Shown: piece by piece, positions 1 through 64,000 of the stretch
Position numbering within the stretch: the first letter of the stretch is position 1
How the letters are laid out: each line of letters begins with the position of its first letter
DNA from: an uncultured Clostridia bacterium
GTDB taxonomy: Bacteria; Bacillota; Clostridia; Christensenellales; UBA1242
Length of the DNA: 64,000 nucleotides
Direction: 5' to 3'
NCBI GenBank assembly: GCA_944345705.1
Contig: CALVML010000001.1
Location: 1-64,000 of the forward strand
Translations under genes and position numbers: made by a program
The notes under the pieces: model-generated
What the model saw: only the letters and a program-made list of their open reading frames with translations
What the model was told of the DNA's origin: nothing
Database searches by the model: none

Positions 1-2931
1 AAAGCGACTTTAAAGGACTTAGAAGTAAATGCATATATTTATCAGTATGAAAATGCTAATGATGCTAAGGAAAAAATTAATTTAAAGCTCGATGCGGTAA
101 ATAAGCAAATTGAAATAAGACAAAGTGATTTTGATAAAGCTAACAGCGATTATGATAAAGCTATGGAAGAACTTACCAACTTTGATAAAACGCTTGCTGA
201 TTTAAACGATAAGATTTTACAATTAACAGTAAATCTGGAAAAACAGGAGAGTGAAACAAAACTTGCGCGTGAGCGAATTAACTTTACATATAAGGAAAAT
301 GACAGACTTAATCTTGATATTTCAAATGCAGATATCGCTCTTAATGTTAATATCGAACAGCAACAAAAATTGTTAAAAGAAAGAGAAAGTCTTGTTTCTG
401 ACATTGAAGCTCTTGAAAAGTCTTTTAATGAACTTTCCGAACAATACCTTACAATAGCAAGGGAGTTATCTTTAAGTGAAGATGAAACAGGAGCAAGTCA
501 ACAAAAAGTCATTGAAACTCTAGGCTCGCTTGGTGATATTAAGAGTTCTGTTTCGCGTTTGAATACTGAGAAAGAACTGCTTAGTGGTAATCTAAACAAT
601 CTAAAAGAAGATATCAAAAATTTAGAAATCAAAAAACAAGAGAATGATAAATATATTAAAGATACAAGCACTCTACTTGAAGAAAAAAATAAACGCCTTG
701 AAAGCCTAAAGAAAGATGTTGAAGCTTTATCTGGGCAGACCTTCATAGAAGAAAAGAGAATAAAAGAACTTGATAGCGAAAAGTCTTCGCTGACAATACA
801 ATTGAAAGTATATGAAAATAGAAAAAAGCTCTTAACTGATTTACAGAATGAATATGAAGGATATTCCTATGCAATTAAGAAGATCTTAAAGGAAAGTGAT
901 AAAAATAGCGAGATCAAGAAACTTATTGTTGGGGTAGTCGCATCTCTTATAAAAGTGCCAGCAAAATATGAAACTGCAATTGAGGTTGCTCTTGGTGGTG
1001 CGGTTCAAAATATCGTCACTTATAACGAAGAAGGTGCTAAAAAATTAATAGATTTCTTAAAGCAAAATTCTTTTGGTAGAGCAACTTTCCTTCCTATAAC
1101 TTCTATGAAAAGGAGAGAGTTCGATCAAAATCTTATTAAAGGCGTACAAGGTTGCTTTGGACTTGCATCTTCTTTAGTTGATTTTGATAGCAAAATAGAA
1201 AGCGTTGTAAGCAACTTACTTGGTTCTACTGTTGTCGTTGATAATATGAATACAGCAATATCACTTGCTAAATCTAGTAGGTATTCTTTCAGAATAGTCA
1301 CAATAGATGGTGATATCGTTAATCCACAAGGATCAATGACTGGTGGTAGCAAGAAGTCGGAATCGGCAAATTTGATGGGACGCGAACGAGAAATAGAAAC
1401 TCTTGCGATCGACATTGTTAAGTTTGAAGAAAGGATATCTAAGATAACAGAAGAACTTAAATCGATAGCGTTTAGTTATCAGACAATTAAAGAAAAACTA
1501 AATAAATTAAATGTAGAAAAGAATGAACTAGAAATAGAGACTGCTCAGATAAAAGAGAAACTCGATAAATTCCAGTCAAAAGATAGTGAAATTGTCGATA
1601 ATACTAATGTTGCAAAGATGGAAATTCAAACAGTTGAGAATAAATTGCAACTCATTGAAAAGGATCTTGCTCATTCGGTAAAACTAGAAAGTGCACTTTC
1701 TGGTAATAAGGAAGATGCTGATGAACTTATCAAGGAGCAAAAAGAAAAATTTGAAAACTTGCGAAAGAAAAGAGATGAAATCAACGACAATATCACAACA
1801 GTAAAAGTTGAGATTGCACAGTCTAAGGCAAATCTATCTTCCATCGATAGTGAAAAGGTGAGAATAGAAAACGAGATTGGAAGGTTGAATACTATTAAGC
1901 ACAATGCAAATAGTCAACTGCAAGATAATCTCAAATTTATTGACGATTGTGAACAGATGATTAAACAAAAGCTTGCTTCCGCACCATCATCTGCTAAAAA
2001 GGTAGAGCTTGAAAATTTGATTGCAAAGCGTCAAAATATTGAAAAAGAGAAGAATGATATCTCATCTCGAATTAAGTCACTTGATAATGATAAGAGTGCA
2101 CTTATGGACGAACTATCTTCGCTTCGTGATAAAAAATTCAGAGAAGAAATGAATCTTTCTAAAGTGGATAGTGAACTTGAACAAATGCAGGAGCGAATTT
2201 ATGAAGAATATTCTCTTTCTTACGTGACTTGTCAAGAACTTCGTAGAGCTGATTTTGATATCAATGTTGCAATGCCACAAATCAATAAATTAAAGAAGGA
2301 TATCAGTGCTTTAGGTTATGTAAATGTTAATGCTATAGAAGATTGCAAAGCTCTATATGATAGATATGATGACTTAAATTCGCAGGCACAAGATCTTGAA
2401 AAGGCGCAAGATGATCTTAATAAGATAATTAAAGATTTATCTTCTATCATGATAGAAAAATTCAATAATGAGCTTAATCGAATCAACGAAAGCTTTAAAC
2501 TAACTTTCAGAGAATTGTTTGGCGGTGGTACTGCAAAGCTTGCTTTAGCTGATGAAGAAGATCCTTTGGAAAGCGGAGTAGAAATTTATGCTCAGCCTCC
2601 TGGAAAGAAAATTCAAAATATGACGCTTTTATCAGGTGGAGAAAAGTCGTTGACTGCTATGGCTGTTATATTCGCAATATTGCGTATCAAACCTTTGCCA
2701 TTCTGCTTGTTTGACGAGGTTGAGGCTGCACTTGACGATAGCAACGTAGAAATTGTAGATAAATACTTGAAAAAATTGTCGAATGAAACACAATTCATTC
2801 TTATTACACATAAAAAGCCGACAATGGAATACGCTAATGCACTTTATGGCGTTACAATGGAAGAAAAGGGAGTTTCTAAGATTGTATCTGTACTCCTTTC
2901 GGATGCTATAAAACACGCTCAGGAGAATTAA
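1..2931 (+). CDS. smc: Chromosome segregation SMC protein, 5' end outside window
   Basis: The reading frame is open from base 1, so this is the C-terminal 976 residues of an SMC ATPase (family about 1180), lacking roughly the first 200 residues with Walker A. Visible in order: coiled coil, a globular hinge (about residues 309-455, glycine-rich, ending near SMTGGS), the returning coiled coil, then the C-terminal ATPase lobe with the ABC signature LLSGGEKSLTA and Walker B FCLFDEVEAALDD. SMC with ScpA/ScpB compacts and resolves newly replicated chromosomes. The stop is 1 nt before ftsY, so the two are probably one transcript, matching the usual Firmicutes smc-ftsY order. Identification is very secure. 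Confidence 0.97.
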   Translation, partial: KATLKDLEVNAYIYQYENANDAKEKINLKLDAVNKQIEIRQSDFDKANSDYDKAMEELTNFDKTLADLNDKILQLTVNLEKQESETKLARERINFTYKENDRLNLDISNADIALNVNIEQQQKLLKERESLVSDIEALEKSFNELSEQYLTIARELSLSEDETGASQQKVIETLGSLGDIKSSVSRLNTEKELLSGNLNNLKEDIKNLEIKKQENDKYIKDTSTLLEEKNKRLESLKKDVEALSGQTFIEEKRIKELDSEKSSLTIQLKVYENRKKLLTDLQNEYEGYSYAIKKILKESDKNSEIKKLIVGVVASLIKVPAKYETAIEVALGGAVQNIVTYNEEGAKKLIDFLKQNSFGRATFLPITSMKRREFDQNLIKGVQGCFGLASSLVDFDSKIESVVSNLLGSTVVVDNMNTAISLAKSSRYSFRIVTIDGDIVNPQGSMTGGSKKSESANLMGREREIETLAIDIVKFEERISKITEELKSIAFSYQTIKEKLNKLNVEKNELEIETAQIKEKLDKFQSKDSEIVDNTNVAKMEIQTVENKLQLIEKDLAHSVKLESALSGNKEDADELIKEQKEKFENLRKKRDEINDNITTVKVEIAQSKANLSSIDSEKVRIENEIGRLNTIKHNANSQLQDNLKFIDDCEQMIKQKLASAPSSAKKVELENLIAKRQNIEKEKNDISSRIKSLDNDKSALMDELSSLRDKKFREEMNLSKVDSELEQMQERIYEEYSLSYVTCQELRRADFDINVAMPQINKLKKDISALGYVNVNAIEDCKALYDRYDDLNSQAQDLEKAQDDLNKIIKDLSSIMIEKFNNELNRINESFKLTFRELFGGGTAKLALADEEDPLESGVEIYAQPPGKKIQNMTLLSGGEKSLTAMAVIFAILRIKPLPFCLFDEVEAALDDSNVEIVDKYLKKLSNETQFILITHKKPTMEYANALYGVTMEEKGVSKIVSVLLSDAIKHAQEN

Positions 2932-2932
2932 T

Positions 2933-3829
2933 ATGGGATTATTTAAAAAAATAGGCAATGCCTTAAAAAAGACAAGAGAGTCTATAGCTCGCAAATTTGA
3001 TTCGCTTTTAAGTCATGGACAGCTTGACGATGATTTTTACGACGAACTTACAGATATTCTTATTTCATGCGATTGTGGAGTGAGAACAAGTATGGATATT
3101 GTCGACAATTTGCGTCTTCGTGCTAGAAAGAACAAACTGAGAAACGCAGAAGACGTAAAAAATGAATTAAAAGCTGTTTTAAAGGAAGATTTTGAGTCAA
3201 TACCTAAACTTGAAATTGAATATCCAAATATAATAACCATAATTGGCGTGAATGGCGTTGGAAAAACGACAACAATAGGAAAACTTGCATCTTACTTTAA
3301 ATCACAAAAGAAAGAGGTAACGCTTGTTGCGGGTGACACATTTAGAGCTGCCGCATCAAACCAATTGACTGAGTGGGCTGAGAGAACTAAAACTCGAATT
3401 ATAAAACACGCAGAAGGAGCAGATGCTGCTGCAGTTGTCTATGATGGTATATCAAGTGCTAAAGCAAAAAATACAGATGTGCTTTTAGTGGATACTGCTG
3501 GTAGACTCCATACTAAAACAAATCTTATGGAAGAACTAAAAAAGATTGATAAGGTTATAACGCGAGAATATCCAAATGCTTCAAAGTATAATTTTATTGT
3601 TCTTGATGCAACTACTGGTCAAAATGCCTTAAATCAAATAACAGCTTTTAGCGAATTTGTTAAAATTGATGGCATTATTCTTACAAAACTTGACGGAACT
3701 GCAAAAGGTGGTGTAATAATAGCAATTGAGAAAGAATACAATTTGCCTGTTGTTTTTGTTGGTGTTGGTGAAGGTGTAAATGACCTTGAAAAATTTGACT
3801 ATGAAGATTTTGTAGACAATTTGTTCTAA
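2933..3829 (+). CDS. ftsY: Signal recognition particle receptor FtsY
   Basis: FtsY is the membrane-associated SRP receptor GTPase that docks ribosome-SRP complexes at the Sec translocon. The 298-residue protein has the N-terminal helical part of the SRP GTPase, then the G1 loop GVNGVGKTTT near residue 105, DTFRAAASNQL, the G3 motif DTAGR and the G4 region TKLDGTAKGG. It lacks a long acidic A domain, as in other compact Gram-positive FtsY proteins. It starts 1 nt after the smc stop, with the AGGAG inside the end of smc as ribosome site. A bidirectional-looking terminator follows. No alternative identity is likely. Confidence 0.97.
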   Translation: MGLFKKIGNALKKTRESIARKFDSLLSHGQLDDDFYDELTDILISCDCGVRTSMDIVDNLRLRARKNKLRNAEDVKNELKAVLKEDFESIPKLEIEYPNIITIIGVNGVGKTTTIGKLASYFKSQKKEVTLVAGDTFRAAASNQLTEWAERTKTRIIKHAEGADAAAVVYDGISSAKAKNTDVLLVDTAGRLHTKTNLMEELKKIDKVITREYPNASKYNFIVLDATTGQNALNQITAFSEFVKIDGIILTKLDGTAKGGVIIAIEKEYNLPVVFVGVGEGVNDLEKFDYEDFVDNLF

Positions 3830-3897
3830 ATATTTTGTATAGATTTTTATTTCAATATTATTTTACATGAAGAAAGGCAATAAAAATTAAAATATAT

Positions 3898-3935
3898 AAA
3901 AAGGATAATGACTTCAAAACCATTATCCTTTTTTT
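3898..3935 (+). terminator. Terminator after ftsY, shared with convergent gene
   Basis: A 13-bp stem (AAAAAGGATAATG with its complement) surrounds a 10-nt loop and runs into Ts on both strands. It lies between the convergent ftsY and rubredoxin-fusion genes, so it can serve both. Confidence 0.85.
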
Positions 3936-3952
3936 GTTGTAATTTAATAATT

Positions 3953-4555
3953 TTAAACTTCACTTTTAACAAAGATTGTTGCGTCATGTTGACACCATGG
4001 ACAGATAAAATCTTCTGGCAGTGGATCTCCTTCATACACATAACCACAAATAGAACAAATGTAGACTACCTTTTTTTGAGTTTGAGTTGTTTTTGGTTTT
4101 ATATTTGTTTGATAGTATGCGTATGTAATTGAAGGCGTATTATTTAATGAAACTTCTGCTGTAACTTCTGCCAAAAATTCATAATGCGTTCCTAAATCGC
4201 GTGTTTCTACGACTTCTGCTGATATATATGAATTCGTACCTTGTGTAATATATGGAATTCCATTTTCAGCAATTTCATAGTCTGCAAAATTTTCAAATTT
4301 ATTTGTATCTCGTCCGCTTACAAATCCAAACCTTTTTATTAAGTCAAATGTTGCATCTTCGTTTAATATTGAAATATTAAATTTCTTTGTTCTTAAAATT
4401 TGCTCGGTAGTAAAGTTGTTTTTATTGACAGCAATCATGATTCTGTTTGGAGTAGATGTAACTTGCGATAAGGCGTTAACAACACAGCCGTTTGATTTCT
4501 CGGTTTTTGCTGTTAAAATATATAAGCCATAAGATATATTGAACATTACATTCAT
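3953..4555 (-). CDS. Flavin reductase-rubredoxin fusion (high-molecular-weight rubredoxin type)
   Basis: The 200-residue protein has an N-terminal FMN-binding flavin-reductase-like split barrel (about residues 1-150). A C-terminal rubredoxin domain follows with the paired cysteine knuckles CSICGYVYEGD and CPWCQ that bind one Fe. This fusion is known from anaerobes as Hrb, where it passes electrons from NAD(P)H to flavodiiron proteins that remove O2 or NO; that role is inferred from the family. No flavodiiron gene is visible here. It is transcribed against its neighbours, with a strong AAAGGAG site and its own promoter (4578-4607), so it is a single-gene unit. Domain calls are firm, the partner is not. 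Confidence 0.88.
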   Translation of the reverse strand: MNVMFNISYGLYILTAKTEKSNGCVVNALSQVTSTPNRIMIAVNKNNFTTEQILRTKKFNISILNEDATFDLIKRFGFVSGRDTNKFENFADYEIAENGIPYITQGTNSYISAEVVETRDLGTHYEFLAEVTAEVSLNNTPSITYAYYQTNIKPKTTQTQKKVVYICSICGYVYEGDPLPEDFICPWCQHDATIFVKSEV

Positions 4556-4577
4556 AAATAATATCTCCTTTTAAAAT

Positions 4578-4607
4578 ATTTTAGCATGAAACAACTTTTT
4601 TGGTCAA
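4578..4607 (-). promoter_or_regulatory. Promoter for the flavin reductase-rubredoxin gene
   Basis: On the minus strand TTGACC (4602-4607) and TAAAAT (4578-4583) are separated by 18 bp, followed by an AAAGGAG ribosome site and the ATG at 4555. Confidence 0.7.
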
Positions 4608-4796
4608 GTGATTTATATATTAAAATATTTCACAAAAAATTAAGGTAAATTTTAAAATGCAAAAGTCTTATTTTTAATGATCATTAAATTCCATTTAATA
4701 TCATTTGTCAAGTTCATAATTAAACAAGTTGCTTTCTATTAATAGTCGTTAAGCTTTCTTGTTGTTTTTTATGGACTTTAATTTATTAATACACTG

Positions 4797-4830
4797 GACA
4801 AGCAAAAATTTGTTAGACAAGCAAAATTCG
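4797..4830 (+). repeat. Two direct copies of a GACAAGCAAAA motif upstream of sigK
   Basis: GACAAGCAAAAATTT at 4797-4811 and GACAAGCAAAATTCG at 4816-4830 lie 19 bp apart. Related words occur upstream of the cyclase-fold gene (5831) and the TIGR04086-like gene (21837). A shared regulatory site is an inference. Confidence 0.45.
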
Positions 4831-4877
4831 ACATTTTTCAACATACAAATACTATTGATTTATAGGGGTGGTGCTGA

Positions 4878-5606
4878 ATGATTTATGAGAGTTTTGCTAA
4901 ATTTATAGGAAAAATTTGTATGTTCACATCTTTTGTGAGCAGTATACAAGGCTTTCCTAAGCCACTGACAAAAGAAGAAGAAAGTGAGTGGGTAGAAAAA
5001 TTAATAAAAGGTGATGAAAAGGCTCGTGAAGTACTTATAAATCACAATTTAAGGCTTGTTGCTCACATTGTAAAAAAATATAATAACTCTCTTGAAGCAG
5101 ACGATCTCATATCTGTTGGGACTATAGGACTGATCAAGGCTGTAGATAGTTTTGATAATAGCAAAGGAGTACTTTTGTCAACCTATGCTTCGCGTTGTAT
5201 TGAAAATGAAATCTTAATGTTAATACGGGCAAACAAAAAGCATAAGGACACTGTATCACTTAATATGGTTCTATCGCCAAAGCCTGATAGTGATGAGATG
5301 GAACTTACTAATTTTATTCCAGCTGAAGACGAAGATGAGGTATTTCATCATGTGGAAACAGAATGCCTAATGGAAGATGTTGAAAATGCCATGAAAAAAT
5401 ATTTGACACCTACAGAATGTGAAATCATGAAATATAGATATGGAATTTGTGGCTATGAACTTAAAACTCAAAAGGAAGTCGCAGAAATTTTCAATATCTC
5501 TAGATCTTATATATCAAGGATAGAAACAAGGTGTCTTAAAGAACTTCAAAAACACATGAACGGAGATAAAACTATAATTCAAGAGAAAGGTAAAATTAAA
5601 AATTAA
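4878..5606 (+). CDS. sigK: Sporulation sigma factor, sigma-K type
   Basis: The 242-residue protein is a sigma-70 family factor. Region 2 contains NLRLVAHIVKKY, DDLISVGTIGLIKAVDSF and STYASRCIENEILM. Region 4 contains an HTH around EVAEIFNISRSYISRIETR. The stretch before GFPKPLTKEEE, with a hydrophobic N-terminus, resembles the pro-sequence of sigma-K, the late mother-cell factor that is cleaved to become active. The gene is continuous, so there is no skin-type interruption inside it. The start has the site AGGGGTGGTG. Its neighbour at 5865 has a very similar leader and upstream motif. Sigma-E is the main alternative, but the N-terminus and region spacing fit sigma-K better. Confidence 0.82.
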   Translation: MIYESFAKFIGKICMFTSFVSSIQGFPKPLTKEEESEWVEKLIKGDEKAREVLINHNLRLVAHIVKKYNNSLEADDLISVGTIGLIKAVDSFDNSKGVLLSTYASRCIENEILMLIRANKKHKDTVSLNMVLSPKPDSDEMELTNFIPAEDEDEVFHHVETECLMEDVENAMKKYLTPTECEIMKYRYGICGYELKTQKEVAEIFNISRSYISRIETRCLKELQKHMNGDKTIIQEKGKIKN

Positions 5607-5830
5607 ATTATAAAAAAAATTAGAAAAAATTAAAAATATCTTGTTTTATCTAAAAAATAAATATATAATATATTTGTTAACTGATTATTACAAAGATTTT
5701 TTCTTTGATTAAACATAAATATCATGTCCTAAAAGGGATAAAAAGCTATACGAGATTGAAATAACTTATTTATAATCGCTATTTATAAATAATACTTTTA
5801 TTTACAGAATAGATTTTATCCTTAACATAA

Positions 5831-5845
5831 GACAAGCAATAATTT
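5831..5845 (+). promoter_or_regulatory. GACAAGC motif upstream of cyclase-fold gene
   Basis: GACAAGCAATAATTT lies 34 nt upstream of the start codon and matches the repeated words upstream of sigK. Its role is unknown. Confidence 0.35.
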
Positions 5846-5864
5846 ACAGTTCAGGGGTGTGCTT

Positions 5865-7232
5865 ATGGAAAAAAATGAATTTTATAAAGTTGTTGAAAAG
5901 CTTATCTTGCCTTTGTTTACAGGATCTTATATTGACGGCGAAGAAGAATCATATTCACGTGATAGTGAAGTGGCTTTTGGTAAAAAGAATTCTTTACTTA
6001 TAAAGCCAGCCAAAACAGACGAATATAGATTGATATTAAAGCGTGGTCAGCCTTTCCAAACATTTGAAATTAATCTTTTAAAATCTGTATTAAGTGAACT
6101 TAATAAGATTTCGCAATTGGAACTTGAAGATGAAAGTTATATCTCAGTGTTGCAGGATAATGCTATTGAAAAATCAATATGTGCAAGTGTCAGTGATGAA
6201 GAAACGGCAAATAGCATGTTTGGAATTTTGAGTTATCTTGAAAAATGGGCAGCACGCACTTATGAAGGCAGCAAAGTTGCAATTGGAATTATAATCAATC
6301 AAAGCATTGATTTATCAGAGCAAGAAGAAGTTTTGCCTTATAGTCAAATAATGGACAAAGAATTTTTTGCCTTACTTTCTGATGGTCATGATTCATGTGT
6401 TGAGTTTGATAGGAAGGGTAATCTTGTTGGCTATACTCAAATGTCAAGCATTAAAAAATCGCAATCTATTGCACCTTACGAGTATGAAAAGGTTGCAAGA
6501 TATTGTAATGAAAAAAGAGTGGGGATTGTTCTTACTGAAAATGGCGATGTTTTAATTTTTAAAAATCGTAATCTTTTGTTTGCTAAAAGATCTGGCGGAT
6601 GGAATATTTATTCTCATGAGGAAGTTATACAATTACTTTCATATCGCGGGAATTATTCTCTTAAAGATATAAGAAGATCAATCTATTATACAGCACTTGA
6701 CACTTCTTTTGCCTATAGCGGTGGCTGTATTGTATACTTAAATAAGGATAAAATCGAGCAAGCGCTCACTCATATAAATGCGCATGACATAATCGATGAA
6801 AAATATTTTGAAATTAAGAAAAGGCAAGAAATAGAAAACGCAGGAAAGCTCTATAATCTTCAAACTCTTTCAAGTGTTGAGGCAATGTATAATGTACCAT
6901 ATTCAACTTTTTTGGAACAGCAAAAATGTGTCAAATCGTCGAGTTTGCGTAAGATAATACTAGGAAAACAATTTCAACAACTAAGCCGTAAATTGCGTCT
7001 TGAGCTTGTTAGCATGGATGGTGCTACAGTGATAGATAGCGATGGTACAATAATCGCTGTTGGAGCAATTTTAAAGATAGAAGCTGGCAGTGAAGGCGGT
7101 GGTAGACTTGCAGCTGCAACAACTCTATCAAAGTATGGGATAGCAATAAAGATTTCACAAGATGGAATTATGAAGGCTTTTTATCCAGATAGGAAGAATG
7201 GTAAGGTAAAAACACTTTTTACTGTAGGGTAA
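5865..7232 (+). CDS. DisA_N (diadenylate cyclase) fold protein with N-terminal sensor-like region
   Basis: This 455-residue protein ends in a region laid out like the DisA_N cyclase domain that makes c-di-AMP. Strands GGCIVYLN (near 283) and MDGATVIDSDG (DGA at 385-387) are followed by VGAILKI and GGGRLAAATTLSKYGIAIKIS, the place of the catalytic T-R-H-R motif. DGA is intact, but the RHR motif is reduced to one Arg near 414 in a GGGR context, so activity is uncertain. The preceding part (about 170-270, with GIVLTENGDVLIF and KRSGGWNIY) resembles the sensor domains found before cyclase domains in DACN-type proteins. ATG at 5865 is preferred over GTG at 5859 because the AGGGGTG site is then correctly spaced. 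It follows sigK and could share its control. Confidence 0.65.
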   Translation: MEKNEFYKVVEKLILPLFTGSYIDGEEESYSRDSEVAFGKKNSLLIKPAKTDEYRLILKRGQPFQTFEINLLKSVLSELNKISQLELEDESYISVLQDNAIEKSICASVSDEETANSMFGILSYLEKWAARTYEGSKVAIGIIINQSIDLSEQEEVLPYSQIMDKEFFALLSDGHDSCVEFDRKGNLVGYTQMSSIKKSQSIAPYEYEKVARYCNEKRVGIVLTENGDVLIFKNRNLLFAKRSGGWNIYSHEEVIQLLSYRGNYSLKDIRRSIYYTALDTSFAYSGGCIVYLNKDKIEQALTHINAHDIIDEKYFEIKKRQEIENAGKLYNLQTLSSVEAMYNVPYSTFLEQQKCVKSSSLRKIILGKQFQQLSRKLRLELVSMDGATVIDSDGTIIAVGAILKIEAGSEGGGRLAAATTLSKYGIAIKISQDGIMKAFYPDRKNGKVKTLFTVG

Positions 7233-7402
7233 TGTAAAATTTAAACATAAAAAACTATATATGTTATACAAACATATAGTCAATAAATTTCTAATTCAAA
7301 AACGCAATAAAATTGTGTTTATCACTTACAAGTATGATTTTTTAGTATTGCTTATTTCTATTCTTCTTTAGATAACAATAGATAGTATATTCGGAGAGTG
7401 AT

Positions 7403-8122
7403 ATGTACAATATTTTAAATAATGTCGAGAATGGGCAATTTCAAACATTAAATGATTTTATAGTTGAATCGTATATTTTAAAAAATTATTTTGATAATGT
7501 TAAAAATTACAACTTTAGCAATTTTCAAGTGGAAAAACTGACTGACCTTATTAATAATTGTTTTAAAATAGAAGATTTCTTTTTGTTGGCATCAATTAAT
7601 AATTCTCAAGATCAAGCGGAAGAAAAATATAATTCTTTTAAAGCCGATATTGCTAGTCTAGTCAAATCTTTGCCTAAGAAAAAGGTTAATCTTCATCTAG
7701 TTGACATTTTGGCATTGAAATTAAAGCGTATTGAAAATAATATTGGAAATGATATAATTGATAAATATAAAAGTGAAATCAAAATTTTAAAAAGCGGAAA
7801 AGTAGATGAGATATATAAAATTTATAAGCAAGATTTAAGACAACGATATATGTTTTGTCAAGATGAACAAGCAATTATTGATAATTACAGTAAAACAATA
7901 AATGCAATAAAAGGTTGGCAAGATCTTGAGCAAAAGCAAGTTGAATTTAAAATCTATATATTGAATTTGCTTAAGCAAGGAAGAAAATTACAACAGAGGA
8001 AATTAAATAAGGACTTAGAATTTTTAAAAGAATTGGAAGTGATTGATATATATAAGTATGCAAGAACAAAATTAAATTCTCTTTCTATATCTCTTATGGA
8101 TCTTAGAGAATATGATATGTAA
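7403..8122 (+). CDS. Hypothetical protein, Lys/Asn/Ile-rich, helical
   Basis: I do not recognise this 239-residue protein. It has no signal peptide, membrane segment or cysteine motif. The sequence is dominated by K, N, I, L and E in heptad-like patterns, suggesting a mostly alpha-helical cytoplasmic protein. The start is supported by GGAGAGTGAT just upstream of ATG 7403. It sits between the cyclase-fold gene (170-bp gap) and the RNase P RNA promoter, which begins 39 bp after its stop. Its base composition resembles its neighbours, so recent transfer is not indicated. Confidence 0.6.
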   Translation: MYNILNNVENGQFQTLNDFIVESYILKNYFDNVKNYNFSNFQVEKLTDLINNCFKIEDFFLLASINNSQDQAEEKYNSFKADIASLVKSLPKKKVNLHLVDILALKLKRIENNIGNDIIDKYKSEIKILKSGKVDEIYKIYKQDLRQRYMFCQDEQAIIDNYSKTINAIKGWQDLEQKQVEFKIYILNLLKQGRKLQQRKLNKDLEFLKELEVIDIYKYARTKLNSLSISLMDLREYDM

Positions 8123-8161
8123 ATATTGGGCAAGGTTTTGTTGCTTCTATTTGCCATATCA

Positions 8162-8190
8162 TTGACTTTTAAATTAAAATATGTTATAAT
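8162..8190 (+). promoter_or_regulatory. Promoter of RNase P RNA
   Basis: TTGACT (8162-8167), a 17-bp spacer and TATAAT (8185-8190). The predicted start falls about 7 nt downstream, at the first base-paired nucleotides of the RNA. Confidence 0.85.
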
Positions 8191-8196
8191 TAATCT

Positions 8197-8516
8197 AGTT
8201 ATGCAGACAATCGCATCGTAATAGATGAGGAAAGTCCGAGCATCAAGAGAACTGGGTGCCGATTAACGATCGGCGGAGGCGACTCTAGGGATAGTGCAAC
8301 AGAAATAAACCGCCGTTATGGTAAGGATGGAAAGGTGGTGTAAGAGACCACCGCTTGACTTGAGAAAGTCAAGGCTCTGTAAACCCCACCTGATGCAAGG
8401 TCTAAAGGGCAATGTGCTTGTTCTCTCACGCCCTTGCAGTACCGCTTGAGCATATTGGCAACAATATGCCTAGATAGATGATTGTCTAATACAGAACTCG
8501 GCTTATAGCATAACTA
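8197..8516 (+). ncRNA. rnpB: RNase P RNA
   Basis: This is the catalytic RNA that trims the 5' leader of pre-tRNAs. Hallmark conserved stretches are present: GAGGAAAGUCCGAGC near the 5' end, AGGGAUAGUGCAACAGAAA in the middle, and ACAGAACUCGGCUUAUAG near the 3' end. The ends pair (AGTTATGC at 8197 with GCATAACT at 8508), which defines the limits. The length is about 320 nt. The GUAAACCCCACC segment suggests the A-type rather than the Bacillus B-type architecture, though I did not fold it fully. Promoter and terminator tightly flank it, so it is a separate transcription unit. Confidence 0.96.
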
Positions 8517-8517
8517 T

Positions 8518-8541
8518 CCGACCACTTTGGTCGGTTTTTTT
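8518..8541 (+). terminator. Terminator of RNase P RNA
   Basis: CCGACC, a 5-nt loop, GGTCGG, then seven Ts, immediately after the mature 3' end. Confidence 0.95.
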
Positions 8542-8754
8542 ATTTGTACAAAAAAATAAACTTCATACTGATTTATTTACTTCAATTTACTATATTATGT
8601 AGATATTTTGTACATACTAGATACTATATATAGTATATTAACAATTTCTTTTTTAATAAGCTATTTTTTTAGTGCTTATTTATTTAAAGATCATAGTTTA
8701 AAATTTTGCAAGTAAAAAGTATACAATTGATTTCTTTTGGCTATAAACTTTTTT

Positions 8755-9981
8755 ATGAAAAAGAAAGAGTATATTCAAAATGTTGAAAACTTAATTTTAA
8801 ATAAACTTAAATATCATGCACCTATTCTCAATAGCGACAATATTGACTATGATTTGATAGATGCGGTAGGGATTGATACATCATATCCTATTTTTATATT
8901 AAAGAAGCCTATGACTAAACCTATGTATAGAGCTTTTTACAATGTCAAAAAAAAGGAAGAATTTAATTTGATATTGCTTTCTAATCCGCTTTTTAGAGGT
9001 AAGAAATTAGATAAACTTTCTAAAACATTTAAAATGATTGAGAGTGAAACAAGTCCTAATTTAATATATAGTTTAGATGCCTTGAATATCAATTATTTGA
9101 CTCATACGAATTATTTAAGAGAATATGAAGAAGAGTTTGTAAAATTGAATGGCCAAAAACTTATATTTGATTATATTCCATATTATTATAGTAAAAAAAT
9201 CCTTAATAATGGAGTTATATTGCAAGCAAGTCAGTTTTTGCTAAGCGGTAAAAATTATATATTTAATTTTACGAACACAAAAAAGATTCCACTTAAAGCC
9301 TCTTTCGAAATCAATATTCCATTGCCTAGGGGGTATTATTATTTTAAAAAAATGATAGATCATGTTGAAATAAAGAATTTAACAAGCAATGAAAAAATGT
9401 ATTTTAATTATCATATTAATAATTCAAAAATTACATTTTCAAATATGAGTGGAGTTGAAAGTTGTACTTTTGCGGTAATAAATTTAAAGGCTGAAATAGA
9501 TTTAATGCCACTGCAAAATAAAAAATTATTTTTCTCGTTTAGTCCATATAAATTTACTATTAGTAATCCAAAGGATATGAATTATTTCTTCAATTTATCT
9601 CAAAATAAGATGAATGAAATTTTTGATATTAAAGTTACTTCACATGACAAAGTTTTTGACAATCTTTTTAATTGCTCTTTACCCCAAAATATATGGGAAA
9701 AATGGCAAAAAAATGATATTGATGAAAAAAGTGAAAATGAATGGCTTAAAATGAGAAATCAAATAGTCTTTTGTGACGAAAAAGGAGCTAGCATTAATGA
9801 GAAATTTAAAGGACTTAAAGAAGTCAAATTCTTCCGAAATTTAGGGTGGAAAAGGGTTTTTATATTGCACAATAATTCATGCTATATGTATGCGGATAAA
9901 ATCAAATATTTTGGTTTTACTTTGCTCACAAAAGAAATTTTTAAAAAAAATAATGAAATTTACTTGTCTTTTGGTAAATAG
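8755..9981 (+). CDS. Hypothetical protein, beta-rich, unknown family
   Basis: I do not recognise this 408-residue protein. The first about 150 residues are mixed alpha/beta. The middle (about 150-300) has alternating hydrophobic and aromatic strands, suggesting beta-sandwich structure. The rest is charged and helical. There is no signal peptide or membrane span. A TTG six codons earlier (8737) could also start translation, but neither has a good ribosome site; ATG 8755 is chosen. The stop lies just before rarA (start 10001), so the two are probably co-transcribed. No known rarA partner fits, so no function is proposed. Confidence 0.6.
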   Translation: MKKKEYIQNVENLILNKLKYHAPILNSDNIDYDLIDAVGIDTSYPIFILKKPMTKPMYRAFYNVKKKEEFNLILLSNPLFRGKKLDKLSKTFKMIESETSPNLIYSLDALNINYLTHTNYLREYEEEFVKLNGQKLIFDYIPYYYSKKILNNGVILQASQFLLSGKNYIFNFTNTKKIPLKASFEINIPLPRGYYYFKKMIDHVEIKNLTSNEKMYFNYHINNSKITFSNMSGVESCTFAVINLKAEIDLMPLQNKKLFFSFSPYKFTISNPKDMNYFFNLSQNKMNEIFDIKVTSHDKVFDNLFNCSLPQNIWEKWQKNDIDEKSENEWLKMRNQIVFCDEKGASINEKFKGLKEVKFFRNLGWKRVFILHNNSCYMYADKIKYFGFTLLTKEIFKKNNEIYLSFGK

Positions 9982-10000
9982 TGGTGTAAAATATGCGAGT

Positions 10001-11263
10001 ATGGAAAGACAAACAAGAGTTCCGCTTGCTGAAAAAATGCGTCCTAAGAATTTTGAAGAATTTGTAGGACAGGAGCATATTGTAGGGAAAAACACACTTT
10101 TATATAGGGCTATCAAATATGGCACTCTTGGTAGCTGTATCTTTTATGGGCCTCCTGGAACTGGCAAGACAACTCTTGCAAATATAATTGCAAATACTCT
10201 AAAAGCAAATTATGTCAAAATAAATGCAGTGACAAGTGGCGTAAGTGAAGCTAAAGCAATCATTGAAAGAGCAAGGCAAGACAAGGCGATGTTTGGAACA
10301 GACACCTTTTTAATACTAGATGAGTGTCACAGGTGGAATAAAGCACAATCTGATTGTGTATTAGAGGCAATAGAAGACGGATCAATTTATTTTATTGGTA
10401 CTACAACTGAAAATCCATATACATCTATGACACGGGCCATCGTTTCAAGGTGTAGAGTATTTGAATTTAAATCATTATCTTCAACTGATATAAAGAAAGC
10501 TTTAAAGCGTGCTTTGGAAGATAAAGAAAATGGCTTAGGCTCTTTGCCTGTTAAGATTAGTGAAGAAGCCTTAGACTACATATCTTTTGCATGTGGTGGT
10601 GATATGCGAGGAGCTCTTAATGCACTTGAACTTGCCGTTATGACCACACCATTAAGTAGGTCAAAAGAGATAAACGTTGATTTGGAAGTTGCTAAACAGT
10701 CAATTGATAGAAAGGCGCTTTCAATGGATGAAAATATGTATTATGATTTTTTATCCGCTTTCTGTAAAAGTTTGCGTGGCTGTGATGTAGAGGCGGCACT
10801 TTACTATAGTCAAAGACTAATAAAGGCGGGTTGTGATCCTATGATCATTGCAAGACGACTTGTCGCGCACGCAAGCGAAGACGTTGGAATGGCAGACTCT
10901 AATGCCTTACTCCTTGCAACAAGTGCAATGTATGCTGTAGAAAAAATGGGACAACCAGAAGGGCTGATACCACTTACGCATGCTATCATATATGTTTGCG
11001 AAGCTGAGAAATCAAATTCGGTAGTTAAAGCTTTGAATATGGCGCAGTTCGATGCTGAACACAATACTGATAATAAGGTTCCTAATCATCTAAAAAATCA
11101 TCCTAGTACAAATAGTGATGGTCACGGTAAGTATAAATATCCGCATGATTATGGCGGTTATGTAAAACAGCAATATATGCCTGACAAATTGAAAGATAGG
11201 ATCTATTATACGCCAGGTCAAAACGGTAAAGAGAAGAATTTAATAAGAAAGAAATATAGATAA
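10001..11263 (+). CDS. rarA: Replication-associated recombination ATPase RarA (MgsA)
   Basis: RarA is an AAA+ ATPase of the clamp-loader group that acts at stalled replication forks. The 420-residue protein has RPKNFEEFVGQEHIVGK, Walker A YGPPGTGKTT, Walker B LILDECHRWNK, the sensor region GTTTENPY, and a C-terminal domain containing QFDAEHNTDNKVPNHLKN. The frame extends 37 codons further upstream into the previous gene, but MERQTRVPLAEKMRP is the normal family N-terminus, so ATG 10001 is chosen. The length equals that of the Bacillus protein. Confidence 0.94.
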   Translation: MERQTRVPLAEKMRPKNFEEFVGQEHIVGKNTLLYRAIKYGTLGSCIFYGPPGTGKTTLANIIANTLKANYVKINAVTSGVSEAKAIIERARQDKAMFGTDTFLILDECHRWNKAQSDCVLEAIEDGSIYFIGTTTENPYTSMTRAIVSRCRVFEFKSLSSTDIKKALKRALEDKENGLGSLPVKISEEALDYISFACGGDMRGALNALELAVMTTPLSRSKEINVDLEVAKQSIDRKALSMDENMYYDFLSAFCKSLRGCDVEAALYYSQRLIKAGCDPMIIARRLVAHASEDVGMADSNALLLATSAMYAVEKMGQPEGLIPLTHAIIYVCEAEKSNSVVKALNMAQFDAEHNTDNKVPNHLKNHPSTNSDGHGKYKYPHDYGGYVKQQYMPDKLKDRIYYTPGQNGKEKNLIRKKYR

Positions 11264-11276
11264 ACGGAGAAGAAAA

Positions 11277-12350
11277 ATGTTTGGACATAGAAATGATGGA
11301 AAAAAAGTAAAGGGATTAAATATTATCGATAAGGCAGAGCCTTTTTTCATGCCTCAAAGAATAGACGCAGTGAACTATACTGCAATAAAAGTACCTTGTG
11401 ATAAACTCGATGAGTTTATTCAACGCGAAAAACGAAGTGGCAATTCTTATAGTTATATGCATATAGCAATAGCTACCATTGTTAGACTTTTATATACAAG
11501 ACAAAAATTAAATAGATTTATTATGCGTGGGTCTATCTATCAAAGAAACTATATTAGTGTTTCAATGGATATAAAAAAGAAACTTGAAGATGATGGAGAG
11601 CAAGTCACCTTAAAATTCATGTTTACAGGAAGAGAATCATTAGAGGACGTAAAAGCTATTATTGATAAAGAAATTGCGGAAAATATTAAGGAAGAAAGTG
11701 AGTATACAACGACTAAAGCTATTAAAAAATACACTAAGCTTCCCGACTTTATGATTAGATGGGCTATTGCGATGTTTAGGTGGCTTGATAAGCATGGAAT
11801 GTTGCCAAAATCCCTTGTAAAAGCATCTCCATTTCACACAAGTTGCTTTTTTACCAATTTAAAATCTATAAAACTTGGCTATATTTATCATCATCTTTAC
11901 AACTTTGGTACTACGACTATATTTGTTGCTATGGGTAAGGAAAAAATGGAGCCTTATGTAGAAAACAACAAGGAGCTGAAGATAGGTAAATTTTTGACTT
12001 TTGGTATATCTCTAGACGAGAGAGTTGCGGACGGCTTATATATGGGTAAAAGTTTGAAACTTTTACAAGACTTGCTTGCAAATCCAGATAGTTTGAAAGA
12101 GAGATTGCCTGAAGATGGTACTATTCCTAAAAAACTTATAAAGAAAAAAACAAAAAAAGTAAAAATAAAAAAGAGCAAGAAAGATAAAAAACCTAAAAAA
12201 ATAAAACCTTTAAAAAATAAACAAAAACATGACGAAAAAAAGAAGAAATCAGCACTTAAAAAACTGCTTAAAAAAGAAAAGGAAAACACAGTTGTATCTA
12301 CAGCCGAAATTCAAGAAGAAAACACTAATGTTAAAAATGAACAAGAATAA
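11277..12350 (+). CDS. 2-oxoacid dehydrogenase acyltransferase (E2/CAT)-fold protein, catalytic His replaced
   Basis: Residues about 15-285 follow the trimeric acyltransferase core of E2 enzymes and chloramphenicol acetyltransferase, including a strand like FTNLKSIKLGYIYHH and the C-terminal signature SLDERVADGLYMG. In active E2 proteins the signature is DHRxxDG with catalytic His; here the position is Glu248. No lipoyl or peripheral-subunit domain exists and no dehydrogenase genes are nearby, so an E2 role is unlikely. The last about 75 residues are almost pure Lys plus hydrophobics, as in a nucleic-acid- or membrane-binding tail. It starts 13 nt after rarA with a GGAG site and is followed by a terminator, so it ends that operon. 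Function is unknown. Confidence 0.7.
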   Translation: MFGHRNDGKKVKGLNIIDKAEPFFMPQRIDAVNYTAIKVPCDKLDEFIQREKRSGNSYSYMHIAIATIVRLLYTRQKLNRFIMRGSIYQRNYISVSMDIKKKLEDDGEQVTLKFMFTGRESLEDVKAIIDKEIAENIKEESEYTTTKAIKKYTKLPDFMIRWAIAMFRWLDKHGMLPKSLVKASPFHTSCFFTNLKSIKLGYIYHHLYNFGTTTIFVAMGKEKMEPYVENNKELKIGKFLTFGISLDERVADGLYMGKSLKLLQDLLANPDSLKERLPEDGTIPKKLIKKKTKKVKIKKSKKDKKPKKIKPLKNKQKHDEKKKKSALKKLLKKEKENTVVSTAEIQEENTNVKNEQE

Positions 12351-12362
12351 CACAAAAGAAGA

Positions 12363-12396
12363 AATCATAGCAATAGGATCTGCTATGATTTTTTGT
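12363..12396 (+). terminator. Terminator after E2-fold gene
   Basis: AATCATAGCA, an 8-nt loop, TGCTATGATT, then a T tract; stem of 10 bp. Confidence 0.92.
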
Positions 12397-12472
12397 TACT
12401 AAGCCATCATTTTATGAACATAAGGTAACATTTGCTAGATAAATTAAAAAGCAAAAATATTTGTAAAAAGTT

Positions 12473-12500
12473 TTGAAATATGCTATTATATTATTATAAT
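12473..12500 (+). promoter_or_regulatory. Promoter for small membrane protein gene
   Basis: TTGAAA (12473-12478), a 16-bp spacer and TATAAT (12495-12500), 40 nt before the ATG and followed by an AAGGAG site. Confidence 0.7.
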
Positions 12501-12539
12501 AAATGTAGAAGGTGATACAGAGTTTAAGGAGTTTGGTAT

Positions 12540-12842
12540 ATGAAAAAAATAATTTATTTTATCTTTGCTTTGATAACTATTGTGTATGTGGCATTCCTAT
12601 GTTATTATAACATAACTAATGTTTCGTCACAAGTCTTAGATTACATTGCAATCTATGGTGGTCTTGTAATTGCGCTAATGTACGCTGCAGTAAACTTTTT
12701 TGGAAGTCCGCTTAAAATTGTATTCTTCGTTTTGCTTGTTCTAATGGTTATAGTTTTGATACTTACTATTGCTATTCCAGATGTGTTTAGAAATTTGCTT
12801 GGAATAGAAAGTGCTGAAGCAGTTTTAAATATTTTAGGTTAA
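12540..12842 (+). CDS. Small three-span membrane protein, unknown function
   Basis: This 100-residue protein has three hydrophobic segments (about residues 3-23, 33-56 and 59-83) with short loops and a C-terminal soluble tail of about 15 residues. I recognise no family. ATG 12540 is preceded by AAGGAG at good spacing and a consensus-like promoter. It precedes polA by 97 bp, but no shared role is evident. Confidence 0.65.
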   Translation: MKKIIYFIFALITIVYVAFLCYYNITNVSSQVLDYIAIYGGLVIALMYAAVNFFGSPLKIVFFVLLVLMVIVLILTIAIPDVFRNLLGIESAEAVLNILG

Positions 12843-12939
12843 ATATAAAATTTTGAGTAGAAAATGTTTAAAAAATACAAGGTAGATTTTTAGTTTATCT
12901 CTTTGAAAACGAAAACATTAATTTATTTATAGGGGAAAT

Positions 12940-15441
12940 ATGAATAAACTTTTAATCATAGATGGAAATAGTATAGCAAATAGGGCATTTTATGCCCTTC
13001 CTTTTTTATCAAATCATGAAGGAAAGCCAACAGGGGCGGTCTTTGGTTTTGCAAATATTTTAATAAAAGTTTTGAATGAAACAAAGCCTAGCCATGTGGT
13101 AGTCGCATTTGATCATGCAAGAAAAACATTCAGAAACGAAATCTATAGTGAATATAAAATGCAACGAAAACCATCGCCAGATGAACTTATCGCACAATTT
13201 CCAGTCATTAAGCAAATGCTAAATATCATGGATATAGAAGTTATAGAAAAGGCTGGAATAGAGGCAGATGATATAATCGGTAGTGTTTGCAAAAAATACG
13301 ATGGTGAAAAGTTTATTTTATCAGGTGATAGAGATTTGCTTCAATTAATTGATGCGGATACTTGTGTTTGGCTTACAAAAAAGGGTGTAAGCGAGGTTGA
13401 TAAGGTCGGCAAAGAAAGACTTAAAGAGCTTTTCAATCTTTCACCAAGTCAAATTATCGATTTAAAGGCTTTAATGGGTGACAGTTCGGACAATATACCC
13501 GGTGTAAGCGGAGTAGGAGAAAAAACAGCACTATCATTGCTTGAAAAATATATCGATATTGATGGTGTTTACGCACATATCGATGAAATAAAAGGCAAAT
13601 TAAAGGAAAAACTTATTGCAGATAAAGATAAGGCGTATATGTCTAAACAACTTGCAACTATAAAATGCGATTGTGATATCGATTTCGATTTAGACAAAGC
13701 AAAACTCAATATGCCTTTTGATGAAAAGGTCTACGATTTTTTCAAAGAACAAGATTTCTCTTCACTTCTAAAAAATGAAAATTTATTTAAGGACAATTTT
13801 CAAACGTCTTCTAAATCTAAAAAGATTGATAGAGTGAAATTAACAAGCGATATTTTGAATAAATTAGCCGATTATAAACTAGAGTACTTTTGTTATGATT
13901 TTGAAAAGTTGGAATTTTTTATCGATGGCAAAGTTTTCTTTTTAGAGCAAAATTATGGAATGTTTGAAAATGAAGCCTCATTAGAAAATATTCTGCAAAA
14001 ATTTAAACCTTTATTTGAAGACAAAAATATTATAAAAATTACAAACAATGCAAAAAATGACTTGCATCTTTTATATAGAAATAACATTGCTTTAAATAAT
14101 TTTTTTGATTTAAGTATTGCCAATTATATTATCAATGCGGGACTCAAAATAAAGACATTGCAACCTGAATTACATGAATATATAGATTTATATGAAGAAT
14201 ATAAAAAACTTCTTAAAGAAAATCAACTTGATTTTGTTTTTTATAATATAGAACTCCCGCTTACAAAGATATTGATGGAAATGGAAGAGAGTGGTTTTAA
14301 AATAAATAAAGAAAAACTTGAAAATCTAGATCGCGAATTTTGTGATATGATTGATGAGATAAGTGCACAAATATATCTAGAAGCAGGAGAAGAATTCAAC
14401 ATAAACTCACCAAAGCAGGTTGCGTATATACTCTTTGAAAAGTTAGGTATAAAAACATATAACAATCGTAAACAATCGACAAGTGTGCAAAAACTTGATG
14501 AATATCGTTATATTCCTATTATTAATGATATATTGAATTATAGAAAACTTGCTAAAATTAAAAATACCTATATTGATGTCTATAAAGAAATAACTGCATC
14601 TAGTGGAGATATAATCCATACTACTTTCAACCAAACTTTAACAAACACAGGTAGACTTTCAAGCAGTGAGCCTAACTTGCAAAATATACCAACAAGAGAT
14701 GATATAGGTAAGAATTTGAGAAAAATCTTTGTTTCAAAATTCAAGGACGGCAAGATTATATCTGCTGACTATAATCAAATAGAGTTGCGTTTGCTTGCTG
14801 ATATGTCTGGAGAAGAAGGACTTATTAATTCATATAAAGAGGGCGAAGATATTCATACCATAACGGCATCTCACATCTTCAATGTACCTATTGATCAAGT
14901 AAATGATATCCAAAGGAGAGAAGCTAAAGCTGTCAATTTTGGAATAATCTATGGTATTAGCGATTACGGACTATCGCAAAACATTAAATCTACAAGAGAG
15001 CAGGCAAAGCAATATATTGATTCGTATTTTAACAGATATCCAAAAGTCAAAATGTTTATGGATAATAATATCGCTTTTGCTCAAAAGAATGGCTTTGCCA
15101 TTACAAAATTTGGTCGCAAGAGAAAAATACCAGAACTTGAATCGTCTTCATATTTTACGCGTATGTTTGGACAGAGGGTTGCAATGAATATGCCTTTGCA
15201 GGGCACAGCTTCTGATATCATAAAACTTGCCATGATAAAGGTTAACAACGCACTGAAAAGTAAAAAGTTAAAGAGTCAGTTAATATTGCAGATACATGAC
15301 GAACTTATAATTGATTGCAGTCCTGATGAAATTGATATTGCATGTGAAATTCTTAAAAAAGAAATGGAGAGTGTAACACAATTAAAAGTGCCTCTTATTG
15401 TTAATGTAGGAATAGGTGACAGTCTATTTGAATGTAAGTAG
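12940..15441 (+). CDS. polA: DNA polymerase I
   Basis: Pol I processes Okazaki fragments and fills repair gaps. The 833-residue protein has the 5' nuclease domain (about 1-285, with GDSSDNIPGVSGVGEKTA), a shortened middle domain and the family A polymerase domain (about 430-833). The last contains NLQNIPTRDDIG, motif A SADYNQIELRLLA, the O-helix region RREAKAVNFGIIYG and motif C QIHDELI. In the middle domain I can see a D-x-E (YDFEKLEF) and N-x-x-x-D (NAKND) like those of proofreading exonucleases. The third exonuclease motif is unclear, so proofreading is unresolved. A terminator follows, so the gene looks monocistronic. Confidence 0.97.
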   Translation: MNKLLIIDGNSIANRAFYALPFLSNHEGKPTGAVFGFANILIKVLNETKPSHVVVAFDHARKTFRNEIYSEYKMQRKPSPDELIAQFPVIKQMLNIMDIEVIEKAGIEADDIIGSVCKKYDGEKFILSGDRDLLQLIDADTCVWLTKKGVSEVDKVGKERLKELFNLSPSQIIDLKALMGDSSDNIPGVSGVGEKTALSLLEKYIDIDGVYAHIDEIKGKLKEKLIADKDKAYMSKQLATIKCDCDIDFDLDKAKLNMPFDEKVYDFFKEQDFSSLLKNENLFKDNFQTSSKSKKIDRVKLTSDILNKLADYKLEYFCYDFEKLEFFIDGKVFFLEQNYGMFENEASLENILQKFKPLFEDKNIIKITNNAKNDLHLLYRNNIALNNFFDLSIANYIINAGLKIKTLQPELHEYIDLYEEYKKLLKENQLDFVFYNIELPLTKILMEMEESGFKINKEKLENLDREFCDMIDEISAQIYLEAGEEFNINSPKQVAYILFEKLGIKTYNNRKQSTSVQKLDEYRYIPIINDILNYRKLAKIKNTYIDVYKEITASSGDIIHTTFNQTLTNTGRLSSSEPNLQNIPTRDDIGKNLRKIFVSKFKDGKIISADYNQIELRLLADMSGEEGLINSYKEGEDIHTITASHIFNVPIDQVNDIQRREAKAVNFGIIYGISDYGLSQNIKSTREQAKQYIDSYFNRYPKVKMFMDNNIAFAQKNGFAITKFGRKRKIPELESSSYFTRMFGQRVAMNMPLQGTASDIIKLAMIKVNNALKSKKLKSQLILQIHDELIIDCSPDEIDIACEILKKEMESVTQLKVPLIVNVGIGDSLFECK

Positions 15442-15460
15442 GCAAATAATTTTAATTAAA

Positions 15461-15505
15461 AAAGCCAAGGTTATAAGACAAAAATCATAATCACCTTGGC
15501 TTTAT
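15461..15505 (+). terminator. Terminator after polA
   Basis: AAAGCCAAGG pairs with CCTTGGCTTT across a long loop, with an extra inner TTAT/ATAA pairing, followed by a T-rich stretch. Confidence 0.85.
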
Positions 15506-15610
15506 TTATTAAAAATGTAACATTGTAAAAATGCTTATAAGTGTTATTAAAAGGAAAATCAAAAAACTTTTCATAATTTTTGTAAAAAATATTAAAATTG
15601 ATTAAATCGT

Positions 15611-15639
15611 TTGACTTAAATTTTTCGTTAGGCTATAAT
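15611..15639 (+). promoter_or_regulatory. Promoter for ruvX-DUF1292 unit
   Basis: TTGACT (15611-15616), a 17-bp spacer and TATAAT (15634-15639). The -10 ends 14 nt before the ATG, so the leader would be only about 8 nt. Confidence 0.85.
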
Positions 15640-15653
15640 CATAATAGAAATGT

Positions 15654-16073
15654 ATGCAAAGACATCGAAAAATGGGAATTGATTATGGTGATAAAAGAAT
15701 AGGTGTTGCACTAAGCGACCTATTGTGTATCATTTCAAGTCCTTATGAAGTATTCATAAATAAAGGCGAAGACGAGAGTCTTAAACATCTTGATAAGATT
15801 ATCAAAGAAAATGATGTAGATGAAATCGCAATGGGTTTGCCTTTAAATATGGATGGTTCTGAAGGGGAAAGAGCCAGATTGCATAGAGAATTTGGTCAAA
15901 AGTTATCTGATTTTTCGGGTGTAACAGTGCATTTTGTAGATGAGCGCTTAACCTCGGCAGAAGCGGAAGAAATCTTGATTTCTAGTGGCGTACGAAGGGA
16001 AAAGCGAAAGGAACTTATCGACAAACTTTCAGCACAAATCATTTTGCAAACATTTATAGATAATAAAATTTAA
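15654..16073 (+). CDS. ruvX: RuvX/YqgF family nuclease
   Basis: The 139-residue protein is an RNase H-fold YqgF domain with the nucleotide-binding start GIDYGDKRIGVALSD, the central MGLPLNMDGSEGERA and the late acidic motif VDERLTSAEAEE. The family is tied to 16S rRNA 5'-end maturation and is listed as a possible Holliday junction resolvase; the rRNA role is better supported in bacteria generally. Start ATG 15654 adds six residues before the conserved GIDYG; ATG 15672 is the alternative. Neither has a Shine-Dalgarno sequence, and the promoter predicts a near-leaderless mRNA. It is followed after 13 bp by a DUF1292 gene, the Bacillus yrrK-yrzB order. Confidence 0.92.
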   Translation: MQRHRKMGIDYGDKRIGVALSDLLCIISSPYEVFINKGEDESLKHLDKIIKENDVDEIAMGLPLNMDGSEGERARLHREFGQKLSDFSGVTVHFVDERLTSAEAEEILISSGVRREKRKELIDKLSAQIILQTFIDNKI

Positions 16074-16086
16074 AAGGGGAAATTTT

Positions 16087-16497
16087 ATGGCAGACAAAAA
16101 TAATGAAAATCAAATTCAACAAGTGGACATTATAGATGTACTTCTTGACGAAGATAACAAAGATCCAATTGTTCTTATGGACGAAAAGGGAAGACAATTG
16201 ACATTCGAGCAGGTTGCTGTTATACCTTATGAAGTTAGAAAAGAAAAAAGACTTTATTGCGTTTTAAAGCCACTTGACAAGATTGAAGGTATCGGTGACG
16301 ATGAGGCTATTGTTTTCGTTGTAGATCAAGATGATGAAGGAAACTCTATCATTAAGATTGAAGAAGACGAGGAAGTTGCAATCGCTGTATTCGATAAATA
16401 CTATGATCTTCTTGAAGAAGCTCAAAAAGAAGAAAAGGCAGCTAAAGCAACAAAAACAAAAGTTGCTGGTAAAAAAGCAGACTCTGACAAAAAGTAA
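16087..16497 (+). CDS. DUF1292 (YrzB-like) protein
   Basis: The 136-residue acidic protein matches the DUF1292 layout: PIVLMDEKGRQLTFE, RLYCVLKPLD, EAIVFVVDQDDEGN and a final IEEDEEVAIAVFDKY segment. A Lys/Ala-rich tail of about 25 residues follows. The function of the family is unknown. The RuvX-DUF1292 pairing is common in Firmicutes, which supports the call. It has a good GGGG site 13 bp after ruvX. Its transcript probably ends at a hairpin now split by the element at 16534-16868. Confidence 0.85.
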   Translation: MADKNNENQIQQVDIIDVLLDEDNKDPIVLMDEKGRQLTFEQVAVIPYEVRKEKRLYCVLKPLDKIEGIGDDEAIVFVVDQDDEGNSIIKIEEDEEVAIAVFDKYYDLLEEAQKEEKAAKATKTKVAGKKADSDKK

Positions 16498-16533
16498 TCT
16501 TCCTATAACTGAATAGATTATAGAGCAATTAAA

Positions 16534-16868
16534 AATCGCTATTTTTTGTAGCGATTTCAGACTGTAGATAAACGGCGCGACCGAAAAACTACTTGTAATT
16601 TTTCTTGCGTCGTTTACTGAAAAATGCCCAAAACCAGTCATTTAGGAGTACTAAACTCCTGGCTTGCGTCACAAACTATGCTTAAGCGAAAATTACTTTG
16701 TAATTTTGCGCGATATCGCTCGTTTGTTCCTTATCCCTAAAAATCTTACGATTTTCAGGGAACCCAAAAGAGAGTGGCTAAGCCACTTTTCGAGCGCAAG
16801 CCTTCGCTTGTTTTTCTACAGTCTGTTAATTTGTCGACACACAGAATCGCTATTTTTTGTAGCGATTT
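16534..16868. repeat. Hairpin-rich non-coding element flanked by exact 24-bp direct repeats
   Basis: The 24-bp terminator stem starting AATCGCTATTTTTTG occurs exactly twice (16534-16557 and 16845-16868). Between the copies lie 287 bp opening with CAGACTGTAGA (16558-16568), whose exact reverse complement is at 16815-16825. Inside are at least six further palindromes: 16569-16616, 16644-16660, 16689-16707, 16735-16760 (11-bp stem), 16773-16787 and 16797-16810. The pattern suggests a small non-autonomous repeat inserted into, or duplicating, the terminator after the DUF1292 gene. Open frames across it (up to 71 codons) lack ribosome sites and cross the stems, so it is not coding. I see no second copy in the window. 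Confidence 0.75.
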
Positions 16869-16874
16869 TTTGTT
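16845..16874 (+). terminator. Terminator, distal copy of the duplicated stem
   Basis: AATCGCTA/TAGCGATT stem followed by a six-T run. The upstream copy at 16534 has only three Ts before the element begins, so this copy probably keeps the original T tract. Confidence 0.8.
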
Positions 16875-16998
16875 TATAGTAAACTTTGTAATTATCTATT
16901 TATTTTATAAAAAAATCATTTACTGCGTTTTATTTTTAACAATAAATTATTTTATAAAATTCGGTATATTTTATTAATATTTAGCCATAATTAAATTA

Positions 16999-17016
16999 CA
17001 AGGTGATTACACCTTG
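16999..17016 (+). promoter_or_regulatory. Hairpin in leader of the 48-aa gene
   Basis: CAAGGTG, a 4-nt loop and CACCTTG end 7 nt before the GGGAGGTG ribosome site. It could modulate translation or stabilise the RNA; no T tract follows. Confidence 0.45.
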
Positions 17017-17037
17017 AATAATAGGGAGGTGAAAACT

Positions 17038-17184
17038 ATGTTTGGTAAAAATTCCAAAATGGGCAAGTCTGCTAAAAGTGGCAAGATGTCCACAAAAAAC
17101 AATGTAGAGGCATCAACTGAAACTAAAAATTGCGGATCAAGAAGTTCTGCAAGCAGATCTAACAGTGCCAAAAACTGTAAATAG
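17038..17184 (+). CDS. 48-residue basic Ser/Lys/Asn-rich protein
   Basis: ATG 17038 follows a near-perfect GGGAGGTG site, and the frame runs 48 codons to TAG, with a terminator right after. The product is almost all Ser, Lys, Asn, Gly and Ala, with two Cys near the C-terminus (residues 32 and 47) and no hydrophobic segment. It begins MFGKNSKMGKSAKSGK. Composition recalls small basic proteins such as spore-coat or nucleic-acid-binding peptides, but I recognise no family. The strong ribosome site, upstream hairpin and own terminator argue that it is real and well expressed. Confidence 0.7.
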   Translation: MFGKNSKMGKSAKSGKMSTKNNVEASTETKNCGSRSSASRSNSAKNCK

Positions 17185-17200
17185 TTTTCTGCCAAAATAG

Positions 17201-17228
17201 AAGAAGGGATAACCCTTCTTTTATTTTT
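17201..17228 (+). terminator. Terminator after the 48-aa gene
   Basis: AAGAAGGG, ATAA loop, CCCTTCTT, then a T-rich tract, 16 nt after the stop. Confidence 0.9.
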
Positions 17229-17309
17229 GTAAATGATAGATTTAAAATTATTAATTTAAAAATATCATAGATTATAAATTAAAAATTAATTAGTACTAGA
17301 ACTTTATTT

Positions 17310-18077
17310 TTATTCAATATTTATGCTTTGAATAAGATCAACAGATAATTTTTCAAAAGTTATTGAAATTGTTGTGCCAAGATTAGTATCATTTTGTGAA
17401 ATTGAGTATGTCGAATTTGAGCCAAATAGTGTTCTAGTAAGGGTAGTATTGAAATTTAAGCTATAGCTTTGTGTTGAATGGCTTCCATCTGTATAATTGA
17501 TTGAAATTTGCAGTTGGAAGGTAAATGAATTCGAACCTGTTTCATCTCTAAAACATACAACGCTTGTTTTATCTGTTTCTAATATTCCATTTTCTAGATT
17601 GCCTGATAGTTTAGTTGAATATATATTACTACCATCTTCTACTGTTGCACTGAGCAAGACAACATCCAGTGAAGCGACATCGCTTGGTAGTGTTGCTGAA
17701 ATTTGAGTAATTGAGGCATACATCATTTGACTTGGGCTTTGTTCTGCAAATATTGCTGTATAATTTCCTTGAGTTGATTCATTATATGTGAGATCTAAGT
17801 TTGTATTAGTTGATACTATTGTTCCATCATTATGAACCCAGCACAAGAACGGATTAGTTTCAGCATTCTTTTCTCTTGCAGTCAAGGTGATCCTTGTGCC
17901 TTCAGAAAGACTTTCATCTTGCACGCCATCAATAGAACCTAGTTGTGCATCACTTGGAAGTGCACTAATGGTAAAATAAGCCGTTTCGCCACAAGCAGTT
18001 AGAAGCACAAGTGACAAAAATAAAACAAAAACTAAACATATTTTTATAAAACTTTTCTTTTTTAATGCAATTTTCAT
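17310..18077 (-). CDS. Lipoprotein with InlB-like repeat region
   Basis: The 255-residue protein has a Lys-rich n-region, a hydrophobic stretch (11-27) and a lipobox LLTAC with Cys29, so it should be lipid-anchored outside the membrane. Residues about 34-110 (TISALPSDAQLGSIDG, EGTRITLTAREKNAETNPFLCWV, NYTAIF) look like a divergent InlB B-repeat. The rest is a Ser/Thr-rich beta domain. It lies opposite to both neighbours with its own AAAGGA site and promoter. The precise function is unknown. A related repeat type builds the large surface protein at 27328, so both may belong to the cell-surface protein set. Confidence 0.75.
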   Translation of the reverse strand: MKIALKKKSFIKICLVFVLFLSLVLLTACGETAYFTISALPSDAQLGSIDGVQDESLSEGTRITLTAREKNAETNPFLCWVHNDGTIVSTNTNLDLTYNESTQGNYTAIFAEQSPSQMMYASITQISATLPSDVASLDVVLLSATVEDGSNIYSTKLSGNLENGILETDKTSVVCFRDETGSNSFTFQLQISINYTDGSHSTQSYSLNFNTTLTRTLFGSNSTYSISQNDTNLGTTISITFEKLSVDLIQSINIE

Positions 18078-18101
18078 TTCAACAAAATCCTTTCTATATT
18101 A

Positions 18102-18131
18102 ATATTAACAATTATTTATATTATTTGTCAA
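18102..18131 (-). promoter_or_regulatory. Promoter for lipoprotein gene
   Basis: On the minus strand TTGACA (18126-18131) and TAATAT (18102-18107) with 18-bp spacing, 24 nt before the start codon. Confidence 0.6.
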
Positions 18132-18206
18132 ATTATTTTATTTAAATTCAGAAATTCGAGTGTATTTTTTAAATGCTTGCATAAAATACTTTGTGAAGGA
18201 GTGACT

Positions 18207-18980
18207 ATGTGGGAGTTTTCCATTAACTTGAAAAAAGAGAATTTTGATAATGCAAGTTTAATATTCAATTATTTAAATAGTACGGTAAAGACATTCAAAG
18301 GCGTATTAACTGAACATGAAGAAAATGGTTATGTTAGTATTTTAGTAGGTGTTGAGGACGAGTATAAAGAAAACATAAAAAGCATGATTAGTTCTTGTAT
18401 TGTTGAAATTATTTGCAACAAATACAAGTGGAATTTTTTGAATAAAAAATTAAATCTTCCTATTCAAAATGATATAGGTCTTTTAGCATTTAAGAAAGCA
18501 CTTTTAAATTTTGACAAAGAAACAGATCGATTTATCGTCAAGAAAAATTTAGTGCTTGAGAAAGATATATTTTTGGAATCATTCTTTTATTTTAAACTTA
18601 CTCCGCTAAAAAACAAATGGCAGGAACTTATTACCTTATCAAATGAAAACAGAGATTATCTTGTATGTAAGGATAGTTTTATTGATTTATTAAAGTTTTT
18701 AGTTGATAATTTGGATATTGAAGAAGATGAAATAAGTGTTATAAAAGAAAAGAATAGTTATAAAATTTTGCTTGATGATAAAATTCAATATATTGAAAAT
18801 CCCTTGACAGAGGAGCAGATTGTATCTTCGGTAATTGATTTATCTCCACAAAAAATAAATCTTTATTTTGATGAAAATTCGCAGGCGATAACTTTGCTTG
18901 AAAAACTTTTTGCGGATAGAATAGTGAAAAGCAGTTTGGATAATAGGGTTAACAATATCAAAAAAATTAAATTAAATTAA
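18207..18980 (+). CDS. ytxC: YtxC-like sporulation protein
   Basis: The 257-residue protein ends with the pattern typical of YtxC: FIDLLKFLVDNLDIEEDEISVI, then a short acidic linker, SSVIDLSPQKINLYF and LLEKLFADRIV. The N-terminal half is a poorly conserved mixed domain. YtxC is linked to sporulation in Bacillus but has no known biochemical role. Placement directly before thrS supports the call, since ytxC and thrS are neighbours in many Firmicutes. A TTG ten codons upstream is possible, but ATG 18207 has GAAGGAG correctly placed. Confidence 0.72.
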   Translation: MWEFSINLKKENFDNASLIFNYLNSTVKTFKGVLTEHEENGYVSILVGVEDEYKENIKSMISSCIVEIICNKYKWNFLNKKLNLPIQNDIGLLAFKKALLNFDKETDRFIVKKNLVLEKDIFLESFFYFKLTPLKNKWQELITLSNENRDYLVCKDSFIDLLKFLVDNLDIEEDEISVIKEKNSYKILLDDKIQYIENPLTEEQIVSSVIDLSPQKINLYFDENSQAITLLEKLFADRIVKSSLDNRVNNIKKIKLN

Positions 18981-18987
18981 AAAATTG

Positions 18988-19016
18988 TTGACAAAGTGTC
19001 ATTTAAAGTCTATAAT
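18988..19016 (+). promoter_or_regulatory. Promoter of thrS
   Basis: Perfect TTGACA (18988-18993), 17-bp spacer and TATAAT (19011-19016). Confidence 0.92.
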
Positions 19017-19022
19017 ATTAAT

Positions 19023-19218
19023 AGACTTGGAGTGATAGACAAGTAGCAACATTTGATGTGTACAGAGAAAGATTGGTTTGGTGAAAAATCTTGACTAAAA
19101 TGCTTGTGAAACCACTGTCATGATGATGGGTTTTTGAAGAGTGGCATAAAAGTTTTTTATGCAATTAAGGTGGAACCGCGGTTTTATCAATCGTCCTTAA
19201 ATTTTTAAGGGCGTTTTT
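19023..19218 (+). promoter_or_regulatory. T-box leader (threonine) with terminator
   Basis: The leader carries the T-box consensus AAGGTGGAACCGCG (19167-19180), an upstream AGAGAAAG motif of Stem I, and a specifier-like GAA-ACC-AC with ACC (Thr) at 19111-19113. It ends in a terminator CGTCCTTAA/TTAAGGGCG plus seven Ts (19192-19217). Uncharged tRNA-Thr should bind and favour the antiterminator, allowing thrS expression. Confidence 0.93.
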
Positions 19219-19292
19219 TTATGAAAAATCACTATTTTATGAAATATGTGTTTCCAAAAACGCTTTGAAAGAATTTTAAAAGGAGAAAAATT

Positions 19293-21062
19293 ATGGAAAT
19301 TGTAGAAAAAAAAGATGAAGAACTTCAAAAGTCAAGACATTCGCTTGCACATGTGCTTGCAAAAGCACTTGTTAGCCTTTATCCTAATACAAAACTCGCA
19401 ATAGGACCTGCGATTGAGGATGGTTTTTATTATGATATTGAGCTTGACAAGTCAATTACAGCCAATGATTTTCAAGATATTGAAAAAAAGATGAAAGAAA
19501 TCATTAACAAGGGTGAAAAATTTGAGAAGAAGGTAGTCACTAAAGAAGAGGCACTTAAATTATTCAAGGATAATGTTTATAAAACAGAAATCATAAATGA
19601 ACTCAAAGATGGCGAAGAAGTTTCTATCTATTATCTTGGCGAAGATTTTTTTGACTTGTGTCGTGGTCCTCATGTTGAATCATGCACAAAATTGCAGAAT
19701 TTTGGGTATAAAATTCACAGTATAAATGGTGCATATTGGCGTGGTAACGAGAAAAACAAAATGTTACAAAGAGTTTATGTCTATGCATTTAAAACTAAAA
19801 AGGAGCTTGCTGAATATATTGCAAAACTTGAAGACGCAAGAAAGCGTGACCACAACAAACTTGGACGAGAATTGCAACTATTTACCACTGTCGATTACAT
19901 TGGACAAGGTCTTCCTATTCTTCTTCCAAGAGGTGCAAAGGTTATACAACTATTGCAAAGATTTGTTGAAGATGAAGAGGCAAAGCGAGGCTGGCTTTTG
20001 ACTAAAACTCCATTTATGGCTAAAAGCGATCTTTATAAGATTTCAGGGCACTGGGATCACTACAAAGATGGAATGTTTATTCTAGGTGACGAAGAAAAGG
20101 ATAAAGAAGTTTATGCACTTCGTCCTATGACTTGTCCATTCCAATATCAAGCATACTTAAATCAGGCAAGATCATATAAAGATTTACCTTTAAGATATAA
20201 CGAAACATCAACTCTATTTAGAAATGAAGCTAGTGGTGAAATGCACGGACTTATAAGAGTGCGTCAGTTTACTATTTCAGAAGGGCATTTGATGTGTAGA
20301 CCTGATCAACTTGAAGACGAGTTTAAGAAATGTCTTGAACTTGCGATCTATATGCTTAAAACGCTTGGATTGTATGAAGACGCATCATACAGATTTTCAC
20401 AATGGGATGAAAACGATAAAGAAAAATATATTGGAACTAAAGAGCAGTGGGATGAAGCTCAAAGCTCTATGAAGAAAATTCTTGATCATCTTGGAATTCC
20501 TTATGTTATAGGCATTGGAGAAGCCGCTTTCTATGGACCTAAACTTGATATTCAAATAAAGAATGTGTTTGGAAAGGAAGATACTCTAATTACTATCCAA
20601 ATAGATCAAATGCTTGCAGAAAAATTTGGTATGGAATATACCGATAGCGATGGAAGTAAGAAAATTCCTTATATCATTCATAGAACTTCTATTGGTTGTT
20701 ATGAAAGAACTCTTGCATACCTAATTGAAAAATATGCAGGTGCTTTCCCTGTATGGCTTTCACCTGAACAGGTAAAAGTACTTTCTTTGACCGAAAGAAA
20801 CAATGACTATGCAAGTAAGATAGTTGAAGAATTGAGAGAAGAAGGATTGCGAGTAGAGGCAGACCTTAGAAATGAAAAAATTGGCTATAAAATACGAGAA
20901 GCTTTAAACATGAAAGTCCCATATTTAATCATTGTTGGCGATGAAGAAGAAAAGAATGGCACAATTTCTTTGCGCGGTCGTGGACAGGAGAATAAATCTG
21001 GATTAAAATTGTCGGAATTTATCGAAAGAATTCAAAATGAAATAAAAACTAAAAAAATTTAG
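19293..21062 (+). CDS. thrS: Threonyl-tRNA synthetase lacking the TGS domain
   Basis: This class II synthetase joins threonine to tRNA-Thr. The 589-residue protein starts directly at the editing domain (HSLAHVLAKAL and later CRGPHVESC, the zinc-site motifs of N2). It then has the catalytic core with motif 2 around RNEASGEMHGLIRVRQFT and motif 3 near IGCYERTLAYLIEKYAG, and finally the anticodon-binding domain. The N-terminal TGS domain of about 60 residues, normal in most bacterial ThrRS (about 640 aa), is absent. ATG 19293 has an AAGGAG site, and no frame continues upstream into the T-box. It is controlled by that T-box. Confidence 0.97.
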   Translation: MEIVEKKDEELQKSRHSLAHVLAKALVSLYPNTKLAIGPAIEDGFYYDIELDKSITANDFQDIEKKMKEIINKGEKFEKKVVTKEEALKLFKDNVYKTEIINELKDGEEVSIYYLGEDFFDLCRGPHVESCTKLQNFGYKIHSINGAYWRGNEKNKMLQRVYVYAFKTKKELAEYIAKLEDARKRDHNKLGRELQLFTTVDYIGQGLPILLPRGAKVIQLLQRFVEDEEAKRGWLLTKTPFMAKSDLYKISGHWDHYKDGMFILGDEEKDKEVYALRPMTCPFQYQAYLNQARSYKDLPLRYNETSTLFRNEASGEMHGLIRVRQFTISEGHLMCRPDQLEDEFKKCLELAIYMLKTLGLYEDASYRFSQWDENDKEKYIGTKEQWDEAQSSMKKILDHLGIPYVIGIGEAAFYGPKLDIQIKNVFGKEDTLITIQIDQMLAEKFGMEYTDSDGSKKIPYIIHRTSIGCYERTLAYLIEKYAGAFPVWLSPEQVKVLSLTERNNDYASKIVEELREEGLRVEADLRNEKIGYKIREALNMKVPYLIIVGDEEEKNGTISLRGRGQENKSGLKLSEFIERIQNEIKTKKI

Positions 21063-21126
21063 TCTAAAATGCTTTGAATTTTGATATAATTATGTTAAGA
21101 TTACAAAGTAAATTTAAGGAGGAAAG

Positions 21127-21693
21127 ATGGACGCAACACAAATTATTCTAATAGTGTTTATCGTGCTTTTGATTATTATTTATCCAATTCTTGTGTCGTC
21201 AAAGAATAAAAAAGAAAATCAAAGAATGCAAGAACAAACAAATTCACTAAAACGCGGAGATAAGGTACTGACAGCTAGCGGTATTTACGGAACAATTGTT
21301 GACCTTCATAGAGATGGAGATAAAACAATTGTTACAATTGAAACAGGCGTGGATAAAACAAAAGGTTATATGTCAATTGACGCTTATGCTATTTATACTG
21401 TATTTAGAGATGAGCAAAATGCAGAATTAGAAAAGATAGAGGATGCAAAACCTGAACAAGAAACAAAACCACAAGAAAATGAAAGTGCAGACGAAAAGCC
21501 ACAAGTTGAAGAGCAGACTAATACCACAGAAACTCAAGACACAGTAAAAGTTGAATTGAGAGCTGAAAGCGAGCAGGAACCTGCTATTCAAGAGAGTGAC
21601 GCCATAGTCGCTAAAGAAGAAAATCAAGTCGAAGAGAAAAAAGAAGAAAAAGAAAAATCTAAAAAGAAATCTAGAAATAAAAAGAATGATTAA
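21127..21693 (+). CDS. yajC: Preprotein translocase subunit YajC with long charged tail
   Basis: YajC is a small membrane partner of SecDF and the Sec translocon. One membrane span (about 5-24) is followed by the conserved core LKRGDKVLTASGIYGTIVDL. From about residue 100 the protein becomes an 88-residue Glu/Lys/Gln-rich tail ending in a run of basic residues; most YajC proteins end near 90-110. The AAGGAGG site supports ATG 21127. It lies 65 bp after thrS and close to secDF, its functional partners. Confidence 0.92.
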   Translation: MDATQIILIVFIVLLIIIYPILVSSKNKKENQRMQEQTNSLKRGDKVLTASGIYGTIVDLHRDGDKTIVTIETGVDKTKGYMSIDAYAIYTVFRDEQNAELEKIEDAKPEQETKPQENESADEKPQVEEQTNTTETQDTVKVELRAESEQEPAIQESDAIVAKEENQVEEKKEEKEKSKKKSRNKKND

Positions 21694-21705
21694 TCTTTAA
21701 AAAAT

Positions 21706-21746
21706 AAAGCGATTAAATTCATATTTGATTTTGATCGCTTTTTTTA
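21706..21746 (+). terminator. Terminator after yajC
   Basis: AAAGCGAT and ATCGCTTT flank a 20-nt loop and lead into a T run. Confidence 0.85.
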
Positions 21747-21836
21747 ATATAATATTTGAGAAAATTTTAGAATAAATTTTATAATTAATTATTTCTATAG
21801 CCTTTTAATTTCATAAAAAAGTCATTTTTTTAGTAA

Positions 21837-21850
21837 GACAAGCATATTTT
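21837..21850 (+). promoter_or_regulatory. GACAAGC motif upstream of TIGR04086-like gene
   Basis: GACAAGCATATTTT lies 62 nt upstream of the start codon. GCATATT resembles a sigma-E -35, and GATATAATT about 12 nt on could act as -10. The second sigK copy lies at the same 62-nt distance. Confidence 0.35.
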
Positions 21851-21898
21851 ATCGTGAAGATATAATTTAATGTATAAAATTATCAAAAGGAGTCAAAT

Positions 21899-22312
21899 AT
21901 GAAATTGAAAGCAAAAACTAAACCCGAAAGAAAAGAAAATCCCTTGTTGAAAAGTATTTTGAAGGGTAGTTTGATTGCGCTATGTGTTTCTTTAATTTTA
22001 GTGCTTGTTTTCGCATTCTTGTTAAAGTTTACAGATGTGCCTGACTCAATTATCACACCAGTCAATCAAGTTATAAAGGGTGTCAGCATATTTTTAGGCG
22101 TATTTATCGGGCTTAAGCGTTCAAAAGAATTGGGACTTGTAAGTGGACTACTTATTGGTTTTATTTACACTATCGTGGCATTTTTAGTGTTTAGTGCCTT
22201 ATCAGCAAGCTTTTCTATAGATGTAACTTTGCTTACCGATATTGTGTTCGGAGCTATAATTGGTGCTATTTGCGGAATAATATGTGTAAATATTAAAAAA
22301 ACTACAAATTAA
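21899..22312 (+). CDS. TIGR04086-like four-span membrane protein
   Basis: The 137-residue protein has a charged, Lys-rich N-terminus and four hydrophobic segments (about 22-42, 56-70, 77-99 and 107-130), with GVFIGLKRSKELGLVSGLLIG between spans 2 and 3. Small membrane proteins of this shape next to yajC/secDF in Clostridia are assigned to the TIGR04086 family, of unknown function. AAAGGAG supports ATG 21899. A separate terminator before it and a separate promoter after it make it a single-gene unit, perhaps with a sporulation-type promoter. Confidence 0.6.
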   Translation: MKLKAKTKPERKENPLLKSILKGSLIALCVSLILVLVFAFLLKFTDVPDSIITPVNQVIKGVSIFLGVFIGLKRSKELGLVSGLLIGFIYTIVAFLVFSALSASFSIDVTLLTDIVFGAIIGAICGIICVNIKKTTN

Positions 22313-22325
22313 AACATTATTTTGT

Positions 22326-22354
22326 TTGACATCGTCCTTTTAATTCTTTATAAT
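22326..22354 (+). promoter_or_regulatory. Promoter of secDF
   Basis: Perfect TTGACA (22326-22331), 17-bp spacer and TATAAT (22349-22354), about 60 nt before secD. Confidence 0.92.
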
Positions 22355-22414
22355 TATGAGAGTAGTTTAATTAACTATTTTTATAATGCTTTCAATTAAA
22401 AGGATTTTTGTTAA

Positions 22415-23875
22415 ATGTTAAAGAAAAATTCTATAATATCATTTGTTCTACTTGTTATTATCGCAGTTTTAGGCATACTACTTTGTGTATGTCCTTTTGC
22501 TGTTCCTGCATCTACTGACAATTATAATGGCTTTATTCAAGCTATTCAAAAGGGTATGGAACTTGAAGGTGGAGTAAGTGCCATCTATCAAGTGGATAGT
22601 TCTGCAAGTGGAGATTCAATTTCTCAAACGATAGATGATAATCTTTCAAAAATAGAAAATATGTTTAGTGTACAGGGATATACTGAAGTTTACGCTGTAA
22701 GGCAGGGTGACGATAAAATAAGAGTGGTTGCATCTGGTGCAAATCATACTGATTCATCATTTACAAATTTTGCAAATCCACAAAATCTTTATATTACCTT
22801 AGATCAACTCTCTGATACAGTAACTTCAGCTACAACCTATATAACTTCAGTAGATATTCAAAGTGCAACTCCAACCTATGACTATGAATCACAATCTTAT
22901 GTGATTGAGCTTTCATTTAATCAAATTGGACGCGATAGAATTGCTGAAATGAAAGATGATGCTGATTTGACAAACAGGACAACTGCATATCTTTATTTGG
23001 GCGAATTATCGACTGATAACTATTGGGCAGAAGTTTCAGTAGATGACCTTGGCAATGGTGTACGAATAAGTGCAAGCAGTGATGGGGCATACTCTGACTC
23101 AACTTCAAGCAGTTCTCAAATTCTTGAGATGGCTTATTCAATAGTTAGTGGCTCTATTTCGCAAGACATATCTTTAATTCAAGCGAGTACTTTCTCTGCA
23201 GTATGGGGACAGAACACCAAACTTTATCTTGGAATAGTTTGTCTTATTATTGTAATTCTTTCTCTTGCTTTCATGTGGTTTAGATATGGATCTCTTGGTT
23301 TATTAGGTAATTTATCGAACATATTCTATCTTATTATATTCCTATTCTTGATGCAGTCAATTCCTTTTATTACATTGACTTTAGCAGGTGTTATTGGCTG
23401 TATAGTTGCATTCTTGATTGCAGTGACAGCAAATGCAATTATATTTGAAAAGATAAGACAGGAATATGCTGTTGGAAAGAAAATTCACCTTGCTTGCAAG
23501 GGCGGACAAAGACAAGCATTGTGGCCAATACTTGATAGTCACTTTATGATAATGCTCGCTTGCATTTTCATTTGGATATTTGCTCCAGCAAGCTTAAAGA
23601 GTTTTGCCTATACCATTTTCTTTGGTGCGATTGTTTCATTATTCTCATCACTTGCACTAACAAGATGGTTTATCAGCCTTTATCTTCCACTTAACAGCAC
23701 AAAAGCATACAAAATGCGACTTTATCGTGATCCTAAGACAAGAGAGATAAAGGACGATAAAGTAAATATCGAAAATAATATAGAAAATCAAAGCATTGTA
23801 GAAAATGCGATTGAAGATAGTTCAGAAGCAGGCGATATTACTGCAAAACCTCTTAATGAAGGGGGTGATAACTAA
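22415..23875 (+). CDS. secD: Protein translocase subunit SecD
   Basis: SecD works with SecF, using the proton gradient to complete export after SecA. The 486-residue protein has an N-terminal span (7-29), a large extracytoplasmic domain beginning with the conserved KGMELEGGVSAIYQV (the G-x-D-x-x-GG region, Asp replaced by Glu) and a C-terminal cluster of five spans (from about 270 to 440). A hydrophilic acidic tail of about 50 residues follows. The stop overlaps the secF start by one base (TAATG), implying translational coupling. Confidence 0.9.
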   Translation: MLKKNSIISFVLLVIIAVLGILLCVCPFAVPASTDNYNGFIQAIQKGMELEGGVSAIYQVDSSASGDSISQTIDDNLSKIENMFSVQGYTEVYAVRQGDDKIRVVASGANHTDSSFTNFANPQNLYITLDQLSDTVTSATTYITSVDIQSATPTYDYESQSYVIELSFNQIGRDRIAEMKDDADLTNRTTAYLYLGELSTDNYWAEVSVDDLGNGVRISASSDGAYSDSTSSSSQILEMAYSIVSGSISQDISLIQASTFSAVWGQNTKLYLGIVCLIIVILSLAFMWFRYGSLGLLGNLSNIFYLIIFLFLMQSIPFITLTLAGVIGCIVAFLIAVTANAIIFEKIRQEYAVGKKIHLACKGGQRQALWPILDSHFMIMLACIFIWIFAPASLKSFAYTIFFGAIVSLFSSLALTRWFISLYLPLNSTKAYKMRLYRDPKTREIKDDKVNIENNIENQSIVENAIEDSSEAGDITAKPLNEGGDN

Positions 23876-24918
23876 TGACTAAGTCTAAAAATAAAATGAA
23901 AAAACCTTATGATTTAAAATTACAAGACAAAGTGATGAATTCAAAGTTTAATCTTTGCAAAAATTTTCTTTACTTTTTAATTGCGCCACTAATTATTATG
24001 CTTGTTGGCATAATTTTAGTGTCGACAGTTGGCTTTAATATCGGTACTGATTTTTCTGGATATAGTACATTTAGAGTATATGTCAATAGTCAAAATGATT
24101 TTGGCGAAAATTTTGCTAGTTATGACTTAGATAATGCAGAAGATTATAAAGCCGTTAAAAGTATAATTGAAAATACCTTTGATGCTCAAAATCTAGATAT
24201 TGTATCTTATAAAGTAACAACAATGAATATTGATGATTATCTTGTGATAGATGGTCAGGCAATTGAAATAGATTTTGTAAATACTGTATCAAGTGAAAAC
24301 AGACAATTGCAGAATGAAAATTTACGCGAAGGTATTCTTACAGCATTTGGCTATCAAAATGATTATCCACTTGCAGTAAGTACGGTAGATTATGTACAGC
24401 CAATGCAATCTTTCAATTATATAATCGCACTTCTTGCAGGCATTGTCTTTGCGATTGTTGTAAGCATGATTTATCTTTCAATAAGATACAATGCCTATGC
24501 ATTTGTTTCAACTATCATGATATGCGCTATTGATATCTTGAGCGTATTGTCACTATTGCTTATTTGCCGAGTGGTTGTTTCAATGACTATTGGAATTATT
24601 GTATTATCAACTTTAATTCTAAGTCTTTTAAACATATTTGTTCACTATAGTAAGATGAAATATAATATTAGAACAGATAAATTTGCTGAGAAAAGAACTA
24701 TAAAAGTTTCAGAACTTTCAGCAAAAGAGCTTTTAGTAAAAAAGACTATTATATATATTTGCTTAATATTATTCAGTATAATAATGATTGCAATTTCAGT
24801 TCCTGCTGTAAGACAGGTTGGACTCGGACTTCTAATCAGTGTAATTGTAACTTATTATACATCAACTTTCATTTTGCCAGCTTTTGTAGGAACAATCTAT
24901 AAGCAGAAGAAAAATTAA
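23875..24918 (+). CDS. secF: Protein translocase subunit SecF
   Basis: The 347-residue partner of SecD has an N-terminal span (about 26-49), an extracytoplasmic domain opening with GFNIGTDFSGYSTFRVY (the family GxDFxGG motif, second Gly replaced) and five C-terminal spans, with a charged cytoplasmic loop at about 255-290. GGGGGTGATA near the end of secD provides its ribosome site. A terminator follows the stop. Confidence 0.9.
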   Translation: MTKSKNKMKKPYDLKLQDKVMNSKFNLCKNFLYFLIAPLIIMLVGIILVSTVGFNIGTDFSGYSTFRVYVNSQNDFGENFASYDLDNAEDYKAVKSIIENTFDAQNLDIVSYKVTTMNIDDYLVIDGQAIEIDFVNTVSSENRQLQNENLREGILTAFGYQNDYPLAVSTVDYVQPMQSFNYIIALLAGIVFAIVVSMIYLSIRYNAYAFVSTIMICAIDILSVLSLLLICRVVVSMTIGIIVLSTLILSLLNIFVHYSKMKYNIRTDKFAEKRTIKVSELSAKELLVKKTIIYICLILFSIIMIAISVPAVRQVGLGLLISVIVTYYTSTFILPAFVGTIYKQKKN

Positions 24919-24924
24919 AAATTT

Positions 24925-24961
24925 AGCGGGATAAAGTTTTGCGATTTTGCCCGCTTTTTTA
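24925..24961 (+). terminator. Terminator after secDF
   Basis: AGCGGG and CCCGCT close a 19-nt loop followed by TTTTTT. Confidence 0.85.
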
Positions 24962-25000
24962 TTATAATTAAGATAATAATATATTTTATATAATTTTTAC

Positions 25001-25029
25001 TTGCAAAAATAAACGATTTATGCTATACT
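25001..25029 (+). promoter_or_regulatory. Promoter of rpsB-tsf with long leader
   Basis: TTGCAA (25001-25006), 17-bp spacer and TATACT (25024-25029). The leader is about 165 nt to the ATG and contains a hairpin AGAATTT/AAATTCT (25121-25138). Autogenous control by S2 is plausible but not shown. Confidence 0.75.
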
Positions 25030-25202
25030 TTCAAAGTCATTGGACAATATGCACCTATAGAATATTCTTTTACAGTTGCCAAAACCATTTTGTGAGCCAA
25101 ACTATATTTCACAATTTGCAAGAATTTCTAAAAATTCTGAGGTCGTAAGAAGGAGATTGAAAACTATAGGGAAGGACAAAAAACAAAAGGAGGAAAATTA
25201 AA

Positions 25203-26126
25203 ATGTCGGTTATTTCAATGAAACAACTTCTAGAAGCGGGCGTTCATTTTGGTCACCAGACTAGAAAATGGAACCCTAAGATGAAAAAATTCATTTTTAC
25301 TGCACGAAATGACATTCATATCATCAATCTAGAACAAACCTCTGAGCAAATTGACAAAGCTTATCTATTCATTCGCGATGTTGTTGCCAGCGGAAAAAGC
25401 GTACTCTTTGTAGGAACAAAGAAACAAGCACAAGATGCAGTTAAAGAAGAAGCAGAAAGATGTGGAATGTACTATATCAATTCACACTGGCTTGGCGGTC
25501 TTTTGACAAACTTCAAAACTATCAAATCAAGAATAGAAAGACTAAACAAGCTCAACCAAATGGAAAAGGTTGGCGAATTTGACCTTTTACCTAAAAAGGA
25601 AGTGACTATCCTTAAGACTGAAAGAGATAAACTTGAGAAAAATCTCGGCGGTATCAAGGAAATGAGAGAACTCCCTGGAGCAGTTATCTTAGTTGATCCT
25701 AATGTTGAGCACATTTGTGTAAATGAATGTAAAATTCTTGATATACCTATGGTTGCTCTTTGTGATACAAACGGCAATCCAGACGGAATTGACTATGTAA
25801 TTCCTGGAAATGATGACGCGATTAGAAGTGTTAAACTTATTATCGCAGGTCTTGCAGATGCTGTTATTGAAGCTAGAGAAGGCGTTTCAATGAAGAAAGA
25901 AAGTGATGATCAAGATGAAGATATTGACATCGAGAAAGTTCTTGCAGAAACAAAGCCTAATTTAGAAATCGCTGAAGCAGGTGAAGAAAATAAAACTAAG
26001 AAAAATTCTAGAAAAAAACCTTCTAAAAAGAAAGTAGAAAAGAAAGAAAAGCCAGCTGAAGTTAAAGAAGAAAAGGCTGAAACTGAAACAAAAGCAGAAA
26101 CAAAATCTGAAGAAGAAGGAGAATAA
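25203..26126 (+). CDS. rpsB: 30S ribosomal protein S2 with long Lys/Glu-rich tail
   Basis: S2 is a late-assembling 30S protein that helps recruit S1. The first about 225 residues show the standard S2 domain ([61 protein letters not shown]). They are followed by an about 80-residue tail of mostly Lys and Glu, longer than in most bacteria (family about 235-260). It is preceded by AAAGGAGG and followed 2 nt later by tsf. Confidence 0.97.
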
Positions 26127-26128
26127 TT

Positions 26129-26782
26129 ATGAATTTTACAGCTAAAGATGTTGCACTTTTGCGTGCAAAAACAAATGCAGGTATGATGGACTGCAAAAAA
26201 GCATTAGTTGAATGTGATGGCGATTTTGAAAAAGCTACAATTTGGCTTCGTGAAAAGGGAATTGCCGCTGCTGCAAAAAAACAATCACGCATTGCTTCTG
26301 AAGGAATTGTTACTTCATATATCCACATGGGTGGAAAAATTGGAGTACTTGTTGAAATTAATTGTGAAACTGATTTCGTTGCCAAGACTGAAGCCTTCCA
26401 AGAAATTGGACATGATGTAGCATTACAGATTGCCGCTGCTGCTCCAAAATATGTTAGAATTGAAGAAGTACCTGCAGAAGAACTTGAGCAAGAAAAAGAA
26501 ATTTTGCGTAATCAAGCTCTTAATGAAGGAAAACCTGCCCAAATCGTTGATAAGATGGTTGAAGGTAGAGTTAAAAAATTCTATCAAGATGTATGCTTAC
26601 TCGAGCAATCTTTTGTAAAAGATCCAAGCAAGACTATTCAAGAATATATCAATGAAAAAACACTTCAAATCGGAGAAAAAATCTCTATTAGAAGATTTGC
26701 TAGATTTGAAATGGGCGAAGGTCTTGAAAAACGCAATGACAATCTTGCTGAAGAAGTTGAAAAACAAATCAACAACAAATAA
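26129..26782 (+). CDS. tsf: Elongation factor Ts (short form)
   Basis: EF-Ts exchanges GDP for GTP on EF-Tu. The 217-residue protein has the N-terminal UBA-like domain ([23 protein letters not shown]) and the core motif [19 protein letters not shown]. It is about 70 residues shorter than the E. coli and Bacillus proteins, close to the compact Thermus form with a single core subdomain. It is coupled to rpsB with a GAAGAAGGAG site inside the rpsB end. A strong terminator follows, so the usual downstream pyrH is absent. Confidence 0.97.
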
Positions 26783-26805
26783 AATTTTTAAATATATACG
26801 AATTT

Positions 26806-26843
26806 AAAGTGAACCTCAATATAAACAGGTTCACTTTATTTTT
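26806..26843 (+). terminator. Terminator after rpsB-tsf
   Basis: An 11-bp stem (AAAGTGAACCT/AGGTTCACTTT) with a 10-nt loop and a T-rich tract. Confidence 0.95.
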
Positions 26844-26869
26844 ATAGATCTTTTGCAAATAAAAATATA

Positions 26870-26914
26870 GTAAACTATAGGGGACTTTGCATAATTTAAT
26901 AAACTTTAGTTTAC
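26870..26914 (+). promoter_or_regulatory. Inverted repeat upstream of HTH regulator gene
   Basis: GTAAACTA (26870-26877) and its reverse complement TAGTTTAC (26907-26914) lie 29 bp apart just before the regulator's start. They could be a paired operator for autoregulation. Confidence 0.4.
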
Positions 26915-26923
26915 AATCTTTAT

Positions 26924-27127
26924 ATGAATAAAAGAGAAAAATTTATTAAAAACCTTAAAAATATATTAAAAGAAAACAATCTTACGCAAAAACAACTTGC
27001 TGATATGATAGGTTGCAGTAAAACCACGATATCAAAATGGTTTCTTATGCAAACACAGCCGACATTTGATAATATTGTCAAATTAATTGAAGTGTTAAAC
27101 TGTAGTTTTGAAGAATTGATATCTTAG
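26924..27127 (+). CDS. Small XRE-family HTH transcription regulator
   Basis: The 67-residue protein is essentially one Cro/CI helix-turn-helix: NLTQKQLADMIGCSKTTISKW is the two-helix motif, followed by PTFDNIVKLIEVLNCSFEEL. It has no effector domain. It stands alone between the tsf terminator and the large surface protein promoter, in the place where pyrH is normally found. The inverted repeat directly upstream may be its operator. Its target genes are unknown; the surface protein next door is a candidate. Confidence 0.88.
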   Translation: MNKREKFIKNLKNILKENNLTQKQLADMIGCSKTTISKWFLMQTQPTFDNIVKLIEVLNCSFEELIS

Positions 27128-27252
27128 AAAAAGCTGTTGTTTATTTATGTATATACTCGTTTTTCTTACAAAAAATATATATGTATATTTAGAATATATC
27201 TTAAATCTAATATTATAATTTTTATGAAATGAAATATTATTTCAATTTTTAT

Positions 27253-27281
27253 TTGACAGATTTTTGAATTTTTTTTATAAT
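27253..27281 (+). promoter_or_regulatory. Promoter of surface protein gene
   Basis: Perfect TTGACA (27253-27258), 17-bp T-rich spacer and TATAAT (27276-27281). Confidence 0.88.
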
Positions 27282-27327
27282 TTTTATATCAAATATCAAT
27301 ATCACCTTGCTTAAAAGTGAGGGTATT

Positions 27328-30024
27328 ATGGAAAAAATAAAATTTAAATATTATAATTGGCTTTTTTATATCATTTTACTGATATTATTATTTTTATTGA
27401 TTAATACATTTTTAATGAAAGAAAATCAGTCTGAAGCAGCAACTATAAGAGTTTCAGTATATACGCAAAACACGTCTGGAAATTATGCCTTGAGTAGTGC
27501 TGGAGTAAGCACAGTATCAATTCAATGTTTAGGGGAAGGAATGGCATTTAATACGGGGCTGATTACTCCACCTGCTACTTCCTGTGAAATTTCACTAAGG
27601 GCTAATTTAATGTTATGTTCATATTCATGCACCATCAATCAGGGATTTTCAGGCTCAACTTTTGGAGAATTGTATAATGGCAATGCTACATCTTCATTTA
27701 GTGGCAGAATAGACATATCAAGAAATCAATACACTGCAAATTTTTATACTGTTATAGATGGAGTTAATACTCTTTTATCTTCTTCACGATATTACTATCA
27801 AGCGAATTTTAGTTTACCATCGGCACCATCATATACAGGTTATAGTTTTGATGGATGGTACACATCTGCTAGTGGAGGATCCTTAGTAACAAGTGGAACT
27901 ATGTCATTAAATGGAGTAAATTATTATGCACATTATTCTAAACTTCAATATAATGTAACGCTTGATAATCAAAACGCTACTACTTCGGGGACTACGAGTA
28001 TAGTAGCAACATATGGTCAATCTATGCCAACTATTACACTACCAACAAAAAACTATTATACATTTTCGGGATATTATTCAGGTTTGAACGGAACTGGAAA
28101 TCAATATTATAATTCTAGCGGAAACAGCACAAGAAACTATGATGTTTATTCTGGTATAACATTGTATGCCTATTGGGTTGAAAATTCGATTTCAGCCACT
28201 TTGCATTTTCAAGATAATTCTACGTCTGATATTATGGTATCAGTAGCATATAATCAATCTGGATCTTATCTAAATTTAACATCACCAACTCGGTCCGGAT
28301 ATACTTTTAATGGCTGGAATCTTAATCAAGATGGTACAGGCAGGGTCTATTCAACTAGTACTAACTTTAATAATATCAATGAAGTTGAAGATCAACATTG
28401 TTTATCAACACCAAATGCTGGGAATATCTCTTTTGATCTCTATGCACAGTGGGAAACAAATCAATTAATTGCAACATTAAAATATTTAAATGGAACATCG
28501 GATGGACGTGCATCAGCTGAGTATGTGTCTAGTGCCACGAAACTTGGTTTGCCAGAACTGAGTCGAACTGGCTATGAATTCAAGGGCTGGAGTCTAACGC
28601 CTAATAATACAGGAGTATATTATGATGCTGATACAAATTGGAATAATGTAAGCGTCTCTGTCGATAATAAAGATGTATGTATTTCAGATGTAAATGTTGG
28701 AGATATATACTTTAATCTTTATGCTATATGGGAAGCGAATGAATACAAAATAAATTATAACTTAGCTGGTGGTAGTCATGGCTCGTCACATCCAACAACA
28801 GCAACCTACCGCGATAAATATGATGAAAATAGTGGAGAAAATGATAATATAATAAATATTTCAAATCCTACAAAAAAAGGCTATACATTTACAGGCTGGA
28901 CGGCGAGTGGACTTTCTAATACAGCGCAGGCAGGCGGAGCGTCATGGAACGGCACTGCAACAACAGCAACTGCATTTAAAAATTTAACAGCAAAAGATGC
29001 GGAAGATGGTGGCACAGTTACTCTTACAGCAAACTGGACAGCAAATACATATACAATAGCCTTTAATGGAAATGGCAGTACAGGCGGAAGTACTTCTTCA
29101 ATGAAAGCAACATATGATAGCAATGTAACACTTACTGCAAATGGATTTATAAAGGCAGGCTATGTATTTACAGGCTGGAATACCAAAGATGACGGAAGTG
29201 GCAAAAGTTATTCAGACAAAGAAACAGTAAAGAACTTGACAAGCGTGGATGGTGCAACAGTTACTCTCTATGCACAGTGGGAAGATACTTGGGCAAATCA
29301 TGCATCGTCATCTTTGAAAACAACGGAAATAAACGGAGTTACATACAATGTCATCGCATCGGCAGAGGATTTAGCGTATTTATCAAAGCAGTCTATTTCT
29401 AGTACACTGCTTGGCAAATATATACAAACAGCAGATATTGACTTAAATGATTATACTTGGCTTCCAATAGGCAGTGAAAATGCATTCTGTGGTGAATATT
29501 TAGGACAGGGATATAAGATTACAGGACTTAAAACATGTGATGCAAAAAATGCAAATAAAGTGTATTTACAAACATACGGTGGACTATTTGGAAAACTTGG
29601 AGAAAACAGTACTACTGATGCGAGCGCGAATATAGTCGGCGTCTATATAACAGATTGTCTGGTGTATGGTCAATATAGCGGTGCTATTGCTGGTTTTAGC
29701 GAAGTTGACTCTATAAATATTGAAGCATGTATATTAGAAAACATTGAGATCGAAGGAAACACTACTGCAAGTTTTGTAGGATTATCTAGTGGCGGACAGA
29801 TAAAAGATTGCCTGCTTATATCATCAAACATATCAACAGCAAACACAACAACTCGTGGATTTTATACAGGTAGTATGACAGTAAAGAGTTGTTACTTTGT
29901 AGAGAACAATTCTGCGACAAGGTTTACAGGTGAGTCGAGCGATTATTCAAATTGGATAGAAGATGTATTTATCTATCCTATGCCTTCTATTGTAATTTGG
30001 TATCCAAACGAAAATGATTTTTAA
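27328..30024 (+). CDS. Large secreted surface protein with six InlB-type B-repeats
   Basis: The 898-residue protein has a hydrophobic N-terminal segment (about 8-28) ending before SEAAT, consistent with a signal peptide or anchor. Six Listeria-Bacteroides (InlB B) repeats follow, recognisable by GYxFxGW ... LYAxW: GYSFDGWY, FSGYYSG, GYTFNGWN, GYEFKGWS, GYTFTGWT and GYVFTGWN. The last about 230 residues (YNVIASAEDLAYLSKQ, GGLFGKLGE) resemble GLUG-type beta-helix repeats. No LPXTG or other anchoring motif is visible at the C-terminus. ATG 27328 is preferred over TTG 27307 because GAGGG is well placed. The role is probably adhesion or extracellular structure, by analogy only. Confidence 0.85.
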   Translation: MEKIKFKYYNWLFYIILLILLFLLINTFLMKENQSEAATIRVSVYTQNTSGNYALSSAGVSTVSIQCLGEGMAFNTGLITPPATSCEISLRANLMLCSYSCTINQGFSGSTFGELYNGNATSSFSGRIDISRNQYTANFYTVIDGVNTLLSSSRYYYQANFSLPSAPSYTGYSFDGWYTSASGGSLVTSGTMSLNGVNYYAHYSKLQYNVTLDNQNATTSGTTSIVATYGQSMPTITLPTKNYYTFSGYYSGLNGTGNQYYNSSGNSTRNYDVYSGITLYAYWVENSISATLHFQDNSTSDIMVSVAYNQSGSYLNLTSPTRSGYTFNGWNLNQDGTGRVYSTSTNFNNINEVEDQHCLSTPNAGNISFDLYAQWETNQLIATLKYLNGTSDGRASAEYVSSATKLGLPELSRTGYEFKGWSLTPNNTGVYYDADTNWNNVSVSVDNKDVCISDVNVGDIYFNLYAIWEANEYKINYNLAGGSHGSSHPTTATYRDKYDENSGENDNIINISNPTKKGYTFTGWTASGLSNTAQAGGASWNGTATTATAFKNLTAKDAEDGGTVTLTANWTANTYTIAFNGNGSTGGSTSSMKATYDSNVTLTANGFIKAGYVFTGWNTKDDGSGKSYSDKETVKNLTSVDGATVTLYAQWEDTWANHASSSLKTTEINGVTYNVIASAEDLAYLSKQSISSTLLGKYIQTADIDLNDYTWLPIGSENAFCGEYLGQGYKITGLKTCDAKNANKVYLQTYGGLFGKLGENSTTDASANIVGVYITDCLVYGQYSGAIAGFSEVDSINIEACILENIEIEGNTTASFVGLSSGGQIKDCLLISSNISTANTTTRGFYTGSMTVKSCYFVENNSATRFTGESSDYSNWIEDVFIYPMPSIVIWYPNENDF

Positions 30025-30035
30025 ATAAAAGATTG

Positions 30036-30081
30036 AACAAATTAGTTGTAAAACAATTTTACAAATAGTTTGTTTTCTTTT
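30036..30081 (+). terminator. Probable terminator after surface protein gene
   Basis: TTGTAAAA/TTTTACAA with outer AACAAA/TTTGTT pairing, followed by a T-rich run; the internal loop lowers certainty. Confidence 0.55.
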
Positions 30082-30126
30082 ATCCTTTAATTCTCTTCAA
30101 TATCTATAGTTTTATTGTTAAATCAT

Positions 30127-30155
30127 TTGCAAAAATTTATAGTTTATAGTAAAAT
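30127..30155 (+). promoter_or_regulatory. Promoter of frr
   Basis: TTGCAA (30127-30132), 17-bp spacer and TAAAAT (30150-30155), 20 nt before the ATG. Confidence 0.75.
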
Positions 30156-30174
30156 AGGGCATAAAGGAGATTAT

Positions 30175-30741
30175 ATGAACGAACAAATTGAAGAAATTAT
30201 GCTAGAACTTGATGAGGAAATTGAAAAGGCGATTAATCATCAATTGAATGAATATATCGTCATTCGTGCAGGTAGAGCCAATCCTCATATTTTAGATAAG
30301 GTTTTTGTAGACTATTATGGTGTACCTACACCTATCAAAAATATGGCTAGTATAACCGTTCCAGAAGCGAGAATTCTTGCTATATCGGTTTGGGATCAAT
30401 CACAGGTTAAAAATATTTCAAAGGCCATCAGTCAGGCTGATCTTGGTGTAACACCAAACGAAGATGGAAAGATAATAAGGTTGGTCTTCCCTATGCTTAC
30501 TGAAGAAAGGCGTATTGAAATTGTCAAATCTATCAAGAAAATCGCCGAGGAGAGCAAAGTTGCTGTGCGAAATGCAAGGCGTGATGCTATTGAAATGATA
30601 AAAGATCTTGAAAAAGATGGTAAAATATCTGAAGATGAAAGAGATGGATATTGCGATGATGTTCAAAAGAAAATAGATAGCGCATGTGATAAAATTGATG
30701 ACAATTATAAAACAAAAGAAAAGGAAATAATGGAAGTATAA
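30175..30741 (+). CDS. frr: Ribosome recycling factor
   Basis: RRF with EF-G splits post-termination ribosomes. The 188-residue protein has IVIRAGRANPHILDKVFVDYYG, VPEARILAISVWD, LTEERRIEIVKSIKKIAEE and VRNARRDAIEMIK, all conserved RRF segments. ATG 30175 is chosen over an upstream in-frame TTG because AAAGGAG sits 5 nt before it. It is followed by uppS and cdsA in the usual order, but has its own promoter because the surface gene sits between tsf and frr. Confidence 0.97.
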   Translation: MNEQIEEIMLELDEEIEKAINHQLNEYIVIRAGRANPHILDKVFVDYYGVPTPIKNMASITVPEARILAISVWDQSQVKNISKAISQADLGVTPNEDGKIIRLVFPMLTEERRIEIVKSIKKIAEESKVAVRNARRDAIEMIKDLEKDGKISEDERDGYCDDVQKKIDSACDKIDDNYKTKEKEIMEV

Positions 30742-30811
30742 TTGTCAAAATCTAAAATTTATTCATAATTAATTCTATAGGTTTTGATATAATAATTAAA
30801 AGGACTTTTAT

Positions 30812-31507
30812 ATGTTAAGTTTTAGCAAAATACCAAACCATATTGGAATTATTATGGACGGAAATGGAAGATGGGCAACAAAAAGAGGATTGCCTAGAAA
30901 TTTTGGTCACAAAGAGGGTGTAAAGGCAATTGAGCGTACTATTCTTGCTTGTCAAAAGTTCGGCATCAAATATTGTACTTTCTTTGCCTTTTCCACTGAA
31001 AATTGGAAGCGTAGTAAAGAAGAAATCAATGGCATCTTCAATCTTTTGCGTGATTATCTAGCAGGTGGTGACAATTTTTTTGTGAAAAACAAAGTCAAAC
31101 TAAAATATATTGGCGTTTTGTCGCCATTTCCACAAGATTTGCAAGATGCTTTAAAAGATACCATTGATAAGACTAAAGATTTTGATGGACTTGTGGTAGT
31201 GCTTGCTTTAAATTATGGTGGGCGTGATGATCTTGTAAGGGCATACAATAAACTATTAAAAGATAAAGTCGAAAAGGTGGATGAAAAGATGATTTTAAAC
31301 TACCTTGACACTTCATTTATGCCAGAACCTGACTTTGTTATAAGAACAAGTGGAGAGGAGCGTATTTCCAATTTCATGTTGTATCAAATGGCCTATAGTG
31401 AACTATACTTTCCAAAAGTCTATTGGCCAGATTTTAATGAAAAACATCTTAAAAAATGTTTAAAAATATACCAAAAAAGAAATAGAAGATATGGAGGAAT
31501 AAAGTGA
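30812..31507 (+). CDS. uppS: Undecaprenyl diphosphate synthase
   Basis: UppS makes the C55 lipid carrier for peptidoglycan. The 231-residue protein has the N-terminal catalytic GIIMDGNGRWATKRG, GHKEGVKAIE, FAFSTENWKRS and the late DFVIRTSGEERISNF and YSELYF segments. The stop overlaps the GTG start of cdsA, so the two are translationally coupled. Confidence 0.97.
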   Translation: MLSFSKIPNHIGIIMDGNGRWATKRGLPRNFGHKEGVKAIERTILACQKFGIKYCTFFAFSTENWKRSKEEINGIFNLLRDYLAGGDNFFVKNKVKLKYIGVLSPFPQDLQDALKDTIDKTKDFDGLVVVLALNYGGRDDLVRAYNKLLKDKVEKVDEKMILNYLDTSFMPEPDFVIRTSGEERISNFMLYQMAYSELYFPKVYWPDFNEKHLKKCLKIYQKRNRRYGGIK

Positions 31508-32475
31508 AAACGAGATTATTCACATCAATAGGTATAGTAATTGTACTTGCAATAGCTTTCATTTTGAAATATTTTGTAAGCAGTTATTTTTTTGATGCTA
31601 TTATTCTTTTAATAGCATGTGTAGCAAGCTTTGAAGCTTCAAAATTGTTCAGCAAAATGGGGAAATTTAATAGTAAAATCATTTCAACAATCTTTCCTTG
31701 TTTTCTAATGCTAGTACTCTTACTTTGTCTTGCTTATAATGCAAGTATTGGCATTGTATATACAATTGTTATAATGGTTGCAACTATTCTTCTTTTCTTT
31801 ATTATTACATTTCTTATAAGTTTAGCAAACTTTAAAAATACTACAGTTGAAATCAAAGCTTGGAAATTGGACAAGTCATATAATTTAGCTAAATATAGTT
31901 TCTTTAAAGCATTAAATACTACTTTAGTATTTATTTATCCGGCATTTTTACTATTATTTATGACTATAATCAATCATTTTGAAGATTTATCAAATACTTT
32001 CACTGTTCTTACTGAATCAAATGGTATTGTTTCTATTTTTGTACTTTTAATGGCTTTTTTAATACCTATTTTTACCGACACATTTGCTTATCTTACAGGT
32101 GGTTTAATAGGCGGAAAGAAATTAGCACCTAAAATTAGTCCAAATAAAACAATATCTGGTGCTGTTGGCGGACTTTTATGGTGCGTTCTTCTTTCAGTTG
32201 TTGTTATGTGCATATTTAATTCAATACCTGCATGTGCTGGCATTTTAGCAGAAGCTGGTATCAATATTTGGCGCATTGTTATAATATCTTTTATTGGTTC
32301 AATTTTATGTCAATTGGGAGATCTATGCGAAAGCTACCTTAAGAGAAGTGCAGGCGTTAAAGATTCAGGAGTAATATTCCCTGGTCATGGAGGTATGCTG
32401 GATAGATTTGATTCATATATATTCCTAATGCCATATCTATTTGTTGCTTTCAGCATTTTATTTGCAATCATGTAA
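31504..32475 (+). CDS. cdsA: Phosphatidate cytidylyltransferase
   Basis: CdsA makes CDP-diacylglycerol, the precursor of membrane phospholipids. The 323-residue multi-span protein ends with the family signature: SPNKTISGAVGG, GDLCESYLKRSAGVKDSG and PGHGGMLDRFDS. The GTG start overlaps the uppS stop and GGAGGAATAAA provides the site. dxr, usually next, is missing and rseP follows after 114 bp. Confidence 0.94.
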   Translation: MKTRLFTSIGIVIVLAIAFILKYFVSSYFFDAIILLIACVASFEASKLFSKMGKFNSKIISTIFPCFLMLVLLLCLAYNASIGIVYTIVIMVATILLFFIITFLISLANFKNTTVEIKAWKLDKSYNLAKYSFFKALNTTLVFIYPAFLLLFMTIINHFEDLSNTFTVLTESNGIVSIFVLLMAFLIPIFTDTFAYLTGGLIGGKKLAPKISPNKTISGAVGGLLWCVLLSVVVMCIFNSIPACAGILAEAGINIWRIVIISFIGSILCQLGDLCESYLKRSAGVKDSGVIFPGHGGMLDRFDSYIFLMPYLFVAFSILFAIM

Positions 32476-32589
32476 TTAATTTCTCATTATTGTTTATATA
32501 GACTATTAATTTATTTTAATTAGAGTGATATGTTGTTGCTAAGTTATAAATATACGAATTTTTAATATAATAATTTAACAGGAGAATTA

Positions 32590-33777
32590 ATGATTGTACT
32601 CTATATCATCCTTGCAATAGTTGTCCTACTCTTTATGGTTTTAATACATGAGTTTGGACATTATGTTGTTGGGCGAATGCTTAATTTTAAAATTACTGAG
32701 TTTTCTGTAGGGTTTGGCAAAGCCCTTATTTCTCGTAAAAATAAACGAGGAGAACTTATCAGTTTAAGATTATTTCCGCTGGGCGGATACTGCGCTTTTG
32801 CTGGAGAGGATGATGACGAAACCAAGGATAAAGATTCATTTGTCAATCAGAAACCATGGAAACGAATTTTAGTATTTCTTGCAGGTGTCACTTTCAATTT
32901 TGCATTTGCAGTCATTATGTCACTTGTTTTGTTGTGTACTATTGGATATGATATTCCACAGTTTGTCGAATATGCAACTCTTAACTCTTCAAATGTTGAG
33001 CATATTGTTGATGGGAGTGCAATTACAAATGTGCCAGAAGGGGAAGGATTACAAGCAGGTGATGTAATAATTTCAATAGACGGCAAAAAAATAGATTTTG
33101 CGTATGGCTCAAATTACAATGATCTTGTAAATGCTATGGTTAGTGATCTTGATGAATATATGGATAATGCTAGAGAAAATCCTAATTTCGATGAGCAGTC
33201 AGCATTCTTAGCATATCCAACAACATCTGCAATCGTTCGAAGAGATGGAGAGTATGTTGAAGTTCAATTAGGGTTTAGCCAAGCACAAGTAGAAAAGTAT
33301 GATGGCAATAATCCAGTATTAGACAATGATGGAAATGTAGTTAGAGAATATAAATATTATTGGACAGTCAATGTGCAAGCCTATGTCTATTCATTCTCTG
33401 AAGCGCTTGAAAGAGCAGTGCCATTTGCTTTCGGTCTTGCATGGATAGTTTTAAAGAGCCTATTTCTCTTGATAACATTCCAGCTTCCACTTTCTTCAAT
33501 AGGGGGTCCTGTTACAACTATTGCAACTATTGCATCGTTCACTCAAATGAATCTATCAAATCTTTTACTTTTAATACCGCTGATTTCAGCCAATCTTGCC
33601 GTATTCAATATTTTACCTATACCAGCTTTAGATGGAGCGCATGTACTATTTACTACAATCGAGGCGATTAGAAAAAAACCGATCAAACGAGAAAAGGAAA
33701 ATATGATTCATGCCATAGGATTAATAGTCCTATTTGGCTTTGTCATTCTGGTTGACATTTTGCACTTTTTATTATAA
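32590..33777 (+). CDS. rseP: Site-2 intramembrane protease RseP/YluC
   Basis: This zinc metalloprotease cuts membrane-bound anti-sigma factors and signal-peptide remnants. The 395-residue protein has HEFGHY (about residues 20-25) in the first span, a PDZ domain (about 135-270, with GLQAGDVIISIDGKK) and the second catalytic motif NILPIPALDGAHVLF in a C-terminal span. The AGGAGAAT site supports the start. It sits between cdsA and the PolC-like gene, as in many Firmicutes. Confidence 0.95.
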   Translation: MIVLYIILAIVVLLFMVLIHEFGHYVVGRMLNFKITEFSVGFGKALISRKNKRGELISLRLFPLGGYCAFAGEDDDETKDKDSFVNQKPWKRILVFLAGVTFNFAFAVIMSLVLLCTIGYDIPQFVEYATLNSSNVEHIVDGSAITNVPEGEGLQAGDVIISIDGKKIDFAYGSNYNDLVNAMVSDLDEYMDNARENPNFDEQSAFLAYPTTSAIVRRDGEYVEVQLGFSQAQVEKYDGNNPVLDNDGNVVREYKYYWTVNVQAYVYSFSEALERAVPFAFGLAWIVLKSLFLLITFQLPLSSIGGPVTTIATIASFTQMNLSNLLLLIPLISANLAVFNILPIPALDGAHVLFTTIEAIRKKPIKREKENMIHAIGLIVLFGFVILVDILHFLL

Positions 33778-33786
33778 AATACCAAT

Positions 33787-35343
33787 ATGAAAAATTTGGT
33801 AGAAATAATTAATGAACATTTTAATAATAAGTATAATTATTTGAAACTTTTGGATATTATCTATGACAGAGAAAATATGCTTTGTCAGATAACCTTTCTT
33901 TATCCTTATCAAATAGAAAAAATAGAAGATGAAGATAGGTCGGAAATAGAAAAATTTATCCAAGAGTTTTTTCATATAAATGCCACAATAAAAATCAAAT
34001 ATAAGAAAAGTTTTTTAGATGAAAAACTTATTAAAGCCGATACTATTAAATTTTTTATTGAAAATAAAAAAGCATTATTACCATATATTGAAGAAACAAA
34101 TATCTCATCAGCAAATCACGAGCAAGATGTAGATGTTGTTATAAATCTCAATCAAGACATTCTGGCTTTAATAGATGAAGCCGAATTAAGAAATGAACTA
34201 AAAACTTTTTTATCAAAATTATATATAGCAGATTTTAATATAGAGTTAAATCAAACCGAAGACAAACTACCTGATGAAATAATAGCACAGGATATACAAA
34301 TATCGCGTGCAAAGGTAAAGAGATATAAAGTTGAAGTCATAAAAAAAGTGGTTGGAGATGATATCATTCCTATGCCAGAATTTATTGGCGAAAATAAAGT
34401 GCCAAAAGTATCGGTTATTTTAGCAGGGCTTATATCTAATATCAATCAAAAAAAATTTATCATTAAAAAGGGAAAGAATGCTGGCAAAGAAAAAAGTCTA
34501 TTTACATTTAATTTAAGAGATTCAACTGGTGTTATTGATTGCGTATATTTTTGTCCAAAGACACATGAAAATGCCTTAAATGCCTTGCAAGATGGTGACT
34601 TTTTATTACTTGTAGGCGATTTAAAGGTAGGTTTAACCAATAAACTGACTTATTACATTAGAAAGATCTCTTATGCGACAATGACTAAAGAAGTTTTAAG
34701 TGACGTTACAAGTGATAATCCACTTGAAAATCACAAGCAAATTATCTTTCCTGAAACTATTACAAACAGTACTCAAACTAATCTTTTTGAAGTTAAAAGT
34801 AGTTATGATGATTACATAATGAACAATAAATTTGTTGTTTTTGACCTAGAAACGACAGGGCTCGACTTTGAAACAAGTGAAATAATTGAAATTGGAGCAG
34901 TTAAAATAGAAAATGGCGAGATTAAAGAAAGATTTTCGTCTTTTGCAAAACCTAAATTTCCTATTCCACTTGAAGCACAAAAAATAAACAATATTACAAA
35001 TGAAATGGTCGAATTTGCACCAAAGATTGAAGATGTCATAATAGATTTTTATAATTGGTCAAGAGGTTGTATAATCAGCGGATATAATATAGTTGGCTTT
35101 GATATGAAATTTTTGACAAAAGTTGCAAGTAAAATAGGGCTAAAATTTGACAATGAAATCATTGACACTATGATAGTAGTAAGACAGTCTAAATTACGTA
35201 CAACAAATTATAAACTCACGACAGTGGCTAAGACATTAGGTATCGACTTGACAGATGCTCATAGAGCCTATAACGATGCTCACGCGACTGCTAAAGTCTT
35301 AATGGAACTTCATAAACTTAAGAAAAACAAAAATAAATCTTAA
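33787..35343 (+). CDS. PolC-derived protein: N-terminal domain, OB fold and DEDDh exonuclease only
   Basis: The 518-residue protein follows the N-terminal part of the Firmicutes replicase PolC. It has a helical N-domain (1-about 200), an OB-type domain (about 205-300, LFTFNLRDSTGVIDCVYF) and a proofreading exonuclease (from about 350). The last has D353/E355 in FDLETTGL, FDMKFL and the closing HRAYND, so all DEDDh residues are present. Both PHP halves that flank the exonuclease in PolC, and the whole polymerase and C-terminal region, are missing; the protein ends right after the exonuclease. It occupies the usual polC position between rseP and rimP. No polymerase motif follows in any frame I read. 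A standalone proofreading or repair exonuclease is the likely product. Confidence 0.85.
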   Translation: MKNLVEIINEHFNNKYNYLKLLDIIYDRENMLCQITFLYPYQIEKIEDEDRSEIEKFIQEFFHINATIKIKYKKSFLDEKLIKADTIKFFIENKKALLPYIEETNISSANHEQDVDVVINLNQDILALIDEAELRNELKTFLSKLYIADFNIELNQTEDKLPDEIIAQDIQISRAKVKRYKVEVIKKVVGDDIIPMPEFIGENKVPKVSVILAGLISNINQKKFIIKKGKNAGKEKSLFTFNLRDSTGVIDCVYFCPKTHENALNALQDGDFLLLVGDLKVGLTNKLTYYIRKISYATMTKEVLSDVTSDNPLENHKQIIFPETITNSTQTNLFEVKSSYDDYIMNNKFVVFDLETTGLDFETSEIIEIGAVKIENGEIKERFSSFAKPKFPIPLEAQKINNITNEMVEFAPKIEDVIIDFYNWSRGCIISGYNIVGFDMKFLTKVASKIGLKFDNEIIDTMIVVRQSKLRTTNYKLTTVAKTLGIDLTDAHRAYNDAHATAKVLMELHKLKKNKNKS

Positions 35344-35371
35344 TTTGATTTTAAATAAAGTTGAAAAATGC

Positions 35372-35400
35372 TTGATTTTAATATATATATTTGTTATAAT
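35372..35400 (+). promoter_or_regulatory. Promoter of the rimP-nusA-infB operon
   Basis: TTGATT (35372-35377), 17-bp spacer and TATAAT (35395-35400). Confidence 0.85.
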
Positions 35401-35415
35401 ATAATTGACTTAATG

Positions 35416-35442
35416 GGGAGCGTGCAAAATTGCAACGCTCCC
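35416..35442 (+). promoter_or_regulatory. Long hairpin in rimP leader
   Basis: GGGAGCGT pairs with ACGCTCCC, and GCAA/TTGC continues the stem inside. It starts about 9 nt after the predicted transcription start and ends 23 nt before the ATG. No T tract follows, so it is not a simple terminator; NusA-linked feedback is a possibility only. Confidence 0.55.
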
Positions 35443-35465
35443 TACTTCATAAAAAGGGGGATATA

Positions 35466-35927
35466 ATGGCTGGAAAAGTTAAAACTATATGCGAAGAAAA
35501 AATTTCGCCGATCATTGAAGAAATGGGATATGAAGTTGTCGATATAGAATATAGCAAGAAATCGGACGGTATGAATTTAATATTCTACATTGACAATGAA
35601 AATGGTGTAAACATTGAAGATTGTGAAAAGGTTTCTAAAGTGATTGATCCTATTCTTGACGAAATCAATCCAACTGATGATCAGACTTATATATTGAGTG
35701 TGAGTTCGCCAGGAATTGATAGGCCACTTAAAACTGATCGCGATTTTAAACGCAATATAGGAAATGAAATATCAATAACAACATTTTCCAAGATTGATGG
35801 AAATAAAAAATTCGAAGGCAAACTTATCTCTTTCGATGAGAAACAAGTCACTATTGAACAAAAAGAAAAACAGATATCTATTCAACGAAATCAAATTGCA
35901 CACATTGTGCCAATTATAAAATTTTAA
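35466..35927 (+). CDS. rimP: Ribosome maturation factor RimP
   Basis: RimP helps assemble the 30S subunit. The 153-residue protein has the N-terminal domain EEMGYEVVDIEYSK and the mid-region SVSSPGIDRPLKTDRDF, typical of the family, then the C-terminal Sm-like barrel. ATG 35466 is preferred over an in-frame codon 12 residues upstream because AAAGGGGG precedes it. It opens the rimP-nusA-ylxR-ylxQ-infB-rbfA operon. Confidence 0.95.
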   Translation: MAGKVKTICEEKISPIIEEMGYEVVDIEYSKKSDGMNLIFYIDNENGVNIEDCEKVSKVIDPILDEINPTDDQTYILSVSSPGIDRPLKTDRDFKRNIGNEISITTFSKIDGNKKFEGKLISFDEKQVTIEQKEKQISIQRNQIAHIVPIIKF

Positions 35928-35939
35928 GGAGAGTTAAAA

Positions 35940-37115
35940 ATGATAAATAAAGATTTTTTTCAAGCGTTAGAAGACTTAGAAAATGAAAAGAAAATTGATA
36001 AGGAAACTTTTATTTCAACTTTAGAAACTGCTTTGACTTCTGCTTACAAGAAGATGTATGGAGAAGCAAAAAGTGCTATGGTAAAACTTAATCCAGAGAA
36101 AGCGACAATTAAAATTTTCTCTTATAAGACTGTAGTAGATCAAGTTCAAGATCCTGATAAAGAGATTTCACTTAACGAAGCAAAGCTTATAAAGAAATCT
36201 TATAAGGTCGGTGATATTGTACAAAGTGAAGAGTCTACAAAAGATTTTGGAAGAATTGCCGCTCAAACTGCTAAACAAGTTGTTATGCAAAAGCTTAAAG
36301 AGATGGAAAGACAGATGGCTTTAAGCGAGCTTTCTGAAAAAGAAGATGAAATTCTTACTACTATTGTAAAAAGAATAGACAGTGGCACAGTTTATCTTCA
36401 ACTGTCAAATACTCACACTGAGGGCGTAATGCTTCCATCTGATCAAATTCCTGGGGAAAAATACAATGTAGGTGATAGAGTGAAAGTCTATGTTAAAAAA
36501 ATCAAGGACTCATTCAAAGGAACACAAGTACAAGTTACTCGTTCTAACATTGGATTTGTACGCAAATTATTTGAACTTGAAATACCAGAAGTTGCATCAG
36601 GTGATATCAAAATAAAGAACATATCTCGTGATCCTGGCAATAGGACTAAAGTTGCTGTTTATACTGAAAAAGCAAATATTGATCCTATTGGAACATGTGT
36701 TGGCTATCACGGTCAAAGAATAGACACAATTATTTCTGAACTCAATGGAGAAAAGATTGACCTAATTGAATATAGCGATGATCCACTTGAATACATCGCA
36801 AAAGCTTTAAGCCCAGCAACTGTTTTAAGTGTAGAAACAAATGACAGCTTGCATTCATCAAGAGTAATTGTACCGGATGATAAACTATCGCTCGCAATTG
36901 GTAAAAATGGACAAAACGTACGACTTGCAGCTAAACTTACTGGATGGAAAATTGAAGTTAAACCACAAAGTTCAGTTCAAAATACAACATTAGAAGAACC
37001 TGAATATGAGCTTACTGAACTCAACGATGATGAAGCATTTGAAGGTTTTGACGATATAGATGAACTTGAAGAAATTCCTTCAATTGATGATTCAAGTGAC
37101 GATAATAATGAATAA
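35940..37115 (+). CDS. nusA: Transcription factor NusA
   Basis: NusA tunes pausing, termination and antitermination of RNA polymerase. The 391-residue protein has the N-terminal polymerase-binding domain (1-about 125), an S1 domain (about 137-200) and two KH domains (GTCVGYHGQRIDTIISELNGEKIDLI and LAIGKNGQNVRLAAKLTGW). It ends in an acidic tail of about 40 residues. It has no extra C-terminal repeats, as in other Gram-positive NusA. Start has AAGGAGAG 5 nt upstream. Confidence 0.97.
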   Translation: MINKDFFQALEDLENEKKIDKETFISTLETALTSAYKKMYGEAKSAMVKLNPEKATIKIFSYKTVVDQVQDPDKEISLNEAKLIKKSYKVGDIVQSEESTKDFGRIAAQTAKQVVMQKLKEMERQMALSELSEKEDEILTTIVKRIDSGTVYLQLSNTHTEGVMLPSDQIPGEKYNVGDRVKVYVKKIKDSFKGTQVQVTRSNIGFVRKLFELEIPEVASGDIKIKNISRDPGNRTKVAVYTEKANIDPIGTCVGYHGQRIDTIISELNGEKIDLIEYSDDPLEYIAKALSPATVLSVETNDSLHSSRVIVPDDKLSLAIGKNGQNVRLAAKLTGWKIEVKPQSSVQNTTLEEPEYELTELNDDEAFEGFDDIDELEEIPSIDDSSDDNNE

Positions 37116-37126
37116 ATGGAAAGAAC

Positions 37127-37390
37127 ATGGAAAGATTAAGAATGTGTATAGTCTGCAGAAATATGTATGACAAAAGGCAACTAAATCGTATAGTGAAAGA
37201 TAAAGAAGGAAATGTCTTTTACGATGAGACTGGCAAAAAAAATGGTAGAGGTGCTTATGTATGCTCAAATGAAGAATGCCTTAAAAAACTTGCCAAAAAT
37301 CGCATATTAAATAAAGCATTTAAGATGCAAATAAACGAAGAAACATATAATCAAATTATGGAGAAAATTATTGGACAGACAAAAAATTGA
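37127..37390 (+). CDS. rnpM: YlxR/RnpM, RNase P modulator
   Basis: The 87-residue basic protein has the YlxR motif RMCIVCRNMYDKRQLNRIV and GRGAYVCSNEECLKKLAK. The family was recently named RnpM, an RNA-binding protein that modulates RNase P in Bacillus; here RNase P RNA is at 8197. It sits between nusA and ylxQ as usual. The last 20 nt overlap the next gene. Confidence 0.92.
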   Translation: MERLRMCIVCRNMYDKRQLNRIVKDKEGNVFYDETGKKNGRGAYVCSNEECLKKLAKNRILNKAFKMQINEETYNQIMEKIIGQTKN

Positions 37391-37664
37391 AGGTTATTTG
37401 AATATTGCAAAGAAGGCAGGATATCTCCTGATTGGAGGAGATAATATAGAAAATGCAATTTTGCATAATAGAAAAATATATCTTGTTCTCTATGAACCTT
37501 CTATCCAAAATAACTCGCTTAAAATTATAAGAAAAGCTGAAGAGCGATCTATCCTTACAAAATCGCTTGAAGGTATATCGAATTATATAAAAATAAAAAA
37601 TTGTAAGATTATAGCATTGAAAAATAAGAATTTAAGTGATATTATATATAATATAATAGACTAA
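37371..37664 (+). CDS. ylxQ: YlxQ, L7Ae-family ribosomal-type RNA-binding protein
   Basis: The 97-residue protein matches the L7Ae/L30e fold: IEGYLNIAKKAGYLLIGGDNIENAI and KIYLVLYEPSIQNNSLKIIRKA. The family binds kink-turn RNAs; the cellular target of YlxQ is unknown. The start is TTG 37371, inside ylxR, with GGAG 7 nt upstream; no ATG fits the frame. Overlap implies coupling to ylxR. Confidence 0.88.
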   Translation: MDRQKIEGYLNIAKKAGYLLIGGDNIENAILHNRKIYLVLYEPSIQNNSLKIIRKAEERSILTKSLEGISNYIKIKNCKIIALKNKNLSDIIYNIID

Positions 37665-37676
37665 AAGGAGCAAATC

Positions 37677-40118
37677 TTGGCGAATCAAACATTACAGAAC
37701 TTAAAGAAAATACATGATTTACAAAAAGTCGGTGAAATATCTCAACTTTTAAAGGAGATTAAAAACTCTAAAGTACAAGTTGAGAGTCTTTCTAATAAAA
37801 TAATTGAAAAGCGCAAAGAATTACTTGCAAAAATCGAAAGGCAAAATCAAGAAGTTAAAAAAGAAACGGTAGAGAATGTCGTGCCTAATGAAAATGTAAA
37901 CAAACAACAGACAAAAGACATTCAATACGATAATAAGCGTGTTTTTGACAATAAACAACAATCAAATAATAGAAACAACGCACAAAATAGACCTTTTGAT
38001 AAAAATAAGCCTTTCAATAAAGATAGGAAAGATTTCGCCAAATCTAATCAACCACAAAACAAGAATTTTGGAAAGAAAACTGGGACTGGTTTTATATCAG
38101 CCAAAGCCAACAATTTCCGTTCTTTTGCTAACGATTTGCCAGAGATTGATTTCAAGAATGAAAGATCTCATGCTAACAAAGCAAAATTTGCTCAAAAGTA
38201 TTCTAACAATGATGAAAGAAAATCACAAAATAGACGCAATGACGAACAAAGAAAGAACAATGTATTTATAGAAGATGAGAATGGCTTCGAAGAGATGTCT
38301 TTTGGTTCTAGAAAGAGTGTTAAGAAAAAGAAAGACACATCACAAAAAGTAAATACAGTGACTATTACTCATGCCACATTAACTGCTAAAGAGATTACTG
38401 TTAAAGATTTCAGCGAAAAAATTGGTAAACCTGTTACTGAAATTGTCAAAAAATTGATGCTACTTGGAATTATGGCTACCATCAATTCAAATATAGATTA
38501 TGAAACTGCTGAACTTGTAGCAAGCGATTTTGGCATTACACTTGAGTTAAAAATAGATAAGTCGTTTGAAGAAAAATTGCTTGAATCAGCAAATGAAGAA
38601 GATGATGCATCAAAACTTGTTAAGCGTCCGCCAATTGTTGCAGTTATGGGACATGTTGACCATGGTAAGACATCACTACTTGATGCATTTAGAAAAACAA
38701 ATGTCGTAGCTGGGGAAGCGGGTGGTATTACACAGAGTATAGGTGCTTATCAAATTGAGTTTAATGGAGAAAAGATAACATTTATTGATACTCCTGGACA
38801 CGCGGCATTTACACAAATGCGTGCTAGAGGTGCACAGGCTACTGATATTGCAATACTTGTTGTTGCTGCAGATGATGGAGTTATGCCACAAACCGTGGAA
38901 GCAATAAATCATATAAAGGCTGCGGGTGTTCCTGTTATTGTGGCAATTAATAAAATGGATAAGCCAGAAGCAAATCCTGACAGAATCAAGCAACAACTCG
39001 CGGAATATAACATTCTTCCTGAAGAATGGGGCGGAGATGCAATCTGTGTTCCTATTTCAGCTAAAACGGGAATGGGACTTGACGACTTAAAACAGGCAAT
39101 ATTACTTGTTAGTGAAATGCTAGATCTTAAGGCAAATCCTGACAAAATGGCTACAGCGGTTGTAATTGAGGCAGAACTTGATAAAAATCGCGGTGCCGTT
39201 GCGTCAGTTATTGTTGAAAATGGAACTCTCCATGTTGGAGATTCAATCATGTCTGGTTTAACCTATGGAAAGGTGAGGGCAATGTTCTCTGACAAAGGTA
39301 AACCTATAAAAGAAGCTCTTCCATCTACACCTGTTGAAATTCTCGGTCTTAATGAAGTGCCAAGTGCTGGTGATCAAGTATATGCGGTAGATGAATCTCT
39401 TTCTAAACAAGTTATACAAGAGCGTATTACAAACATTAAAAAACAACGCGCTAGTCAGTCTTCTGGGGTTACACTTGATAACTTTATGAATAGAGTACAA
39501 GAAGGAGCTTTAAAAAATCTTAATATAATAATCAAAGCCGATACTATGGGTTCTGTTGAAGCCTTGAAAAACACACTTGCTGGCATTAAAAACGATGAGG
39601 CGAAAGTCAATATCGTCCACAGCGGTGCAGGTGCAGTTACTGAAAGTGATGTAGACCTTGCAAAAACTACTGAATCTATAATTATCTCTTTCAATCAAAA
39701 ACCTGTAGCCAAGGCGAAAATACTTGCTGATAAAAATAAGGTTCAAATTAAGGAATATAAGATCATATACGAAGTTGTTGACGATATTACAAATGCTATT
39801 AATGGTATGCTAAGTGTTAAATATGAAGAAGTTTATATTGGACTTGCAGAGATTAGAATGGTGTTCAAGTTGTCAACTGCAGGAAAAGTTGCTGGCTCGT
39901 ATATTAAAGATGGTAAAGCAGCACGAAATGCTATAGTTTATATCAAACGCGGAAATGAAGAAATCGGACAAAGCACTATAGAATCTTTAAAGATTGTTAA
40001 AGATGAAAAAGCCGAAGTGCAAAAGGGCTTTGAATGCGGTATTAAACTTAGAGATAATATAGACTTTAAAGAAGGAGATTTAATCGAAATCTATTCAAAA
40101 GAAGTCGTTAAAAGATAA
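37677..40118 (+). CDS. infB: Translation initiation factor IF-2
   Basis: IF-2 places initiator tRNA on the ribosome. The 813-residue protein has an Asn/Gln/Lys-rich, probably disordered N-terminus (about 1-220), an IF2 N-like domain, then the GTPase with [29 protein letters not shown] and [12 protein letters not shown], followed by domains II-IV. The start is TTG 37677 with a perfect AAAGGAG 7 nt before it. The stop is followed by a short terminator-like hairpin before rbfA. Confidence 0.97.
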
Positions 40119-40131
40119 AATATATAAAAAT

Positions 40132-40160
40132 AAAGGAAAGATAACTACTTTCCTTTTTAA
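40132..40160 (+). terminator. Terminator-like hairpin between infB and rbfA
   Basis: AAAGGAAAG/CTTTCCTTT stem with a 7-nt loop, then Ts. It may let only part of the transcripts continue into rbfA. Confidence 0.7.
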
Positions 40161-40173
40161 AAAGGAGAACAAT

Positions 40174-40545
40174 ATGTCACTAAGATTTGAGCGCGCGAAT
40201 AGCGAAATTAAAAGATGTTTATCTGATATTATACAGACGCGTATGAATAACCCTCATCTTAATCCAATGCTTTATGTAAGTGAAGTTGATATAAGCAAAG
40301 ATTTTAAATACTGCAAGGTAAAAATTGCCTTGGACAGTGAAGATGAGAAAGAACTTGAAAAAAATATTCAGATTTTGCAAAATGCTGAAGGATTTATCAA
40401 GAGAGAACTTGCAAATCTTGTAAGAATGCCTTCTGTGCCAAAATTGCAATTTGAAATTGACAAAGGAACTAGTGCTACAATAAGGATCAATGAAATACTC
40501 AAGAACTTAAATATACCAAAGGAAGAAGATGGTGATAATGAATAA
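40174..40545 (+). CDS. rbfA: Ribosome-binding factor A
   Basis: RbfA is a 30S maturation and cold-adaptation factor. The 123-residue protein has the KH-like pattern RFERANSEIKRCLSDIIQTRM, FKYCKVKIALDSED and VRMPSVPKLQFEIDKG. It has an AAAAGGAG site and overlaps the next gene's start. Confidence 0.95.
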   Translation: MSLRFERANSEIKRCLSDIIQTRMNNPHLNPMLYVSEVDISKDFKYCKVKIALDSEDEKELEKNIQILQNAEGFIKRELANLVRMPSVPKLQFEIDKGTSATIRINEILKNLNIPKEEDGDNE

Positions 40546-41494
40546 ACTAATCAAACAAATTAAGAAAGTTATATATAGAGCAAATAACATAGCAATATTT
40601 TCACATGTAAGCCCAGATTTTGATGCTCTAGGATCGTCATTTGCACTTCAATACTTTTTAAAATCCATCAACAAAAATGCTAAGTTTTTTTGTAATGATG
40701 ATTTAACACTAAAAGAAAAAATGCTTTTCGATGAACATTCTATAGGCAAAACTTTCAAAATAGAAGATTTTGATTTGGTAATTTCTGTAGATACGCCTTC
40801 CATCCAAATGCTAGGAATATATGGTGAAGATTTTATGAAAAGCGCAAATAGGATTGTTATAGATCATCACCAAAATATTGACCTAAACGGTCAAGTTACT
40901 CTTGTTGATACAACATTTTCATCGTGCTGTGAAATTGTTTTCAAAATTTTAAAAAGTTTTAGAAAACCTTTATCGAAAGAAGTAGTTTCTGCTCTTTATG
41001 CTGGTCTTTCTACTGATACAAATTCATTTGTCAATACCAATACCACAGTAAACTCTTTTATGACTGCCTATGAACTTATGAATTTAGGCGCTGATGTAGT
41101 TAAAATCAATGAAACAATCTATAGAACAAAAACTTTAAAAGAAATAGACTTTAAAAAATACGTTCTTTCAAATATGGTTATTAAAGATGACATAGCATAT
41201 TGTCTTATGCCTAAAAAACAACTTGACAAAATGCATGGTACTAAAAGTGATTGTAGTGGTATAAGTAGTGATTTAGTGGCTTATCAGGGGGTGAATATTG
41301 CCTTTTCTATTGTAGAGGAAGAGAATTCTGTTTTTAAAGTGTCTTTTAGAAGCAAGTATGGCTATGATGTTCGAAAAATTGCAAATTTCATTGGAGGCGG
41401 TGGTCATATTGGTGCTTCAGGTGCAACTCTAAAGGGTGATAATATAAATCAAATCAAGGATAAGGTTTTAGATGCGATTGATAAAAATCGATAA
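40538..41494 (+). CDS. nrnA: DHH-family phosphoesterase (NrnA-like nanoRNase)
   Basis: NrnA-type enzymes degrade 2-5 nt RNA fragments and dephosphorylate pAp; this gene usually lies between rbfA and truB in Firmicutes, as here. The 318-residue protein has the DHH catalytic motifs SHVSPDFDALGS and IDHHQN, and the DHHA1 motif GGGGHIGASGATL. ATG 40538 fits GGAAGAAG better than ATG 40529. The start region overlaps the end of rbfA. Confidence 0.9.
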   Translation: MNKLIKQIKKVIYRANNIAIFSHVSPDFDALGSSFALQYFLKSINKNAKFFCNDDLTLKEKMLFDEHSIGKTFKIEDFDLVISVDTPSIQMLGIYGEDFMKSANRIVIDHHQNIDLNGQVTLVDTTFSSCCEIVFKILKSFRKPLSKEVVSALYAGLSTDTNSFVNTNTTVNSFMTAYELMNLGADVVKINETIYRTKTLKEIDFKKYVLSNMVIKDDIAYCLMPKKQLDKMHGTKSDCSGISSDLVAYQGVNIAFSIVEEENSVFKVSFRSKYGYDVRKIANFIGGGGHIGASGATLKGDNINQIKDKVLDAIDKNR

Positions 41495-41518
41495 TATTTT
41501 AAATTTCTAAGGTAAAGT

Positions 41519-42364
41519 ATGAAAATAAATGGCATCATATTAGTAAATAAGGAAAGTGGCTTTTCATCAAATCAAGTAGTAGGTAAAGTCAAATATCTTT
41601 TAAAAACAAATAAAGCTGGTCACTTAGGTACACTTGATGTGCTAGGCAGGGGATTACTCCCTATAACTCTTGGCAGAGGGACCAAACTTTTTGACTATTT
41701 TTTAAATAAGGATAAAACTTACCAAACTATATTTGAATTTGGTTTTGCTACTACTACTTTAGATAGAGAAGGGGAAATAACCGATAAAAATGATGTTGAA
41801 GTGTCGCTTGAACAATTGCAAAATGTTTGTCAAAAGTTTATTGGAAAACAAGATCAGTTGCCACCTATTTATTCGGCAAAAAAGATAAATGGTAAAAAAG
41901 CTTATGAACTTGCAAGAGCAGGTAAAAGTGTTGATTTAAAGCCAAAACAGATTGAAATTTATGATTTAAGAGTTTTAAAACAGATTGAAAAGAATAAGTT
42001 TTTGCTTGAAGTGCATTGCTCGAGTGGAACTTATATTCGCTCTCTATGTAGAGATATTGCAAGCAGCCTTGGTACATTTGGTGTTATGCAAGACATACTA
42101 CGCACAAAATGTGGCAGTTTTGATATCAAGGAAAGTTTTACAATAGAAGATATAGAACAAGGCAAATATAAAATTATTCCATTAGATACAGTTTTTGACT
42201 ATGAAAAATTGATTACTTACGAAGCAGATAAATTGCTAAATGGTCAGCTTATAAACACAGATTATCAAGATGGAATTTATAGAATTTACACTGATAACAG
42301 TTTGTTTTTAGGTATAGGGAATGTGAAGAATAAGAGATTAAAATTAGATATGCGATTGATTTAA
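41519..42364 (+). CDS. truB: tRNA pseudouridine-55 synthase TruB
   Basis: TruB converts U55 to pseudouridine in the T loop of all tRNAs. The 281-residue protein has the catalytic motif GHLGTLDVLGRGLLPI with the nucleophile Asp, KTYQTIFEFG, PPIYSAKKINGKKAYELAR and CSSGTYIRSLCRDI. ribF and rpsO, which often follow truB, are absent. Confidence 0.96.
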   Translation: MKINGIILVNKESGFSSNQVVGKVKYLLKTNKAGHLGTLDVLGRGLLPITLGRGTKLFDYFLNKDKTYQTIFEFGFATTTLDREGEITDKNDVEVSLEQLQNVCQKFIGKQDQLPPIYSAKKINGKKAYELARAGKSVDLKPKQIEIYDLRVLKQIEKNKFLLEVHCSSGTYIRSLCRDIASSLGTFGVMQDILRTKCGSFDIKESFTIEDIEQGKYKIIPLDTVFDYEKLITYEADKLLNGQLINTDYQDGIYRIYTDNSLFLGIGNVKNKRLKLDMRLI

Positions 42365-42503
42365 AGTGAATTTATTGTTTCAAAACAAGTATTTAAATTG
42401 GTGCAAAATGTATTGGCTGAAAGCGACTGACTAGCTTTAAGTTTGTCTAGCTAATGGCTATAGAAAATAACATTTAAAAATCTAAAGATAAGGAGTGAAT
42501 TTT

Positions 42504-43364
42504 ATGGTTTTATTTGGACCATCTGGATGTGGAGATGAATTTTATAGTCAGGGACATAAATCTATCTTAGAAGTTCCAAAATGGATTAAAGATTATGGTC
42601 TAGATGCTTATGAATATTCTTTTGGTCATGGTTACCAAATGAGCAGTTCGCTTGCCACGCAAGCAGGAAAACTTTTTGCGGATGAAAATATAAAAGTTTC
42701 ACTACATGCACCGTTCTATATAAACTTTGCAAATCCAAGTGAAGAAATGTATGATAAAACAAAAGGTTATATTTTTACGGGGATAAAATTCATGAAAGCC
42801 TTTGGAGCTGATCATTTTGTGTTTCATTCAGCTTCTTGTGGAAAACTTTCTAGAGATGAGGCGCTTTCTCTTACGCGAGAAAGATTTTTAGAGCTTTTTC
42901 CTATGATAGAAAGCGAACATCTTCTTGATGAAGGTCAATATCTATGTCCCGAAACCATGGGAAAAACTATGCAGATTGGTACATATAAGGAAGTTGTAGA
43001 TCTTTGCACGATAAGCAATATCTTAGTACCAACATTTGATTTCGGCCATATCAATTCTATAGAACAAGGAAGTTTAAAAACAAAAGAAGATTTTAAGCGG
43101 ATAATAGACTACAGTATAGAAAAATTGGGGTTCGATAAAACAAATAATTGTCATATCCACTTTTCAAAAATTCAATATGGAGCTAAAGGCGAGATAAGAC
43201 ACTTGAATTTTGATGATACAATTTACGGTCCTGAATTTGACGGACTTGCTGAAGTTTTAATTGATTATAAACTTTCACCAAGAATAATCTGTGAATCTAT
43301 GACTAATATGCCTAAAGATGCTTTAACAATGAAAAAAATTTATAAAAAAATGCTAGACAAATAG
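42504..43364 (+). CDS. Endonuclease IV-like TIM-barrel protein
   Basis: The 286-residue protein follows the AP endonuclease IV family. Metal-ligand positions are visible: SLHAPFYINFANP, FVFHSAS, CPETMG, FDFGHIN, CHIHFSK, RHLNF and ICESM. The Asp of the D-R-H ligand pair in E. coli Nfo appears as Ile (IRH), so the third zinc site may be altered. Normally the family repairs abasic sites; a sugar-isomerase-type role is the alternative. AAGGAG supports ATG 42504 over GTG 42495. It follows truB by 139 bp; a separate promoter was not seen. Confidence 0.78.
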   Translation: MVLFGPSGCGDEFYSQGHKSILEVPKWIKDYGLDAYEYSFGHGYQMSSSLATQAGKLFADENIKVSLHAPFYINFANPSEEMYDKTKGYIFTGIKFMKAFGADHFVFHSASCGKLSRDEALSLTRERFLELFPMIESEHLLDEGQYLCPETMGKTMQIGTYKEVVDLCTISNILVPTFDFGHINSIEQGSLKTKEDFKRIIDYSIEKLGFDKTNNCHIHFSKIQYGAKGEIRHLNFDDTIYGPEFDGLAEVLIDYKLSPRIICESMTNMPKDALTMKKIYKKMLDK

Positions 43365-43382
43365 CTATTTATATGGTAAACT
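43354..43382 (+). promoter_or_regulatory. Promoter of efp
   Basis: TAGACA (43354-43359), 17-bp spacer and TAAACT (43377-43382), inside and after the end of the previous gene. The phrase TTTATATGGTAAACTAA recurs before the YfhO gene (44169). Confidence 0.6.
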
Positions 43383-43414
43383 AATCAAGTAAAAAATTAA
43401 AGGAGAAAAATTTT

Positions 43415-43975
43415 ATGGTATTTGCTGGAGATTTTAGAAAAGGAACAACTTTTGAATGGGACGGCGCAGTTTATTCTGTCGTAGATTTCTTACATGTTAA
43501 ACCTGGAAAGGGCTCGCCATTTGTAAGAGCAAAATTAAAAAATGTTATGACTGGACAAGTTAAGGAAACAACTTTCAATCCATCTGATAAATTTCAAATA
43601 GCAGTTATTGAAAAGAAAGAGATGACTTATCTTTATAATGACGGCGAAATTTATTATTTCATGGATACAGAAACTTACGATCAAATTCCACTTAACAGAG
43701 ATAGCGTAGAAGATGCTTTAAATTATGTAAAAGAGAATGAAAATTGTACAATGTATTTCTATAAAGGAAATCCATTCTCAGTATATCCTCCAACATTTGT
43801 TGAACTTGAAGTTATCGATTGTGAACCTGGAGTACAGGGAGATACTGCAAAATCTTCTACTAAACCTGCAAAGGTTGAAACAGGATATGTTCTTAATGTT
43901 CCACTCTTTATCAACATAGGCGATAGGATTAGAATTGATACTAGAGATGGAAGTTATATGGAAAGAGTAAAGTAA
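43415..43975 (+). CDS. efp: Elongation factor P
   Basis: EF-P rescues ribosomes stalled at polyproline. The 186-residue, three-domain protein has [31 protein letters not shown] (modified residue region, Lys at the GKG tip), the OB domain ending [10 protein letters not shown] and the C-terminal [23 protein letters not shown] supports the start, and a terminator follows. Confidence 0.97.
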
Positions 43976-43989
43976 TTGTTTCGAATAAG

Positions 43990-44022
43990 AGTGCAAGTTT
44001 GTATAGCTTGTACTTTTTTTAT
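43990..44022 (+). terminator. Terminator after efp
   Basis: AGTGCAAG/CTTGTACT stem (one G-T pair), 9-nt loop and a seven-T run. Confidence 0.88.
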
Positions 44023-44236
44023 AATAAGAAAATTTAAATGCTTTAATTTTGACTTTGTTACAAATATTTATTAAATCGGCAGAGCATATTATGAAATTGT
44101 CTTTATATAAAATAAAAAATAAAATATTGTTCTGAAAAAATATATAAAAACATTTTTATATATACAATTTATATGGTAAACTAAATCAAGAGATTTATTA
44201 TATAAATTAAATTTTATATTTTAGAAAGGATAAAAA

Positions 44237-46954
44237 ATGGATAAACAAATATGTGAAATCAAAAGTCAAGATCAAAAAGCAAAGAAAAAAATTGTCATTA
44301 ATTGGTCAAAAGTTTTAGAATATTCTCTGCCAGCAATCATTTCTATTGCGATCATACTATTTGCCATGATTGTAAAAGGGATTGCACCATTTGGCACAAA
44401 TTCCATTGGCTATATTGATTTCAATGATGGGCTTGTTCCAGCATATACTCAACTTTGGGATTTATTTCATGGAAATGGCAATATTTTTGTCGATTGGGAT
44501 CTAGGTGCTGGCGGAAGTGTAATCACTTCATTTGTTATTAATAGTTTTTTATCGCCTATTTCATGGCTTGTTGCTATCTTTCCTAGAGAGCAGGTTATTT
44601 ATGGTATAAGTCTGCTTGTTATTATCAAATTTGCATTGATGGCAACAACTTCATATATCTGCTTTAAGAAGTTCTTTCCAAATGTAAATAAATGGTTAAT
44701 TTTGCTATTCTCTCTTGTTTGGACTTTTTCAGGTTGGAGCATGGTACATTATACAAATATCGGCTGGCTTGATATAATGATATTGCTTCCGCTTTTTATT
44801 CTTGCGATGAGAAAGCTTGTGCTTTATGGGAAAATCACATGGGCTACTATAATATTGACCTATATGCTAATGCTATCTTACTATATTTCTTATATGGTTT
44901 TAGTAGGGGTTGTTGTAATCGCTACTGTTTATATTTGTACTCTTGCAAAAGATAAAAAGAAGGTGGCTTCGCTTATTTTTTGGACAATATTAATAAGCAT
45001 TCTTATCAGCATGGTAGCTTTCATTCCGTCATGTTTGATTTCACTTCAAGCACATAGATTTGAAAGTGGAAATGTAGAGGCAGGTTTATTCGATTATTTC
45101 TTTAGTAAGCTTATAGTTTTATTTATGACAGCATTGCCAGCAGTTTTCTTTGGCAGATTGATGCTTACATATAAAAAAGATAAGAAAGTTGTATTGTTCT
45201 TTATGTTATCATTCATTATCTGTTCAATCGGTATCTTAATTGAGCCTATAAATGAGATGTGGCATACAGGAAGTTTTTATTCTTTTCCTTTTAGATATAG
45301 TTTTATTTTAATATTGCTTTTGATATTTGGAGCTCTTTATTATATAGAAAAATATAAAAGTAATGTAAAGGATGAAAATGAAATAGTAAAAGTCGAAAAA
45401 CCTAGCGCTCGTTTGCTTCTTATTTTAATACCATCTTTAATTTGCCTAACTGTTTTAACAATTGTCCTTGCTATTTTTGGTATGCGTCTAATTCCTTATA
45501 ATAAAGCAAATTTTGCTGAATTTATACTGTATTTTCTATTCTTTATTTTGACCTATATTTCTATTGAATGTATGTTTCGATTGAAAAATAAAAAATTGAT
45601 TTTAGGCAAGCTTAGTGGTGGTGTACTGATTTTTGCACTATGTTTAGTTCAAATAGTTTGTCTATCTGTTGGATATTTTGGCACAAATTATGATTCAAAT
45701 AATGAAAGGGTAACAAATGTTTTCAACATTGAAACTTCGGCTCTTGCTGAGGGGTATAAAATAAAAGATAGAGAAACACTTTATAACCACAATTTTGGCT
45801 ATATGATTGATTATCCGACTTTGTCTACATGGATACATATTTCAAGTGAAGAACAGTTTGTCGGCCATAATTCTCTAGGTTATAACTCGTCTTCTACAAT
45901 CTTGTTTTCATCAGGTGGCACAATGCTGACTGATATGCTACTTGGCAATAAATACATTTTATCAAGAGAGGAGTTAGATACTAATTATTATACATTATTA
46001 GATGAATTTGATTATGTTGCTACTGAATACGTTCTAAATGCTGGACAGATTGAGAATGAAAAACAAGATCAAAAGGTATACCTTTACGAATATAATTTTG
46101 ATATTGGAATGGCCTATGCTACTAATGTAGATCTATCCAAACTGACACTTGATAAAGGATATGTTGAAAATCAAAATATATTATTTAAAGCTCTTTACAA
46201 CACTGAAGAAAATGTAATGTTTGAAATATCGCAAGATGTAATCACTATTACACAAACTGATACTGGATATAAGGTAGATGTTGAAGTGCCGGTTGGTGAA
46301 AACATTTATTTTGAAAGCGACAGCAATCTTTTTAATGCTGATATAATCGTTAACGGATACATGCGGACAGTCTATAGTGGATTGAATGATTTGGGAATTT
46401 CTAAAGAAAATATTATATCATTCGAAATTGTAGATGAAAATAACGAATATTCGCTTGAAGATATTCAAAATGCTTTTAAATTTAGTTTTTTTAATGTAGA
46501 TAGATTTATTTCATATCATAATAATTATGAAATCTTGCAGTTGCTACTTATTCAGGACGGAAAGAGTTTGAGAATAGAAGTTAATAACGATAATTATAAT
46601 TATCTATTTATTCCATATATTAATCTTGCTAATATGAATGGTTCTCTCAATAGTGATGCTGTCACTGTCAGTGGTGCACTTAGTGCCTATATGCAGATCA
46701 ATATTGAAGATGGTGAGAATGTTGTAGTAGTAACTTACCAGCCTAAATATGTAGATCTATGTTTAATTGTTACACTTGTATCACTTTTAATATTTATTAT
46801 ATTTGCCATTTTAAATTGGAGATTTAATATTGCAAGCAACAAATATGTAATTTGGACAGGGTTTATAGGCTCTTGTATTGTGCTAGGTGCAGTAGGTATT
46901 TTAGTTTATATAAAACCATTCTTCTATGATTTCTTCTTGCGTATTTTTACTTAA
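44237..46954 (+). CDS. YfhO-family multi-span membrane protein (GT-C type)
   Basis: The 905-residue protein has about 13 predicted spans, mainly in the first 480 residues, and an extracytoplasmic region (about 490-830) followed by two more spans. The first outside loop contains YIDFNDGLVPAYTQLWDLFHGNGN and GGSVITSFVINSFLSPISW, the pattern of YfhO proteins, which resemble GT-C glycosyltransferases and act in lipoteichoic-acid or wall glycosylation in Bacillus. The substrate here is unknown. AGAAAGGA supports the start, and terminators flank it, so it is a single gene. Confidence 0.82.
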   Translation: MDKQICEIKSQDQKAKKKIVINWSKVLEYSLPAIISIAIILFAMIVKGIAPFGTNSIGYIDFNDGLVPAYTQLWDLFHGNGNIFVDWDLGAGGSVITSFVINSFLSPISWLVAIFPREQVIYGISLLVIIKFALMATTSYICFKKFFPNVNKWLILLFSLVWTFSGWSMVHYTNIGWLDIMILLPLFILAMRKLVLYGKITWATIILTYMLMLSYYISYMVLVGVVVIATVYICTLAKDKKKVASLIFWTILISILISMVAFIPSCLISLQAHRFESGNVEAGLFDYFFSKLIVLFMTALPAVFFGRLMLTYKKDKKVVLFFMLSFIICSIGILIEPINEMWHTGSFYSFPFRYSFILILLLIFGALYYIEKYKSNVKDENEIVKVEKPSARLLLILIPSLICLTVLTIVLAIFGMRLIPYNKANFAEFILYFLFFILTYISIECMFRLKNKKLILGKLSGGVLIFALCLVQIVCLSVGYFGTNYDSNNERVTNVFNIETSALAEGYKIKDRETLYNHNFGYMIDYPTLSTWIHISSEEQFVGHNSLGYNSSSTILFSSGGTMLTDMLLGNKYILSREELDTNYYTLLDEFDYVATEYVLNAGQIENEKQDQKVYLYEYNFDIGMAYATNVDLSKLTLDKGYVENQNILFKALYNTEENVMFEISQDVITITQTDTGYKVDVEVPVGENIYFESDSNLFNADIIVNGYMRTVYSGLNDLGISKENIISFEIVDENNEYSLEDIQNAFKFSFFNVDRFISYHNNYEILQLLLIQDGKSLRIEVNNDNYNYLFIPYINLANMNGSLNSDAVTVSGALSAYMQINIEDGENVVVVTYQPKYVDLCLIVTLVSLLIFIIFAILNWRFNIASNKYVIWTGFIGSCIVLGAVGILVYIKPFFYDFFLRIFT

Positions 46955-46987
46955 AACAATTTAATTTATTTATGAAAATTTTAGCTT

Positions 46988-47018
46988 GAGAGTACTTTAA
47001 AAAAAGTACTCTTTTTTA
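46988..47018 (+). terminator. Terminator after YfhO gene
   Basis: AGAGTACTTT/AAAGTACTCT stem with A-rich loop and TTTTTT. Confidence 0.92.
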
Positions 47019-47125
47019 CTGCCATCATCACTTTCATCCTATCTAACAAGTCTAATTTTGACTTTTGTTGTCATATTTGCAAAACCAGCATTTATCTTTC
47101 ATAATCTATTGCAAAGGGAATTGTT

Positions 47126-48031
47126 ATGTTAGATAAAATTTTACCTAATGACATTTATAAAATATTAAAATATAAAGTCAATCTAAATTCAATAAATGAA
47201 ATAAGAATGCGAGCAGATAAACCTATTGTCTTGCAAATAGGTGGCAAACGCATATTTTTAGGCGAAAACGGAGTTACAAGCAACATTAAAGATGCAATCT
47301 ATGCAAGCAAGATTATGGTAGAAGATGTGATTTTTAGAGCGAGTGAGTGTTCGCTATATTCAGTTAATGAACAAATAAAAAAAGGCTTTATTGTAACTGA
47401 GGGTGGTATAAGGCTTGGACTTGGCGGAGATATTATCGAAGAAAATGGTCAAATAAAGACAATGACAAATTACTCAAGTGTAAATATTCGTCTGCCACAT
47501 GAAGTTCGAAATTGCTCTCTTTCTACATTTGATTATCTTGTGAATGTAAATGGTGTAATGAACACGCTAGTGGTTTCTCCTCCAGGTGCTGGAAAAACTA
47601 CCTTTTTACGCGACTTTATATATCAACTATCGGAAAGAAATTATGCTTACAATGTACTTGTACTTGATGAGCGTGGAGAGTTAGATATCGGTCAAAAGGG
47701 TTGTATAGGTTCTTTTAGCGATAAAATATCCTTCGCTAGAAAATCGATAGGTTTTGAAAATGGTATTAGATCACTAAGTCCTAACATCATTGTGACAGAT
47801 GAACTCGGTCAAAAAGAGGATATTGATGCAATTCTCTATGCAATCAATAGTGGTGTTAAAATTTTTGCTTCAATTCATAGTGACAGTCTTGAAAACCTAT
47901 CCAAAAAGCCTTTTTTTAAACCTATTTTAGCAGAAAAGGTCTTTCAAAGATATGTACTTTTGTCTATGCGAAATGGTCCAGGTACTGTTGAAGGAGTTTA
48001 CAATGAAAATTTTTCAAGAGTTGTATTATAG
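47126..48031 (+). CDS. spoIIIAA: Stage III sporulation protein AA (secretion ATPase)
   Basis: This is the cytoplasmic ATPase of the mother-cell-to-forespore SpoIIIA-SpoIIQ channel. The 301-residue protein resembles type II/IV secretion ATPases, with Walker A SPPGAGKTTFLRDF, Walker B VLVLDERGELD and IIVTDELG, and HSDSLENL. It starts the complete spoIIIA operon of eight genes with tight spacing. I did not find a confident promoter; sigma-E control is expected from the family. Confidence 0.95.
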   Translation: MLDKILPNDIYKILKYKVNLNSINEIRMRADKPIVLQIGGKRIFLGENGVTSNIKDAIYASKIMVEDVIFRASECSLYSVNEQIKKGFIVTEGGIRLGLGGDIIEENGQIKTMTNYSSVNIRLPHEVRNCSLSTFDYLVNVNGVMNTLVVSPPGAGKTTFLRDFIYQLSERNYAYNVLVLDERGELDIGQKGCIGSFSDKISFARKSIGFENGIRSLSPNIIVTDELGQKEDIDAILYAINSGVKIFASIHSDSLENLSKKPFFKPILAEKVFQRYVLLSMRNGPGTVEGVYNENFSRVVL

Positions 48032-48040
48032 GAGAAAGTT

Positions 48041-48535
48041 ATGAAAATTTTGATTTTAGTTTTACTCTTTCTTGTAAGTGTATATATTGGTTATCTTTTT
48101 TCTCGAAAATATAAAACGCGAGATAATTTTTTCAAAGCAATCATTTATCTATGTCAAAAGTTTGATATTGAAATAAACTATTCTCGCCAAAAAATGAAAT
48201 CTATTTTTGATTCAATTGATGAAAAATATAAAAAAGATTTAAAAGGACTAGATAAAAATTTTCTGGCATTTGTGGATAAAGAAATGTCACTAGATAAAGA
48301 AAGTTTATTTAAAAATATCGGCTTCTTAAAAGAAGAGGAGAAAGATATCATATTTAATTTTTTTAAGTCGCTTGGACGCAGTGATGTAGAGAGTCAATCT
48401 AAAGAAATCAAAAACTTTTTAAATAGATTTGAAGATTTTAGTTTAAAGGCTTCGCAAGAGCAAAAGAAATATGGCTCGTTATCAATAAAACTAGGAGTCG
48501 CTTTTGGACTTATGGTGATAGTACTTTTCATATAA
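48041..48535 (+). CDS. spoIIIAB: Stage III sporulation protein AB
   Basis: The 164-residue protein has an N-terminal span (about 1-17) and a C-terminal one (about 148-164) around a helical, Lys/Glu-rich middle with LGRSDVESQSKEIKNFL, the usual SpoIIIAB layout resembling GspF. It is 9 nt after spoIIIAA and 13 nt before spoIIIAC. Confidence 0.9.
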   Translation: MKILILVLLFLVSVYIGYLFSRKYKTRDNFFKAIIYLCQKFDIEINYSRQKMKSIFDSIDEKYKKDLKGLDKNFLAFVDKEMSLDKESLFKNIGFLKEEEKDIIFNFFKSLGRSDVESQSKEIKNFLNRFEDFSLKASQEQKKYGSLSIKLGVAFGLMVIVLFI

Positions 48536-48548
48536 AAGGTGAGTGATT

Positions 48549-48743
48549 ATGGATGTAGATATTATCTTTAAGATTGCCGCTATTGGCATTTTGACCGCAA
48601 TTATTGGACAGGTTTTAAAACAAACAGGAAAAGATGAAATTTCAACACTTGCAACACTTGCAGGTCTAATAATTGTGCTTATTATGGTGCTAAATCTTAT
48701 TGCAGATTTATTCACTTCATTAAAGACAATTTTTAATTTTTAA
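48549..48743 (+). CDS. spoIIIAC: Stage III sporulation protein AC
   Basis: The 64-residue two-span protein begins MDVDIIFKIAAIGILTAI and contains GQVLKQTGKDEISTLATLAG, as in SpoIIIAC. ATG 48549 follows AAAGGTGAG; the frame also opens at GTG 48543, but the family N-terminus is MDVD. Confidence 0.93.
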   Translation: MDVDIIFKIAAIGILTAIIGQVLKQTGKDEISTLATLAGLIIVLIMVLNLIADLFTSLKTIFNF

Positions 48744-48756
48744 ATTTTGAGGTGTC

Positions 48757-49146
48757 ATGGATATTATATTCAAAATAATAGCAATTGGGCTTATAACATG
48801 TGTCGCCACACTTATTGTAAGGCCTGTGCGAGCCGATTTTGCAATTATAATAAGCATTGTTGGTGGACTTATAATCATCTTTTTGATTATAAATTATCTC
48901 ACCGGCATTTTTGATATTATTAATCAAATTTTAGGCATTAGTGGTATTAACTCTGGTCTTTATACAGTACTTTTGAAGATTATTGGCATTGGTTATCTAA
49001 TAGAGTTTACAGCGAGCATTTGTGCAGATACTGGCAATTCAAGTTTGGGTGACAAGGTTCTTCTTGGCGGGAAAATAATAATTATGGTTATGGCACTTCC
49101 TATCATTACCACTATCTTAGATATTATTATGGAGCTTTTGCCATGA
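48757..49146 (+). CDS. spoIIIAD: Stage III sporulation protein AD
   Basis: The 129-residue protein has MDIIFKIIAIGLI, four or more spans and the conserved TASICADTGNSSLGDKVLLGGKI. Its stop overlaps the spoIIIAE start (ATGA), so they are translationally coupled. Confidence 0.93.
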   Translation: MDIIFKIIAIGLITCVATLIVRPVRADFAIIISIVGGLIIIFLIINYLTGIFDIINQILGISGINSGLYTVLLKIIGIGYLIEFTASICADTGNSSLGDKVLLGGKIIIMVMALPIITTILDIIMELLP

Positions 49147-50375
49147 GAAAATTAAGAGTAGATAAGCGAAGATATATTTTAATAATGCTAATTATATTTC
49201 TGGCAATACTTGCAATATTTTTCCCGTCAATTAAACATATAACAAACGCAGAAAATGTCGCCGAAGATGAACTTTCGCAGGAAGAAATTTTACAGGAAAT
49301 TGAAGATGAACTGGGAAATCAACTCGATAATCTAGATATGTCATCAATTGAAAATTTGCTTGATAGTTTAACGGATGAAGAACTTGCACTCTTTGGCAAA
49401 AAAGGGTTTTTAGATAAAATTACAAGTCTGTTATCTGGCGAAATATCTCAAGGATCAAGTCTTTGGACAAGTATTTTAGAAATCTTTTTTGATAGTCTTT
49501 TGGAAATTATACCGTTTATTTCAATCATAATTGCTGTCGCACTTTTAGGCAATTTAATACAAGGGCTTAAGCCAACAAAAGGCGAAAAGAGTATATCAAA
49601 TTTGATACATTTTGTGACTTATGGAATAATCGTTGTAATCGTCTTATCCATTGTCGTCAAAATGATTACTATGACTACAAATACAATCTTCACTTTAAAA
49701 AATCAAATGGATGCCATTTTTCCACTATTACTAACTTTACTGACTGCAGTAGGTGGTACAGTTTCAGTGAGTGTTTATCAGCCAGCTATGGCATTACTGT
49801 CAAGCGTCATAATCAATCTATTTACTTATGTTCTTATGCCACTCTTTATATTCTCAATTATTTTCAGTGTAGTATCTAATCTTTCAAATACTATAAAACT
49901 TGATAAATTTACATCATTTTTTAATAGTACATTCAAATGGATAACAGGTTTAATTTTCACGATATTCACTGCATTTCTATCTATACAAGGTATAACTGCA
50001 GGCTCGATAGACGGAATTTCAATCAAAACCGCAAAATATGCGATAAAATCTTATGTTCCAATCTTAGGCTCTTATATAAGTGACGGTATGGGTGTAATTT
50101 TGGCTTCATCAAATCTAATTAAAAACGCGGTCGGTGCAAGTGGCTTATTTTTACTTTTAGCAAGTATTATCACACCGATCTTGCAACTAGTATTATTCAT
50201 GTTGGCACTAAAACTTGTCAGTGCCATCATAGAGCCTTTAGGTAGTAAACAAATTGCAAATTTTGTATCTTCTCTTTCAAAAAACATGACTTTATTAATT
50301 GTAACTATTGTAGGCATAGCCTTTGCAAGTTTTATAACAATTGGACTTGTAATGTGCAGTGCAAATATCTTCTAG
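49143..50375 (+). CDS. spoIIIAE: Stage III sporulation protein AE
   Basis: The 410-residue multi-span protein has an N-terminal hydrophobic segment (13-30), a short acidic outside region, and eight or so spans containing GLKPTKGEKSISNL, VYQPAMALLSSV, SIDGISIKTAKYAIKSYVPILG and PLGSKQIANFVSSLSKNM. These are the signatures of SpoIIIAE, a core part of the channel. It overlaps spoIIIAD by 4 nt. Confidence 0.94.
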   Translation: MRKLRVDKRRYILIMLIIFLAILAIFFPSIKHITNAENVAEDELSQEEILQEIEDELGNQLDNLDMSSIENLLDSLTDEELALFGKKGFLDKITSLLSGEISQGSSLWTSILEIFFDSLLEIIPFISIIIAVALLGNLIQGLKPTKGEKSISNLIHFVTYGIIVVIVLSIVVKMITMTTNTIFTLKNQMDAIFPLLLTLLTAVGGTVSVSVYQPAMALLSSVIINLFTYVLMPLFIFSIIFSVVSNLSNTIKLDKFTSFFNSTFKWITGLIFTIFTAFLSIQGITAGSIDGISIKTAKYAIKSYVPILGSYISDGMGVILASSNLIKNAVGASGLFLLLASIITPILQLVLFMLALKLVSAIIEPLGSKQIANFVSSLSKNMTLLIVTIVGIAFASFITIGLVMCSANIF

Positions 50376-50386
50376 GAGGCGAAAGT

Positions 50387-50887
50387 ATGCTTTCGGAATT
50401 ATCAAATTGGATACTTTCAATAGCAGGAATAATTTGTGTTTCAGTCATTGTCGAACTTATTTTGCCTGATGGACAAATGAATAGATATATAAAGGGAATA
50501 TTTTCATTTATCATTATTTTGGTAGTTATTATGCCTATACCAAAATTGTTAAATAGAGATTTTGACTTTTCTAATATATTCGATAATAGTGGATATGAAA
50601 TAGACAGTGATTACCTCTATCAAGTCAATCTTGACAAGATGAATAGTGTGAAAAATGAGATTGAAAAACAGATTGAAAAAAGAGGCTATCTTAATGTTGT
50701 GGTATCTATAAATTGTGACATTTTTGATAACAGTATGCAATATAAATCTATTTTTGTCGATTTATCTGATTTAGTCATATCTGGACAAGCGGAGCATAAC
50801 AATATATCGAAGATTAAGAAGGATATATCAAGCATTATTATGGCAATTATTGATATAGACGAGGAGGCAATCTTATATGACGGATAG
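50387..50887 (+). CDS. spoIIIAF: Stage III sporulation protein AF
   Basis: The 166-residue protein has two N-terminal spans (about 6-26 and 34-53) with LILPDGQMNRYIKGIFSF between them, then a soluble ring-forming-type domain. ATG 50387 is preferred because AGGAGGCGAAAG precedes it; the frame is open further upstream inside spoIIIAE. It overlaps the next gene. Confidence 0.9.
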   Translation: MLSELSNWILSIAGIICVSVIVELILPDGQMNRYIKGIFSFIIILVVIMPIPKLLNRDFDFSNIFDNSGYEIDSDYLYQVNLDKMNSVKNEIEKQIEKRGYLNVVVSINCDIFDNSMQYKSIFVDLSDLVISGQAEHNNISKIKKDISSIIMAIIDIDEEAILYDG

Positions 50888-51419
50888 TTTTAAAACAAGA
50901 ATTAAAAGTATGTTTGAGAAAGTAAGAAAAATTAAACATATAGAGATCTATCTAACAGTTTTCGTTGCAATAATAATCGCCATAATATATTTTTCACTTA
51001 TTTCTTCAAATAGCGCTCAAGGCGACTCATCTACAAATGATGACAATATAACTCAAGAATTTTCATCTTCCATGGAATATGTAAACTATCTTGAGAATAA
51101 ACTTGAAAATGTATTAACAAAAGTCAAAGGTGCAGGAAATGTTGAAGTTGCAATCACACTAGAAAAAGGTTTTGAGTACATCTATGCAACTGAAGAAGAA
51201 ACCAAAACGACATCTAATGGGACAAGCATTACAAGCGAAACTGTTGTTATGGTCGATGGACAACCTTTATTACTCGAAGAAATCTATCCTATTGTGCAGG
51301 GCATTGTGGTAGTATCAAGTGGAGCTGATGACTTAAGCGTTAAACTTAATATACTATCGGTTTTGCAGACTGTGATAGAAATAGACAACTCTAAGATAAA
51401 TATAATTTGCGGAAATTAA
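50877..51419 (+). CDS. spoIIIAG: Stage III sporulation protein AG
   Basis: The 180-residue protein has one N-terminal span (about 24-41) and a large outside domain with SSMEYVNYLENKLENVLTKVKGAGNVEVAITLEKG, ending in a domain like the ring-forming EscJ/PrgK fold. SpoIIIAG forms the large ring in the intermembrane space. GACGAGGAGG supports the start. Confidence 0.93.
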   Translation: MTDSFKTRIKSMFEKVRKIKHIEIYLTVFVAIIIAIIYFSLISSNSAQGDSSTNDDNITQEFSSSMEYVNYLENKLENVLTKVKGAGNVEVAITLEKGFEYIYATEEETKTTSNGTSITSETVVMVDGQPLLLEEIYPIVQGIVVVSSGADDLSVKLNILSVLQTVIEIDNSKINIICGN

Positions 51420-51430
51420 AAGGAGTTAAT

Positions 51431-51904
51431 ATGAAAAAAAGAACAAAAATTATAATAATTACAGTTATGGTTTTACTTCTCGGTGTAACAGGCTTTTTAA
51501 ATGTTATGCTAAATAATTCTGTAAGCAATAGTGACAATGACAATACACAAACTACGGCTAGTTATTTTCAAACCTATCGTTCAGATAGAGAATCTACTCG
51601 CGACCAAGAAATGCTCTATTATGATGCAATTATTGCAAGTGAAACCTCAACAGAAGACGCCATCAAAAGTGCAGAGGAAAGCAAACTTGCTCTTATTGAA
51701 CAAATGGAACAAGAACTCGTTGTTGAAGGTTTAATCAAAGCAAAAGGCTTTGAAGATTGTGTAGTAACTATTTCAGGCGAAAATATCAATGCGGTTGTTA
51801 AGGCAAGTGAATTGTCGTCAGCTCAAGTTGCTCAAATTGTTTCAATATTGCAAGCACAATTTAATGTTGATATTGATTATATCAAAATTATTCCTGTAGA
51901 ATAA
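51431..51904 (+). CDS. spoIIIAH: Stage III sporulation protein AH
   Basis: The 157-residue protein has one N-terminal span (about 5-24), a linker with YRSDRESTRDQEMLYYDAII, and the C-terminal domain (GLIKAKGFEDCVVTISGENINAVVKASELSSAQVAQIV) that pairs with SpoIIQ. ATG 51431 after AAAAGGAG is the correct start. It ends the operon; a promoter for the next one follows immediately. Confidence 0.94.
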   Translation: MKKRTKIIIITVMVLLLGVTGFLNVMLNNSVSNSDNDNTQTTASYFQTYRSDRESTRDQEMLYYDAIIASETSTEDAIKSAEESKLALIEQMEQELVVEGLIKAKGFEDCVVTISGENINAVVKASELSSAQVAQIVSILQAQFNVDIDYIKIIPVE

Positions 51905-51934
51905 TTGCAAAATTGTAAAGTTTTGTGCTATACT
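51905..51934 (+). promoter_or_regulatory. Promoter of yqhY-nusB-xseAB operon
   Basis: TTGCAA (51905-51910), 18-bp spacer and TATACT (51929-51934), right after spoIIIAH. Confidence 0.7.
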
Positions 51935-51951
51935 ATGGTGTATAGGAGATT

Positions 51952-52320
51952 ATGATGACACAATCAAACAAAACACTACAGAAAAAGGGCAAAGTTGAAA
52001 TTGATAGAGATATTCTTTTATCTATTATCAACCTTGCAACTAAAGAAATAAACGGCGTACATTCACTTACAAACAGTTACCTGCCACTCATAAAAAAACT
52101 TGCAAAACCTAAATCTGAAGGCGTGAGTATTAGATTTGATACAAATGGAGCTTTGAATGTTGATGTTTATATCAAAGTATATATAGGTTATAATGTTCCG
52201 GATGTAGCATATAGGGTACAAGAAAATATCAAGAATTCTCTTGCATCTATGGTAGGTCTTAAACCTGGCAAAATCAATGTTCATGTTTTAGATGTTGAAT
52301 GTGATGAGCAGGTGCAGTAA
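51952..52320 (+). CDS. yqhY: Asp23/Gls24-family protein (YqhY-like)
   Basis: The 122-residue protein has the Asp23/Gls24 pattern: VEIDRDILLSIINLATKEINGV, VSIRFDTNGALNVDVYIKVYIG and VAYRVQENIKNSLASMVG. In Bacillus YqhY is linked to control of acetyl-CoA carboxylase and lies before nusB, as here. accBC themselves are not present. The gene joins nusB at TAATG. Confidence 0.88.
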   Translation: MMTQSNKTLQKKGKVEIDRDILLSIINLATKEINGVHSLTNSYLPLIKKLAKPKSEGVSIRFDTNGALNVDVYIKVYIGYNVPDVAYRVQENIKNSLASMVGLKPGKINVHVLDVECDEQVQ

Positions 52321-52709
52321 TGAGAGCATACGCTAGGGAACTTGCATTTCAAATCATCTTTGAAAAACTTTTCGTCAAAAATCAAGATATTGACGAAGAG
52401 TTTTTTGTGTCATTAAAAAAAGAAGAAGACAGGGAATTTGCAATTAGTATCGTAAGAAATTACATAGACAATAGAGAAGAAATTGAAAAACTTATTGAAA
52501 GCCATTTGATAGGTTATGAACTTAGTAGAGTTTTCAAAGTTGACCTTGCTTTAATAAGTGAAGCATTAAGTGAAATAATTTACTTAAAAACTCCGGTTAG
52601 CATTGCTATAAACGAGGTTGTCAATCTTGCAAAAAAATACTCGACTGAGAAGAGCGGAAGATTTATAAATGGCGTTCTATCAAGCATTGTGAAAGATTTA
52701 AATATTTAA
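52320..52709 (+). CDS. nusB: Transcription antitermination factor NusB
   Basis: NusB pairs with S10 in rRNA antitermination. The 129-residue all-helical protein begins RAYARELAFQIIFEKL and ends with PVSIAINEVVNLAKKYSTEKSGRFINGVLSSI, the conserved C-terminal signature. Its ATG overlaps the yqhY stop. Confidence 0.94.
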   Translation: MRAYARELAFQIIFEKLFVKNQDIDEEFFVSLKKEEDREFAISIVRNYIDNREEIEKLIESHLIGYELSRVFKVDLALISEALSEIIYLKTPVSIAINEVVNLAKKYSTEKSGRFINGVLSSIVKDLNI

Positions 52710-52737
52710 AGATTTTATTATTTAAAAGCGGAAAATT

Positions 52738-53919
52738 ATGGAAGCAATTACAGTTTCAAAATTAAATAACTATATAAAACAAATATTTGACGCTGAAGAA
52801 CTTTTGCACAACATACCTGTAGTAGGCGAAATTTTTGGTGTAAGCGTTTCAAGAAATGTCATCTATTTTTCATTAAAAGATGAAAGTAGCATGCTTTCTT
52901 GTGTTTGCTTTTATCCTAATTTCTTGCCACTTTTAAATGAAGGTGACAAGGTGATTGTTACAGGCTCACCAAATTATTATGTCAAGGGTGGAAAACTAAA
53001 CTTTAATGTAATTAAAGTGGAAAAAGTTGGGCAAGGGCAACTTTATGAAAACTTTTTAAAACTTAAAGATACACTTGAAAAAGAAGGACTATTTGATAGT
53101 GCACATAAAAAACCGCTTCCTAAAAAGATTGAAAGAATAGGTGTAATAACTTCAAGAGATGGTGCGGTTATTCAAGATATAAAGAATATTGCATGGCGTA
53201 GAAATCCTACAGTCGATATTGTTCTCTATAATACTAGGGTACAAGGCAAAGAGGCAGAAAATGAGATTGCTCATGCCATCGATGTTATGGGAAAATATCC
53301 TAATATTGATGTGATTATTGTTGCAAGAGGCGGTGGCTCACTTGAAGACCTATGGGCATATAATACTGAGATTGTGGCTAGAAGTACCTATAATTGTCCA
53401 AAGCCAATAATATCTGCAGTCGGGCATGAAACAGATTTTTCAATCATTGATTTTGTAAGCGATTTAAGAGCGCCTACGCCATCAGCCGCAGCAGAACTAT
53501 TAACTTTCAATATAGATGATAGAAGAGCAGAAATAGCGGGGATAGAGCAGGTTTTAAAACGCGCAATATCAAAATTCATAGAGCTTAAGAAAAATGAAGT
53601 CCAGAGATTGTCTTATAGCTTTTTAAACTCCATCGATAGAAAAATTTCAATTTGTCAAAACAACAATATAAATTATAAAAATCTTTTTATCCAGACAATT
53701 GAAAGATTTTTAAATCAAAAAAATTATGAATTAGGTCTTGCTGAAACAACTATATCCAAAATAAATCCATTAAAAATTCTTTCCATGGGATTTGCGAAAA
53801 TAGAGCAAGATGGAAAATCAATAAGTACACTTATGCAATTTGATTATGACAAAGAATTTAATGTTGCGTTCATTGATGGAAAACTAAATGCAAAAGCAAT
53901 CAAAAATAAAGGAGAATAA
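52738..53919 (+). CDS. xseA: Exodeoxyribonuclease VII large subunit
   Basis: With XseB it degrades single-stranded DNA. The 393-residue protein has the OB domain (about 1-100), then the nuclease domain with IGVITSRDGAVIQDI, IIVARGGGSLEDLWAYN, SAVGHETDFSIIDFVSDLRAPTPSAAAEL, and a coiled-coil region before a short C-terminal domain. folD, usual between nusB and xseA in Bacillus, is missing. Confidence 0.95.
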   Translation: MEAITVSKLNNYIKQIFDAEELLHNIPVVGEIFGVSVSRNVIYFSLKDESSMLSCVCFYPNFLPLLNEGDKVIVTGSPNYYVKGGKLNFNVIKVEKVGQGQLYENFLKLKDTLEKEGLFDSAHKKPLPKKIERIGVITSRDGAVIQDIKNIAWRRNPTVDIVLYNTRVQGKEAENEIAHAIDVMGKYPNIDVIIVARGGGSLEDLWAYNTEIVARSTYNCPKPIISAVGHETDFSIIDFVSDLRAPTPSAAAELLTFNIDDRRAEIAGIEQVLKRAISKFIELKKNEVQRLSYSFLNSIDRKISICQNNNINYKNLFIQTIERFLNQKNYELGLAETTISKINPLKILSMGFAKIEQDGKSISTLMQFDYDKEFNVAFIDGKLNAKAIKNKGE

Positions 53920-53920
53920 T

Positions 53921-54145
53921 ATGAGCGAAAATATAAATAACAACGAGCTTACTTATGAAAGTGCTACAAAGAAACTATATGAAATAATTGATCAAATAGA
54001 AAATGGACAGGTGACACTAGAAAAGACAAATTCTCTTCTTGAAGAAGGGAAAAATTTAATAGAATTTTGCTATAAATCACTTGATAAAACTAAAGGAAAA
54101 CTTACAGAAGTCAAAGAGATTTTAGATAAATTAGAAGAGGAGTAA
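53921..54145 (+). CDS. xseB: Exodeoxyribonuclease VII small subunit
   Basis: The 74-residue helical protein has the XseB motif LYEIIDQIENGQVTLEKTNSLLEEGKNLI. ATG 53921 directly follows the xseA stop with AAAGGAG; the frame's extra upstream codons lie inside xseA and are not used. Confidence 0.93.
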   Translation: MSENINNNELTYESATKKLYEIIDQIENGQVTLEKTNSLLEEGKNLIEFCYKSLDKTKGKLTEVKEILDKLEEE

Positions 54146-54247
54146 TAAAAATTTTACTTTATATTTTTTAAATTGAAAATTTCTTAGGTTATTCGACAAA
54201 ATTAGACTTTAGATCATATAAATAATTCTCATTTCATATATTATCAT

Positions 54248-54811
54248 GTGAGAAAAAGATATAATAAAGTGGCTATCCAAAATTATCAAGGACTAAAAAA
54301 ATATGTATGGGCTATTAGAATGTTCTTGATAGCTATAAGCCTATCTTTATTTTTTGGTTTTATCAGTCAAACACTATTAAATAGCATGGGCATAATAGTT
54401 GCGACTATTTGTATTTCATTTTTTATCTTTTTATCAGTTTTATTTGACATGATAGGCATTGCTGCTGCATCTGCCGATATTGAATATTTTGTTGAACTTG
54501 AAAAAAGGAATGAAAAGGGTGCCAGCACTGGAATTAAACTATGCAAACATTCAGAGAAAGTATGTTCATTTTGTGCAGATGTTGTAGGTGATATTTGTAG
54601 TACACTTTGCGGTGCGGGCGGCGCATGTATTGTAGTTGCATTGACAAATCAGATTGCTGATAGCAACATAATACTTTTAATTTCAATTTCAGTATCTGCT
54701 TTAATCGCAGGCATCAGTATATTTTTTAAAGCTATTATGAAAGAAAGAGCCTTGCGCAGAGCAAATAAGATTATTCTTAATATTGCTATAATGCTTGATA
54801 CATTTCTTTAA
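54248..54811 (+). CDS. CNNM/CorB-like (DUF21-type) short membrane protein
   Basis: The 187-residue protein starts at GTG 54248 and has four hydrophobic segments (about 20-42, 48-69, 121-139 and 143-162). The loop FDMIGIAAASADIEYF and the later KVCSFCADVVGDICST match the short CNNM/CorB-like proteins seen in Clostridia next to xseB-type operons. There are no CBS or CorC domains, so the Mg/Co transport name is uncertain. Upstream there is no clear ribosome site; a Spo0A-box-like TTCGACA lies at 54192. Confidence 0.5.
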   Translation: MRKRYNKVAIQNYQGLKKYVWAIRMFLIAISLSLFFGFISQTLLNSMGIIVATICISFFIFLSVLFDMIGIAAASADIEYFVELEKRNEKGASTGIKLCKHSEKVCSFCADVVGDICSTLCGAGGACIVVALTNQIADSNIILLISISVSALIAGISIFFKAIMKERALRRANKIILNIAIMLDTFL

Positions 54812-54874
54812 TCTCAATTCAATTGAAATAAAGATATAATAATTTAAAAAATATAAAAAATTTTTATTAAATTA

Positions 54875-54903
54875 TTGACAAATATATTTAGATGTGTTAT
54901 ATT
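54875..54903 (+). promoter_or_regulatory. Promoter of infC-rpmI-rplT operon
   Basis: TTGACA (54875-54880), 17-bp spacer and TATATT (54898-54903). Confidence 0.88.
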
Positions 54904-54909
54904 ATTTAG

Positions 54910-55030
54910 CGTGAAAGAAGAAGTTCCACTTCTCACCAGTTGATAATCGCGTTGACTTGGTTAAAAAACTTTATATTGATTTAAAAGGTTTTTGGTGGAA
55001 TTTTATGATTTCACCAAATTTTTATTAAAA
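54910..55030 (+). promoter_or_regulatory. L20-type leader RNA of infC-rpmI-rplT
   Basis: The leader contains GAAGTTCCACTTCTCACC and later GGTGGAATTTTATG, which can pair and match the known Firmicutes L20 leader. There, r-protein L20 binds its own leader to repress the operon. I recognised it by sequence; the exact fold was not computed. Confidence 0.7.
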
Positions 55031-55040
55031 GGGGATTATA

Positions 55041-55559
55041 ATCATTTTTAAGGAATTATTAATAAACGAACAAATTCAGGCATCACAAGTTCGTTTAATC
55101 GGAGAAAACGGAGAACAATTAGGTATTGTATCAAGAAGTGAAGCACTAGATATTGCAGATCAGCGAGGCTATGATTTAGTGCTAATGTCTGGTAATGCTG
55201 TGCCACCAACATGCAAGCTTATGAATTATGGAAAATATAAATATGATTCCATAAAGAAAGAAAAAGAGATGAAGAAATCTCAAAAAATCATTGAAACCAA
55301 AGAAGTGCGTCTTTCTATGACTATTGAGGAGCATGATATCGCCTATAGAATATCAAGTGCTACAAAGTTTTTAAAAGACGGAAATAAAGTAAAGGTTTCA
55401 CTGCGCATGAAGGGTAGAGAACAGGCTTATGTTAAAAAGGCAATCGAAGTTGTTAAAGATTTCTGTGCAAGACTTGCGGAATTCGGTACAACTGAAAAAG
55501 AGCCTGAACTTCTTGGACGAAACATATTTGTTATTATAAGCCCGAAAAAGACAAAGTAA
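55041..55559 (+). CDS. infC: Translation initiation factor IF-3 with non-AUG start
   Basis: IF-3 keeps ribosomal subunits apart and checks start codons. The frame upstream of the first ATG or GTG encodes the conserved KELLINEQIQASQVRLIGENGEQLGIVS; the frame opens after a TAA at 55026. Only ATT/ATA/ATC codons are available as starts. ATC 55041 (used here) or ATT 55044 fit the AAAAGGGGATT site. A rare AUU-type start in infC is classic autocontrol. C-terminal features include PPTCKLMNYGKYKYD and KVSLRMKGREQAYVKKAIE. 172 residues. Confidence 0.93.
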   Translation: MIFKELLINEQIQASQVRLIGENGEQLGIVSRSEALDIADQRGYDLVLMSGNAVPPTCKLMNYGKYKYDSIKKEKEMKKSQKIIETKEVRLSMTIEEHDIAYRISSATKFLKDGNKVKVSLRMKGREQAYVKKAIEVVKDFCARLAEFGTTEKEPELLGRNIFVIISPKKTK

Positions 55560-55572
55560 AAGGAGAAAGAAT

Positions 55573-55767
55573 ATGCCAAAACAAAAAACACACAGTGGTT
55601 GCAAAAAACGCTTTAGAGTAACAGCAAGTGGTCAAGTAAAATTTGCAAGACCAGGTAAGGGACACTTCCTTACAAAGAAATCACAATCAGTGAAAAAGAA
55701 ATTGAGAAAGGGATCTTATATTTCAGGAAAGAATGCAGACAACATTAAATCCCTTTTGGCTAAGTAA
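55573..55767 (+). CDS. rpmI: 50S ribosomal protein L35
   Basis: The 64-residue basic protein starts MPKQKTHSGCKKRFRVTASGQ and ends NADNIKSLLAK, as in L35. AAAGGAG lies before ATG. It follows infC by 13 nt. Confidence 0.96.
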   Translation: MPKQKTHSGCKKRFRVTASGQVKFARPGKGHFLTKKSQSVKKKLRKGSYISGKNADNIKSLLAK

Positions 55768-55781
55768 TATAGGAGGGACTT

Positions 55782-56123
55782 ATGAGAATTAAAAGATCAG
55801 TAAATGCACTTAAAAAGCGTCGCTCAATCTTAAAAAGCGCAAAAGGATATAGAGGTGCAAAATCAAAACTCTACAGAGTTGCAAAACAACAAGTTATGAG
55901 AAGTGGTCAATATGCTTACATTGGAAGAAAGCAAAAGAAAAGAGATTTCAGAGCACTTTGGATCACAAGAATTAATGCTGGTTGCAGACAAAATGGAATT
56001 TCATATTCTAGATTTATTGCTGGACTTAAGAGCAAAGGTATTGAACTTAATAGAAAAGTTCTTGCTGATATGGCGGTTAGAGAGCCAGAAGCATTTGCAA
56101 ATCTTGTAGGACAAGTTAAATAA
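55782..56123 (+). CDS. rplT: 50S ribosomal protein L20
   Basis: L20 is needed for early 50S assembly and represses its own operon in Bacillus. The 113-residue protein has [42 protein letters not shown] and a C-terminal [16 protein letters not shown]. The stop overlaps the next start (TAATG). Confidence 0.97.
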
Positions 56124-56845
56124 TGCAGAAAGCAAGCAATAATTTAATTAAAGAATTAAAAAAGCAAAAACGAGAAAATTGTTCTTTGCTTTTTTTGGAT
56201 AACATCAAAATCATAAACGACGTTATAAAACAAGGTCTTTTGCCAAAATTGATTTTAGTAGACAGTGAATCAAAGTTTGTATGGGATGATAGTATTGAAC
56301 ATTACCTTGTTGATCATCATGTAATAGAACAACTTGCTGACTCTAAAACACCACAAGGAGTAGTATGTCTAATAGAATACATACAAGATATTGTATCCAA
56401 GCCAAAAGGGAACTTTTTGCTATTAGATACATTGCAAGATCCTGGTAATGTTGGAACACTTATAAGAACTGCAACTGCATGTGGCTTTAGTGATGTGTTT
56501 TTACTCGATAGTGTCAAAATAAATAATTCAAAAATGATACGAAGCAGTGTGGGTACAATCTTTAAAATTAAAGTGCATAGTCTAAGCAAACAAGAATTTA
56601 TTTCATATTTTTCTGATTGGCATCTGCCACTATTAAAAGCAGATATGAATGGTGAAAACATATTTAACACGAAATTTCCAAAACAGATAGGTATAGTTCT
56701 TGGAAATGAAGGTAATGGTGTATCGCAAGAAATTAGCGATTTTTGTGATCAAGCAATATCCATACCTATGCAAAACGATGTTGAAAGCCTTAATGTTGCA
56801 GTAAGTGGCTCAATTATAATGTACCAAATTATACAGAAACAATGA
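56123..56845 (+). CDS. TrmH/SpoU-family rRNA/tRNA methyltransferase
   Basis: The 240-residue protein has an N-terminal substrate-binding domain (1-about 85) and a SPOUT domain with LLLDTLQDPGNVGTLIRTATACGF, IRSSVGTIFKIKV, GIVLGNEGNGVS and SIPMQNDVESLNVAVSGSI. These enzymes 2'-O-methylate ribose in rRNA or tRNA; the target is unknown. It is translationally coupled to rplT, as in several Firmicutes. No terminator was seen directly after it. Confidence 0.9.
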   Translation: MQKASNNLIKELKKQKRENCSLLFLDNIKIINDVIKQGLLPKLILVDSESKFVWDDSIEHYLVDHHVIEQLADSKTPQGVVCLIEYIQDIVSKPKGNFLLLDTLQDPGNVGTLIRTATACGFSDVFLLDSVKINNSKMIRSSVGTIFKIKVHSLSKQEFISYFSDWHLPLLKADMNGENIFNTKFPKQIGIVLGNEGNGVSQEISDFCDQAISIPMQNDVESLNVAVSGSIIMYQIIQKQ

Positions 56846-57211
56846 TATCAGCCATATATCGTTTTACTTTGTTTTTACTAAAAAAATAATTTGCATTATG
56901 AAATATTGTTTCTAAAGAAAAACTTATATTTCTTTTAAAATATATTCAATCATTTGACAAGACAAGTTAAAATGATTAAAATATTCATGGATTTAGAAAG
57001 AATTTTATAAAAGTATTTACAAATTTAAAGATAGCAAATATACTTAATATTACGAATTTTAATTGGCTATGTATACTATTTTATTAAATGGAGTACGCTT
57101 ATCCATTTAATTAGCATAATACTTTATTCACTTAAATCCAGAACTACAAAAATTTATTTTTTTCTATTTTTTCATTCATCTAATCATAATATTTTATAAG
57201 GAGAACATAAT
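56846..57211 (+). other. Intergenic region with promoter and long leader of yebC
   Basis: This 366-bp AT-rich gap holds TTGACA (56954-56959), a 17-bp spacer and TAAAAT (56977-56982). The resulting leader before yebC would be about 220 nt. It contains a stem TTAAATGG/CCATTTAA (57084-57109) with no T tract. I see no gene. Confidence 0.6.
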
Positions 57212-57943
57212 ATGTCAGGACACTCAAAATGGCACAATATACAAGCTAGAAAAGGTAAAAGTGATGCGGCTAGAGGTAAGATCTTTACTAAAATTGGTCG
57301 TGAAATTGCTGTGGTAGTAAAAACAGGAGGTGCTGATCCTATATCTAACCCTAAATTAAGAGATGTAATCGCTAAAGCAAAACAAAACAATATGCCAAAC
57401 GATACAATCGAAAGAAGTATTAAAAAGGCATCAGGAGAACTTGCTGGCGTAAACTATGAAAGTTGTACTTATGAAGGCTATGGGCAAGGTGGTTCTGCTG
57501 TTATTGTTGAATGCTTAACTGATAATAAAAATAGAACGGCTGGCGATGTTAGACATTCTTTTGATAAATTTGGCGGATCACTTGGTAATAGTGGATGCGT
57601 AAGTTATCTATTTAATCGAAAGGGCATTGTCGAAGTAGAAAGGACTGATAAAATTGATAGCGATGAATTTATGCTTGAAGTTTTAGATATGGGTGCTGTA
57701 GATATTAACGAATACGACGATACTTTCGAAGTTATCACTCAAGCAAACGAACACAATAAACTTGCAGATCAGCTTAAAAACGCAGGCTATAATGTTTTGA
57801 ATAGTGAAACAACTTTAGTACCAGATTCATATATTAATCTTGAAAATGACAAACTTGAAAAGTTCATAAAAATGATTGATGCTCTAGAAGATTTAGATGA
57901 TGTACAACAAGTTTATCACAATGTAAATATTGATGAAGAATAG
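57212..57943 (+). CDS. yebC: YebC/PmpR-family protein
   Basis: The 243-residue protein starts MSGHSKWHNIQARKGKSDAARGK and has ARG/GTKIGREIAVVVK, YEGYGQGGSAVIVECLTDN and NRTAGDVRHSFDKFGG, the YebC signature. Family members were described as DNA-binding regulators and more recently as helping ribosomes through proline-rich stretches, which would complement EF-P. It precedes ruvCAB, its frequent neighbour. AAGGAG supports the start. Confidence 0.93.
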   Translation: MSGHSKWHNIQARKGKSDAARGKIFTKIGREIAVVVKTGGADPISNPKLRDVIAKAKQNNMPNDTIERSIKKASGELAGVNYESCTYEGYGQGGSAVIVECLTDNKNRTAGDVRHSFDKFGGSLGNSGCVSYLFNRKGIVEVERTDKIDSDEFMLEVLDMGAVDINEYDDTFEVITQANEHNKLADQLKNAGYNVLNSETTLVPDSYINLENDKLEKFIKMIDALEDLDDVQQVYHNVNIDEE

Positions 57944-57999
57944 TCTATATTACCAGAAACCGAACTTGCTTGCAAGGGTGAGGCTGATGGTCATACACA

Positions 58000-58080
58000 C
58001 TATGTGATGGACACAATTTATTGTGTTTTTGCGTTTAGCAAATTTAAAATTTAACTTGTTTAAATTTTAACATCACATAG
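58000..58080 (+). other. Composite inverted-repeat structure after yebC
   Basis: CTATGTGATG (58000-58009) and CATCACATAG (58071-58080) form a 10-bp outer stem around an inner terminator-like hairpin (58011-58026) and a second stem TTAAAATTT/AAATTTTAA. The layout resembles a small structured RNA or a nested repeat; no function is known. Confidence 0.5.
58011..58031 (+). terminator. Terminator after yebC
   Basis: ACACAA, loop, TTGTGT, then TTTTT. Confidence 0.75.
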
Positions 58081-58097
58081 TTTATATTTTGAATATT

Positions 58098-58126
58098 ATG
58101 CCACTTTGTAATGAGTGGCATTTTTG
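58098..58126 (+). terminator. Second terminator after yebC
   Basis: ATGCCACT/AGTGGCAT stem and five Ts. Confidence 0.85.
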
Positions 58127-58191
58127 ATTTGATAATTATTTTATATTTAAAATAATCTTACGAAAGTTCAAAACAAAGATGTTATAAATAT

Positions 58192-58220
58192 TTGACTTAA
58201 AAGTGATTATGTAGTAAAAT
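58192..58220 (+). promoter_or_regulatory. Promoter of ruvC with predicted start on the ATG
   Basis: TTGACT (58192-58197), 17-bp spacer and TAAAAT (58215-58220). A start 7 nt downstream would fall on the A of ATG 58227, giving a leaderless mRNA. Confidence 0.75.
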
Positions 58221-58226
58221 TTAAAC

Positions 58227-58715
58227 ATGGTAATTTTAGGAATTGATCCGGGATATGCAATAATCGGATATGGTGTAATAGATACAAATGCAAAAGATAT
58301 GGTGCTCGATTATGGTGCAATTACTACACCTAAAGAGGACACTTTGCCGATAAGGCTTGAAAGTATTGAAGCAAGTTTAAAATATTTGTTTGATAAATAT
58401 AAACCTGATGTGGTAGCGATAGAGGAACTCTTCTATTTCAAAAATCAAAAGACTGTCATACAAGTGGCTCAGGCTAGAGGCGTCATCATTTTAGCTTGTC
58501 AAAAATATTGTGGAAATATTTATGAATACACACCACTTCAAATAAAGCAAGCATTAACGGGACAAGGTAGAGCAGAAAAAGCTCAGGTTCAATATATGGT
58601 GAAGGCTATATTAGGACTAGATTCCATTCCTAAACCTGATGATGCCGCAGATGCTCTTGCGGTTGCGATTTGTCATAGTCAAACAAGTCCTATGTTAAAC
58701 GCAAACAAGGCATAA
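58227..58715 (+). CDS. ruvC: Holliday junction resolvase RuvC
   Basis: RuvC cuts Holliday junctions made during recombination. The 162-residue protein has the RNase H-fold start LGIDPGYAIIGYGVI (catalytic Asp), VAIEELFYFKNQKT, LQIKQALTGQGRAEKAQV and the C-terminal KPDDAADALAVAICH acidic site. There is no Shine-Dalgarno sequence and the promoter sits right before the ATG. ruvAB follow. Confidence 0.96.
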   Translation: MVILGIDPGYAIIGYGVIDTNAKDMVLDYGAITTPKEDTLPIRLESIEASLKYLFDKYKPDVVAIEELFYFKNQKTVIQVAQARGVIILACQKYCGNIYEYTPLQIKQALTGQGRAEKAQVQYMVKAILGLDSIPKPDDAADALAVAICHSQTSPMLNANKA

Positions 58716-58794
58716 TAAATCAAATTTGTAGATTAATACATTTTTATATTTGCTTTAGTTTGCTGTTGCAAAAAGTACTTTTTAAAGGAGAATT

Positions 58795-59385
58795 ATGATT
58801 TCATTTTTAGTAGGAATAATTGAAGAAAAAAACGATACAAGCGTTATTGTAAATGTCAATGGAGTTGGCTATGAAGTCAATGTTTCTTCGAACACATTGG
58901 TCACTTTACCTATAGGCGAAATGGTTAAAGTTTTAACATATCTCGCAGTTAGGGAAGATGGAATATATCTCTATGGCTTTTCTACACATGAAGAGCGAGA
59001 AATTTTTAATAAACTAATAACTGTCAGCGGTGTTGGTCCAAAAGTGGCATTACAAATTTTGTCTGGCCTATCTTTATCTGATTTATGCATTGCTATCGTC
59101 AAGGAAGATACAAAACTTTTATCTAAAATAAAGGGACTTGGGAAAAAGACAGCCGAAAGAATTTGCTTAGAATTAAAGGATAAAATCTCTCCACTATCTT
59201 TTGGCGACAATTCTGATAATTATCAAGATGACTACAACGAAGATGCGTTGCAGATGGCAATTGATACTCTGGTAAGTTTGGGAATTAACAAAAATGATGC
59301 CTATATGTTAGCAAGAGCCAATGCTGGAAATAATGCCACAGCTGAAGAAATAATTACAAAATCAATTAGGGGGTATCAAGGCTAA
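58795..59385 (+). CDS. ruvA: Holliday junction branch migration protein RuvA
   Basis: The 196-residue protein has the OB domain (1-about 65), the tandem HhH region ([40 protein letters not shown]) and the C-terminal RuvB-binding domain. AAAGGAG supports ATG 58795. Its TAATG overlaps the ruvB start. Confidence 0.96.
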
Positions 59386-60398
59386 TGGAAGACATCAATA
59401 GATTTGTAACCAGCACAAAAAATATGACTGATGCTGAAATCGAAAACTCTCTTAGGCCAAATAGTTTTGATGAATATATAGGTCAAACAAAGGTTAAAGA
59501 AGCGTTATCAGTCTATATTCAAGCTGCCAAAAATAGAAAGGAAAGTCTAGACCATGTTTTATTATATGGCCCACCAGGACTTGGCAAAACCACTTTAAGT
59601 CATATCATAGCAAATGAACTTGGCTCTCAATTTAAAGTAACATCGGGCCCAGCTATTGAGCATGCTGCTGATCTTGCTGCAATACTAACCAATCTAAATC
59701 AAAATGATGTTTTATTTATTGATGAAATTCATAGATTAAATAAAACAGTGGAAGAAATTCTATATCCTGCTATGGAAGACTTTGCTTTAGACTTTATTGT
59801 AGGTAAGGGACCAAGCGCAAGAAATATGCGTCTTAAAATAAAGCCTTTTACTTTGATAGGGGCAACTACGAGAGCTGGCATGCTTACCAATCCACTCCGT
59901 GATAGATTTGGTGTGATTTGTAGGCTTGAACTATATAGCGAAGATGAACTCGCTATAATCATTAGAAGATCAGCCAAAATTTTAGGCATATCTATAGAAG
60001 ATGATGCATGCAGGGAAATTGCAAAACGCTCACGCGGTACGCCAAGAATTGCCAATCGACTGCTAAAACGCGTAAGAGATTATGCACAAGTATTAGGCGA
60101 GGGCGTTATCAATAAACAAATAGCTGACAAAACTTTGCAAATAATGGAAATAGACGAACTTGGGCTTGATAATATAGATAGAAAGATTATGCTTTCGATT
60201 ATCAATAAATTCAGTGGTGGACCAGTTGGACTTGATACTCTAGCTGCTACCATTAGTGAAGACTCGTCAACTATCGAAGATGTTTATGAACCATATCTTT
60301 TACAACTTGGATTTATTTCAAGAACTCCAAGGGGTAGGGTAGCATTAGAACCTGCTTATAAACATTTTGGCATACCATTTTTAGATAAGCAATCTTAG
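59385..60398 (+). CDS. ruvB: Holliday junction branch migration ATPase RuvB
   Basis: RuvB is the AAA+ motor that pulls DNA through RuvA-bound junctions. The 337-residue protein has [17 protein letters not shown], Walker [12 protein letters not shown], Walker [13 protein letters not shown], sensor [20 protein letters not shown] and the winged-helix C-terminus with [18 protein letters not shown]. The start overlaps the ruvA stop. No terminator is evident in the 215-bp gap before queA. Confidence 0.97.
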
Positions 60399-60613
60399 AG
60401 AATTCTTTTAAAACTAAATTAATTTGTTAGACCTGCCGACGATCTTATACTAACAATATGACTAATAATTTAAAAAGAAAATTAAAAATATGCTTAAAAA
60501 ATATTGCCGTCTTTTTAATACAAATATAGAGTTAAATAGCAATATTTTCTTTAACTAAATATATTTTAAACCAATTTGATATACTATATATATGAACTTA
60601 TAAGGAAAAGAAG

Positions 60614-61657
60614 ATGAATAAAAATAATATAGACTTAATGAAAAAAAGCAGTTACTATTACGATTTGCCACAAGAGTTAATTGCACAGACGCCAATAGAA
60701 CCTAGAGATCAATCGCGTCTATTAGTTTATAATAGACAAACAAAAAAGATAGAACATAAAATTTTTAAAGATATAATTGATTATCTCAAAGCAGGTGATG
60801 TACTTGTTGTCAATAATACAAAAGTTTTGCCGGCAAGATTATATGGCTACAAAGATACAGGAGCAAAAATAGAAGTTCTTTTACAAAAAAGACTTGACTT
60901 ATATACTTGGGAAGCTATTTCGAAACCTTTTAAAAGACTAAAGATTGGTACTATTTTAACATTTAGTAAAAATCTTTCATGTGAAATTATAGAAAAAGGG
61001 AAATACGGGCTTTGCAAAATCAAATTTATTTTTGAAGGTGTATTTGAGGAAAGATTGTCCGAGGTAGGTCAAATTCCATTGCCTCCATATATCCATGAAA
61101 AACTTCAAAACAAAGATAGATATCAAACAGTATATTCAAAAGTAGAAGGTTCGTCTGCCGCTCCAACAGCTGGTTTACATTTTACAAAAGAACTTTTGCA
61201 AAGAATAAAAGAAAAGGGGATTGAAATAGTCGAAGTTTTACTTCATGTAGGACTTGGAACATTTAAACCTGTTAAAGAAGAAAATATTTTAGATCATCAA
61301 ATGCACAGTGAATATATTGAAATGTCGCAAGAGAACGCTGATATTATAAATAAGGCAAAACAAGAAAACAGGAGAGTGATAGCTGTAGGAACAACAAGTG
61401 TCCGAGTACTTGAAAGCTGTGCTGATGAAAATGGTAAAATTCATGCAATAAAAAAAGATACAGATATATTTATCTATCCTTCATATAAATTTAAAGTTGT
61501 TGACGGACTTATTACAAACTTCCATCTTCCTGAAAGTACACTTATCATGCTTGTATCGGCATTTGCTGGTTTTGACGAAACAATGCAAATCTATAACGAG
61601 GCAGTAAAATCTCAATATCGATTTTTCTCATTTGGAGATGCTATGTTCATAATATAG
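60614..61657 (+). CDS. queA: S-adenosylmethionine:tRNA ribosyltransferase-isomerase
   Basis: QueA converts preQ1 in tRNA to epoxyqueuosine using SAM. The 347-residue protein has [61 protein letters not shown] and HMHSEY-like [10 protein letters not shown], and ends [17 protein letters not shown]. The start has AAGGAAAAGAAG. It precedes tgt, the enzyme that supplies its substrate in queuosine synthesis. Confidence 0.96.
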
Positions 61658-61779
61658 TAGGTTATATGCACATATAACATACTATATATAGTATAATCAT
61701 AGTATTTCATATAAATTATTATAAAAAATTTCCATAAAGAAAACTCATTTGAGTATAATTTTAAATTTCAAATTTTTAA

Positions 61780-62928
<1,149 letters not shown>

Positions 62929-62970
62929 AAAAATTAAAAAAAGTGAATAATTATATCAAACCTGCACAAC

Positions 62971-63003
62971 ATAATAGCGTGAAGGAGATATGCTTCACAT
63001 TAT
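62971..63003 (+). repeat. Palindromic hairpin after tgt
   Basis: ATAAT..GTGAAG, a short loop and CTTCAC.ATTAT form an imperfect stem 43 bp after the tgt stop. No T tract. Confidence 0.4.
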
Positions 63004-63008
63004 AGAAG

Positions 63009-63053
63009 GAAGTCAAGAATATTTGGGATATCAAATAATTTTGGCTTCTTTTT
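63009..63053 (+). terminator. Terminator after tgt
   Basis: GAAGTCAA pairs with TTGGCTTC (one G-T) across a long loop with inner AT pairing, then five Ts. Confidence 0.75.
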
Positions 63054-63460
63054 ATTTTATGCAAACATTAAAGTGTAGATAAATTATAAAAATGCAATAG
63101 ACTTGCATTCGAATTTCTCGATTTCCCTTAAAATCGTAGTTTTTTTGAATAAAGAAAAAAACAAGGATCAATGTCTAAGTTATTTTAACATCTTGACAAA
63201 TCGCGATCCTTAATATAACATAGTAGAAAATTATTTACAATTTTTCTGTCGTATTTATCAGTCTATAATTTTTATGATTTCCAAATTCTATATTTTCATT
63301 AGGCTAACCGTGGATAGATAGCATGATTTCGCACAACAGCATTGAACTTAAACACCATAATCTCAATTAATAAATCTTTCTCACTTTCTTATATGATTGT
63401 TATTTAATATTGATTTATCTATTTTAATTTTTAAAACAATCTTATAAACATTTATAAAGA
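63054..63460. other. Intergenic region between tgt and recombinase
   Basis: About 400 bp of AT-rich sequence without a convincing gene. It contains the minus-strand terminator at 63152-63211. A 19-codon minus-strand frame at 63299-63358 has no support. It could include remnants of a mobile element linked to the recombinase. Confidence 0.4.
63152..63211 (-). terminator. Probable terminator of the recombinase transcript
   Basis: On the minus strand AAGGATC pairs with GATCCTT, with inner TGTC/GACA and AAG/CTT pairing, followed by a T-rich tract. Confidence 0.6.
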
Positions 63461-64000
63461 CTAATTTTCAGAATTTAGTTTTACTTTATCTGCAACACTT
63501 TTTCTCATGTCTTCGCTGATGGCAGCGTAGTGTTTCTTGGTCGTATTTACATCCTTATGACCTAATACATCCGCTACAATATAAATATCACGCGTTTCTT
63601 TATATAAATTTGTGCCGAAAGTACTTCTTAATTTATGCGGCGATATTTTTTTAAGAGGAGATGCAATTTGTGCAAATTTTTTCACTAAGTTTTCTACAGC
63701 ACGGATAGAAATTCGTTTATTTTGAAGGGATATAAACATTGCCTTTTCTTCTTTTGGCAACTCAAGAGTTGCGCGTTTTTCAAGCCATGTTTTTAGTGCC
63801 ATAGCAACTTCATTAGAAAAATACAACATTGTTTGATTTCCACCTTTTCTTGTAACTAAAAAGGCATTTTGTGTAAAATCAAAATTCTCAATATTTAAAC
63901 CAACAAGTTCTGAAATTCTTATGCCTGTACCTAAAAATAATGTTATGATAGCATTATCTCGTTCGAAGGTATTTTTATTGTACTCTCTTTGTCTATCTGT
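63461..64000 (-). CDS. Tyrosine recombinase/integrase, 5' end outside window
   Basis: The frame is open to the window end, so 179 C-terminal residues are seen, mostly the catalytic domain. Visible are the Arg of LFLGTGIRISELVGLN, the Lys of VTRKGGNQ, the HxxR of PHKLRSTFGTNLY, the second His of VLGHKDVNTTKKHYAA and the nucleophilic Tyr in that HY. It resembles XerC/XerD-like proteins and phage-type integrases; the truncation prevents choosing. Orientation opposes the neighbouring genes, and the closest + strand gene is tgt. It could mark the edge of a mobile element continuing to the right. Confidence 0.9.
   Translation of the reverse strand, partial: TDRQREYNKNTFERDNAIITLFLGTGIRISELVGLNIENFDFTQNAFLVTRKGGNQTMLYFSNEVAMALKTWLEKRATLELPKEEKAMFISLQNKRISIRAVENLVKKFAQIASPLKKISPHKLRSTFGTNLYKETRDIYIVADVLGHKDVNTTKKHYAAISEDMRKSVADKVKLNSEN

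Follow-up and report, generated by a model that had tools for sequence, protein, structure and literature searches.

What does a gene at the polC locus do when it no longer encodes a polymerase? The question arises from the window analysed here, the first 64,000 nucleotides of contig CALVML010000001.1 from an uncultured Clostridia bacterium, in which a preliminary description had placed, between rseP and rimP, a 518-residue protein keeping the N-terminal domain, the OB fold and an intact DEDDh exonuclease of PolC. The open reading frame and its position were confirmed, as were the three domains, by profile-profile comparison, Pfam and the five catalytic residues, and the locus is composed as follows.

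32590..33777, + strand: rseP, upstream neighbour (open reading frame, synteny)
33787..35343, + strand: PolC remnant, 518 aa, with N-domain, OB fold, clamp-motif linker and DEDDh exonuclease (ATG-start open reading frame, Pfam, profile-profile comparison, predicted structure)
33787..34311, + strand: PolC-type N-terminal domain, residues 1-175 (profile-profile comparison with PolC N-domains, E 2.2e-9; alpha/beta fold, confident except for residues 161-180)
34330..34683, + strand: OB fold, residues 182-299 (Pfam PF01336 at residues 210-293; profile-profile comparison with PolC, E 9e-13)
34684..34830, + strand: lower-confidence linker, probably flexible, residues 300-348, in place of the first PHP half of PolC (pLDDT 56-78 in blocks 301-340; no PHP)
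34774..34788, + strand: putative beta-clamp-binding motif QTNLF, residues 330-334 (Q330 invariant in an 18-sequence alignment; kept in 80/86 intact and 0/19 dead relatives)
34831..35322, + strand: DEDDh 3'-5' exonuclease domain, residues 349-512, catalytic D353, E355, D439, H492 and D497 (Pfam PF00929, E 2e-34; PDB 2p1j, PolC exonuclease, E 1e-27; dN/dS 0.018)
35430..35927, + strand: rimP, downstream neighbour (open reading frame, synteny)

Nine bases separate the end of rseP (33777) from the ATG of the remnant, and 86 bases lie between its stop codon and the rimP frame (from 35430), which is followed by nusA, ylxR and infB. Elsewhere in the window, upstream of frr, positions 27307-30024 encode a 905-aa putative secreted protein with several repeats, presumably of the InlB/Listeria-Bacteroides type.

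At E<=1, Pfam detected only the OB domain (residues 210-293) and an RNase_T domain (350-505) in the remnant, and no match to PHP, PF07733, PF17657 or PF14579, whereas two full-length PolCs from the order do have PHP and polymerase domains. The 518-residue protein closes with a helix (494-517) of the exonuclease domain, which bears out the earlier reading that both PHP parts and the polymerase are gone and that the protein stops after the exonuclease. All five catalytic residues of the latter are intact. The best NCBIfam model for the remnant is PolC, with the exonuclease as best-matching stretch (337-514), and the cut-offs of the PolC models are not met (130 bits against 1043 for TIGR01405, 148 against 873 for PRK00448); among solved structures, the PolC exonuclease of T. 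maritima (2p1j) is nearest in sequence. The Pfam family for the PolC N-domain gave no match at E<=1 in the N-domain of the remnant, which is too diverged for Pfam, and alignments were therefore compared with alignments. Between 18 remnants and 11 full PolCs of the order, columns 15-513 align with an E value of 3e-67, and both the N-domain and the OB fold match PolC when taken alone, supporting, at the level of sequence, a PolC origin for the N-domain, OB fold and exonuclease. A structure predicted from 33 sequences (mean pLDDT 88.7) was confident for these three domains and weaker at residues 161-180 and 301-340, with a low overall pTM (0.46). Its top PDB match in Foldseek is PolC (9qpc; 378 columns), and this supports the modelled domains but, with an rmsd of 20.5, not their arrangement.

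A remnant match was present in 37/37 genomes of the genus examined, the source genome included, in frames of 511-567 aa. Compared with the 95%-identical copy of genome G022, the gene is under purifying selection (dN/dS 0.13 overall, single pair), strongest in the exonuclease (0.018), followed by the OB fold (0.08), the N-domain (0.26) and the 45-codon linker, which holds the putative motif and has the highest value of all parts (0.45). No PolC polymerase part was found 3' of the remnant or elsewhere in the genome. An assembly error, a split gene or a decaying pseudogene is hardly credible: the genome is a draft (1.28 Mb, 37 contigs, 98.85% complete) and the exonuclease active site has been lost in sister lineages, but the similar frame lengths throughout the genus, the matches in many families, the purifying selection and the lack of a second polymerase part speak against it, and frameshift, truncation and assembly break are ruled out, the preliminary description having already argued against a simple frameshift or stop.

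Replication by another polymerase such as DnaE had been anticipated, and the genome complies. Its single DNA_pol3_alpha match lies on a contig other than that of the remnant, and this sole C-family polymerase is a clostridial DnaE (PRK06826, 1437 bits against a cut-off of 1260) with PHP, polymerase, finger, HhH and OB domains. The presence of a complete PolC at another site was rejected, since the best TIGR01405 match in the genome (9.8e-39) does not reach the cut-off; neither such a PolC nor an assembly break, the two findings that would have weakened the idea of a reduced replicase, was thus encountered. One match to the sliding clamp was found. The genome meets the criterion for DnaE1-only replication, a single DnaE1-type C-family polymerase with a complete PHP site and a clamp motif; the DnaE1 label was taken for Clostridia from PMC3919608, without a DnaE1/DnaE3 tree. 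Takeover by a foreign DnaE was ruled out on the five DnaEs that were scored: the two taken from PolC-bearing genomes and the three taken from PolC-less ones are all of the same NCBIfam kind.

As to proofreaders, the remnant is the sole RNase_T match in the source genome and in 27/28 other tested genomes of its family, the exception being G016, with a second match; G006, outside the 28-genome test, has another DnaQ-like match. The metal site of the DnaE PHP domain was complete in 35/35 sequences read from the order (21 full and 14 partial, the latter from one genus; most positions were called by script, but the final C, D and H were judged by eye), and that of E. coli DnaE is incomplete. DnaE may, to judge from these residues, proofread for itself; the remnant is therefore probably not the only possible proofreader, and may be a second one beside DnaE.

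A separate observation concerns dnaX, whose frame at L227 (about 1459-1480, - strand) and L228 (about 2583-2595, + strand) is of gamma length (370 and 367 aa) and ends immediately behind an A9 tract. In the -1 frame the sequence runs on for about 115 codons into a tau-tail-like sequence, which is in frame in G126, and programmed slippage giving gamma and tau is probable, on the evidence of two genomes only. The idea of a genus without tau was dropped, given this continuation.

The loss of the polymerase part extends over much of the order, which we take to be the GTDB order Christensenellales. The PolC cut-off was reached in 114/396 of its genomes, and six more (G251, G142, G063, G097, G084, G205) have a partial PolC (E<=2.3e-149); among the remaining 276/396, none has a PolC match stronger than 2.6e-50, and two lack any match. 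Presence and absence follow families, with exceptions in PolC-bearing ones: six PolC-less genomes there are 69-88% complete (G100, G116, G134, G138, G167, G272). Two further genomes (G075 and G360, 94-96% complete) of family f11, otherwise PolC-bearing, have no PolC over the cut-off and are possible independent losses. A profile of the remnant gave strong full-length matches in the PolC-less families, with frames of 500-565 aa among the matches listed (to E 5.6e-118). In the first 61 genomes searched for DNA_pol3_alpha, remnant genomes had one DnaE-like match and full-PolC genomes had PolC and DnaE, with the following exceptions: no match in one remnant genome (G014), matches at contig ends in two (G019, G025), no DnaE match in a PolC genome (G047, 86% complete) and several extra matches in G042 (51% complete). 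No remnant was found outside the order in the two samples searched: in a sample of the phylum, only the source genome itself was matched (1/398 at E<=1e-75), and in a sample of the class (291 genomes) all non-order matches among those listed were confined to the exonuclease, in frames of at least 902 aa. Named records bearing the remnant are mostly metagenome-assembled genomes titled Clostridia or Clostridiales bacterium, one is Candidatus Coproplasma, and several titles name animal gut sites.

In DnaE trees of 21 families and E. coli, one split unites the 12 PolC-less families (FastTree 0.984; IQ-TREE SH-aLRT 93.9, bootstrap 97) and another the nine PolC families (0.958; 98.2/89), supports being read on unrooted splits and the analysis repeated with IQ-TREE. 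These trees are compatible with the polymerase part having been lost only once, and loss is inferred to be the simpler direction because PolC is present in other orders. All 86 remnant exonucleases used separate from 53 PolC exonucleases on one branch (0.923). Full-length PolC in sister families sits at the same locus, and most loci long enough to judge have rseP before and rimP-nusA after the gene; no rimP match was found after L065, L073, L126, L130, L141 and L146.

The sequence QTNLF, which the preliminary description had not mentioned, lies directly before the exonuclease, in a linker that the structural model predicts with less confidence. In full PolCs of the order, a clamp motif of consensus QxSLF stands at the C-terminus, an end that the remnant lacks. 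For a survey of the motif, 105 remnants were kept from 225 loci (480-600 aa, profile score >100, a single representative of identical copies, none truncated at the 3' end), 86 with all five DEDDh residues intact and 19 in which the active site is lost. At the motif site, Q-x-x-[LIMF]-[FL] is present in 80/86 of the intact remnants, with variable second and third positions, against a mean of 1.4 matches per 86, and a maximum of four, in 50 shuffles of the sequences; a match of the search expression in L215 was a shifted, false one and was left out, leaving 80 motif-bearing remnants rather than 81. The motif is present in none of the 19 remnants with a lost active site (Fisher p 5e-16, relatedness ignored). 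The published clamp consensus is QL[S/D]LF, with positions 1, 4 and 5 the most important (PMC3919608), and these are the positions kept in the remnants. In the absence of binding data, we regard QTNLF as a likely sliding-clamp-binding motif. Four of the six intact remnants without the motif come from one genus (f6 g6). These four (L071, L200, L202 and L203) have an intact exonuclease and no QxxLF, and a separate short RNase_T protein was found in the three tested.

The 19 remnants that have lost both the DEDDh residues and the clamp motif (L074, L206-L209, L211-L220, L222-L225) mostly still lie at the polC locus, beside rseP or rimP. Twelve belong to family f20, four to f17 and three to one genus of f32; because they fall in three families, about three independent losses are indicated rather than 19, with the reservation that the residue calls in the most diverged of them (f17) rest on weak alignment. 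Another RNase_T match exists in 13/19 of the genomes concerned and in 6/19 none was found, so that DEDDh proofreading looks dispensable in the latter, and the proposal that dead remnants are always rescued by a separate DnaQ was not upheld. Among the three intact groups compared, the exonuclease is better conserved than any other part, whereas in the four dead groups the OB fold and the inactive exonuclease fold are conserved to a similar degree. Since the gene is retained after loss of catalysis, the rest of the protein must be supposed to have a further role. In one genome of f17 (G052), a separate 449-aa DnaQ-BRCT protein is encoded at L075 (3588-4934, - strand), with a remnant-like frame on another contig. 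Neither these dead lineages nor the complete PHP metal site of DnaE had been noticed in the preliminary description.

Taken together, we consider it probable, though well short of established, that the remnant is a clamp-tethered, epsilon-like proofreader acting in trans for DnaE, in a clade whose PolC polymerase was lost once; clamp binding, exonuclease activity and action on DnaE products are all inferred. The ancestor of these families would have possessed PolC and DnaE1. As DnaE1 assumed all chain elongation, polC would have lost its PHP and polymerase parts once, the gene staying between rseP and rimP-nusA and encoding a protein of about 515 residues. The QxxLF-type motif of the linker would dock the remnant on the sliding clamp beside DnaE, its place next to the exonuclease substituting for the lost C-terminal clamp motif of PolC, and the N-domain and OB fold may help to keep the protein at the fork or on single-stranded DNA. 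The exonuclease would then remove misinserted 3' nucleotides left by DnaE, a task that in E. coli falls to epsilon (DnaQ). The PolC exonuclease of B. subtilis acts in trans on errors made by DnaE, correcting them within a DnaE-PolC-DNA complex (PMC5627055; trans correction is also mentioned in PMC11890065), and DnaE1s that co-occur with PolC retain a conserved putative epsilon-binding patch (PMC3919608). Since the PolC exonuclease already corrects DnaE in trans, selection would be expected to retain that part when DnaE1 took over.

In favour of this proofreader are the single DnaE, the single clamp match, the remnant as sole RNase_T match and the tie between motif and intact catalysis. Against it stand the intact PHP site of DnaE, the 6/86 intact remnants without the motif, the retention of dead remnants, the linker dN/dS of 0.45 and the absence of an epsilon-type tail. 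A standalone nuclease for proofreading or repair had been suggested at the outset; its origin as a reduced PolC holds, and of the two functions we infer that a clamp-like motif beside the exonuclease, lost together with catalysis, favours proofreading at the fork.

A variant that is possible but that we doubt gives more weight to the dead lineages: the polymerase would have been emptied once at the base of the clade, leaving a clamp-hooked trans proofreader, and the protein would have been emptied again in at least three sub-lineages to become a non-enzymatic replisome adaptor, with the N-domain and OB fold, not proofreading, keeping the gene. It seems unlikely that the remnant serves as a replisome adaptor with its catalysis intact or not, its N-domain and OB fold linking clamp loader, single-stranded DNA or DnaE and its exonuclease being secondary. 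The 19/105 relatives that kept the gene without most catalytic residues and without the motif would suit this role, as would the conservation of their OB fold and the described relation of PolC NI/NII to tau domain V (PMC12926913); in the lineage of the window, however, the exonuclease is by far the most constrained part (dN/dS 0.018 against 0.26 for the N-domain).

We think it improbable, too, that the remnant is a clamp-tethered repair nuclease, one that trims 3' ends during recombination, gap repair or mismatch repair, with DnaE acting as its own proofreader through the PHP domain. Repair proteins often carry clamp motifs, and the PHP site is intact in every DnaE read, but the parent domain is a replicative proofreader and no other RNase_T match accompanies the remnant in the source genome or in 27/28 tested genomes of the family. 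Less convincing still is an RNA-processing nuclease working with the products of the rimP-nusA-infB operon, which we hold to be very improbable: DEDDh domains act on RNA too and the neighbours are translation and transcription genes, but the locus is inherited and says nothing about function, because full-length PolC occupies it in sister families, and the clamp motif points to DNA.

The proposed proofreader resembles several known systems without matching any of them. Full-length PolC (B. subtilis PolC; solved structures 9qpc and, for the T. maritima exonuclease, 2p1j) occupies the same operon place and shares with the remnant the succession of N-domain, OB fold and DEDDh exonuclease, but the remnant lacks the PHP, polymerase, finger and HhH domains, has about 515 residues instead of about 1400, and carries its clamp motif before the exonuclease and not at the C-terminus. 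With E. coli DnaQ it shares a separate DEDDh 3'-5' exonuclease, DnaE as the only C-family polymerase, and a clamp motif, which epsilon also carries. Epsilon binds alpha through a C-terminal tail; the remnant has no such tail, has a PolC-derived N-domain and OB fold in front, and is nearest, among solved exonucleases, to that of PolC and not to epsilon. It is therefore neither a PolC, having no polymerase, nor an E. coli-type epsilon, having no tail and another origin, and it probably works like a proofreading subunit. PolC without its exonuclease has been reported in Clostridia and Negativicutes (PMC3919608), likewise a domain loss in PolC plus DnaE1 systems but with the polymerase kept, the opposite of the present case. 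Where Pol I is absent, a standalone FEN-like 5' nuclease has been found (PMC12926913), again a nuclease kept when its polymerase could be dispensed with, but one from another polymerase family and with the other exonuclease polarity. In the literature searched, which did not extend to full texts or supplements, no earlier description of a polymerase-less PolC was found; the phylogenetic study in PMC12926913 worked from complete genomes and removed truncated sequences ahead of tree building.

The PolC plus DnaE1 system of Clostridia has been described as experimentally uncharacterised, and losing PolC is among the proposed routes by which DnaE1-only replication could arise (both PMC3919608). 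The clade described here shows that route with an intermediate preserved, the polymerase gone and the proofreader staying. It offers a natural test of what the N-domain, OB fold and exonuclease of PolC do without a polymerase, and of whether a DnaE1 with an intact PHP domain still needs a DEDDh proofreader. Finally, we predict from it, as an inference only, that PolC-inhibiting drugs would find no target in a large number of Clostridia, including many from guts.
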